Source: a virus
Length of the DNA stretch: 21,527 bases
IMG/VR virus record: IMGVR_UViG_3300017951_000168
Coordinates: 1-21,527 of that record
Reading direction: 5' to 3' (one strand)
In this document: positions 1 through 21,527 of the stretch, one piece after another
Layout of the letters: every line of letters begins with the position of its first letter
Position numbering within the stretch: the stretch's first letter is position 1
Notes under the pieces: model-generated
What the model was told of the DNA's origin: nothing
Database searches by the model: none
Seen by the model: only the letters and a program-made list of their open reading frames with translations
Made by a program: the position numbers and the translations under genes

Positions 1-523
1 CAAGATCACCAGAATAAATATTATAAATTAATGTACCTACTGTACCATTAAATGGTCTTTTTAAACATATTTTATTTGCTTCAAATACGTGATCTGTAAC
101 ACAATTTAGTGAGTAAGTATAAACACCATCTTTTGCTCTGTGTAAGTTTTGTATTTCAATTACTCTTAAATCTAATCTTATGATATCTACTTCCAACCCA
201 CTAGGACTAAAGTAAGACTTACTTGGGTATGACTTTTCAATAGCCATTGATATTTTTTCATCGCCAGACAATTTTGCTCTGTTAATAAAATTAATACTAT
301 CACCAATTGATAGTCTTACTTCAATTTGCTGACTACCTAAATTTTCAGTAATAACAAAAAACGCCACTAAATTAGTGATATCTATTTCTGGCTTTCCTGT
401 TTCGCGAATACTATGAGGTTCAATAACAACTTCTGTTAATTTATATGCTGTAGGTGCTAGCGCATCATTTGCAAAATCACTGATATGCCCTTCACGTAAA
501 TTTGGTATTGTGTCTTCACTCAT
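1..523 (-). CDS. Baseplate hub protein, gp27-like (3' end cut by window)
   Basis: The reading frame is open on the minus strand from ATG at 523 to the window edge (174 codons; N-terminus MSEDTIPNLREGH). The visible part looks like the N-terminal domain of phage tail hub proteins. A strand-rich stretch (AFFVITENLGSQQIEVRLS) is followed by a segment of the form 'Y-T-Y-S-L-N ... N-K-I-C-L-K-R-P-F-N-G-T', which matches the usual hub pattern 'YxLxFxS...N...RVSKSFKGxI'. In T4, gp27 forms the trimeric hub under the tail tube. The start overlaps the gp53 stop by 8 bases, so translation is probably coupled. The neighbours gp53 and gp48-like support a baseplate role. The family call rests on pattern memory; any other hub-domain protein would look similar. 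Confidence 0.6.
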   Translation of the reverse strand, partial: MSEDTIPNLREGHISDFANDALAPTAYKLTEVVIEPHSIRETGKPEIDITNLVAFFVITENLGSQQIEVRLSIGDSINFINRAKLSGDEKISMAIEKSYPSKSYFSPSGLEVDIIRLDLRVIEIQNLHRAKDGVYTYSLNCVTDHVFEANKICLKRPFNGTVGTLIYNIYSGDL

Positions 524-1466
524 TAATTAATCTCATATAATCTCTACTAAACTGTTCTATATTTTGTCGTCTGACAACTCTTAGCAATGATCTCTGATCG
601 TTCAAGTTTATAATATGTTGTTTATTACTTATATACTGTAATCCGTTTTCTGATGCTCCTGTGGCATCTGCTTCTGCAAGTTGAGCTCGTTGTGGAATAC
701 CTGTTTCATCAAATAAACCTTCTTTCGTTGCATATGCAACTTCATAGTTATTACTGATAGTATTATTAATATTTCCTGTATTTACTGCATCGGGTGCTTC
801 TGTAAAAATAATATTTGAAAATTCTCTTTGAGTTGTTACTCCATTTTCATCTGTCACATTTTTATAATATCTATGTGGCGCATCTGCATACTTCCATACT
901 TTAAAAGTGTTGATACTATCATTACTTGTTCCACCTACAACAACTTCTGATGTAGTACCATCTCCAATAAATGTACCTGTAACATCTTTTACAATTAATT
1001 GATTCTTGTCTATATCTTTCTTAATAAGAGTCCCTGTTGCATTAGAAGTACCACCTGTTAGTGTTTCCCCTAAAGTGAATCTACCAGCAATAGAATCAAT
1101 GTGAGCATTTGTAATGCCATCTGAATCTGGATCTGGTCTTGGATTAGAAGTAATTGCAAATCCTTCAAACTCTTTATCAATATACGCCTCTAACATTTGA
1201 GAACTCATCGGCCAAACTTTATATCCATCATGTAGAAAATTATTGACTACAAAAAATGTCCAATAATATTTTGGGGTTCCGTAGAGTTGAGTGGAAACGA
1301 TATCTGGTCTTTCTCCATCTCGTACTCTATATTGAGTATAAGAATAAACTTGATCCAGTCTATCATTCAGTGGTCTTACCTGCCTATAAATATCGACCAC
1401 ATCTTGTGTGGAACCAGTTCTGTTAATATCGTATGGTACTTTTGGAAAGTTTTTAAAATAATTCAT
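516..1466 (-). CDS. 53: Baseplate wedge subunit gp53
   Basis: The 316-residue protein starts with the gp53/gp25-like wedge pattern. There is an N-terminal FPKVPYDI segment, a region on placing the protein in the wedge (DIYRQVRPLNDRLDQVYSY), then 'RPDIVSTQLYGTPKYYWTF' and 'NNFLHDGYKVWPMS'. These match the gp53 hallmark 'RPExLAxxlYGxpxlYWvlxxxNxxxdPyxxWp'. The T4 protein is about 196 residues; the extra length sits in the middle (roughly residues 105-205), which carries the repeat-like phrases GETLTGGTSNATGT and GTSEVVVGGTSN-type strands typical of tail beta domains. The C-terminus ends in a helix with QFSRDYMRLINE. The preceding gene ends just before its ATG and supplies a strong GGAGG ribosome site. 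Confidence 0.88.
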   Translation of the reverse strand: MNYFKNFPKVPYDINRTGSTQDVVDIYRQVRPLNDRLDQVYSYTQYRVRDGERPDIVSTQLYGTPKYYWTFFVVNNFLHDGYKVWPMSSQMLEAYIDKEFEGFAITSNPRPDPDSDGITNAHIDSIAGRFTLGETLTGGTSNATGTLIKKDIDKNQLIVKDVTGTFIGDGTTSEVVVGGTSNDSINTFKVWKYADAPHRYYKNVTDENGVTTQREFSNIIFTEAPDAVNTGNINNTISNNYEVAYATKEGLFDETGIPQRAQLAEADATGASENGLQYISNKQHIINLNDQRSLLRVVRRQNIEQFSRDYMRLINE

Positions 1467-2386
1467 TATTCATCTCCCTCCTGTCTGGCTTGAGGAATAC
1501 GTATTGGGCCATCGGGATATAAATCAGACCTAAGTAATTGTTTTGTTTCTTGTAATGAAAGAGTAAGTGTAACATCTGTAGGTGAACCATCTGGGTGGAA
1601 CATATTACTATTTGCATTATACTGTGCACTTAATCCTGTAAGATAACAAGGTTTTAACTTAGGCATAAATGGATCTGGTTCTTTACCTCTCATAAATGTA
1701 ACTAAAAACTCTGGTGGATATTTAAGTGCAAAATCACCATCTGATACAGGATACATATTCTTTCTAAGAGTGTGTTCTATCACATATGCACATTTTGCAT
1801 CTTTTTCATTAGAGGAAACTAAATTAAAGGCAAGTTGATAACTTCTAATATTCATTCCTTCAAAAGTTGCTGTAGCCTTATTATTAAGAACTGCCCTTCG
1901 TTTAAAGGCTTCTCTTTCAGCAAGACCCGCATTTTCAATTCCTAATTGTTGGGTTAATGCCTGCATGATAACTGCAATTTCTCCCTGACTAGCACCTTGT
2001 ATTTTAGCCGGGTCATTAGTTCCTGCTTTTGTAATAATATCTTTTGTAGTACTTTCAAGTGCATCCGTAACTCCAAAGTTTATAGTACCATAATTTGCAC
2101 CATCTTCAAGTGTAAATCCAGCAGGGGCAAACATAAATATATTTTCAATTATAGCACCATCTGGATCACTATCTGCCAATAATGGGTCTAAAATCTGTAT
2201 CTTTAAATAAGCCGGATCAATTGCTTCAGAGCCGCCACTCTCTTCTTTGTCTTTCTTGGTCCCCATATCTAAGTCCGATGGAAACTGCAAATAATTCCCG
2301 TTTGGGGTAACAACTATGTTATTGCCATCCACTCCTGAATTTTCGGCTGTTGGTGTGGAACCATCTGGATTTACTATTTCGGTCAT
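1466..2386 (-). CDS. 48: Baseplate tail-tube cap protein, gp48-like
   Basis: The protein has 306 residues. The N-terminal third is low in complexity, acidic and Gly/Asn-rich (residues 1-55). The C-terminal two thirds hold the recognisable part: a helical stretch (REAFKRRAVLNNKATATFEG), then beta strands 'RSYQLAFNLVSSNEKDA', 'YPPEFLVTFM' and 'PCYLTGLSAQYNAN', and a late strand 'DVTLTLSLQETKQLLRSDLY'. This is the tail-tube-like fold shared by gp48, gp54 and gp19; the pattern F-x-L-x-x-x-S followed by PCxLTxlsxxYxxN is typical of gp48-type tube caps in marine T4-like phages. Start supported by AGGAAAAAGA before ATG. It is first in a minus-strand unit with gp53 and the hub gene, behind a late promoter at 2432-2439. 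Confidence 0.65.
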   Translation of the reverse strand: MTEIVNPDGSTPTAENSGVDGNNIVVTPNGNYLQFPSDLDMGTKKDKEESGGSEAIDPAYLKIQILDPLLADSDPDGAIIENIFMFAPAGFTLEDGANYGTINFGVTDALESTTKDIITKAGTNDPAKIQGASQGEIAVIMQALTQQLGIENAGLAEREAFKRRAVLNNKATATFEGMNIRSYQLAFNLVSSNEKDAKCAYVIEHTLRKNMYPVSDGDFALKYPPEFLVTFMRGKEPDPFMPKLKPCYLTGLSAQYNANSNMFHPDGSPTDVTLTLSLQETKQLLRSDLYPDGPIRIPQARQEGDE

Positions 2387-2398
2387 TCTTTTTCCTCG

Positions 2399-2406
2399 TA
2401 TAAATA
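2399..2406 (+). promoter_or_regulatory. T4-type late promoter for the gp4 unit
   Basis: The exact box TATAAATA lies 33 bases before the gp4 start. With T4 spacing (box at -13 to -6), transcription would start near 2412 and give a leader of about 28 bases. gp33, the late co-activator used at such promoters, is encoded in this window. Confidence 0.8.
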
Positions 2407-2431
2407 GTATTAATAATTTTAACTATAAGAG

Positions 2432-2439
2432 TATTTATA
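2432..2439 (-). promoter_or_regulatory. T4-type late promoter for the gp48-gp53-hub unit
   Basis: The minus strand reads TATAAATA (plus-strand TATTTATA), placed 46 bases before the gp48-like start at 2386. The predicted start site is near 2426. It faces the plus-strand late promoter at 2399-2406, so the two transcripts would share about 15 complementary bases at their 5' ends. Confidence 0.8.
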
Positions 2440-2886
2440 ATGGCTTATAAAGGGAAATATACAATTAAACGTAAAGATAAGTATTTGGGCGATCCGTCTA
2501 AAGTTGTTTATCGTTCATTATGGGAAAGACAAGCATTCAAGTGGTGTGAGACAAACCCTAAAGTAAAGAAGTGGAATAGTGAAGAAATAGTTATTCCTTA
2601 TAAATGTAAGACAGATAATAGACTGCACAGATATTATGTGGACTTACTTATTGAATTAGATAACAGAGACATTCTTTTGGTTGAGATCAAGCCAAAGAAA
2701 GAAACATCACCGCCAAAGAAACCATCTCGTAAAACTAAAAGATATATTAATGAGGTTATGACCTACGTGAAGAATCAATCTAAATGGGAAGCGGCAACAC
2801 AATACGCAAACCATAAAGGTTGGAAGTTTCAAGTATGGACAGAAGATACTTTAGGTAATCTTGGTATCAAACTACTGAAAAGTTGA
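2440..2886 (+). CDS. 4: Head completion protein gp4 (nuclease-like fold)
   Basis: The 148-residue protein is close in length to T4 gp4 (gp50/gp4 family, about 150). Recognised features are the N-terminus MAYKGKYTIKRKDKYLGD, 'VVYRSLWERQAFKWCETNP', and 'VEIKPKKETSPPKKP', all hallmark gp4 phrases. Asp68 with Glu82-x-Lys84 (VDLL...LLVEIK) forms a PD-(D/E)xK-like arrangement as in TnsA-type endonucleases. T4 gp4 acts after DNA packaging to complete the head before tail joining. It is the first gene behind the late promoter at 2399-2406. No clear ribosome site is visible before the ATG at 2440; the leader is A/T-rich. Confidence 0.92.
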   Translation: MAYKGKYTIKRKDKYLGDPSKVVYRSLWERQAFKWCETNPKVKKWNSEEIVIPYKCKTDNRLHRYYVDLLIELDNRDILLVEIKPKKETSPPKKPSRKTKRYINEVMTYVKNQSKWEAATQYANHKGWKFQVWTEDTLGNLGIKLLKS

Positions 2887-2894
2887 TATAAATA
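2887..2894 (+). promoter_or_regulatory. T4-type late promoter inside the gp4 unit
   Basis: The exact TATAAATA begins immediately after the gp4 stop. A start site near 2900 would leave a 16-base leader that contains an AGGAG ribosome site at 2902-2906 in front of the next ATG (2916). It would give the tail/hub genes extra late transcription independent of gp4. Confidence 0.75.
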
Positions 2895-2915
2895 GTTATA
2901 CAGGAGATAAACTTT

Positions 2916-3509
2916 ATGGCATCATTGTTCGATACACTACAGGCCCAGGCTTTCAGAGCAGGTATTACTGCTCGTACTAAAAAGTCTCAGAAGTGGTTTC
3001 GTGATAAGATTGAAGATATTAGAATGCCAAGTAGACAAGCTCTACTTAAGGATAGTGCATTAGATCCAACTACAAGAGAGTTAAGAGGGTCAATGTATAT
3101 GTATTTTTACGATCCAAAACACAAACAGACTCTACCATACTATGATAGATTTCCACTAACAATTATGATAGAGCCTAGAAAGAATGGATTTTTAGGTCTT
3201 AACTTACATTATTTGAGACCAGATATACGTGCAAAATTTCTTGATGAATTAATGAAATTAGCCCCAGGAAATGTAAGAGATACTTCAAGATTAATGAAAG
3301 CAAGATATGATCTGCTAAGTTCTACAAGAAAGTATAAAGAATTCAGACCATGTCTTAAAATGTATTTAAGTGATCACGTAAAATCTAGGTTAGTAAGAGT
3401 ACCAATGTCCGAATGGGAAATTGCAGTATTCTTACCAACAGAACAGTTTAGAAAATCAGGCAAGACAAAAGTATGGGCCGAGTCAATTAAAATTGCGAGA
3501 CAGACATGA
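2916..3509 (+). CDS. Conserved T4-like virion protein (possibly gp2, DNA end protector)
   Basis: The 197-residue protein contains a central motif 'MYFYDPKHKQTLPYYDRFPL' followed by 'GFLGLNLHYLRPDIRAKFLD', a pairing I recognise as conserved in T4-like phages of marine bacteria. A C-terminal 'PMSEWEIAVFLPTEQF' segment completes the pattern. No signal peptide or membrane segment is seen. In T4 the gene next to gp4 is gp2, which sits at the packaged DNA end and blocks RecBCD; the same adjacency here makes gp2 one candidate, but T4 gp2 is longer (about 274) and I could not align it, so a baseplate or neck role is also open. Its TGA overlaps the next ATG (ATGA), showing coupling. Confidence 0.7.
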   Translation: MASLFDTLQAQAFRAGITARTKKSQKWFRDKIEDIRMPSRQALLKDSALDPTTRELRGSMYMYFYDPKHKQTLPYYDRFPLTIMIEPRKNGFLGLNLHYLRPDIRAKFLDELMKLAPGNVRDTSRLMKARYDLLSSTRKYKEFRPCLKMYLSDHVKSRLVRVPMSEWEIAVFLPTEQFRKSGKTKVWAESIKIARQT

Positions 3510-4141
3510 ATGTAGATAAACTTAAATCAACAATTGCAAAACGTGGTGGTATTGCAAAAGCAAATAGATATAAAGTAATTCTAACACCACCTCAGCAAAG
3601 TCTATTTAATATAGACCCACAAGCAATTTTTACTAGCCTGATCTCTGGAGAAGGTATTAATGCTGGAAGTTTAATTAATAACCCAAGGGATGTTGCTATG
3701 TTATGTACTGCTGCTCAAATACCAGGCAGAGAGATTGCTACAAATGAAGTAACACTGCAAAAACAAACAGTAAAAATGCCTTATGGGTTTATTGATCCAG
3801 ATGTTGAACTAACATTTATGTGCACAAACGATATGTATATTAAGAAAATGTTTGATGACTGGAGTAATTCAGTAATTGATACTAAAAATTATATTTTAAA
3901 TTATAAAAGTGATTTTACAAGTGATATTATTATACAGCAATTAAATATGGACGATAAGGTAACTTATGGTGCAAAGTTAATTAATGCATTTCCAGTGAAT
4001 GTGGGTGCAATAGATTATTCGTATGATTCTGAAGAAGTTGCTTCATTTACAGTAAGTTTTACATACGATAGATATGAATTGGAGGGAGGAATAGGTTCCT
4101 TCCTATCAGGCGTTTCAGAAGCTTTGGGCGTCTTAGGTTAA
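3506..4141 (+). CDS. Tail-tube-fold protein (gp54 tube initiator or gp19 tube)
   Basis: The protein has 211 residues. It has a basic N-terminus (KLKSTIAKRGGIAKANRYKVIL), a 'CTAAQIPGREIAT' segment, then 'VKMPYGFIDPDVELTFMCTND' and 'FDDWSNSVIDTKNYILNYK', ending in 'INAFPVNVGAIDYSYDSEEVASFTVSFTYDRYEL'. This layout (C-x-x-AxxPG ... F.DW...V .. Y .. F P ..V..ldysyds....f.vtf.Y) is the gp19/gp54 tail-tube fold. The plus-strand hub and tape-measure neighbours (gp26, gp51, gp29-like) favour gp54, which starts the tube on the baseplate; a gp19 major tube protein cannot be excluded. ATGA overlap with the previous gene. Confidence 0.7.
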   Translation: MNVDKLKSTIAKRGGIAKANRYKVILTPPQQSLFNIDPQAIFTSLISGEGINAGSLINNPRDVAMLCTAAQIPGREIATNEVTLQKQTVKMPYGFIDPDVELTFMCTNDMYIKKMFDDWSNSVIDTKNYILNYKSDFTSDIIIQQLNMDDKVTYGAKLINAFPVNVGAIDYSYDSEEVASFTVSFTYDRYELEGGIGSFLSGVSEALGVLG

Positions 4142-4167
4142 TATAATTATAGGAGAATAAAAATATT

Positions 4168-4890
4168 ATGGCATTACCAGTAGTGAATTCCTCTCGTTAT
4201 GAGGTAGAAATTCCAAGTATGGGTATTACAGTTGAGTATAGACCATTCTTGGTGAAAGAAGAAAAGATTTTAATGGTTGCAATGGAATCTAAGAATCAAA
4301 AGAATATTCTTAGAGCAATTAAAAACGTATTAAGGTCTTGTATTTTTGATGATGTTAATGTTGATGATTTTACATCATTTGATTTAGAACAGATGTTTCT
4401 AAAGTTAAGGACTAAGTCAGTTGGAGAAACTGTAGATTTAAAACTTAACTGTCAAGGTGAAAAGTGCGATCATAAAATTGATCACACTGTTAACTTAGAA
4501 GAAATTGAATTAGAAGGGGTAGATAAAGAAAGAATAGTTATGGTTACTGATGAGATCGGGATCCAATTTAATTATCCTTCTCTTGATACTCTTGCAGAAG
4601 TACAGTATGATGAAAAATCTAAGCCTGAAGTTCAACTAAAAGAAACAATGAAGTTGATAATTGGTTGTATTAATAATATTTTCGATGCAGATAATGTTTA
4701 TCCAGGCAATGAAAGTTCAGAAGAAGAGAAAATAGAATTTTTTGAAGGATTAAATTCAGATCAGTTTAAGAAAGTTGCAGAATGGTTTGCCACAGTACCA
4801 TCTCTTAAACATGATATAGAATATAAATGTGGCAAGTGTGGGCATGATAATAAATTGGAGCTGAGAGGTCTCCAAAGTTTTTTTACCTAG
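4168..4890 (+). CDS. 26: Baseplate hub assembly protein gp26 (T4_baseplate family)
   Basis: The protein has 240 residues. Its opening 'MALPVVNSSRYEVEIPS' and 'VEYRPFLVKEEKILMVAMES' is the typical start of gp26-type hub proteins in T4-like marine phages. Two cysteine pairs, Cys95/Cys100 (CQGEKC) and Cys221/Cys224 (CGKCG), could bind one zinc ion between them. In T4, gp26 is needed for hub formation. An AGGAGA ribosome site lies about 11 bases before the ATG. The last codons before the stop are TTT TTT ACC TAG; the T-run forms a slippery site into the gp51 frame, so gp26 may also be made as a longer gp26-51 fusion. Confidence 0.82.
   Translation: MALPVVNSSRYEVEIPSMGITVEYRPFLVKEEKILMVAMESKNQKNILRAIKNVLRSCIFDDVNVDDFTSFDLEQMFLKLRTKSVGETVDLKLNCQGEKCDHKIDHTVNLEEIELEGVDKERIVMVTDEIGIQFNYPSLDTLAEVQYDEKSKPEVQLKETMKLIIGCINNIFDADNVYPGNESSEEEKIEFFEGLNSDQFKKVAEWFATVPSLKHDIEYKCGKCGHDNKLELRGLQSFFT
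4878..4884 (+). other. Candidate programmed -1 frameshift site T_TTT_TTT
   Basis: In the gp26 frame the codons at 4876-4890 read AGT TTT TTT ACC TAG, so 4878-4884 is a perfect X_XXY_YYZ slippery heptamer. A -1 slip enters the frame of gp51 without meeting a stop. The new frame continues Y-L-A-L-A-H-D-S-L-V-N-H-Y-K-T, an intact gp51-like N-terminus for which there is no ATG. A 7-bp hairpin follows 15 bases downstream. Lambda G/GT-type tail chaperones use the same device. Confidence 0.7.
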
Positions 4891-4899
4891 CCCTCGCGC

Positions 4900-4919
4900 A
4901 TGATTCCTTAGTGAATCAT
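4900..4919 (+). other. Hairpin downstream of the slippery site
   Basis: ATGATTC (4900-4906) and GAATCAT (4913-4919) are a perfect inverted repeat with a 6-base loop. The hairpin starts 15 bases after the slippery heptamer. That is somewhat farther than the usual 5-9 base spacing for a frameshift stimulator, so its role may be frameshift stimulation, translation control of gp51, or none. Confidence 0.5.
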
Positions 4920-5084
4920 TATAAAACAAACTTTGCTATGATGCAACATCATAAGTACAGTTTAACAGAATTGGAAAATATGGTACCATGGGAGAGAGAA
5001 ATATATATAGCTCTTTTACAGCAACATATTAAAGAAGAGAATGAGAGGGCAAAAGCTCAAGAACAAAGAATGAGGAGAAAATAA
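4911..5084 (+). CDS. 51: Baseplate hub assembly catalyst gp51-like (likely reached by -1 frameshift from gp26)
   Basis: The frame encodes 'VNHYKTNFAMMQHHKYSL', 'ELENMVPWEREIYIALLQQH' and a charged tail, as in small gp51-type proteins of T4-like marine phages; T4 gp51 is an assembly factor needed for hub formation. The conserved sequence runs back through the in-frame residues Y-L-A-L-A-H-D-S-L to 4884 with no ATG. The only independent starts are GTG at 4911 (given here, 57 residues) and ATG at 4938 (48 residues), and neither has a ribosome site. I therefore think it is mainly made as the C-terminal part of a gp26-51 fusion spanning 4168-5084. Its TAA overlaps the next ATG (TAATG). Confidence 0.75.
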   Translation: MNHYKTNFAMMQHHKYSLTELENMVPWEREIYIALLQQHIKEENERAKAQEQRMRRK

Positions 5085-5416
5085 TGGGCGAAGAAGAAAT
5101 TAAAGCAAGTGGACATCACCCAGCGGATACTAACGGAGACGGAAAAGTGTCAAGAAAAGAACAGGAAATGTACCTGGAATTTAAAAGAAAAGAACTTGAA
5201 GACCTAGATGCAATGAGAGATGCACAACGTAAAATGGCATGGTTCGCATTAGGCGGTATGTTACTATACCCCTTTGCAGTTGTTATTGCAGTATTGGCAG
5301 GTCTTGAACAAGCAAGTAATATACTAGGAGATATGGCGGCAACATATTTCGTTGCAGTTGCTGGTATCGTAGCAGCATTCTTTGGGGCACAAGCACTTGG
5401 TGCTAGTAAAAAGTAG
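5084..5416 (+). CDS. Small EF-hand membrane protein, probable virion component
   Basis: The 110-residue protein carries one EF-hand/dockerin-type calcium loop, DTNGDGKVSRKE, at residues 15-26, with Asp/Asn/Asp at positions 1, 3 and 5, Gly at 6 and Glu at 12. A charged helix follows (residues 27-50), then two hydrophobic segments (about 52-72 and 85-105). It sits between gp51 and the tape measure with a TAATG overlap, so it is made with the tail hub genes. A hub-tip or tape-measure-associated protein that enters the host membrane during DNA injection is plausible; a holin is less likely by position. Family name not recognised. Confidence 0.75.
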   Translation: MGEEEIKASGHHPADTNGDGKVSRKEQEMYLEFKRKELEDLDAMRDAQRKMAWFALGGMLLYPFAVVIAVLAGLEQASNILGDMAATYFVAVAGIVAAFFGAQALGASKK

Positions 5417-5427
5417 GAATCTAAGAA

Positions 5428-7188
5428 ATGGCCAACAATCAAAACGAAGGAAAAAGAAAACAAAATAAACAGGCAGCCGAAGCCGTAAAAGCCCGACAGG
5501 AACAATTACAAGCATCTAAAGATCAAAAAGATGCAATGGAAAAGGCAACTGAAACCCAAAAGAAACTCTTAGAAAGAATGAATGAAGAGTTTAAGAAGGG
5601 AAATGTTTCTCTTGCAAATGCTTATGAAAAACAAGCAGATAAGATTGCAAAGGCCATAGAAAAGGGTGGAGGTGCAGTTACCAAAACCAATCTCCAAAAA
5701 CTAACTGATGAAGGTGAAAATTTTGATGCATTAAATAGTGTTACATTGACATCAATGAAAGATACACTAGATAAACAAATTCAAGAAGCAGAAAAAACTA
5801 AAAAAGAAACATTAGCAGCATTAAATCAAAAAGAATTAACCAGTGGTCTTAAATCATTAAATGATAAAATTGCCTTAGAAAATAAAGCAGAAGAGGCAAG
5901 AGCAAAACTTGGCCGAAATGATATACAGAAAAGATTAAAAGATTTAGGTAGTGTATTTGGTAGTGCAGTATCAAAATCAGATATGGCCCGTGCCGCAGAA
6001 TTAAAAGAACAATATAAAATTGCAAACGATAATCTACAAAAAGCAATGGCATCTGGTAACCCAGAAGAAATTGCACTTGCACAAGAACAGGTAAATAAAC
6101 TTGAAGAAACTGTTAAGACTGAAGAAGATAGAAGAGAACAAAAGATAAAGGCCGATGAAGCAAATAGTTTACTAAAAGGCATACAAGATAATGTAAAGGA
6201 CTTTAATAGTAAACTTGGAGACTTTATGAAAGGTGGATCAGTTATAGGTGGACTTATTGGTCTTGCTCTTATGATGTTTGATCCAGAAAGATTTAAAGAG
6301 ATAGTTATTTATGCTATTGATCAAGTAATGGTAGTAGTTGATTTTATTAAAAATTTATTTGAAGGAGATATCGCAGGAGCTTTCGAAACATTTAAAGAAA
6401 ATCTATTACTCTTCGGAACTATTATAGGTGGCCTTTTACTTTACTTTGGTCCTGGTTTAATAGGTGCTGCTCTTACACTATTTAATACAATAAGGACTGT
6501 AGGACTATTTTTACAACTCACAGCATTCCCTGCTTTAGTTTCAGGCTTAACTTCACTAGGAGTTATGATGGGATTCACTGCAGGAACAGTTGGTGTAATT
6601 GCTGCCCCTGTATTAGCAATCATTGCAGCACTTGGCCTTCTTTATGTTGGATTTAATGCACTAAGAAATAGTTTAGGCCCAGGTGCTGGTATTATAGACA
6701 CACTTAAAGTTGCAGCACTATATCTCGTAGACTTCCTATCAATGCTTGTAAATGCAATTACATTTATTCCGAGAAAGATTATAGGTCTTATTGGACCTGC
6801 AGCTGCTAAGTTCTTATTCGGAGATGACGTTGATACCTCAATGTTTGATGCAATATCAGATGGATTAAGAACTGATAGAGGAGCAGAAGCCGCAGCAGAG
6901 ATCAGAGCAAAGAATGAAGCAGCAGAGGCCGAAAGATTAGCTCAAGAACAACTAGATGCCGCTAGAACCAATAATACTAATGTCGCACTCACTGATCCTA
7001 ATGCAGTAGCAAATATGCAACTACCACCAGAACTTGATTCTGAAGCCATAGCGGCCGCCCTTGGTCAAGCACAAACTATGACACCTATAGTGGCGACAAG
7101 AAATACATCTAATGTAGATGCTTCTTCTGTAACTCAAGTAGTAGATATGGGTTCAAGTAGAAGTAGTAACGCCCTAGCACTTACTTAA
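5428..7188 (+). CDS. 29: Tape measure protein, gp29-like
   Basis: The 586-residue length is almost that of T4 gp29 (about 590), the baseplate hub protein that sets tail length. Residues 1-250 are highly charged, Gln/Lys/Glu-rich and strongly helical (coiled coil). Residues about 265-460 are a run of hydrophobic segments (GGLIGLALMMF, GTIIGGLLLYFGPGLIGAAL, VIAAPVLAIIAALGLLYVG), the usual membrane-inserting part of tape measures. The Ala/Glu-rich end (480-586) is less ordered and finishes with a Ser-rich tail. Position directly after the gp26/gp51 chaperone pair is typical for a tape measure. Start at 5428 is supported by an AGGA about 10 bases upstream. Confidence 0.78.
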   Translation: MANNQNEGKRKQNKQAAEAVKARQEQLQASKDQKDAMEKATETQKKLLERMNEEFKKGNVSLANAYEKQADKIAKAIEKGGGAVTKTNLQKLTDEGENFDALNSVTLTSMKDTLDKQIQEAEKTKKETLAALNQKELTSGLKSLNDKIALENKAEEARAKLGRNDIQKRLKDLGSVFGSAVSKSDMARAAELKEQYKIANDNLQKAMASGNPEEIALAQEQVNKLEETVKTEEDRREQKIKADEANSLLKGIQDNVKDFNSKLGDFMKGGSVIGGLIGLALMMFDPERFKEIVIYAIDQVMVVVDFIKNLFEGDIAGAFETFKENLLLFGTIIGGLLLYFGPGLIGAALTLFNTIRTVGLFLQLTAFPALVSGLTSLGVMMGFTAGTVGVIAAPVLAIIAALGLLYVGFNALRNSLGPGAGIIDTLKVAALYLVDFLSMLVNAITFIPRKIIGLIGPAAAKFLFGDDVDTSMFDAISDGLRTDRGAEAAAEIRAKNEAAEAERLAQEQLDAARTNNTNVALTDPNAVANMQLPPELDSEAIAAALGQAQTMTPIVATRNTSNVDASSVTQVVDMGSSRSSNALALT

Positions 7189-7192
7189 AATC

Positions 7193-7219
7193 AAAAAAAG
7201 GGAGAGGTTTCCCTCTCCC
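7193..7219 (-). terminator. Rho-independent terminator after gp32
   Basis: The inverted repeat GGGAGAGG (7200-7207) / CCTCTCCC (7212-7219) forms an 8-bp GC-rich stem with a 4-base loop. Read on the minus strand it is followed by a run of seven T (7199-7193). It therefore ends the gp32 transcript 49 bases after the gp32 stop. On the plus strand the same stem has no T-run, although it may also slow gp29 readthrough. Confidence 0.85.
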
Positions 7220-7267
7220 AAAGTACTTCGTATTTCCGGCAGTTCGCCTCGTTATTATTATAACTCT

Positions 7268-8173
7268 TTACGAATCATTTGCAAGTTTTGCAAAGTATGA
7301 TAGTGTATCATCATCGTCGCCATCATTCTCTTCCATTACTGGAGCAGAAACTGGTTCTGCAGTTTGAATAGATGGTGCTTCCATGACATCAGATACTGAT
7401 GGTTCTGACATTACTGCCCCTGCATCAACACCTAGGACTCTATTTAACTTGGTCTTCAATTCATCATAAGACTTGTAGTTTTTAGGATCAAGGAAATCTT
7501 TGAGTGAGTATAGTTTATTATATACTGCCTCTAGTCTTTCTTCATCACCTTCAAAGAGTGCACTTGGTGTAGCAAACTCTGACTTATCATAGTTTACCCA
7601 ACCTTCTACTTTACGGATTTTAATTTTAAAGTCCGCACCTTCCCAGAAGTCATAAGGATTACATGGTGTTTCATCTTCGAAAGCAGGTTGCATTGCTTCC
7701 ATGATCTTATCAAAGATTTTCTTACCAAACTTATAAAGGAAAACTTTTCCTTCATTCTCTGGGTTTGCAGGATCGGAAACCACGAGGACATTACTTACAT
7801 AATGAAGTCTGCGCTTTCTATCTCTTGCAATAGTTTTATCTTCTTCCCTACCTGAGTTCCAAAGAACCGAGTTCATCTCTGATACTGGATCTGGTTGTCC
7901 GATAGAAGTTAAAGAGTTTTCGATATACCATAGACCGTTAGGACCTTTAAAGCCATGATCCCAATATCTTACCCATGGAAGGTCTTCACCATCCGCGGCG
8001 GGTAGGAATCTGACTACGGCAAAACCGTTTCCTGCTTTATCTCTGGTAGGTTTCCAGAATCTATCATCTCCATAAGATGCTGATTCTTTCTTAGTAGTTG
8101 ATACTGCTTCTGCAGCCTTTACGAGTTTGTCGATTGACGAGCCTCGAGAGCTCTTTAAATTAGCAAATGACAT
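7268..8173 (-). CDS. 32: Single-stranded DNA-binding protein gp32 (lacks zinc cysteines)
   Basis: The 301-residue protein has the T4 gp32 layout. The N-terminal basic 'LAST-like' region (ANLKSSRGSSIDKLVKAAE) is for self-association. The OB-fold core contains 'AVVRFLPA', 'DHGFKGPNGLWYIEN', 'VSNVLVVSDPANPENEGKVF' and 'YKFGKKIFDKI'. The acidic tail (EENDGDDDDTLSYFAKL) recruits replication partners. Where T4 gp32 has its zinc-binding His/Cys cluster (CSSTHGDYDSCPVC), this protein reads SLTSIGQPDPVSEMN with no cysteine, so the zinc site is missing. gp32 coats single-stranded DNA in replication and recombination and is followed by a terminator; it has its own promoter (8239-8267). ATG is preceded by an AGGAG site. 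Confidence 0.93.
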   Translation of the reverse strand: MSFANLKSSRGSSIDKLVKAAEAVSTTKKESASYGDDRFWKPTRDKAGNGFAVVRFLPAADGEDLPWVRYWDHGFKGPNGLWYIENSLTSIGQPDPVSEMNSVLWNSGREEDKTIARDRKRRLHYVSNVLVVSDPANPENEGKVFLYKFGKKIFDKIMEAMQPAFEDETPCNPYDFWEGADFKIKIRKVEGWVNYDKSEFATPSALFEGDEERLEAVYNKLYSLKDFLDPKNYKSYDELKTKLNRVLGVDAGAVMSEPSVSDVMEAPSIQTAEPVSAPVMEENDGDDDDTLSYFAKLANDS

Positions 8174-8238
8174 AGTATTTCTCCTGTTTCATCATTGTAT
8201 TTTTCTGAATTATCCACATACCCATAATATAAGTTATT

Positions 8239-8267
8239 ATTATACTACATTTTCATGCAGTTGTAAA
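8239..8267 (-). promoter_or_regulatory. Sigma70-like promoter for gp32
   Basis: On the minus strand, -35 TTTACA (8267-8262) and -10 TATAAT (8244-8239) are separated by exactly 17 bases, with TGTAG just before the -10. The same arrangement is found at four other places in this window. The -35 lies inside the 3' end of gp59. Confidence 0.8.
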
Positions 8268-8843
8268 CCCTTTTGTGATTAAATTTTTACATTTATTCGC
8301 ATCGTAGCTTACGAATGGAGTGTATTTCTGGATTCTCCTTTTAAGATCAGGCCACATAATAGTGTCATTGATCTTTTTGGATTCTCTTTCCACAAACCCC
8401 AACATTGAATCCAAGATAGAAACTGTATCTAAACATATTTCCTCTTGCATCAATAGTTCTATAATTAAAGGAACCTGTCCGTCGATAGATGTAAGACACT
8501 TATCGAACTTAGGTTCTTGTTCACATAAAGTATTTATATCAATTGAAAACACTCTATGGATACTTTCTTTAATTTTTTTATGTTTATTGTAGTTATCTTC
8601 TCCATCATGATTAATCATGTCACCTACATATGACACGCCCTCTTTAAAGTTGGAGACATAATACCCAATAACATCTTTACTGTAGTTCTTACCAATCTTG
8701 GCAAAAAAGTATTTATCCTTTCTCTTTAGAAAAGAATTGGCAGTTACATTTGATTTATAGTTATATTTAATTGCATCATAACTGTCAGTTTCAAAGTGAA
8801 GTTTCAATGCATTATATATTTTATAAGAATCAAATGGATCCAT
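8253..8843 (-). CDS. 59: Helicase loader gp59
   Basis: The 196-residue protein is close to the T4 gp59 length (217). Recognised parts are 'YNALKLHFETDSYDAIKYNY' with 'FLKRKDKYFFAKIGKNY', which parallel T4 'YLMIKQHMNGKYDVIKYNW' and 'YQKRRDKYFFQKLSEKY', followed by a 'FVSYDANKCKNL'-type end. gp59 loads the gp41 replicative helicase onto gp32-coated forks, which fits its place just upstream of gp32. All-helical, no signal peptide. It stops inside the gp32 promoter region and is preceded by gp33 with a 9-base gap. Confidence 0.9.
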   Translation of the reverse strand: MDPFDSYKIYNALKLHFETDSYDAIKYNYKSNVTANSFLKRKDKYFFAKIGKNYSKDVIGYYVSNFKEGVSYVGDMINHDGEDNYNKHKKIKESIHRVFSIDINTLCEQEPKFDKCLTSIDGQVPLIIELLMQEEICLDTVSILDSMLGFVERESKKINDTIMWPDLKRRIQKYTPFVSYDANKCKNLITKGFTTA

Positions 8844-8851
8844 TTACTTTC

Positions 8852-9106
8852 CTATATTGGTAGTTTATTTGATTTTTTGGCGTTCTTAATAAGATTAAGA
8901 TTAGTTGCCTCATGTTCGATTTTATCACGTAATGAGTCCGTTAAAAGTTTTTTAAGATTTTGGTATTGCATACCTCGTTCTTCTATTATCATAACTGCGG
9001 CATCTATATAACTAACCTCTCTATTGTTAGCCACTAGGTTCTCTACAGCCATGGAAAATCTTTTCTTGGTCATTATCTTGTGTTTAAATAATTTTTCTTC
9101 TGTCAT
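8852..9106 (-). CDS. 33: Late transcription co-activator gp33
   Basis: The 84-residue protein carries the gp33 motif 'MTKKRFSMAVENLVANNREVSYIDAAV' (given here as two overlapping phrases: TKKRFSMAVENLVANNR and REVSYIDAAVMI) and 'SLRDKIEHEATNLNLI'. T4 gp33 bridges RNA polymerase and the sliding clamp so that late promoters with TATAAATA are used. Its presence explains the many such boxes in this window. The ATG overlaps the stop of the preceding gene by 4 bases, showing coupling. Confidence 0.87.
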   Translation of the reverse strand: MTEEKLFKHKIMTKKRFSMAVENLVANNREVSYIDAAVMIIEERGMQYQNLKKLLTDSLRDKIEHEATNLNLIKNAKKSNKLPI

Positions 9107-10275
9107 AACACTCTAAGTAAAATACAATCTTGGTTAATTCTTCCGTTAGGACTATTCACCTTTGTTGTAATCTGATCTTTCCAAACTTTCTCTATTTGTT
9201 TGGCAGTCTTGGTTAATATTAAAGGAAGTATCACATCTGGTTTTCTTAACTTAGTACACTTAGATAATTTCTCATCAAAGTTTTTAATTGTGGTACCGCC
9301 CACTTCAAACCCTTTCGTTGCAGTGGTTACATACTGATATAGGGTTCTGTTCTTTGCGTTGAATACAAAGAGTGTAGACGCCCCTGGTATAGTAATAGGA
9401 TTAATAGATGTTAATTTATAATCCATATCCTCTACCTTAAATTTTAAATTCTTAACTTGTTGGTCTGTGGCTTTTGGTTTTCTTGCCCTTGGAGTTCTAG
9501 TTGCCTTGAATGATAGTTGTAATTTATCCAAGTCAGCATAGATAGTATCCATCTGTTTCAACATTTTCTTTTTATTGGCAGTAGTAACATGCGAGTAGCT
9601 CTCTACACACTGCTCACATGTTTTGTCTACAGCCGCTTTTATCTCTTCATAATACCCATCAATGATTTTCTTAAATGGCGCTATAGCATTACCCTTTAAG
9701 TTATTCTCTTTGAATAAGGCAAATACATCAATAGAGTTTTTATAGTTCTTATCAAACCAGCCCTCTACAATGGTATCGTCCCAGGCAGTATAGATGGTAT
9801 CCATCATCTTTCTACGTGTTCTTTCTGCCACGGAAATAACTGGTGGGGCATTCTTTTTCTTTTCTTTCTGTTCGGCAACAATCAGTTTTGCGGCATCTAC
9901 TTTTTCTTTTGCGTAACCCTTAAATCTTTCAATCTCTTCTTGTGTATATTCATAACCACGATAATATAAACGGGATACTTTACCTAGATGACTTGCAATT
10001 TCCCAATCCCTTAGTTTCTTAACAGTATTGGCTTGTTTCTTTGTATAACCACATACCTCTTCAATAAAGTCTATCACATAAGGCACATAATCTTTTGCCT
10101 TGTAGTAATAGTTATACCAGTTGGCACCTTTAGTCCACATAAGGTCACGATCTTCTACTCCAGGCGCTGTTTCACCTGGCTCAAATAAAGGCTCTTTACC
10201 TACATAGGTATCTTCGATAGTAACTCGATTTCTTCTACCTTTCTTTCTCGTTGCTTCTAATTTTTTGCTTACCAT
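9103..10275 (-). CDS. Conserved T4-like phage protein of unknown function (390 aa)
   Basis: The protein is not a family I can name. It opens with a very basic segment (KKLEATRKKGRRNR, residues 4-17). An acidic/aromatic region follows (WTKGANWYNYYYKAKDYVPY, about 48-67). A long Lys/Glu-rich helical part with 'AERTRRKMMDTIY' comes next. The C-terminal third is strand-rich ('STLFVFNAKNRTLYQYV') and ends in 'INQDCILLRVL'. No membrane segment or signal is seen. It is first in a unit with gp33, gp59 and possibly gp32, behind a strong promoter (10299-10327), so it belongs to the replication/transcription group. The basic N-terminus suggests a nucleic-acid-bound role. The codon start is supported by GGAG upstream. 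Confidence 0.85.
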   Translation of the reverse strand: MVSKKLEATRKKGRRNRVTIEDTYVGKEPLFEPGETAPGVEDRDLMWTKGANWYNYYYKAKDYVPYVIDFIEEVCGYTKKQANTVKKLRDWEIASHLGKVSRLYYRGYEYTQEEIERFKGYAKEKVDAAKLIVAEQKEKKKNAPPVISVAERTRRKMMDTIYTAWDDTIVEGWFDKNYKNSIDVFALFKENNLKGNAIAPFKKIIDGYYEEIKAAVDKTCEQCVESYSHVTTANKKKMLKQMDTIYADLDKLQLSFKATRTPRARKPKATDQQVKNLKFKVEDMDYKLTSINPITIPGASTLFVFNAKNRTLYQYVTTATKGFEVGGTTIKNFDEKLSKCTKLRKPDVILPLILTKTAKQIEKVWKDQITTKVNSPNGRINQDCILLRVL

Positions 10276-10298
10276 AATTTACTCCAATTAATAATTAT

Positions 10299-10327
10299 AT
10301 TATACTACACTTTTCAGATAAAGTAAA
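10299..10327 (-). promoter_or_regulatory. Sigma70-like promoter for the 390-aa/gp33/gp59 unit
   Basis: On the minus strand: -35 TTTACT (10327-10322), 17-base spacer ending in GTGTAG, -10 TATAAT (10304-10299). It starts 24 bases before the 390-aa gene and follows the hairpin at 10328-10377 directly. Confidence 0.8.
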
Positions 10328-10377
10328 GGGGCCAGAGACAAAAGGTTGTAAATTAAAAGGAGTATGTCCCCGGCCCC
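10328..10377 (-). terminator. GC-rich long-loop hairpin, probable terminator/attenuator
   Basis: GGGGCC (10328-10333) pairs with GGCCCC (10372-10377), with GAC/GTC as a second short pairing across a 3-base internal loop and a large A/T-rich loop. On the minus strand it follows the stop of the 79-aa gene and leads into TTTACTTTAT, which doubles as the -35 of the next promoter. It most likely separates two transcripts. Confidence 0.55.
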
Positions 10378-10385
10378 GTGACCAA

Positions 10386-10625
10386 TTAATCTCGGTCATC
10401 AATATAATTTTTGAGTCCCATTACATAATTCTCGGCAGCTGATTCTGCCCAAGACTCTGAGTGAGAGGGATACCACTCAATCATTAGAGATTCGCCGTGC
10501 GATCTCATACGGATACCCCAATAGTTGTCATCAAGACCAACTGTTCGTAATACCTCAGCACTTCGGTGAGAATATTCATCCGAACCGATGTACTCAGATA
10601 TTGTTACATAATTTGTTTTCGCCAT
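10386..10625 (-). CDS. Small phage protein of unknown function (79 aa)
   Basis: Nothing in it is a recognised family. It is soluble, acidic and aromatic at the C-terminal half (SLMIEWYPSHSESWAESAAE). It starts in a TAATG overlap with the 59-aa membrane protein upstream and is last in its transcript before the hairpin at 10328-10377. Confidence 0.75.
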   Translation of the reverse strand: MAKTNYVTISEYIGSDEYSHRSAEVLRTVGLDDNYWGIRMRSHGESLMIEWYPSHSESWAESAAENYVMGLKNYIDDRD

Positions 10626-10804
10626 TATGTGTTATCTCCATCTGTAGTTTTTACTTTTGATTTATCAAAATATCCACCTGACTCCCATGGCAATGGGATT
10701 CTTTTCTTTTGCTTTTTCTCTTCTACTAAGTGAAAACTCATATAGCAGAAAATAAAAGCGCCTGAAACGAATACTATACTTATAAAAATATTTAATATAT
10801 CCAT
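10625..10804 (-). CDS. Small single-pass membrane protein (59 aa)
   Basis: This short gene runs from ATG at 10804 to TAA at 10627-10625. It starts MDILNIFISIVFVSGAFIFC, a transmembrane helix (residues 3-25), followed by a Lys/Glu-rich stretch (VEEKKQKKRIPLPWESGG) expected to face the cytoplasm. The stop shares bases with the next ATG (TAATG) and the start lies one base from the stop of the previous gene, so it is embedded in a coupled series. Family unknown. Confidence 0.72.
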   Translation of the reverse strand: MDILNIFISIVFVSGAFIFCYMSFHLVEEKKQKKRIPLPWESGGYFDKSKVKTTDGDNT

Positions 10805-10805
10805 A

Positions 10806-11123
10806 TTATTTTCCTATGTGTTCCACGTCCTTTCGTGGTATTACTTGATAGGCACCTTTATTATATGCTGGTGCCACTGTGAAATTTTTAGATACTTCAG
10901 TCTTCCAACTTTCATCTTTTTCTGGTCTATATGTATTACCCATTGGGGCTGACGGATACATTTCCCTATGTTCTCGCGATTTTTTTGCGGCAAGGGATTC
11001 TTCCATTACATACGGTTTAAATTTGGTCTTCAGTTTAGGTGCCTTTTTAAATGCATTTGTTTTACGTTTGCGACCATGTATATCATAACGTAAACTTCCT
11101 TGATAAAAATTTGTCATTGCCAT
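10806..11123 (-). CDS. Conserved small basic phage protein (105 aa)
   Basis: This basic protein has 'RYDIHGRKRKTNAFKKAPK' and 'YPSAPMGNTYRPEKDE', a signature of a widespread small-protein family in marine T4-like phages (GRKRKT...YPSA). Function unknown. A second Met at residue 3 (MTNFYQG) could be the true start. TAATG overlap with the 49-aa gene upstream. Middle/early expression is expected from promoter 11556-11584. Confidence 0.8.
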   Translation of the reverse strand: MAMTNFYQGSLRYDIHGRKRKTNAFKKAPKLKTKFKPYVMEESLAAKKSREHREMYPSAPMGNTYRPEKDESWKTEVSKNFTVAPAYNKGAYQVIPRKDVEHIGK

Positions 11124-11272
11124 TATGCCAAAATCTCCATTACTGTTTCTTTAATATGCTTCTTTTCTAATTCTTTTTGTTTTTGTATCCAAAGTTCTTT
11201 AAACTCTGGATTCTGTGCACGACTTTCGGCCAGACTTAACCAGGCCATTTGCTGTTCGTATGATTTCTTCAT
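11123..11272 (-). CDS. Small helical protein (49 aa)
   Basis: The frame begins MKKSYEQQMAWLSLAESRAQ and continues as a charged helix to MEILA; it has no recognised family. It starts and ends in TAATG overlaps with its neighbours on both sides, which supports its being translated. No other gene covers this interval on either strand convincingly. Confidence 0.7.
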   Translation of the reverse strand: MKKSYEQQMAWLSLAESRAQNPEFKELWIQKQKELEKKHIKETVMEILA

Positions 11273-11529
11273 TAATAATCCCAATCGTTCTTCATGGAAT
11301 TATAGGAATCCATGTAACTACTACCAGCAAGAAAATCTCGGGTATCTTGATCCGAGTAATACATATTATCTTCTGCAAAGCAATCTAAACTACGAGGCGC
11401 TTGATGTGCGGCCTTCTTCACACTTTTAGTTAGACGTTTAATTTGAGCCTTACGTTCATCAATGGTCTTAATAGTCTTTGCCATTTTACGGGCTTCAGCG
11501 GCTTTCTTAATCATTTCCAATCTATCCAT
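11272..11529 (-). CDS. Small phage protein of unknown function (85 aa)
   Basis: The N-terminal half is a Lys/Ala-rich amphipathic helix (IKKAAEARKMAKTIKTIDER), the C-terminal half acidic and aromatic (FAEDNMYYSDQDTRDFLAGS). No family recognised. It is first in a five-gene coupled unit (85-, 49-, 105-, 59- and 79-aa proteins) behind the promoter 11556-11584, with GGAG before the ATG. Confidence 0.75.
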   Translation of the reverse strand: MDRLEMIKKAAEARKMAKTIKTIDERKAQIKRLTKSVKKAAHQAPRSLDCFAEDNMYYSDQDTRDFLAGSSYMDSYNSMKNDWDY

Positions 11530-11555
11530 TACTTTTCTCCATAATTAATATAGTT

Positions 11556-11584
11556 ATTATATCACGCAATTTATTGTATGTAAA
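11556..11584 (-). promoter_or_regulatory. Sigma70-like promoter for the small-gene unit
   Basis: On the minus strand: an A-tract, then -35 TTTACA (11584-11579), 17-base spacer ending in TGA, -10 TATAAT (11561-11556). The TGA directly before TATAAT also forms an extended -10. The A-tract upstream (AAAAAAACAC) resembles an UP element. Confidence 0.82.
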
Positions 11585-11607
11585 GTGTTTTTTTAACTTT
11601 TTTTCAT

Positions 11608-11916
11608 TTATGTTAAAAAACCTATAATCTGAATCAGCAGATCATTGTCTGCCATGTACTGTGCCATATTTTTTGTAAGTAGAATTAGCCCCACCCCATT
11701 TAATAATATAAGTGCACGATCTTCCCATATAATTGATACCCATAACCATAATGCAATACCAATAATAGAAAGTGATAAATCTACAACTTGAAACTCTGGG
11801 ATTCCTCTAAATGACATCGCCACTAGCACAAATATAGATGCGACCCACTTGATATACCAATCAAGCGGCTTGTTCTTGCTTTTCAAAATACTCCTCCAAT
11901 TCATCACTGCCGACAC
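11608..11916 (-). CDS. Conserved membrane protein, three helices (102 aa)
   Basis: The protein has 'MNWRSILKSKNKPLDWYIKW' followed by three hydrophobic segments (about residues 23-35, 46-63, 68-84), with 'WEDRALILLNG' between. This set is common in T4-like marine phages as a conserved membrane protein. Function unknown. It overlaps the end of the 174-aa gene by 56 bases from Met1, or by 44 bases if Met5 (MNWRSIL, 11904) is used; the latter matches family starts better. Confidence 0.8.
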   Translation of the reverse strand: MSAVMNWRSILKSKNKPLDWYIKWVASIFVLVAMSFRGIPEFQVVDLSLSIIGIALWLWVSIIWEDRALILLNGVGLILLTKNMAQYMADNDLLIQIIGFLT

Positions 11917-12385
11917 ATTGTGTGCCGTCTTCCATAAAGAAAGTTACTTTATAGTTATCCCTTTCTTGTCCAGGAAGCATTGTCCACTGTTCACTCTTAG
12001 ATAAGATTTCTTCCCTCATCCATCCGAACTCACCATTATCAGTTGTCTTTTCACACTGAATAGAACCATCTGACATAACATTAATATAGTATGGAATACT
12101 CCACTGTTCTATATCCAACTCAGCATCATCGGCATAGAGTTGAACATCTAAAATATACTCTTGCTGAGCATCATCAGACATTTCAATTGCCTCAGCAACA
12201 TTGGAGAAGTGTTTAAAGAAATAGTCCCAGCCATCTTGTGGGCCTTTAGTAATAGGCCTTAGGACATTTTCTACCACATAGGTAGAACCACCCTTGAATT
12301 TCCAATACTGAGGACATTCGCCCTGGCCATCCCAATCATGGGCACCATAGTTTTCTTTATACTGTGTATTAATTACAATCTTCAT
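11861..12385 (-). CDS. Conserved phage protein of unknown function (174 aa)
   Basis: It begins 'MKIVINTQYKENYGAHDWDG' and continues 'ECPQYWKFKGGSTYVVENV', which I recognise as a conserved soluble protein of marine T4-like phages with no assigned function. The sequence is acidic, strand-rich and aromatic. Its ATG overlaps the stop of the 70-aa gene by 4 bases. Confidence 0.82.
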   Translation of the reverse strand: MKIVINTQYKENYGAHDWDGQGECPQYWKFKGGSTYVVENVLRPITKGPQDGWDYFFKHFSNVAEAIEMSDDAQQEYILDVQLYADDAELDIEQWSIPYYINVMSDGSIQCEKTTDNGEFGWMREEILSKSEQWTMLPGQERDNYKVTFFMEDGTQCVGSDELEEYFEKQEQAA

Positions 12386-12594
12386 TCATCTTCTCCAAAC
12401 ATCTGTTTCCAATCATCGGGAGTGGTTCCCGACATAATAAATTCTCGCTCGTCTTGTGATAGGTTAGGAAAAATATCCTGCACCAATCGAGTTCTACGTG
12501 GATCACTAAACTCCGCCATTTGGTTAGGGGAAATGTCCAACGTCATGGTATTAATGTTACCAGTAAAGGGTGACATCTTACTTACTTGCATCAT
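12382..12594 (-). CDS. Conserved small protein with 'FPNLSxDEREFIMSGxTPxDW' motif (70 aa)
   Basis: The C-terminal half reads 'VQDIFPNLSQDEREFIMSG' and 'TPDDWKQMFGED', a motif frequent in short marine-phage proteins. Function unknown. MM at the start leaves two possible ATGs; the first overlaps the previous stop by 4 bases, the second (MQVSKMSP) follows it at 12591. Coupled to the genes on both sides. Confidence 0.78.
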   Translation of the reverse strand: MMQVSKMSPFTGNINTMTLDISPNQMAEFSDPRRTRLVQDIFPNLSQDEREFIMSGTTPDDWKQMFGEDE

Positions 12595-12791
12595 ATTATA
12601 TCTCCTTGAGCTTCGAATTTTTGGTTGACTAATCTTTCTTTAAGAACTTCCATATCTGTGAAAGCAAAAAACTCGTCCCATGAGTCTGCGATCGGTACTA
12701 TGTTTAGCTCATTGACTATTGCCATATCTGACATTTCGTTGACTTCATCCATTAGATTTTCTAAGATGATCTCGTTGTGAATATTTGACAT
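12591..12791 (-). CDS. Small acidic protein (66 aa)
   Basis: It is a short, acidic, helical protein (ENLMDEVNEMSDMAIVNE) without a recognised family. It is the first gene behind promoter 12824-12852 and is followed by the coupled 70-, 174- and 102-aa genes. A GGAG-type site precedes the ATG (AAGGAGTTAAAC-ATG). Confidence 0.72.
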   Translation of the reverse strand: MSNIHNEIILENLMDEVNEMSDMAIVNELNIVPIADSWDEFFAFTDMEVLKERLVNQKFEAQGDII

Positions 12792-12823
12792 TGTTTAACT
12801 CCTTTTTCTTAATTTACTTGTAT

Positions 12824-12852
12824 ATTATAGTACAAAATTAAGACGCTGTAAA
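12824..12852 (-). promoter_or_regulatory. Sigma70-like promoter for the 66/70/174/102-aa unit
   Basis: On the minus strand: -35 TTTACA (12852-12847), 17-base spacer, -10 TATAAT (12829-12824). Directly upstream is a T7A7 block (12857-12870) that could act as an UP element. Confidence 0.8.
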
Positions 12853-12881
12853 GAGGTTTTTTTAAAAAAATGAAAGATTTT

Positions 12882-12920
12882 ACATAAATGTAACATAAAT
12901 GTAACACAATTGTAACAATT
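12882..12920. repeat. 11-bp tandem repeat in the promoter upstream region
   Basis: ACATAAATGTA occurs twice in tandem (12882-12892, 12893-12903), then a diverged copy ACACAATTGTA (12904-12914) and a partial ACAATT (12915-12920). It lies between the SprT stop (12923) and promoter 12824-12852. Each unit contains a near-palindrome (TGTAACATAAATGTAACA), so it could be an operator array or merely A/T-rich spacer. Confidence 0.6.
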
Positions 12921-12922
12921 CC

Positions 12923-13363
12923 CTACTTTGGCCAACATTTTTTATATAACTCTGCCTCTAATTTATATGCTTCTTTTTCCCATGGTGCATTTTCATACTT
13001 ATAGTTGCGAGGTTTTCTTCCTTTCCATGAGTTAGTATATCCATCTAACTCCCCTCGTAAGTACTGTTTAGCGTGTACCATTTCGTGTGCCAGAGTCTGC
13101 ATTACTCTATACATAGGAAGACTTCTATTGCTCAACCTACGTGCTATTTCAATCTCTACATAACCATCTTTCTTATCTCCCCAGCACAATCCTTCTGAAC
13201 TTCCATCTAAATTGGTTTTAAATCTAATAAAAATTTCCTTTGAATACATTCTATGGATACCTAATTCTTCAGTTAGATTCCTAATATATTGAACAACTCT
13301 AGGCTTTTGACCGATACGGCCTCGAAGATATATGATTGGCATGATTAGTGTGTCTTTGTCCAT
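12923..13363 (-). CDS. SprT-like zinc metalloprotease
   Basis: The 146-residue protein carries the catalytic HExxH at residues 93-97 (HEMVH) in 'MQTLAHEMVHAKQYLRGEL', followed 31 residues on by 'PWEKEAYKLE', whose Glu is a likely third zinc ligand or helper. This is the SprT/Spartan-like arrangement seen in several marine T4-like phages. Substrate unknown; host Spartan proteins cleave DNA-protein crosslinks. Met8 (MPIIYLRGR, 13342) is an alternative start that avoids the 19-base overlap with the 66-aa gene. Confidence 0.83.
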   Translation of the reverse strand: MDKDTLIMPIIYLRGRIGQKPRVVQYIRNLTEELGIHRMYSKEIFIRFKTNLDGSSEGLCWGDKKDGYVEIEIARRLSNRSLPMYRVMQTLAHEMVHAKQYLRGELDGYTNSWKGRKPRNYKYENAPWEKEAYKLEAELYKKCWPK

Positions 13364-13545
13364 GCAGTGAAAATATTAGATGCCTCTTCTCTTGTTAAAT
13401 CAAAATTATCTCGTAACCATCGTGGCGCTCCAAACATATTGATTTCGCCACTATCACGAAGAGTATCTAAGATGGGAAAATATTCCTCATATTCAGACTT
13501 GTAAATACTTAAATTGTTTAGTTCTTTCATTACATCCATAATCAC
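13345..13545 (-). CDS. Conserved small phage protein (66 aa)
   Basis: The C-terminal part 'GEINMFGAPRWLRDNFDLTR' with 'EASNIFTAWT' is a motif of short proteins common in marine T4-like phages; the helical turn pattern could bind nucleic acid, but function is unknown. Three ATGs are possible (MIMDVMKEL); the second (13539) has 'GAGGAAGTGATT' upstream and fits best. It is first behind promoter 13569-13597. Confidence 0.76.
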   Translation of the reverse strand: MIMDVMKELNNLSIYKSEYEEYFPILDTLRDSGEINMFGAPRWLRDNFDLTREEASNIFTAWTKTH

Positions 13546-13568
13546 TTCCTCATCTTTAATATAGGTAT

Positions 13569-13597
13569 ATTATACTACACTTTTTAGAGCTTGTAAA
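13569..13597 (-). promoter_or_regulatory. Sigma70-like promoter for the 66-aa/SprT unit
   Basis: On the minus strand: -35 TTTACA (13597-13592), 17-base spacer ending in GTGTAG, -10 TATAAT (13574-13569). An A-rich upstream tract (AAAAAACAC) matches the one at 11556-11584. It sits in the 72-base gap after the last gene of the curli cassette. Confidence 0.82.
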
Positions 13598-13617
13598 GTG
13601 TTTTTTATATTTTTTTG

Positions 13618-14205
13618 TTATAAGGAAGGAAAGGTTATTAACCCAACCGAATCCATAACTTGAATATTATTAATTACAGCAAGAGTTAATAAGGCATTTG
13701 GGAAGTGCAAGTCCTCAGGATTGTCTCCAGCAAGATGGATCATGTATCTTCCCCAAAATAATTTGAATAGTATTATTTCCCCATCGCTTGGGTTTTTACC
13801 TAATAGTGGATTTGCCTCGTAAACATTTGGATGGCTAAGACCACGAATAGTTGTATATGCGTCTAATGCATTGATTGCCCAGAAATAGGTCTTTATTTGT
13901 CTATCATCAAACTGTGAGAATCGTAACCCTTTCAGATTTACCTTTGACTGTAATGTTATCGACTTGATTGAAGCTTCTCTCCGAACACTTTCCAGCAGTG
14001 AACTGTGATAACAACACTCGAACCCCATCATAATTTCTTGTTTGGCCTTCGAGTCTAGCGCCCAAGTTGACGGCATCTCCAATGACGGAATAGTCAAATC
14101 GAGATTCCGATCCCATATTTCCGACGATGCAGTCGCCGGTGTTGATACCAATACCAACATCAATCCTAGGAAGGCCTTGATCTTCCAATTGTGCAATAAG
14201 TTCAT
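13618..14205 (-). CDS. Small protein with DUF5658-like end, overlapping the cyclase gene
   Basis: The downstream part, about residues 100-195, is the non-overlapping real segment: 'TYFWAINALDAYTTIRGL' and 'YEANPLLGKNPSDGEIILFK', a pattern of a small family in phages and bacteria (ALDAYTT...ANPLLGKNPS), often exported or membrane-bound. Upstream there is no ATG, GTG or TTG between the cyclase stop and Met60, so the start must lie inside the cyclase gene: Met59/60 (overlap about 120 bases) or Met1 (overlap 299). From Met1 the sequence 'KAFLGLMLVLVSTPATA' looks like a signal peptide with an ATA cleavage end. No ribosome site decides it. The start given is the longest form. It is the last gene of the late unit; no terminator follows before promoter 13569-13597. 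Confidence 0.6.
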   Translation of the reverse strand: MNLLHNWKIKAFLGLMLVLVSTPATASSEIWDRNLDLTIPSLEMPSTWALDSKAKQEIMMGFECCYHSSLLESVRREASIKSITLQSKVNLKGLRFSQFDDRQIKTYFWAINALDAYTTIRGLSHPNVYEANPLLGKNPSDGEIILFKLFWGRYMIHLAGDNPEDLHFPNALLTLAVINNIQVMDSVGLITFPSL

Positions 14206-15736
14206 CTGCTGCCTCTAATATTTCTACTGCTGTCCTTACAGCCATATCTGCATGATTTTCACATGGTAATGGTGCGTTCCAGAATGCCATAATACAATCG
14301 CCCATATATTTATCAATAGTTCCACCATTCTTGAGAATGATTTTTGTCATTGTATCTAAGTAATTATTTATAAGCTTTACTAACCCTTCTGGGTCATTAT
14401 TGTTTTTATAGTGTTCTGATATTGGTGTAAACCCAACAATGTCCATAAACAAGAAAGTCATTTCCTTTCTTTCTCCACCAAGTTTTAAAAGTGATGGGTC
14501 TTTCTGTAATAACATAACTTGTCTTGGGTCTAAGTAAGTTTCAAATTGTTTCTTAATTTGTTGTCTGAGAACAAACTGTTTATAGAAATTATTAAAGCTT
14601 GTTGATGTAAACAGCAGTATAAATAGCACTAGAGGATAACTAAGGTCTAAAAGTATCTGGAATTTAAACCATGCAAACCAAACTCCAAAGATAGATATAC
14701 CGAGAACCTTAATAAATGTAAATGAGGATATCCACAATGATGTATAATAAGCAGTTAGAACTACCACTAGACCAAATAGAAGCATTACCCCAATCTCCAA
14801 GGCATTTGCCCATATGGGCCGTGAAATCTGGGCCCCATCTATTATGGACTGCATTGCAGAGGCCTGAAGTGAATGTGCAGGTTTCATTCCAAATGGAGTT
14901 GGAATTTGAGCCGAAAGACCCTTTGCAGTTAGACCAATCAGAACAGTCTTACCCTGTAGATCAGGTAACTCACTGGACCCGTAATTTATATCCTGAAAAT
15001 GGGTATTAGGATTAATCCACATAGAACCATTACTATCTGAATTAATTCTAAACGGCCTTAAGATTATTTCTTCAATACCTGCTTCGTTTACTTTAACTGT
15101 ATATGATGGTTTCTGATTCATCACTCTTATAGTTTCTAAAGAGAATGCAGGATATAGCTCACCATTGATTTGAGATATCAGAGGGATTCTTCTTACTAAC
15201 CCATCCACCTCTGGCATACCATTTACAAGACCGTGGCCCCACGCTCCTTGTTCTAGCTGTGATATATTAGTAATAAGACCACTATATTTTATAACCCAGT
15301 CTAGCGGGTCTCCTGTACCAAATGTAGCAGAACCCACATAAGGTGCTGTAGATGATTTACCTGAATTATCAGCATCCTGTGCGAGTATAATACCATTATC
15401 ATTTATCCAAGATGCAAATACTTCATCACCACCAAATCTATCTGCCTCTGGAAACATAATTGTAAATCCTATTAGACCTGCATTTGCATTACGAAGATCC
15501 GAGATCATCTGCGCATATATTTGTCTAGGAAATGGATATTGGCCATGAACAGCCAGTGTTTCTTCTGATATATTTAATAATACTATTTGATCTGAATGTT
15601 TTTCTTCTATCGTGCCTATCATGGCATCGAATGTATTTAATCTGAATTGTTGAACCAGAGCCGGATCTAGCAATCTGATTCCTACTAAAAGTAAGAATAA
15701 GGCTATAGTCGCCCAGATAGATGTTATATATTTCAT
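13907..15736 (-). CDS. CHASE2-domain transmembrane adenylate cyclase (class III)
   Basis: With ATG at 15736 the protein has 609 residues and an ATGA overlap with the curlin-like gene before it; a longer start at 15781 is possible but less likely. Order: N-terminal helix (about 6-22), CHASE2 periplasmic sensor (about 30-305, including 'GFTIMFPEADRFGGD' and 'LQGKTVLIGLTAKGL'), three membrane helices (about 310-382), linker, class III cyclase domain (about 420-605). The catalytic set is complete: metal-binding Asp432 (FMDIVGFT) and Asp480, adenine-selecting Lys476 and Asp548 (DKYMGD, FDYSVIGD), transition-state Asn557 and Arg561 (VNLGARLE). K/D rather than E/C predicts cAMP, not cGMP, as product. 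Such cyclases are common in bacteria, often near FecR-domain genes, but unusual in a phage. Confidence 0.9.
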   Translation of the reverse strand: MKYITSIWATIALFLLLVGIRLLDPALVQQFRLNTFDAMIGTIEEKHSDQIVLLNISEETLAVHGQYPFPRQIYAQMISDLRNANAGLIGFTIMFPEADRFGGDEVFASWINDNGIILAQDADNSGKSSTAPYVGSATFGTGDPLDWVIKYSGLITNISQLEQGAWGHGLVNGMPEVDGLVRRIPLISQINGELYPAFSLETIRVMNQKPSYTVKVNEAGIEEIILRPFRINSDSNGSMWINPNTHFQDINYGSSELPDLQGKTVLIGLTAKGLSAQIPTPFGMKPAHSLQASAMQSIIDGAQISRPIWANALEIGVMLLFGLVVVLTAYYTSLWISSFTFIKVLGISIFGVWFAWFKFQILLDLSYPLVLFILLFTSTSFNNFYKQFVLRQQIKKQFETYLDPRQVMLLQKDPSLLKLGGERKEMTFLFMDIVGFTPISEHYKNNNDPEGLVKLINNYLDTMTKIILKNGGTIDKYMGDCIMAFWNAPLPCENHADMAVRTAVEILEAADELIAQLEDQGLPRIDVGIGINTGDCIVGNMGSESRFDYSVIGDAVNLGARLEGQTRNYDGVRVLLSQFTAGKCSERSFNQVDNITVKGKSERVTILTV

Positions 15737-16479
15737 TGACCTTGTGTAACTGATACTGTACAACCACCGACTGTATAACAAGTTTGAGATAGTGAATATG
15801 ATTGAGCAGTTGTTCCTAACTGTATCAGTGTTAAATCTGTTCCGTATGTTCCATCAAGTGTAATGTTTGCTGTATGAGAAGTATTTGCACCTTTTTGTCT
15901 TAACGTAACTAAATTATCATCATTATATATTGTTAGATCCATATCTTTTGCACCACTTGATTGTTGTCTTCCATTAATTTCGTTCCAATCTCCTGCAAGA
16001 TGAAAATTAAAATCGTGTCCGTCTGTTGCATCACTTTGATTTGTTTGGTGCCATTTAAGTGAATTATTACTACCATATAAATCTATTTCCATATAGTGTC
16101 CGCCACCTTCAGCACCATCATAAGTATATGAACCATCACTCTGCCATGCAACACCTTGTGCTAATTTAAATGTATTATTTGAACCTGATACTTCATCAAA
16201 TAAAATTTTATTAACATTATTTGTAAAATTATATTGGACTATGTGAATATCTAGGTTAGGTGCATTGTTAATATAAGAAGCAGAATCTAACATGCCAATT
16301 TGATTATTATATCCTACTTGCTCGATTTCTAATGATAGATTATCACCACTTTGTTCTATTGTAATTTCATTATCGTCTGCGTATAATGGCATTACTAAAA
16401 AGAAACATGACCCCCATGGTAATATCCAATATTTAAATATAAATTCTCTTATCTTCTTCCAGTCCATTCTAACCACCAT
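15733..16479 (-). CDS. Exported curlin-like repeat protein 2
   Basis: The 248-residue protein has a basic start and hydrophobic core (about 13-34, FIFKYWILPWGSCFFLVMPL) ending at 'YA-DD', a likely signal peptide. The mature start 'NEITIEQSGDNLSLEIEQVG' matches the CsgA-type repeat I-x-Q-x-G-(x)-N-x5-Q. Further strands with Asn turns follow (GSNNTFKLAQG, GSNNSLKWHQ, NLVTLRQKGANT, TLIQLGTT, SVTQGQ). Two cysteines (234, 240) near the end are matched in the sister protein. It resembles a fibre subunit or nucleator. Met5 (16467) is an alternative start. It lies between FecR and cyclase genes. Confidence 0.72.
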   Translation of the reverse strand: MVVRMDWKKIREFIFKYWILPWGSCFFLVMPLYADDNEITIEQSGDNLSLEIEQVGYNNQIGMLDSASYINNAPNLDIHIVQYNFTNNVNKILFDEVSGSNNTFKLAQGVAWQSDGSYTYDGAEGGGHYMEIDLYGSNNSLKWHQTNQSDATDGHDFNFHLAGDWNEINGRQQSSGAKDMDLTIYNDDNLVTLRQKGANTSHTANITLDGTYGTDLTLIQLGTTAQSYSLSQTCYTVGGCTVSVTQGQ

Positions 16480-16534
16480 CTGAAGTACCTTCTTCCTTCT
16501 CCGTACGCTGCCGATCTTAATTTATTATATTTCA

Positions 16535-17653
16535 TTAATTTACCTGATTGATAACGATAAAAATATCTTCACCGTCATTTCCTGTTATATCTCCTTCCCA
16601 TGTAGGAGTGTTTGTAGCAAGAGTAAAGTTACCACCTGTTCCGACTTTAACTTTAATTACTCCATTTACATTTCTATATAGTACTAAACTTCCATCTTCC
16701 AAATAAACATTATATTGTGATTCTTCATTAAATCCTCTAGTTGCTCCTTTGATATCAAACTCGCCTAAAGAATCAAATAAATCTGATGAATCAATTATGT
16801 CTAGCACATCAACTAAATATTCTACGTTTAGTTCATCAATATCTAACTCACTAAAATCTAATTCCGGTTCACTTTCTTCTAGTGCGTCTTTTTCTAGTTC
16901 GTTAAATTCTAAGAAGTCTATATCCAATAAACCTCTATCATCATTTTGTTCATCAGCCAACTCTTCTTCAATTCTATCTTTTACTTCAGGTGGAGGAGCA
17001 ACGATAAACATATTATCAATTTGAGTTGGAGTAATTCCATTTAATTTTACTACTTGGGTGGGTGCGGTATCTAATGAACTTACCATTGTTGCTTGATAAG
17101 CTTCATCAAGAGTTACTACACCACCTAAATTAGCCACCTCTATTTCTCCAGACGGATCTCCATTTTCATCTGGCAACAATATAACTAATGATCGGCCTAA
17201 TTCATCTACTGTTGTAGTAAAATCAGTACCTCTAATTGCTATTGTTGCAGTCGGAGTAGATATATCAATATTTGCATTATTAACTAATCCTAATCTGCCT
17301 GAAGCAAACCTTGCCGTACCCATTGTGAACTTCATTGTCATCTTGGACAGGGATGGGTCAGCATCATAATATATTTCATCTATTAGAACTTCACTATGTT
17401 CTTTTAATGCTAATTGAGCCTTATCTAAAAACTCTATTAACATTCTCCCCTGTCCAGTTTCTGCAATATCATTTAATTCGATAGCAGTATTAACAGCCAT
17501 ACTTACAGACTGTTGGTTTCTTACTATCTGACCAACTCCTGTGGACTCGACTATACTTCCAATATCATCATCTGCATATACAGGCAAAGATAAAAGAAGT
17601 ATAATACTAAGAGTCGCTAGAGCTGTCTTGCTGATTAATCTGAATTGTAGCAT
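16535..17653 (-). CDS. Periplasmic FecR-domain protein
   Basis: The 372-residue protein begins with a signal peptide (ISKTALATLSIILLLSLPVYA, cut about 27). A FecR domain follows (about 55-150) with 'GQGRMLIEFLDKAQLALKE' and the signature 'STPTATIAIRGTDFTT'. Residues about 215-300 are strongly acidic (EEELADEQNDD, ESEPELDFSELDIDEL), and a small strand-rich end follows. Unlike the iron regulator FecR it has no membrane helix, so it is probably a soluble sensor, scaffold or fibre partner. It overlaps the curlin-like gene upstream by 47 bases. FecR-domain proteins paired with CHASE2 cyclases are known in bacteria; here the curlin-like gene sits between them. Confidence 0.82.
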   Translation of the reverse strand: MLQFRLISKTALATLSIILLLSLPVYADDDIGSIVESTGVGQIVRNQQSVSMAVNTAIELNDIAETGQGRMLIEFLDKAQLALKEHSEVLIDEIYYDADPSLSKMTMKFTMGTARFASGRLGLVNNANIDISTPTATIAIRGTDFTTTVDELGRSLVILLPDENGDPSGEIEVANLGGVVTLDEAYQATMVSSLDTAPTQVVKLNGITPTQIDNMFIVAPPPEVKDRIEEELADEQNDDRGLLDIDFLEFNELEKDALEESEPELDFSELDIDELNVEYLVDVLDIIDSSDLFDSLGEFDIKGATRGFNEESQYNVYLEDGSLVLYRNVNGVIKVKVGTGGNFTLATNTPTWEGDITGNDGEDIFIVINQVN

Positions 17654-18344
17654 TGTCTGATGTAATATCTAAATCTATAATCGCATTTGGTGTAGCACAA
17701 CCCGTAATATTTGTAGCACAAGTTCCACTGATTTGATCAATATCAATGTCAGCAGAATCTCCACTTAATACTACAGTAAGAGATTGAGAACCATCATTCT
17801 GTAATGTGTTAATGTTATTGCTGTCTCCAGTAATATCAAAATTCCAAGTTACATCATCAGCCTCAAAATCTAAATCAAATACGTTAGAACTACCAACCAG
17901 AATTAAGTCAGCATCCAATCTTTCAGCACTATATAAATATCCTTGATCTATATCAAATGTATTACTATCTCCAGTGATATCAAAGTTATAATTTGAATCA
18001 TCAGCAGAACCTATGTAACCAATATTCCAGTCCAATACATTTGAATCTCCTGTAAAAGAAATAGTAAAATCAGATGTATCTGAAATAAGAGGTCCATAAA
18101 TTATATTTTGATTACCTATCATATCTATATCAAAAGTTAAAGATGATCCAGTGATAACCATATCAGAAGCAGTAGTTGAAAAATCATTACCGCCGATCTT
18201 GTTACCATATCCAATCTGATCAATATAAAGTGTTAAAGTATTACCACTTTGTTCAATCATGATTTCGTTATCATCAGTTGCTTGTGCCAAAATTGAAGGT
18301 GCTAAAAATGCACTTAATACTAAACTAGTTAATACCTTCTTCAT
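17607..18344 (-). CDS. Exported curlin-like repeat protein 1 (amyloid subunit candidate)
   Basis: The 245-residue protein opens with a clear signal peptide (KKVLTSLVLSAFLAPSILA, cut after Ala20 or 22). Its mature start 'NEIMIEQSGNTLTLYIDQIG' follows curlin logic (I-x-Q-x-G ... Q-x-G-x-x-N). It then carries repeats of alternating hydrophobic strands joined by G-D/S-S-N turns at about 99, 125, 151, 173 and 195, 22-26 residues apart (FTGDSN, ITGDSN, VGSSN, ITGDSN, SGDSA). The body is Asp-rich, unlike Gln/Asn-rich CsgA. Cys209 and Cys216 lie near the end, as in the sister gene. It starts 20 bases inside the csgG end, with AGAGG before ATG. CsgG and CsgF next door suggest that it is the exported cargo. 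Confidence 0.78.
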   Translation of the reverse strand: MKKVLTSLVLSAFLAPSILAQATDDNEIMIEQSGNTLTLYIDQIGYGNKIGGNDFSTTASDMVITGSSLTFDIDMIGNQNIIYGPLISDTSDFTISFTGDSNVLDWNIGYIGSADDSNYNFDITGDSNTFDIDQGYLYSAERLDADLILVGSSNVFDLDFEADDVTWNFDITGDSNNINTLQNDGSQSLTVVLSGDSADIDIDQISGTCATNITGCATPNAIIDLDITSDNATIQINQQDSSSDS

Positions 18345-19350
18345 TTTCGTTTTCCTCTATTAGAGAGTGCCTTTGGTTTACCCCACCTATTTGGTGAGGA
18401 TGCCTATGGCCCTCAGTTAAATTCCAGAATTTACGGTCATGGCCCTGGTAGATTAATTCCAGTACAGCCGCCTCAATGGCAGATCGTACTGCATACGTCA
18501 CGCTCTCATTATTTCCCACTCCGTCCTCATACTCTAATAGTCTTGTACCTTGTTCATAGAACCTAAATACATCACCACTAGAGCCGTAAGAAAGTACCGA
18601 CTTCTTAGCCTGGACGTTTAATAAAACTTCCCCCGTTAGAACTGAAACTGCTCTTACTGCAACAGTTACAACATCTTTACGGTACATTCTACTATAACCA
18701 ATCCCGAGAGTTCTGGCACCACGGCCTCCTGTCTCCAAATTAGTATCGTAGCCTATTATTCCGCCCTCTATGATTATTCCTGCGAATAACATGGGGCCTA
18801 ATTCCTTTGCTTCCGTGCCTTGACTTCTTGCCAAATCTTGACGGCCGCTTCGGATAATTTGTCTTTCTCTTACAAGGTTATCAATACCTTGCCTTTCTAC
18901 TACTCTAAACCAAGTGCCACCACCTGCAGTTTTAAGAGCATCTATAAGTAATTCTGTTCCACCTTGGGTCACTGCTGTAGAAAATGAAGCAACATTATCT
19001 ACTGATTTTCTTTGTCCTGTTTTATCAGTAAACCCATAAACTGCCACTACTGGCATTTCTTCTGCTGGTGGTAAGTTAAGTAATTCTACAAATGAAGGTA
19101 GTCTGATAGCCATTGGATTGTCTACGCAGATATACTTTCTTGACATTACTTTTTGCCATTCGTTATATCCTTGTCTAGCAACTGTGACTAAATCATCATT
19201 AATAACACCATCGTTATCAAAATCTTTATCGTAACCTTCACTGTATATTCCTGCTAGATCATTGCAGTCTCTCGGATCTGAACTCCATTGTGGTACAGAA
19301 GCGCAACCAGTTAAAAATAATAATCCTGCTGTTAATAAAGTTCTAACCAT
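18325..19350 (-). CDS. csgG: CsgG-like outer-membrane lipoprotein channel
   Basis: The 341-residue protein has a lipobox, LTGC, with Cys16 for lipid attachment. The core matches CsgG closely: 'VAVYGFTDKTGQRKS', 'SFSTAVTQGGTELLIDALK', 'FRVVERQGIDNLVRERQIIR', 'IIIEGGIIGYDTNLETGGRG', 'ARTLGIG', and 'VRAVSVLTGEVLLNVQAKKS' with 'LSYG...VFRF'. In bacteria CsgG is a nonameric pore that exports curlin. The constriction loop, aligned by eye, keeps Phe56 but has Asp and Ser for Tyr51 and Asn55 of E. coli. About 80 extra residues lie before the core, with a calcium-loop-like 'DKDFDNDGVINDD'. It overlaps csgF by 8 bases. Confidence 0.92.
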   Translation of the reverse strand: MVRTLLTAGLLFLTGCASVPQWSSDPRDCNDLAGIYSEGYDKDFDNDGVINDDLVTVARQGYNEWQKVMSRKYICVDNPMAIRLPSFVELLNLPPAEEMPVVAVYGFTDKTGQRKSVDNVASFSTAVTQGGTELLIDALKTAGGGTWFRVVERQGIDNLVRERQIIRSGRQDLARSQGTEAKELGPMLFAGIIIEGGIIGYDTNLETGGRGARTLGIGYSRMYRKDVVTVAVRAVSVLTGEVLLNVQAKKSVLSYGSSGDVFRFYEQGTRLLEYEDGVGNNESVTYAVRSAIEAAVLELIYQGHDRKFWNLTEGHRHPHQIGGVNQRHSLIEENENEEGIN

Positions 19351-19846
19351 TGTCTGGATCCTGCCCGAAATTACCAGTTCCTACTGGAATCTCTATAACA
19401 GTCTCTGAACCATCCTCTGCTACAATCGTCATTCTAATAACTTCTGAACCATCTGCATTAGTAATTACTTCATAGGTAACTGTATTACCTTCTAAAACAA
19501 ATGAACCAAATCTTACTGATCCGTCATTAGAAAACATAGATTCCACTAATTGTTTTGCCATCTGAGCATATATTCTGCTCTCTAAATTTCTGATAAATTT
19601 TGCAAGTACGCTATTATCTTCTTCCCTTTCTGCTGCTTTTCTTGCTGCTTCTAAAGCATCTTCAATTGCTTTCTTTCTAGTGTGTTCTATATTATCAATT
19701 GTAAGGTAATGTTGACCTGTACCAACTCCACTAAAGGAAGGATTCTTAAATCCAAACTTTATTTCATCTGCATATGCAGGTTGGGTAATACCAAATATTG
19801 ATACTACAAAAATACCACATAATATAGCAACTTCAAACTTGCTCAT
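19343..19846 (-). CDS. csgF: CsgF-like curli assembly factor
   Basis: The start at 19846 is chosen because AGGAGGA sits 5 bases before it; a longer reading from 19885 overlaps the 92-aa gene needlessly. The 167-residue protein has a signal peptide (about 1-26, ending QPAYA) and mature N-terminus 'DEIKFGFKNPSFSG', which matches CsgF 'TFQFRNPNFGG', the part that inserts into the CsgG channel. After this come a helical Ala/Glu-rich stretch and strands at the end (NADGSEVIRMTIVAEDGSET). CsgF couples the pore to curlin nucleation at the surface. Next gene csgG overlaps by 8 bases. Confidence 0.85.
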   Translation of the reverse strand: MSKFEVAILCGIFVVSIFGITQPAYADEIKFGFKNPSFSGVGTGQHYLTIDNIEHTRKKAIEDALEAARKAAEREEDNSVLAKFIRNLESRIYAQMAKQLVESMFSNDGSVRFGSFVLEGNTVTYEVITNADGSEVIRMTIVAEDGSETVIEIPVGTGNFGQDPDNG

Positions 19847-20111
19847 TATTTCCTCCTCGCTTATTGGTCTTTTTCTTTTTTTCATTCTCTCTATATTCTA
19901 AGATTACATTTACTTTTTGTTGTAATCTAATTAAATCTTGATCTAACATTCTTGTCTGATCAATTACTCTTATCAACGCAATGTGCATTTCTTCTAACTT
20001 AGGTTCTATGTGTTCATTTATATACGACCAAACATAGTATATAAAATATCCCATCCCAACTGCCATTACTGCTGGGAATCCGTAATCTGATACTAGTTGT
20101 GCCACATCCAT
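19833..20111 (-). CDS. Holin-like single-pass protein with coiled tail (92 aa)
   Basis: There is one N-terminal membrane helix (residues about 11-30, FPAVMAVGMGYFIYYVW) with a short exposed start (MDVAQLVSDYG), followed by a coiled-coil tail (35-75) and a very basic end (KKKKTNKRGG). This resembles BhlA/UviB-type phage holin-like proteins in layout. The 98-aa gene upstream has the same layout, so the two may be paralogues. It starts directly after that gene's stop, with AGGAGA before the ATG. Position after the lysozyme supports a lysis role, but a part of the curli cassette is possible. Confidence 0.65.
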   Translation of the reverse strand: MDVAQLVSDYGFPAVMAVGMGYFIYYVWSYINEHIEPKLEEMHIALIRVIDQTRMLDQDLIRLQQKVNVILEYRENEKKKKTNKRGGNNEQV

Positions 20112-20408
20112 TTAATCTCTCCTAGTATCTATTTTACCATCTTCTATAAAGTTTTCTGCTCTTGCTATTCTTTCAGTATCTGGTCTTAAATGTAAAGCAG
20201 TACTTACAAGTAAGTCAATCTTTATCATTTCATTACTCATTGTTCTACATCTATTTTCTAAACTTTTTGCAAAGATAGTAAGAGTATCAATCTTTTCTAC
20301 TATCCCTGCGAGTATTTGTTTTATAACAATAAAAATAAATACACCCATAACAAGTGATCCTGCTATAGGCGCTCCAACGTCTGCAATGAGTTTGAACACT
20401 TCTTCCAT
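20112..20408 (-). CDS. Holin-like single-pass protein (98 aa)
   Basis: A single membrane helix near the N-terminus (about 11-36, GAPIAGSLVMGVFIFIVIKQIL) is followed by a helical cytoplasmic tail (SLENRCRTMSNEMIKIDLLV) and a charged end. Same layout as the 92-aa gene that follows at once. The ATG lies 6 bases after a TATAAATA box, leaving essentially no leader and no ribosome site, so it may be translated from a leaderless mRNA. Confidence 0.68.
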   Translation of the reverse strand: MEEVFKLIADVGAPIAGSLVMGVFIFIVIKQILAGIVEKIDTLTIFAKSLENRCRTMSNEMIKIDLLVSTALHLRPDTERIARAENFIEDGKIDTRRD

Positions 20409-20414
20409 ATATTC

Positions 20415-20422
20415 TATTTATA
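20415..20422 (-). promoter_or_regulatory. T4-type late promoter for the holin-like/curli cassette
   Basis: The minus strand reads TATAAATA, ending 7 bases before the 98-aa ATG (20408). With T4 spacing the first transcribed base is 20409 or the A of the ATG itself. It follows the hairpin at 20449-20467, so it appears to begin a new late transcript carrying the holin-like genes and the curli cassette. Confidence 0.75.
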
Positions 20423-20448
20423 AGAAAAGTGCTCTTAGATGCTATAAT

Positions 20449-20467
20449 CCCTTCAATAATTGAAGGG
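20449..20467 (-). terminator. Hairpin after the 87-aa gene, probable terminator or processing site
   Basis: CCCTTCAA (20449-20456) and TTGAAGGG (20460-20467) form a perfect 8-bp stem with a 3-base loop, extendable by A/T pairs. It starts 10 bases after the 87-aa stop on the minus strand. No T-run follows (GATTATAGC), so it is a weak intrinsic terminator at best, or a 3'-end stabiliser. Confidence 0.55.
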
Positions 20468-20476
20468 AATTATGCT

Positions 20477-20740
20477 TTAGTGTGTGAATGCTACTGCTAC
20501 AGCTTTAACACCAGTTATGCCAGTCCCTACTTCAAGAGTTTCTGTGATACCTTTACGGATAACAATAACTTCTCCAGAAGCAACAGTTACAGTTCCGGTT
20601 ACGTCTGAACCATTTTTTACTGTAACTAATTGAACAGCAGTATTAGTATTTAATACTCTAACAAGTGAAGCACGACCAAGATTAGAAGCAGTGTCACTAA
20701 GTGCCACTTCTGATCCTAATAGCTTAATTGTTTGTGCCAT
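20477..20740 (-). CDS. Small strand-rich phage protein, possible virion part (87 aa)
   Basis: The protein reads 'MAQTIKLLGSEVALSDTASN' and ends 'ITGVKAVAVAFTH'. Alternating hydrophobic strands (VRVLNTNTAVQLVTVKNG, GTVTVASGEVIVIRKG) suggest a small beta sandwich. Similar short proteins are common in marine phage genomes and may decorate the virion; function unknown. AGGAG lies before the ATG, and it overlaps the end of the 64-aa gene. Confidence 0.78.
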   Translation of the reverse strand: MAQTIKLLGSEVALSDTASNLGRASLVRVLNTNTAVQLVTVKNGSDVTGTVTVASGEVIVIRKGITETLEVGTGITGVKAVAVAFTH

Positions 20741-20918
20741 ATCTTTCTCCTATTTCTTTTTTGGTTAAATGCCATTCAGAATATCTAGTGTATCCCTGTT
20801 TCTCATGGCACCAATACCAACCTTTTTCGGTTTGGGGTTCTGATGTATGATACCAGTTTAGACCATTTCTAGTCTCGACATAAGTCTCTCGGCCCGATTC
20901 GTTACTTGCCTGTACCAT
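20724..20918 (-). CDS. Small Trp-rich protein of unknown function (64 aa)
   Basis: Starting at Met (20918) the protein reads 'MVQASNESGRETYVETRNGL', then 'GWYWCHEKQGYTRYSEWHL'. I chose this start because GGAGGG lies 8 bases upstream; a start at 20954 would add 12 residues and overlap the lysozyme more. It still overlaps the lysozyme end by 61 bases. No family recognised. Confidence 0.62.
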   Translation of the reverse strand: MVQASNESGRETYVETRNGLNWYHTSEPQTEKGWYWCHEKQGYTRYSEWHLTKKEIGERYGTNN

Positions 20919-21304
20919 CGTGAGTCCCTCCCCTCTTTCGCTGCTTCTTTCCAATTATCGTTTAGAATTGCTGCATGCATTTTTTTGAATTTACTAAGTC
21001 TTGTCCTACCCATATTAAACATCATGTTGACCAATATCTGCTGGACTTCGTCGGGTAAAGCACTAAATCGCCCGTCTTCGTATAGCTTATTACATTCTTC
21101 GATGGCAATATTGAGATCGCTTTCGAAGCACTCTCGGACTCTTTCTTCGGAAACCATAGTGCCAACTTCAAGTCCATGCTCTGGATCAGATTCGAGTACC
21201 AAGTGTCCCACCCCAAATGTAGGATAGCCCAGATGGTCGAGATATACCTCATAGACTACTCCTTCATCAATTTTTAATTGTTCAAATACTGCTTCTCTAT
21301 TCAT
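20858..21304 (-). CDS. e: T4-type lysozyme (GH24 endolysin)
   Basis: The 148-residue protein aligns with T4 lysozyme at 'LKIDEGVVYEVYLDHLGYPT' and 'FGVGHLV'. The catalytic triad is present: Glu14, Asp23 and Thr29, equal to T4 Glu11, Asp20 and Thr26. The rest includes 'LPDEVQQILVNMMFNMGR' and 'SRWYRQVTNRAERLM', the usual C-terminal lobe. It cleaves the peptidoglycan sugar backbone. No signal peptide, so a holin is needed; the two single-pass proteins downstream are candidates. A late promoter box sits at 21322-21329, with AAGGA before the ATG. Confidence 0.93.
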   Translation of the reverse strand: MNREAVFEQLKIDEGVVYEVYLDHLGYPTFGVGHLVLESDPEHGLEVGTMVSEERVRECFESDLNIAIEECNKLYEDGRFSALPDEVQQILVNMMFNMGRTRLSKFKKMHAAILNDNWKEAAKEGRDSRWYRQVTNRAERLMSRLEMV

Positions 21305-21305
21305 T

Positions 21306-21479
21306 TTAATCCTTTATTAAATATTTATACATATATTCTTCAGCCTTTTCAAGACTGTTAAATTTACGAATTTCGTTACCTGTTGCCACTTCGACTATAG
21401 TATATATATTGTATAATCTCTTAATTTGAAAAGGCAACATTCTTATTGGCCCTAATCCAGGTTTAACTGATGCCATCAT
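21306..21479 (-). CDS. Small basic protein (57 aa)
   Basis: The frame reads MMASVKPGLGPIRMLPFQIK and ends 'EYMYKYLIKD'; ATG at 21479 or 21476. A CAGGAT site lies before it. The order of a basic N-terminus, a strand (YNIYTIVEVATGNEIRKFN) and a short helix (SLEKAEEYMYKYL) is reminiscent of small nucleic-acid or peptide-binding phage proteins, but no family is named. The lysozyme promoter lies in its 3' end. Confidence 0.68.
   Translation of the reverse strand: MMASVKPGLGPIRMLPFQIKRLYNIYTIVEVATGNEIRKFNSLEKAEEYMYKYLIKD
21322..21329 (-). promoter_or_regulatory. T4-type late promoter for the lysozyme unit
   Basis: The minus strand reads TATAAATA inside the end of the 57-aa gene. The expected start near 21316 gives a 12-base leader that contains AAGGAT before the lysozyme ATG at 21304. 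Confidence 0.78.
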
Positions 21480-21527
21480 TAAAATAATCCTGTAATCTTT
21501 GCTTTTCTATATTATATTCTGCAGATC
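21463..21527 (-). CDS. C-terminal end of an upstream gene (cut by window)
   Basis: An open minus-strand frame enters at the window edge and stops with TAA at 21465-21463; the visible 20 residues are SAEYNIEKQRLQDYFNDGIS. It overlaps the 57-aa gene start. Too short to identify. Confidence 0.5.
   Translation of the reverse strand, partial: SAEYNIEKQRLQDYFNDGIS

Follow-up and report, generated by a model that had tools for sequence, protein, structure and literature searches.

The window, by which we mean the whole 21,527-nt stretch of viral DNA analysed here, carries on its plus strand a T4 gp26-like gene that is overlapped at its end, in the -1 frame, by a gp51-like open frame (Table 1). The encoded gp26 scores 207 bits against PF12322, the T4 gp26 family, the curated cut-off of which is 24.5, and phrog_634 labels the product of the -1 frame as gp51, ‘baseplate hub assembly catalyst’. 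Within the 282 columns of phrog_150, gp26 covers 5-233 and the extension 232-282; because the extension continues the profile where gp26 ends, some members of phrog_150 already look fused. In the window gp51 exists solely as this -1 extension, with no free-standing full-length gp51 gene that has a start of its own, and no second copy of gp51 or gp26 was found in the 21.5-kb record, which may be a fragment.

The gp26 gene is located between a tail tube gene and a tape-measure-like gene, the tape-measure half of this statement being weaker than the tail-tube half. The sole tape-measure match of the 586-aa protein is phrog_1538, at a non-significant E of 0.58, a profile of T4 gp29 built from 68 proteins did not match it (probability 0.9%), and its best single blastp hit, to Ochrobactrum phage OC (E 5e-4), spans 30 residues only. 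The annotation of the gene at the corresponding place in phiM12 reads ‘similarity to phage tape measure proteins’. The gap between gp51 and the tape-measure-like gene is filled by a gene for a putative membrane protein, which shares one base with the gp51 stop; small genes downstream of gp51 are also present in Mosig, phiM12 and RHph_I9. Elsewhere in this T4-like phage contig lies a curli-type cluster (13618-19885, minus strand), and relatives of CsgG are present in Pelagibacter phage HTVC008M and in the Methylophilales Melnitz phages.

Table 1. Features of the window, with positions counted from its first letter
Feature	Position	Strand	Basis or description
Tail tube protein (gp19-like), directly 5’ of gp26	3506-4141	+	phrog_45 2e-36, PF23849 1e-10
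gp26, putative short tail assembly chaperone (TAC-N), 240 aa	4168-4890	+	PF12322 3e-61, phrog_150 4e-66
Slippery heptamer T_TTT_TTT, one codon 5’ of gp26 stop	4878-4884	+	frame and conservation
gp51, putative -1-frame extension of long chaperone, 66 codons plus stop	4884-5084	+	phrog_634 5e-30
7-bp hairpin, possible but weakly supported stimulator	4900-4919	+	ATGATTC/GAATCAT, 6-nt loop
Putative membrane protein, 110 aa	5084-5416	+	phrog_27150 E 1.5e-4 (unknown function)
Tape-measure-like protein, 586 aa	5428-7188	+	place, length, charged N-terminal part, hydrophobic stretches
CHASE2 adenylate/guanylate cyclase	13907-15781	-	
Protein with curlin-like repeats	15733-16479	-	
FecR protein	16535-17653	-	
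Protein with curlin-like repeats, below cut-off	17607-18344	-	
CsgG	18325-19350	-	PF03783 1e-53
CsgF	19343-19885	-	1e-12

The last codons of gp26 are AGT (4876), TTT (4879), TTT (4882), ACC (4885) and the TAG stop (4888), the protein ending in G-L-Q-S-F-F-T. The first-pass annotation had seen a slippery T_TTT_TTT here, four bases from the stop; codon phasing bears out that the seven T’s follow the X_XXY_YYZ pattern in the gp26 frame, but the spacing between the T-run and the stop is three bases, or one codon. Its statement that the -1 frame is exactly the gp51 frame holds as well, with the phrog_634 match running in that frame to 5084. Read with the shift, the protein continues as SFF-YLALAHDSLVNHYKTNFAMMQHHKYS...RRK up to a stop at 5082-5084, which gives a full product of 305 aa and a predicted gp26-gp51 junction peptide of GLQSFFYLALAHDS... 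Furthermore, as had been noted, gp51 lacks an obvious start: none precedes the slip, and the first ones in the open -1 frame, a GTG nine codons and an ATG 18 codons past it, are without a Shine-Dalgarno-like motif. We rejected the notion that a run of seven T’s is unusual in itself, as the AT-rich window holds 11 such runs where 18.6 are expected; the site stands beyond chance because of its frame, its place and its conservation.

Conservation of the heptamer and the frame relation across T4-like relatives, the check proposed in the first-pass annotation, extends to every sequence that could be assessed. We scanned IMG/VR with gp26 peptides, not with the slip site, and added two scans to a first set of 80 loci, so that the window plus 161 of 162 loci were testable (162 of 163 sequences; L061, which is cut off, was dropped). 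TTTTTT[T/C] is located exactly one codon upstream of the gp26 stop in all 162, as TTTTTTC in 84 and as TTTTTTT in 78. In the first IMG set, gp51 was found in the -1 frame at 79 of the 80 loci, the remaining one being L061, and the gp51 alignment begins 7 nt upstream of the gp26 stop. One locus (L001) is probably the same virus as the window, since its gp26 is 100% identical.

For codon statistics we dereplicated the set to 80 representatives. All of them have TTT in the P site, compared with 72% of the Phe codons elsewhere in these genes (P about 6e-12). In all of them, too, the next codon upstream (AGT in 51, TCT in 17, AAT in 7, GAT in 3 and GCT in 2) ends in T, compared with 77% for Ser (AGY), 83% for Asp and 73% for Asn in the remainder of the genes (P about 1e-13). 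Both P values assume independent representatives, an assumption that related sequences violate. The A-site codon is TTT in 42 and TTC in 38. As such, the synonymous positions of the slip site are frozen in the 80 representatives.

The hairpin that had been pointed out downstream of the heptamer is present and begins 15 nt past it, but its stability does not clearly exceed what the coding sequence imposes, nor is it general in near relatives. Folding of positions 4885-4960 gave a z of -2.06 against dinucleotide shuffling, while a codon-preserving control, in which the amino acids of the -1 frame were fixed and synonymous codons redrawn, gave a z of only -1.07 (p 0.115). Because of this latter score the hairpin is a weak point of the finding, and we rejected it as a stimulator, as being unproven. 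With the same codon-preserving control, z fell below -2 in 28 of the 38 representatives with T_TTT_TTC (mean -2.77) and in 13 of the 42 with T_TTT_TTT (mean -1.32), so that a significant stem-loop is absent in 29 of the latter. Cyanophage relatives carry strong stem-loops that start approximately 4-6 nt past the heptamer, with longest stems of approximately 11-17 pairs, and their sequences differ between clades.

A survey of named phages covered 29 regions, divided into 15 with a T6 slip, 6 with split genes, 7 with a -1 frame lacking T6 and 1 other. All 15 of the T6 type (S-WAM1, Mosig, P-SSM2, S-PM2, V09, avDM12, BUCT608, SRB7757, MED4-213, PX29, phiM12, RHph_I9, OC, S-CRM01 and Melnitz-3) have gp26 linked to a -1 gp51 through T_TTT_TT[T/C/G], always at one and the same position in the protein; RHph_I9 has TTTTTTG. 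A joined gp26-gp51 CDS is listed in none of the 29 regions, among them the 21 annotated records of the frameshift type, SRB7757 being without annotation. T4, RB69, AS-gz, SW69-9, PTE-Eco09 and Maroon have separate gp26 and gp51 genes, and in none of these six was a T6 run found near the gp26 end or at the equivalent place in gp51. The two genes are divergent in T4 and RB69. In Citrobacter phage Maroon (L190:2392-3685), unlike in T4, a long gp51 and a short gp26 stand in tandem with an 8-base overlap. Campylobacter phage WX1, of which only the gp51 side was examined, has a long free gp51. In another T4-like contig (L184:2501-3258), excluded when gp51 was aligned, the gene for gp51 is split midway between two frames, which may be an error or real.

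The separate genes of T4 had been taken as counterparts of the two parts joined here, and a slippery run lost with both genes kept as a sign against frameshifting. Such a loss does occur, but T4 gp26 and gp51 are not simply the two halves. With hhalign, 93 fused products matched 11 gp51-type proteins almost end to end (99.7%, E 1.4e-25, columns 16-285 versus 6-246); the extension alone matched the gp51-type C-terminus (96.9%, 1.3e-10), and neither its comparison with gp26-type proteins nor a reversed control gave a match. Homology also links the short form with T4-type gp26 (99.7%, 4e-25), and the gp26-type with the gp51-type proteins (99.6%, 6e-24). These matches make T4 gp26 and gp51 related short and long forms, gp51 being the homologue of the full-length fusion. 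Therefore, the loss of the run in T4, RB69 and the four others does not refute frameshifting in the marine group, since gp51 there carries its own gp26-like N-terminal part. In a tree of the gp26-like part (39 rows) the frameshifters lie on one side of a branch (93/89), the gp51-type proteins form one clade (100/99), and only the long Maroon branch breaks up the gp26-type; being unrooted and with long branches, this tree does not date the duplication. Other Straboviridae may have abandoned frameshifting, keeping short-only gp26 and long-only gp51 copies instead.

What kind of protein, then, is gp26? Residues 1-94 of its AF2 model (80 rows, pLDDT 92) matched two tail assembly chaperones (TACs) in the PDB, namely 3FGX, Rbstp2171 (Z 8.3, 85 aligned, 3.4 A), a TAC according to PMC9603447, and 2OB9, HK97 gp13 (Z 7.1, 84 aligned, 3.9 A). 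They are followed by 5IR0 at Z 5.2 and then, in the next row shown, by Z 2.5, a gap that matters because unrelated folds can come close to a Z of 7-8. Foldseek alone gave no E < 0.001 for the model, and no meaningful sequence relatives of gp26 were found in the PDB. Judged by its predicted structure, gp26 carries the fold of these two solved TACs. A viral structure library yielded gp26-like proteins from a range of myoviruses; one of these, from Acinetobacter phage ZZ1, bears the annotation hub assembly catalyst. A model of T4-type gp51 (pLDDT 86) shows a similar order of elements, with no TAC among the PDB matches listed. The third match of gp26, 5IR0, is ORF19 of a Vibrio cholerae PICI-like element and aligns with the TAC domain (4168-4450, residues 1-94); as such, a phage satellite may possess a chaperone-like protein.

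Because of the TAC fold and the place by the tail tube and tape-measure-like genes, we read gp26 as the putative short TAC of this marine phage and gp26-gp51 as the long one. It is highly probable, from the sequence comparisons, the structural model and the analogy with lambda G/GT, that a -1 slip on T_TTT_TTT yields both. A minority of ribosomes would move back one base on the heptamer, at the last codons of gp26, with two Phe-tRNAs slipping in tandem from UUU-UUU to UUU-UUU; these ribosomes would bypass the TAG and append 66 residues. If lambda gpG and gpGT are a guide, the shared gp26 part may coat the tape measure protein, the added gp51 part may bring in the tail tube protein, and how often ribosomes slip would determine the balance of short and long chaperone. 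Both the frameshift and the G/GT analogy were suggested in the first-pass annotation; both are now supported by independent evidence, namely the frame, the synonymous constraint, the absence of starts, the TAC fold and the gene order.

Alternatively, gp51 could be a separate protein made through translational coupling, from an overlapping ATG or from a later GTG or ATG. Existing records do list gp51 as its own CDS, a TAATG or TGATG overlap occurs in the KVP40-type V09, in Stenotrophomonas (Menderavirus) BUCT608, in K493, VAP7 and RC-2014, as well as in 2 of the 80 representatives, and in 14 of these 80 an ATG lies three codons past the slip. However, an ATG in the open -1 frame upstream of the slip is found in none of the 80 and another type of start in one, in 54 nothing ahead of codon 8 past the slip could serve as a start, and a Shine-Dalgarno-like motif precedes the first start in just 2. 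Residues ahead of every start are conserved in the window and in most of its relatives. This is well pronounced for the 45 representatives without a start before codon 14, in which pairwise differences in codons 2-13 amount to 2226, 2363 and 5633 at the first, second and third codon position. The -1 stretch is therefore under constraint at the protein level, and would be translated, before any possible start, and the sole lead-in to it is the gp26 frame; in relatives of the L007 type, a TAG in the -1 frame stands immediately upstream of the T-run. Moreover, coupling leaves the frozen T_TTT_TT[T/C] unexplained, and T4 gp51 has a gp26-like part fused to it. We consider coupling very improbable in general, although it may operate in V09, BUCT608 and the 14 representatives with the early ATG.

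Runs of seven or eight T’s can provoke transcriptional slippage, and the run in the window is a T7, so that mRNAs one base longer or shorter, rather than a ribosomal shift, might join the frames. This would be slightly less probable still, as 84 of the 162 sequences have only six T’s, the wobble positions of the Phe codons are constrained such that both tRNAs can re-pair, and the stem-loops of the T6C group lie a few nucleotides downstream of the heptamer. Lastly, the site is a homopolymer in a metagenomic virus record, which invites the reading that assembly or homopolymer errors produced the frame change, or that the gene is decayed. We give this a negligible chance: it is refuted by the identical frame change recurring at this place in 15 named phages and in all 162 sequences, of which half have T6C.

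The programmed -1 slip, as preferred here, is most difficult to extend to the Ackermannviridae and their relatives, where all 22 rows (K493, K369, VAP7, phiEa2809, RC-2014, SFP10, KWBSE43-6 and 15 IMG loci) keep a -1 gp51 without any T6 run, the extension being homologous to gp51 (97.2%, 4e-11). Ackermannviridae gp26 ends in I-F-I-stop, an ending found at loci L092, L197, L213, L214 and L198-L212, with a conserved R_ATT_TTC_ATT_TAA and no canonical heptamer; their relatives have C_GTT_TTT or A_CTT_TTC. A matched tandem slip is impossible at any of these sites. There is no start codon before codon 12 of the extension in 17 of the 22, and in some rows the -1 frame is closed two codons upstream of the site, so that a shift would fall within three codons. 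The extension would be the result of a one-tRNA slip on UUC or of initiation on AUU/AUA, and the slip of the T7 gene-10 type is a precedent for such a site, which is the least explained part of our analysis. No loci like SRB7757 and K493 were found in IMG/VR. We consider it an even chance that the -1 signals of the T4-like chaperone gene have been of two or more kinds, T_TTT_TT[T/C] in most lineages, whether a stem-loop follows or not, and the Ackermannviridae type, besides one exit through gp26 and gp51 copies.

On the proposed reading, a frameshifted chaperone pair would run through marine T4-like phages, and records in which gp51 figures as a ‘hub assembly catalyst’ of its own, or is missing, would therefore misstate the product. 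The role of T4 gp26 and gp51, an old question, would become testable as a ratio of short to long chaperone, and the T6 slip, the non-canonical slip and the two genes would form a natural series for the gain, tuning and loss of frameshifting.

In lambda, the G/GT gene sits between the tail tube and tape measure genes, and the slip site is G_GGA_AAG, whereas the window would slip on T_TTT_TTT. The gp26 of the window exceeds lambda gpG in size (240 aa) and has, past the TAC domain, a second part that contains Cys. The likeness lies in a short chaperone with a -1-extended form and a slip near the stop of the short form, as outlined in an earlier review, which describes G-T frameshifting as a conserved trait of long-tailed phages ‘except T4’ (PMC5009743). 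T4 differs from the window in having two genes and no slip site; its gp26 and gp51 appear in PMC3004832 as hub assembly chaperones, with gp51 absent from the particle and the presence of gp26 disputed. The principle of frameshifting in T4-like phages is already in print and not new. Vladimirov, Gautam & Davidson (Virology 2022;566:9-15) named T4-like TAC genes, as PMC10885494 and PMC12846349 cite their work; the former paper, on PRFect, has them report some T4-like phages with one short and one longer fused copy, in agreement with the relation between T4 gp26 and gp51 found here, and the latter credits them with poly-T slip signals in T4-like TAC-N genes. As far as these citations tell, the gene kind and signal kind are the same as in the window. 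In the literature searched, which includes Vladimirov et al. 2022 by way of its citations, we found no description of a gp26/gp51 frameshift in marine phages. Phage Adele (Vandenendeviridae/Andersonviridae; PMC12846349) offers a comparable case, in which TAC-N has a poly-T motif at its end and a -1 frameshift there, but this motif is GTTTTT and the phage families are different ones.

Follow-up and report, generated by a model that had tools for sequence, protein, structure and literature searches.

A putative exported protein overprinted on the adenylate cyclase gene of a marine phage curli module

Pelagiphages, both myoviruses and podoviruses, have been described to carry a type VIII secretion (curli) module that also includes FecR, a second curlin and an adenylate cyclase, and field transcripts have been reported for it (Wittmers 2022; PMC9599517). 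Ideas of aggregation and superinfection were raised in the same work, a 'sibling capture' idea dates from 2020, and a role in lysis was published in 2022 (Buchholz 2022, on phage Melnitz).

The gene set in the window, the whole 21,527-nt stretch of viral DNA analysed here, is a member of this published module. On the minus strand, CsgF, CsgG, curlin-like protein 1, a FecR-domain protein, curlin-like protein 2, a CHASE2 adenylate cyclase and a terminal ORF, T, follow one another (Table 1). A preliminary description had placed these seven ORFs in this order on one strand, and all are present there, with Pfam support (Table 1); the 55 bases that it gave as separating FecR from curlin-like 2 were confirmed exactly (16480-16534), and the remaining neighbours all overlap. 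It had confined the unit to 13618-19846, but the true start lies further upstream, at 20408, and adds two small genes, S1 and S2. The cassette is indeed downstream of lysozyme, although a separate gene and a hairpin intervene. The preliminary description knew of no set with both cargo and a cyclase; this had already been reported by Wittmers 2022 (PMC9599517). Its terminal small protein proved to be more than a neighbour, sharing 299 nt with the cyclase gene, an overlap that is the most unusual feature of the locus and that had been missed.

Table 1. Positions of the features of the curli-type unit and its upstream flank in the window.
Feature	Position	Strand	Remarks
Gene between lysozyme and unit	20477-20740		
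Hairpin, 9 bp	20448..20468		stem CCCTTCAATTATTGAAGGG; between gene 20477-20740 and cassette
T4-type late promoter element	20415..20422	-	TATAAATA; just upstream of S1, first gene of unit
S1, 98 aa	20112..20408	-	N-terminal membrane helix and coiled-coil-like tail; phrog_18771
S2, 92 aa	19833..20111	-	S1 paralogue; phrog_18771
CsgF	19343..19846	-	PF10614, 1.1e-12
CsgG, outer-membrane lipoprotein pore	18325..19350	-	PF03783, 1.1e-53; lipobox LTGC
Curlin-like protein 1, predicted exported	17607..18344	-	G-[DS]-S-N repeat turns; Curlin_rpt 2.6e-3
FecR-domain protein	16535..17653	-	PF04773, 1.9e-7; signal peptide; curlin-like C-terminal strand DIFIVINQVN
Curlin-like protein 2, predicted exported	15733..16479	-	PF07012 (Curlin_rpt), 2.9e-4; homologous to curlin-like 1
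CHASE2 class III adenylate cyclase, 609 aa from ATG	13907..15736	-	CHASE2 2e-37; Guanylate_cyc 2.9e-19
Two-frame region, 299 nt (cyclase 3' end / T 5' end)	13907..14205	-	reduced synonymous differences in T carriers
T, 195 aa, predicted exported	13618..14205	-	codons 1-99 overprinted on cyclase; C-terminal DUF5658-like helical domain

The window shares with the module of Wittmers 2022 (PMC9599517) CsgF, CsgG, the curlin repeat protein, FecR, the second curlin and the adenylate cyclase, in identical order. The curli clusters of HTVC008M (NC_020484) and Melnitz (MZ577097) are also ordered as in the window, S1/S2 pair included, but their cyclases are only 45% and 35% identical to that of the window, and, unlike the window, they contain neither T nor an open overlapping frame. 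T was likewise absent from every named isolate of the collection covered. A search for conserved gene order, which the preliminary description had proposed, found the curli-type set as a block in 55 of 55 viral loci with full context (these are the closest relatives rather than a random sample, and a few of them overlap as pieces of a single contig), as well as in HTVC008M and Melnitz. This conservation is far beyond chance and, with the Pfam families, upholds the reading of the locus as a set for type VIII secretion that includes candidate cargo. Part of the arrangement also occurs in a cellular genome: on a Hyphomonas sp. TMED17 chromosome, csgF, csgG, curlin, FecR and CHASE2 cyclase are five genes ordered as in the window. 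In contrast to the window, this chromosome has a single larger curlin, lacks S1/S2 and T, and encodes a FecR without the curlin-like end. In 385 sampled genomes of the class, no FecR relative other than this one was near full length; a single-sequence search with it at order level found only itself, and the class-wide profile search mainly recovered FecR domains within larger proteins.

Where Wittmers 2022 (PMC9599517) named one or two leading histidine kinases, the window has two 92-98 aa membrane proteins without HisKA, and no HisKA domain was found in ten phage records, HTVC008M and Melnitz included. S2 likely occupies the position of the published 'histidine kinase', and from position we infer that S1 and S2 are the proteins so called. 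If so, it is the kinase label that is doubtful and not membership in the module. Among loci retrieved with S1/S2 that had enough downstream sequence, 59 of 59 contained csgF and csgG. These two small membrane/coiled-coil proteins heading the unit may be dedicated inner-membrane partners of the secretion set. We rejected a holin assignment, for which a single weak 19-residue PHROG match was not enough.

The T4-type late promoter element ahead of the unit favours the late-infection timing suggested earlier. It is found upstream of S1 in 58 of 95 distinct loci, usually at position -13 relative to the start codon, and upstream of curlin-like 2 in 25 of 97; the other cassette genes mostly have it in 0-2 of ~100 loci. 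The window phage also encodes gp33, the late-transcription co-activator, and the cassette is probably transcribed late from this promoter. The upstream hairpin, with a T-rich tail on the plus strand only, is a possible transcription boundary.

Homologues of the CsgG pore and of CsgF were identified by Pfam and by a structure-profile match, the profile of three phage CsgGs matching solved CsgG structures at 2.2e-64, and together the two proteins would form an outer-membrane pore. The CsgE gate was detected in 0 of 11 phage records, with the E. coli control detected; CsgE is placed outside the pelagiphage and alphaproteobacterial modules in PMC9599517. The pore itself could be the point, permeabilizing the outer membrane and helping the timing of lysis, as proposed for Melnitz. 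The argument of Buchholz 2022, the late promoter, the missing gate and a lysozyme gene located a short way upstream in roughly half of the loci are all in keeping with such a role. However, lysozyme adjoins the cassette in part of the loci only, and the window unit has its own promoter after the hairpin and a separate gene. A lysis role also leaves unexplained the two conserved curlin-like cargo genes and the curlin-tailed FecR found in every full-context locus, and we consider it unlikely.

Both candidate cargo proteins contain repeats, with borderline Curlin_rpt scores that lie just above the curated cut-off for curlin-like 2 and just below it for curlin-like 1, and both have N-termini that by eye resemble signal peptides. 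NCBIfam CsgA matches curlin-like 1 at 5.5e-4. Structure prediction, a check proposed earlier and run for curlin-like 1, gave an all-beta AlphaFold2 model (mean pLDDT 83, pTM 0.77), but a Foldseek comparison of this model with the PDB gave no significant match. The two proteins may form amyloid fibres.

The FecR-domain protein has a signal peptide directly ahead of its FecR domain, and in 94 of 95 relatives the C-terminus carries a strand-Q motif, for example I-x-I-x-Q-x-N. The hallmarks of a FecIR system, namely an N-terminal cytoplasmic anti-sigma part, a membrane helix and a FecI partner, were not found, no anti-sigma part being visible in the protein and no sigma or receptor gene being present in the cassette. 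The signal peptide and the curlin-like C-terminal strand therefore fit a fibre accessory better than an anti-sigma regulator, and the envelope-sensing role previously ascribed to this protein is doubtful. These features also bear on the suggestion of Wittmers 2022 (PMC9599517) that infected cells take up nutrients such as siderophores or vitamins through the pore and that FecR is an iron regulator. The absence of the CsgE gate agrees with import, but the exported appearance and curlin-like end of FecR, the lack of a partner sigma or receptor gene and the constant presence of secretion cargo genes make it very unlikely. We favour instead export through the CsgG/CsgF pore of both curlin-like proteins, and probably of the FecR protein too; these would assemble into, or decorate, a beta-stacked fibre located on infected cells and their debris. 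The most likely benefit would be that infected cells, or the debris left by lysis, adhere or aggregate differently, although the Melnitz study (2022) saw no clumping of infected cells, which counts against a strong aggregation role.

In the cyclase, D447, K491, D495 and R576 (numbering of the 624-codon ORF) are present in 102 of 102 relatives and N572 in 97 of 102, providing the two metal Asp, the adenine-selecting Lys and the transition-state Asn and Arg of a class III adenylate cyclase. The enzyme is predicted to make cAMP, under the control of its own extracytoplasmic domain. Sinorhizobium meliloti CyaD1 likewise joins CHASE2 to a class III catalytic domain, and without CHASE2 its cAMP production is constitutive (PMC5498481). 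In contrast to CyaD1, the window cyclase is phage-borne and curli-linked, and a second gene is overprinted on its 3' end. No cNMP-binding domain was found in ten phage records, and among 97 genomes of the probable SAR11 order only 6 gave matches, all weak and five of them in 870-aa open frames. With SAR11 genomes nearly devoid of such receptors, the use of cAMP is in doubt. The earlier proposal that the cyclase adjusts host cAMP is thus doubtful, as CRP-type signalling, if the host belongs to SAR11.

T begins within the catalytic part of the cyclase, 298 nt short of the end of that gene, on the same strand in another frame. The helical domain at its C-terminus is encoded past the cyclase end. 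The T frame is open for at least 290 nt in 57 of 61 T-bearing loci, as against at most 71 nt in 40 of 40 T-less loci, and codon resampling of nine sequences reached the observed open-frame length in 0-1 of 2000. Synonymous differences in T carriers were 0.32 in the two-frame region versus 0.46 upstream, whereas non-carriers had 0.54 versus 0.51; the per-codon reduction was significant in carriers (p = 3.5e-9) but not in T-less loci (p = 0.86). Cyclase residues 580-591 vary among non-carriers, whereas most of them are fixed among carriers. We rejected a mere recent spread of the tail as the cause, because amino-acid differences in carriers stay near the upstream level (0.33 at 580-624 versus 0.37) while synonymous differences fall. 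The second frame is open beyond chance, conserved and limits synonymous change, and we conclude that the two-frame region is under selection as an overprinted pair. Retrieval by the non-overlapping part of T alone recovered the overlap in 11 of 11 cases.

Such a long overlap on one strand, with a Shine-Dalgarno-like motif at only 36 of 56 T starts, might also arise if T were not an independent gene, its frame being entered by ribosomes that shift out of the cyclase frame, or being kept for an RNA reason. A frameshift there would, however, destroy the cyclase core. An ATG lies near the same place in all 57 overlap carriers, the conserved stretch of T coincides with fixed residues of the cyclase, and four relatives have a T almost without overlap and with its own signal peptide. 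We give frameshifting or an RNA reason very little credence, and T is likely translated as a protein in its own right.

Read in the alternative frame, the cyclase motif GIGINTG encodes the putative signal peptide of T. The +1 frame of T-less cyclases is equally hydrophobic there, and we therefore did not count the resemblance to a signal peptide, which by itself is no proof, as independent evidence. A single origin of the overlap is unsupported, the cyclase tree requiring at least 10 changes. In three carrier/non-carrier pairs of near relatives (L017/L021, L091/L103 and L034/L061), the cyclase bodies are alike (0.78-0.85) and the tails are not (0.27-0.49), which suggests that cyclase tail and T are exchanged between phages as one piece. 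One locus (L131) has lost the second half of T while keeping a carrier-type cyclase tail (0.87 identity), and it has stops in the overlapping frame. The window T scores below threshold against DUF5658 (PF18902; 19.4 bits, cut-off 25.2), and 38 of 48 T relatives match this family at E <= 0.01 (best 9.6e-6). Foldseek gave no significant PDB match for T, its structural matches were only unnamed viral proteins, none informative, and a viral search with the divergent T C-terminal alignment found no conserved stretch.

No mention of T, the overlap, the late promoters or the CHASE2 domain was found in the searched text of PMC9599517; the overprinted exported protein appears to be new and the cassette already known. 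We consider it likely that T is an undescribed exported protein overprinted on the cyclase catalytic domain of marine curli phages, with a signal peptide drawn from the alternative frame of GIGINTG, that tail and T spread as a cartridge by recombination, and that FecR is a fibre component rather than a regulator. With moderate confidence we also favour the whole model, a late-transcribed curli module with an exported fibre, a CHASE2 cyclase making cAMP and an overprinted T.

These results bear on a published puzzle, why phages so abundant in the ocean should have a fibre-export system that is missing from their hosts. With the late promoters, the dedicated pair S1 and S2 and the curlin-like end of FecR, the fibre interpretation can be tested one component at a time, and the S1/S2 and FecR findings argue against the histidine kinase and iron regulator annotations. 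The overlap is a natural experiment in overprinting, with dozens of related phages that have T, dozens without and one loser showing decay, and it indicates that a ready-made signal peptide can lie in an alternative frame of a conserved enzyme motif.

At 21,527 bases, the window covers an entire IMG/VR record, which represents part of the genome of a T4-like marine phage. It encodes gp32, gp59 and gp33 (the late-transcription co-activator) as well as proteins of the baseplate and of head closure, and its gp32 is about equally near (56-57%) to those of HTVC008M, Melnitz and cyanophages. The seven genes that the preliminary description had named, csgF, csgG, curlin-like 1, a FecR-domain protein, curlin-like 2, a CHASE2 adenylate cyclase and a terminal gene (T), are all present in that order. 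Its start for the unit does not hold: the unit is longer, headed by two further genes, S1 and S2. Nor does the unit simply lie downstream of lysozyme, as a gene (20477-20740) and a hairpin intervene.

The cassette with cargo and cyclase, thought to be undescribed, has already been published. A curli cluster is known from pelagimyophages (Zaragoza-Solas 2020, PMC7029224), and the full set, including FecR, the second curlin and adenylate cyclase, from myo- and podoviruses, with worldwide occurrence and field transcripts (Wittmers 2022, PMC9599517). For the Melnitz version a lysis role was proposed, and clumping was not seen (Buchholz 2022, PMC9004378). As far as openly licensed papers without supplements show, what is added here is the overprinted gene T, the T4-type late promoters, the association of S1/S2 with csgF and csgG, and the curlin-like C-terminus of the FecR protein. 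HTVC008M and Melnitz share the window's cassette order. The place of the cassette differs between the window, where it is upstream of gp33/gp59/gp32, and HTVC008M, where it lies between gp32 and the tape measure gene.

Features of the window discussed in the text
Feature	Position	Strand	Remarks
110-aa protein	5084-5416	plus	tail gene region; EF-hand-like loop (DTNGDGKVSRKE) and membrane helices
Zinc-metallopeptidase-like protein	12923-13363	minus	HEMVH motif; outside cassette
T	13618-14205	minus	ATG start 298 nt ahead of cyclase gene end
S2	19833-20111	minus	small protein, paralogue of S1
S1	20112-20408	minus	small protein, paralogue of S2; first gene of unit
T4-type late promoter element TATAAATA	20415-20422	minus	precedes S1

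The metallopeptidase-like protein has SprT-like and Peptidase_M91 matches just under cut-off, and HTVC008M and Melnitz carry an ORF of similar length at the position of the 110-aa protein.

Viral contigs were scanned twice, yielding 160 rows (159 distinct loci), the closest of 559-578 relatives per query; these are nearest relatives, some of them overlapping slices, and not a random sample. Conserved order, the check proposed for a joint system, was found in 55 of 55 full-context loci (S1, S2, csgF, csgG, curlin, FecR, curlin, cyclase), with T added at the end in about two thirds. A query with S1/S2, blind to the csg genes, retrieved csgF and csgG in all 59 sufficiently long loci. Some records need separate mention. 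Two of the cassette-bearing contigs are 217 and 340 kb long and may come from phages with much larger genomes, unless they are misassembled. OR851715.1, named Salmonella phage S.Kent 1-2-1, is a 1.5-kb low-coverage wastewater clone with a csgG-like gene and probably not that phage. Short or phage-like cassette contigs (L164-L169, L171-L173, L179) within genomes labelled Rhodobacteraceae, Synechococcus, Flavobacteriales, Pelagibacter and others are probably misbinned phage contigs. In Hyphomonas sp. TMED17, csgF-csgG-curlin-FecR-CHASE2 cyclase lies amid ordinary bacterial genes on a 705-kb contig and, unlike in the window, is accompanied by neither S1/S2 nor T; this set agrees with a possible alphaproteobacterial origin, as proposed previously (PMC9599517).

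In 58 of 95 distinct loci, TATAAATA stands no more than 120 nt ahead of S1, usually at a distance of 13 nt from the start codon, and in 25 of 97 it precedes curlin-like 2; for S2, CsgF, CsgG, curlin-like 1, FecR and the cyclase the count is 0-2 of about 100. This placement, together with gp33 in the window, argues for late transcription of the cassette.

In the FecR protein a signal peptide is followed directly by the FecR domain, and in 94 of 95 relatives the C-terminus is a strand that carries a conserved Gln, usually in the form I-x-I-x-Q-x-N, as in curlin repeats. These features fit an exported fibre accessory better than an anti-sigma regulator. S1 and S2 (92-98 aa) have a hydrophobic N-terminal helix; the published histidine kinase label, if they are the proteins meant, which position suggests, fails because ten phage records contain no HisKA domain. 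For curlin-like 1, one of the two repeat proteins proposed to be checked for beta-solenoid folds, the AlphaFold2 model (51 sequences; mean pLDDT 83, pTM 0.77) is all-beta, and its structural matches, some to beta-solenoid adhesins, are weak and non-significant. The model is compatible with, and no proof of, a stacked fibre subunit.

The cyclase retains its metal, adenine and transition-state residues, and a Sinorhizobium relative turns constitutive once CHASE2 is removed (PMC5498481). No cAMP receptor was found in ten phage records. Among 97 genomes from the order to which a genome titled Candidatus Pelagibacter belongs, only 6 gave a cNMP-binding domain match, all of these weak (27.7-29.2 bits) and five in 870-aa open frames; CsgG in this order amounts to one phage-like contig and four weak matches.

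In 57 of 61 T-bearing loci (carriers), the T frame stays open through 290 nt or more of the cyclase; in the other four (L048, L049, L076, L084) T is nearly without overlap and has a different signal peptide. In all 40 T-less loci (of 41, one being cut off by a contig end), no more than 71 nt of the same frame are open. When cyclase codons were resampled (2000 trials each), eight sequences never reached the observed opening and a ninth did so once. All 11 loci retrieved by T's non-overlapping part alone have the overlap. In carriers, the share of same-residue codon pairs that differ is 0.46 over codons 301-525 and drops to 0.32 within the overlap; for non-carriers the values are 0.51 and 0.54. 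Per-codon tests of synonymous change gave p = 3.5e-9 and 0.86, respectively, indicative only owing to phylogenetic dependence. Recent spread alone does not explain the reduction, because amino-acid divergence over the carriers' last 45 cyclase codons is still high (0.33). Cyclase residues 580-586 and 590-591, fixed or nearly so in carriers and at 0.4-0.8 in non-carriers, coincide with T's conserved MGxxCC stretch.

A tree built from the first 545 cyclase residues requires at least 10 changes of overlap state. Three pairs of closely related loci (L017/L021, L091/L103, L034/L061) have like cyclase bodies (0.78-0.85 identity) and unlike tails (0.27-0.49), which suggests that tail and T are exchanged together by recombination. 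In one locus (L131) the second half of T is gone and a carrier-type tail is kept, with stops now in the overlap frame. At the position of T's signal region, the +1 frame of T-less cyclases matches that region in hydrophobicity (medians 2.63 and 2.53), and an ATG is present there in 27 of the 40; the cyclase motif thus provides a ready signal-peptide-like stretch in this frame, from which, we infer, T's signal peptide was recruited. T's C-terminal 95 residues are predicted to form three helices (pLDDT mostly >90). Family members match DUF5658 weakly, the fold matches unnamed viral proteins only, no PDB relative was found, and T is present in no phage of an annotated collection. The obvious guess is that T is an exported or membrane protein working with the curli set.

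Follow-up and report, generated by a model that had tools for sequence, protein, structure and literature searches.

An adenylate cyclase that probably provides the signalling output of a curli module in phages, and an apparent second gene overlapping its 3′ end

A curli cluster was reported in 2020 (Zaragoza-Solas, 2020; PMC7029224). Wittmers et al. (2022; PMC9599517) describe FecR and adenylate cyclase genes in the curli module of marine phages, the cyclase being commoner in myophages, and infer an alphaproteobacterial origin for it. The pelagiphage type VIII secretion (curli) module described there shows the same genes and order as the locus reported here, with the cyclase last, an alphaproteobacterial affinity, and both myophage and podophage carriers; histidine kinases are placed before CsgF. 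The cultured phage HTVC008M carries a full-length homologue of the cyclase (44.7% identity) at the end of its curli cluster, annotated as an adenylate/guanylyl cyclase (AGE60353). The cyclase itself is an already known part of a marine-phage module. Literature searches gave nothing further on adenylate cyclases encoded by phages or on a cAMP receptor in SAR11. The locus differs from the account in PMC9599517 in several respects: in the parts of its text consulted there is no mention of an overlapping DUF5658-like gene, of residues of class IIIb type, of late-promoter boxes or of SAR11 lacking a receptor.

Among bacteria, the alphaproteobacterial CHASE2-class III cyclases show the same domain order and residues, and some have FecR neighbours. 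They are longer, however (~715–840 aa for the best matches), and no curli genes were found beside them. CyaB-type cyclases carry other sensor domains, where the phage cyclase has CHASE2 instead. The class IIIb CyaB proteins of P. aeruginosa (3r5g) and Anabaena (2w01) have the same catalytic domain and motifs, but the phage cyclase displays a Ser at the CyaB Thr position.

The cyclase is read here as the signalling output of the phage curli module, encoded by a gene whose end is dual-coding; we give this reading a probability of roughly 0.7. Late in infection the phage would make curlin and its pore, a periplasmic FecR-domain protein would report the state of the fibre or envelope to CHASE2, and the cytoplasmic cyclase domain would then make cAMP. 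Sequence statistics show the last ~98 cyclase codons to be dual-coding: in the +1 frame they also encode the beginning of another protein, which carries a DUF5658-like domain and in the main clade would be transcribed from a putative late promoter within the cyclase gene.

Features of the module

The window, the whole stretch of DNA analysed, is a 21,527-base IMG/VR record in which T4-like tail, ssDNA-binding and helicase-loader genes are also present. All module genes lie in an operon-like run on one strand, in the order two small membrane proteins, CsgF, CsgG, curlin, FecR, curlin and lastly the cyclase; the order from CsgF to cyclase is that of the described module. The features are:

20415..20422 (−), T4-type late-promoter-like box TATAAATA, just before the first module gene
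20112..20408 (−), small membrane and coiled-coil protein, first module gene (phrog_18771)
19833..20111 (−), small membrane and coiled-coil protein (phrog_18771)
19343..19885 (−), CsgF (PF10614, E = 1.4e-12)
18325..19350 (−), CsgG outer-membrane secretion pore with lipobox LTGC (PF03783, E = 1.1e-53)
17607..18344 (−), first curlin-repeat protein with signal peptide (PF07012, E = 2.6e-3, below the cut-off; family consistent across loci)
16535..17653 (−), FecR-domain protein with N-terminal signal or anchor (PF04773, E = 1.9e-7; phrog_37870)
15733..16479 (−), second curlin-repeat protein with signal peptide (PF07012, E = 2.9e-4)
13907..15736 (−), CHASE2-class III adenylate cyclase, 609 aa, ATG at 15736 (phrog_35576 over its full length, E = 1.4e-197)
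15653..15709 (−), N-terminal transmembrane helix of the cyclase, residues 10–28, by hydropathy
14768..15700 (−), CHASE2 match, residues 13–323 (PF05226, E = 2e-37), predicted periplasmic from the likely topology
14606..14803 (−), C-terminal transmembrane cluster, residues 312–377, by hydropathy
13922..14467 (−), class III cyclase catalytic domain (PF00211); nearest solved structures are bacterial CyaB-type cyclases
14365..14372 (−), T4-type late-promoter-like box TATAAATA inside the cyclase gene, ~160 nt before the ATG of the overlapping ORF
13618..14205 (−), overlapping gene, 195 aa, in the +1 frame of the cyclase: signal-peptide-like N-terminus, linker and DUF5658-like helical domain

The two genes ahead of CsgF code for 92 and 98 aa and show no Pfam match. 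Across loci the genes at this place are of 79–129 aa (median 98), belong to phrog_18771, and display membrane and coiled-coil segments, likewise with no Pfam match; one gives a weak holin match (phrog_4898, E = 0.0015). They are probably the genes called HK in PMC9599517, and a kinase identity is unlikely. A phage lysozyme gene (PF00959, window 20858–21304, −) precedes the module on the same strand.

The cyclase, its residues and its relatives

The start codon of the cyclase and the stop codon of the second curlin gene overlap in the sequence ATGA. A Guanylate_cyc match (PF00211, E = 2.9e-19; 69.8 bits against a cut-off of 21.9) places the protein in class III. Hydropathy gives one transmembrane segment ahead of CHASE2 and several behind it, so that the PF05226 match lies between transmembrane helices. 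The catalytic domain has a dN/dS of ~0.05 and the N-terminal/CHASE2 part one of ~0.12, which is strong purifying selection; thus both parts are kept. An initial annotation of this DNA had described an intact CHASE2-class III cyclase, and the 609 aa length, both Pfam domains, the presence of all six residues at the positions it named, and the low dN/dS bear it out.

The class III residue set is complete, consisting of metal-binding D432 and D480, adenine-binding K476, and transition-state N557 and R561. These five were correctly listed in the initial annotation as catalytic; its sixth residue, D548, does not hold as a catalytic or specificity residue. In class IIIb cyclases the substrate is defined by the Thr position, and the specificity pair is Lys with Asp, Thr or Ser in adenylate cyclases and Glu with Cys in guanylate cyclases. 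The phage segment FDYSVIGDAVN aligns on MDYTIIGREVN of Pseudomonas CyaB (3r5g). Since this alignment puts Ser550 at the class IIIb Thr position, the selectivity residue is Ser550, not D548. Of 83 phages, 81 have Ser at position 550; in bacterial homologues the residue there is Ser or Thr in 37 of 38. The pair is therefore K476/S550, of adenylate type and class IIIb-like in the alignment to CyaB. The earlier argument from a K/D pair was misaligned, but cAMP is still the likeliest predicted product, and a guanylate cyclase, for which there is no Glu/Cys pair, is ruled out by the residues.

D432, K476, D480, D548, N557 and R561 are invariant in 82 of the 83 phage cyclases. The exception is that of the OM43 phage Melnitz (L003, 9001–11052), in which D548 and N557 are both altered; the chain has Asp at 550, Ser for Asn at 557, and a C-terminal extension. 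The Melnitz cyclase may be inactive or altered. Because N557 is lost and S550 replaced by Asp in this phage, cyclase activity may not be universal among the phages.

Relatives are encoded in at least 599 IMG/VR stretches, and matches to the cyclase occur in only 9 of 50,697 deposited phage records. Such cyclases had been called rare in phages, a description the IMG/VR count does not support; the cyclase is not rare in the sea. In agreement with the origin given in PMC9599517, a phylogeny places the phage cyclases as one clade (SH-aLRT 100) inside the alphaproteobacterial CHASE2 cyclases, in a tree whose bacterial rows are nearly all alphaproteobacterial and which is not a fair test of other donors.

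A FecR gene is found near the CHASE2 cyclase in 9 of 30 alphaproteobacterial loci. In ~64 bacterial curli loci FecR is found in none and a cyclase match in one, ~9 kb away; thus the phages have not simply copied a curli operon from bacteria. Since FecR lies near bacterial cyclases but in none of the curli loci, the phage module seems to combine a bacterial curli unit with a second bacterial unit made up of FecR and the CHASE2 cyclase. Bacterial curli operons with FecR and cyclase were considered as a donor and rejected, the candidate loci carrying phage-type module genes and being read as phage contigs in MAG bins. Phage curli-module contigs binned into bacterial MAGs in genome collections are L084–L091, L093–L096, L103, L104 and L242; the bins include Rhodobacteraceae, Sphingobacteriales, Pelagibacter and others, and L086 and L088 are over 120 kb long.

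A signal from FecR to CHASE2 is plausible because of the gene neighbourhood, that is, the FecR genes near CHASE2 cyclases in bacteria. In the phages FecR and the cyclase are usually separated by a curlin gene, which counts against this link.

Hosts and the action of cAMP

HTVC008M infects SAR11 and its cyclase is intact. A search of 79 SAR11-family genomes for the cNMP-binding domain (PF00027) showed it to be absent in 75 and present in 4; as MAGs are incomplete, any one absence carries less weight, but the overall trend holds. A PF00027 cAMP receptor was also sought in 11 phage records and found in none (0/11). No class III cyclase of the host's own was clearly found in the 79 genomes; the two strong matches in the family lie on contigs with the phage curli module, in MAG bins. 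The initial annotation's reading that the phage raises host cAMP thus lacks a visible target. There may be a different kind of receptor, the phage may infect a host other than SAR11, or CRP may not be what reads the signal. Phage-made cAMP in SAR11-type hosts with no recognisable receptor is thus a clear and testable puzzle.

One answer, which has a real but minority share of the probability, is that the cAMP works through a CRP-type regulator in another marine bacterium that has one. The window cyclase is only 44.7% identical to that of HTVC008M and 35.6% to that of Melnitz, and relatives are binned with many unrelated MAGs, so hosts may vary. However, the window ssDNA-binding protein is closest to those of HTVC008M, Melnitz and cyanophages, at only 56–57%, so no particular other host is indicated, and HTVC008M keeps its cyclase intact in SAR11.

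It is considerably less probable that the cyclase is a passenger of an acquired bacterial curli-signalling module, selected for a membrane or scaffold function alone and with no cAMP role in receptor-less hosts such as SAR11. This would agree with the near absence of cNMP-binding domains from SAR11 genomes, with the lack there of a clear class III cyclase other than the two on phage contigs, and with the loss of a transition-state residue in Melnitz. A passenger would lose its catalytic residues, however, and these are invariant in all but one of the phages; the catalytic domain is moreover the most constrained part of the protein.

The reading of the cyclase as the signalling output of the module can be extended. 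In the extended form a second gene would be overprinted on the catalytic domain, taking its start, signal peptide and linker from the +1 frame; it would be expressed late from the internal promoter, its product would act at the envelope with the curli module, and the cyclase would make cAMP in hosts with no known receptor by way of a receptor of another kind. Taken whole, this extended form is tentative, and we would sooner bet against it than for it.

The overlapping frame, late boxes and gene order

The ORF at 13618–14205 shares 13907–14205 (299 nt, the last ~98 cyclase codons) with the cyclase and appears to be truly coding. In every true carrier the +1 frame is without stops after the ORF start. 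Synonymous re-coding of the same cyclases, with each cyclase's own synonymous codons, gives a mean of 7–10 stops (P(0) ≤ 0.001 each), and phages without the downstream domain show 1–14 stops in this frame. HTVC008M differs in having no overlapping +1-frame gene, with 7 stops in that frame. Fourfold synonymous differences in carriers are nearly halved in the overlap, 0.32 vs 0.56 upstream; the values in non-carriers are 0.54 and 0.50. In 48 further loci the +1 frame is open in 48/48 and frame +2 has 4–11 stops, while fourfold variation dips to 0.20–0.40; patterns within the overlapping protein served to find these loci, so that openness is partly selected for, which does not apply to the fourfold dip. 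On the cyclase tree, 5 changes are needed to explain which phages are carriers. L041, L045, L048 and L069 were tried as carriers and moved out of the set, another gene being found downstream.

The open frame could alternatively be a by-product of cyclase codon usage, with the DUF5658-like protein starting elsewhere. The null is imperfect, as in most non-carriers, too, stops in the +1 frame are fewer than in the synonymous shuffles. But a complete lack of stops after the start is seen in every true carrier and not in non-carriers, the fourfold dip is confined to carriers and repeated in the further loci, and in the window no ATG, GTG or TTG occurs in the overlap frame between the cyclase stop and the DUF5658-like domain. 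A by-product is thus very improbable.

The overlapping gene at the cyclase end is apparently the unreported part of the locus, and no deposited phage record matches its protein. Standard annotation can overlook a gene of this sort, which in a large tailed phage overlaps a conserved catalytic domain out of frame and over a long stretch. The conserved cyclase motif NTGxCIVGN accounts in part for the signal-peptide-like stretch, which phages without the gene show in the +1 frame too. Matches to DUF5658 (PF18902) at E ≤ 0.01 are found in 19 of 29 members of the overlapping protein (best 1.7e-6); the window member scores 19.4 bits against a gathering score of 25.2. In the predicted structure the helical C-terminal domain has pLDDT mostly above 90, and the region after the signal peptide is poorly modelled. 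A fold search gave no PDB match below E = 0.7 and one viral match (E = 2.9e-4), an uncharacterised 139-aa protein. The product is probably a secreted or membrane protein; a role at the envelope beside the curli module is a guess.

The sequence TATAAATA is the T4 late −10 box. Of 43 loci, 26 have a YATAAATA box near the start of the module vs 1.6 expected, and because of the box at the module start late expression of the module is inferred. Within the cyclase gene, 18 of 30 carriers have the internal TATAAATA box vs 0 of 53 non-carriers in the same interval; among further loci it occurs in 33 of 47. These counts are not independent events because the box carriers form mainly one clade. Its position is mostly 463–478 nt before the cyclase stop, and it is absent from the outer carrier lineages. 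In the main clade the overlapping gene would thus be served by a separate late promoter within the cyclase gene. The motif CTAAATA was dropped (2 sites vs 8 expected), and the T4-type TATAAATA fits. Further TATAAATA boxes lie close before structural and lysozyme genes, at 2399–2406 (+), 2432–2439 (−), 2887–2894 (+) and 21322–21329 (−), as expected of T4-type late promoters.

HTVC008M and Melnitz share the gene order of the window, as do the IMG/VR loci whose flanks are long enough, apart from a few such as L060 and L063. The initial annotation had raised a phage–host chimera at 15700–16500, which is excluded: dozens of independent contigs and two complete phage genomes on deposit show the identical order, and there is no base-composition step. 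In L060 and L063 two other ORFs (~467 and ~238 aa) are situated ahead of the cyclase in place of the FecR and curlin genes.

Follow-up and report, generated by a model that had tools for sequence, protein, structure and literature searches.

The gene at positions 17607-18344, here called curA, probably encodes one of the two subunits of a curli (type VIII secretion) module in a T4-like marine phage close to HTVC008M and Melnitz, a module that would make acidic fibers holding cells together. In this subunit, an oily column takes the place of one glutamine ladder, the outside is acidic, and the core is devoid of aspartate. What the module does, whether fiber formation, aggregation, exclusion, or an aid to lysis, we infer from sequence.

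The locus and its relatives

The window, i.e. the whole stretch of DNA that was analyzed, is an IMG/VR virus record of 21,527 bases. The open reading frame of curA assigned in the initial annotation was borne out exactly, with 245 amino acids. It lies on the minus strand, and the plus-strand reading of 17607-18344 is full of stops. On the minus strand, the module reads TM/coiled-coil 1, TM/coiled-coil 2, csgF, csgG, curA, fecR, curB, and CHASE2-cyclase, and its genes overlap or almost abut. The features are the following:

20415..20422, minus strand: TATAAATA, putative T4-type late promoter element at the operon head
20112..20408, minus strand: small TM/coiled-coil protein 1, the first gene of the module; PHROG 18771, TM by eye
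19833..20111, minus strand: small TM/coiled-coil protein 2; PHROG 18771, TM by eye
19343..19885, minus strand: CsgF; Pfam CsgF, E 1.4e-12; conserved FKNPSFSG segment (alignment)
18325..19350, minus strand: CsgG, outer-membrane curli pore lipoprotein; Pfam CsgG, E 1.1e-53; LTGC lipobox by eye
17607..18344, minus strand: curA, 245 aa, Asp-rich curlin-type subunit of about 8 repeats; Cys209 and Cys216 (CX6C)
16535..17653, minus strand: FecR-domain protein; Pfam FecR, E 1.9e-7; its ORF overlaps the curA end by 47 nt
15733..16479, minus strand: curB, 248 aa, second curlin-type subunit; Curlin_rpt over cut-off; Cys234/Cys240
13907..15736, minus strand: CHASE2 sensor with adenylate/guanylate cyclase; Pfam CHASE2, 2e-37, and Guanylate_cyc, 2.9e-19

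For the CHASE2-cyclase, the start was placed at an ATG that overlaps the stop codon of curB; its longest ORF would span 13907-15781. The csgG and csgF genes lie directly upstream of curA, which is the neighborhood of a type VIII secretion operon. The fecR ORF begins 47 nt inside curA (17607-17653, minus strand), out of frame. With fecR read as its longest ORF, an overlap of this length recurs in 42 of 71 loci. To note, the conserved tail of curA may partly reflect this overlap. No match to CsgE, CsgC, or CsgD was found among the module proteins (ten compared with Pfam, nine with NCBIfam), and the available text of Wittmers 2022 (PMC9599517) likewise describes all three as absent from the pelagiphage module.

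The gp32-like protein of the window has its closest relatives, among the matches listed, in HTVC008M (57.0%) and Melnitz (56.4%), and the window thus belongs to a T4-like, pelagimyophage-type marine phage. When the window was compared with phages by megablast, the matches listed comprised solely a 221-base stretch of gp32. Scans of the window for tRNAs and Rfam families found nothing. A 110-residue membrane-type protein encoded at window positions 5084-5416 (plus strand) carries an EF-hand-like segment, DTNGDGKVSRKE, recognized by eye.

The locus survey covered the best 80 of 208 CsgG-bearing viral relatives, while the best 80 of 499 curA relatives in IMG/VR were kept. Of the 80 loci, 55 hold the complete set of six genes running from csgF to the cyclase, in identical order in 55/55, and the order csgG-curA-fecR is kept in all 69 loci that hold these three genes. 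One of the 80 loci misses curA and eleven miss fecR; those loci end there. Median dN/dS values are 0.17 for curA (42 pairs), 0.16 for curB (24 pairs), 0.13 for csgG (44 pairs), 0.11 for fecR (36 pairs), 0.09 for csgF (47 pairs), and 0.14 for the cyclase (12 pairs), the pairs being mutually dependent rather than independent samples. The module genes are thus under purifying selection and maintained for their proteins. A chance ORF rich in Asp, Gly, and Asn is ruled out by the dN/dS of 0.17 together with the conserved gene order, and also by IMG/VR, where 499 of the 513 sequences matching its pattern encode a curA relative. Among the loci titled as bacterial genomes or MAGs, L163-L172 carry a CsgG up to 78% identical to the phage CsgG and look like phage contigs binned with bacteria.

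Residues 82-320 of CsgG match solved CsgG chains (E 1.9e-44). In the alignment of its constriction, the Phe of FSTAV is kept and the Tyr and Asn before it are not; the lost residues correspond to Tyr51 and Asn55 of the E. coli constriction. An N-terminal insert of CsgG holds an EF-hand-like loop, DFDNDGVINDD, a loop present in 10 of 80 CsgG ORFs, that of the window included. The F/K-N-P-S-F-S-G block of CsgF is kept in the 14 myophage rows nearest the window and slightly changed in HTVC008M and Melnitz; a search for solved relatives of CsgF found none. The two small TM/coiled-coil proteins (92 and 98 aa, window positions 19833-20408, minus strand) are paralogous, and one or two such ORFs precede csgF in 77 of 81 csgF-bearing loci (two in 70, one in 7). 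They have no kinase-family match.

Fold and repeat chemistry of the two curlins

The assignment of curA as a curlin-type cargo of a type VIII secretion system, as the initial annotation had it, is supported by the csgG and csgF genes upstream, by a solenoid model, and by the presence of two homologous subunits. The hydrophobic N-terminal leader, ending ...ILAQA and judged by eye, agrees with the signal peptide proposed there, and the N-terminal curlin phrase NEIMIEQSGNTLTLYIDQIGYGN is indeed present. Turns had been described every 22-26 residues; the turn glycines 77, 99, 125, 151, 173, and 195 are 22 and 26 apart. Mature curA contains 5 G[DSNQG]xN turns against 0.87 expected from 5000 shuffles (p = 0.001). 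The curlin profile on which the annotation had made its reading depend does match residues 24-49 (Pfam Curlin_rpt, PF07012, E 0.0026), at a score of 18.1 bits that falls just below the 20.7 cut-off. The curB protein passes that cut-off with 21.1 bits, and at E<=0.1 the profile matches 30 of 31 members of the curA alignment and 24 of 30 of the curB alignment.

Structure prediction points the same way. AlphaFold2, supplied with 29 alignment rows for each subunit, models curA as a strand-turn-strand repeat fold (pLDDT 77.6, pTM 0.73) and curB as repetitive strand-turn-strand (pLDDT 74.9, pTM 0.74). In the predicted curA model, strand pairs recur about every repeat, as in a beta-solenoid. Its best match in BFVD is a phage protein named 'Curlin associated' (E 1.1e-7, TM 0.75/0.78), while Foldseek of the two models against the PDB gave no match at E<=0.001. 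With VIA-align, the matches listed for the curA model are beta-helices, and SufB/SufD rank first (Z 16.1, rmsd 3.2-3.4, 195-199 aligned); the helices of SufB/SufD we take to be right-handed. Curli models are left-handed (Sleutel 2023, PMC10192328). The models thus support a solenoid for curA and leave aside its handedness relative to CsgA. A search of PDB sequences with the curA and curB profiles returned no curlin, the best match for curA being a retinoic-acid-binding protein (E 0.28). Neither 8c50 nor 8enq, two solved curlins that a sequence search with a bacterial curlin does retrieve, is among the structural matches listed for curA or curB, and this is no evidence against the fold.

The curlin repeat is described as N-$-h-$-h-$-Q-XGXX-N-$-h-$-h-$-Q, where $ points outward (Sleutel 2023, PMC10192328). 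With the register set by eye on the turn glycines, the first repeat of curA is almost canonical and seven later repeats fit, the last with Ser at the place of the turn Gly. Aspartate had been thought to replace Gln/Asn in most strands. The register contradicts this: of the 48 outward positions, 18 are Asp, and of the 64 inward ones, 0 (Fisher p 2.6e-8). Across 29 members of the curA family, Asp makes up 32.5% of outward residues and is absent from positions 1, 7, 12, and 18 and from the inward hydrophobic positions. Over 8 repeats in these 29 sequences, N12 and Q18 are each kept in 62.5% and Q7 in 18.1%; position 7 is hydrophobic in 81.5% and the inward hydrophobic positions in 93.2%.

A separate scan with a fixed pattern places this family among its relatives. 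Gln is found at position 7 in 15.6% of the repeats of the curA family (83.0% hydrophobic), 25.2% of those of the curB family (69.6% hydrophobic), 27.3% in the two curlins of HTVC008M, and 25.0% in the two of Melnitz, as compared to 86.6% in 112 bacterial curlin ORFs, a contrast somewhat inflated since the bacterial set was selected for canonical repeats. That set (112 ORFs from 79 loci) was picked by at least two Q.G..N.....Q repeats and contains some ORFs with spurious upstream extensions; the filter took no curlin ORF from the phage-like loci L163-L172. The change in the core is therefore from Gln7 to Ile, Leu, Val, or Phe, and it is common to other phage curlins. Outward Asp amounts to 37.8% in curA, 10.7% in curB, 11.9% in bacteria, and 20.1% in the flavobacterial loci (11 ORFs). 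Mature curA contains 15.8% Asp, against a maximum of 13.6% among the 112 bacterial ORFs. In repeats 2-8, mean identity is 0.90 at majority-Asp outward positions (n 14), 0.63 at other outward positions (n 28), and 0.70 at inward hydrophobic positions (n 35), a measure biased in favor of Asp because Ile, Leu, and Val interchange in the core.

The neighboring gene at 15733-16479, also on the minus strand, does share the start motif of curA, as had been noted. BLASTP aligns the two proteins with 38% identity over 55 residues, with a convincing score confined to the leader and the first repeat, and a profile comparison extends the match to 181 columns (E 5e-17). Of the proposed subunit/nucleator pair, the two homologous subunits with a shared first repeat stand, while a nucleator role is not readable from sequence. 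The terminal Cys pair ascribed to curB is present there and is not confined to it, as curA has one too. All 71 complete curA sequences hold exactly two Cys, spaced CX5-7C, and the curA proteins of HTVC008M and Melnitz also have exactly two, in another loop. Among the 55 curB sequences with a DNxI start, 45 have two Cys and 10 have four, five curB sequences without that start being left out of the count. The Cys pairs are read as intramolecular disulfide loops.

Charged 'gatekeeper' residues are known to slow premature assembly of CsgA. Here, the Asp-lined exterior and the missing Gln7 ladder plausibly delay assembly in a similar way, and the subunit probably remains soluble up to its export; this role is suggested by the lack of any CsgC or CsgE match in the module and by hosts reported to be without curli genes. 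The large loss of the Gln7 ladder also makes strong amyloid behavior doubtful. The curlins could then be non-amyloid, that is, a soluble, acidic, disulfide-stapled solenoid adhesin or ion-binding protein exported by CsgG. The hydrophobic replacement of Gln7 in 83.0% of the family repeats, the 37.8% outward Asp, and the constant Cys pair are consistent with such a protein, as is the match of the curA model to a Ca2+-dependent beta-helical antifreeze protein (Z 12.0, rmsd 3.9, 173 aligned). The first repeat, however, is nearly canonical and is the best conserved segment of curA (0.90), as expected of a stacking face, and we hold this alternative to be somewhat unlikely. RTX proteins are marked by GGxGxDxUx nonapeptides or a HemolysinCabind match. 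No RTX or other calcium-repeat family is present among the Pfam matches at E<=1, which also counts against the non-amyloid reading, and the turns read TGDSN, without the double glycine; an RTX repeat protein was thus rejected. A tail fiber or head decoration was likewise set aside, PHROGs giving curA only a weak Hoc-like match (E 0.039).

A fiber switched by calcium or pH, as the initial annotation had imagined, would be compatible with the acidic fibers preferred here, and we give it little credence. Small ions should equilibrate across the outer membrane, Ca2+ passing through porins, and calcium would therefore be a poor switch triggered by export. The majority-Asp positions are more conserved than the other outward and the inward hydrophobic ones, but the identity counts favor Asp over the interchangeable Ile/Leu/Val, and the curlins of the flavobacterial loci are also Asp-rich outside (20.1%), so that the trait may be general. 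On the other side, excess Ca2+ alters the packing of an acidic curlin (Sleutel 2023, PMC10192328).

Timing of expression and possible roles

The window contains 10 copies of the 8-mer TATAAATA, which we take to be the T4 late-promoter element, where 4.2 are expected; this number is reached by 3 of 100 shuffles. Five of the ten copies precede a gene start on their own strand by 7-46 nt:

20415-20422, minus strand: operon head
21322-21329, minus strand: lysozyme gene
2432-2439, minus strand: gene start
2399-2406, plus strand: gene start
2887-2894, plus strand: gene start

Among the operon heads of related loci, 46 of 76 carry TATAAATA ahead of the first small gene (24 of 44 once dereplicated), mostly beginning 13-14 nt before the ATG. 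Among 55 anagram controls, the best reached 4 of 44 heads and the mean was 0.64. This enrichment at operon heads suggests late expression, and the curli operon is probably expressed late in the phage of the window. The other 30 of 76 heads are without TATAAATA, and part of the family must therefore use another route of transcription or a start farther upstream. Among 19 of these loci that were examined, the 15 holding the preceding 87-aa gene all have no TATAAATA within 120 nt upstream of it. In the available text of Zaragoza-Solas 2020, late-promoter prediction in pelagimyophages was unsuccessful.

The proposed sequence of events is as follows. The operon would be transcribed late in infection from the T4-type late promoter. 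Both subunits would cross the inner membrane via Sec, each would form one small disulfide loop in the periplasm, and both would leave through the CsgG/CsgF pore. They would then stack end to end via the shared first repeat into acidic fibers on the infected cell, and these fibers may hold neighboring cells together, perhaps along with released virions. An earlier proposal of this kind, in which host cells and progeny aggregate, is 'sibling capture'. Melnitz cultures are described without clumping (Buchholz 2022, PMC9004378), and the available texts of the studies cited here contain no report of such a fiber having been observed.

With the same secretion anatomy, the fibers could instead coat the infected cell and block other phages, a role in superinfection exclusion or surface masking suggested by Wittmers 2022 (PMC9599517). 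A late-type promoter, its function being deduced from the motif, would delay the fibers until infection is almost over, when exclusion is of least benefit, and this role appears improbable. The late promoter favors aggregation and a lysis-related pore over exclusion. A gated pore or pinholin-like lysis aid has been discussed for these systems (Buchholz 2022, PMC9004378). The CsgG/CsgF pore would then be the functional part and the curlins minor plugs or remnants. The two small TM proteins at the operon head, one with a weak match to the holin family phrog_4898 (E 0.0015), the lysozyme gene close upstream of the operon, and the late-type promoter fit such a pore. Yet the dN/dS values of the two curlins and their presence wherever the contig is long enough argue that they are not remnants, and we consider a pore-centered function unlikely.

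Returning to the fibers, a more speculative picture, less likely than not, is that marine T4-like phages evolved a curli lineage of their own, expressed late and with an oily column for a Gln ladder on one sheet, a conserved Asp face, and a disulfide loop capping each subunit; such a fiber might stay soluble in a host without curli chaperones and, as infection ends, assemble outside and stick host cells and progeny to one another. According to published accounts, the SAR11 and OM43 hosts lack curli genes, so that an infected planktonic cell would acquire an entirely new surface through phage curli. Should the module indeed be late and its fibers real, the view of virus-driven aggregation in dilute seawater would change. 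The redesigned core also provides a natural experiment on which elements of the curli zipper assembly requires. The altered core of the subunit, its acidic outer face, and its probable late expression are the details worth testing.

Comparison with known systems

The curA module is a further member of the already described phage type VIII secretion modules, with some details that were not seen reported. Wittmers 2022 (PMC9599517) reports the same module from both families of pelagiphages, complete with the two curli repeat proteins, FecR, and the cyclase, and with expression in metatranscriptomes. The order CsgF, CsgG, curli repeat protein, FecR, second curli repeat protein, and adenylate cyclase is the same, in Myoviridae and Podoviridae. 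That article puts one or two 'histidine kinases' before csgF, where the window has the TM/coiled-coil proteins of 92 and 98 aa, and its available text describes no zipper change, Asp face, or promoter. Among the titles and abstract starts listed for curli in phages, none announces a structural or promoter analysis of these curlins.

Pelagibacter phage HTVC008M (KC465899) has the same operon order and two curlins, its curA being 30.3% identical over 83% of the query. It differs by a shorter CsgG of 280 aa and by the position of the Cys pair (residues 98 and 107). Methylophilales phage Melnitz (MZ577097) also shares the gene order, and its record holds two 'curlin associated repeat protein' entries. 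To note, these entries (9001-9720 and 10779-11795) contrast with the text of Buchholz 2022 (PMC9004378), in the part available, according to which csgA and csgB are lacking.

Among bacterial curlins, the closest comparison is the degenerate (D) class of CsgA (Sleutel 2023, PMC10192328), which has the same XGXX turns, N12 in most repeats, outward polar residues, and inward hydrophobic ones. Hydrophobic substitutions in the N/Q columns are permitted in this class, as described there. In contrast, the phage family loses Gln7 systematically, and mature curA reaches an Asp content of 15.8%.
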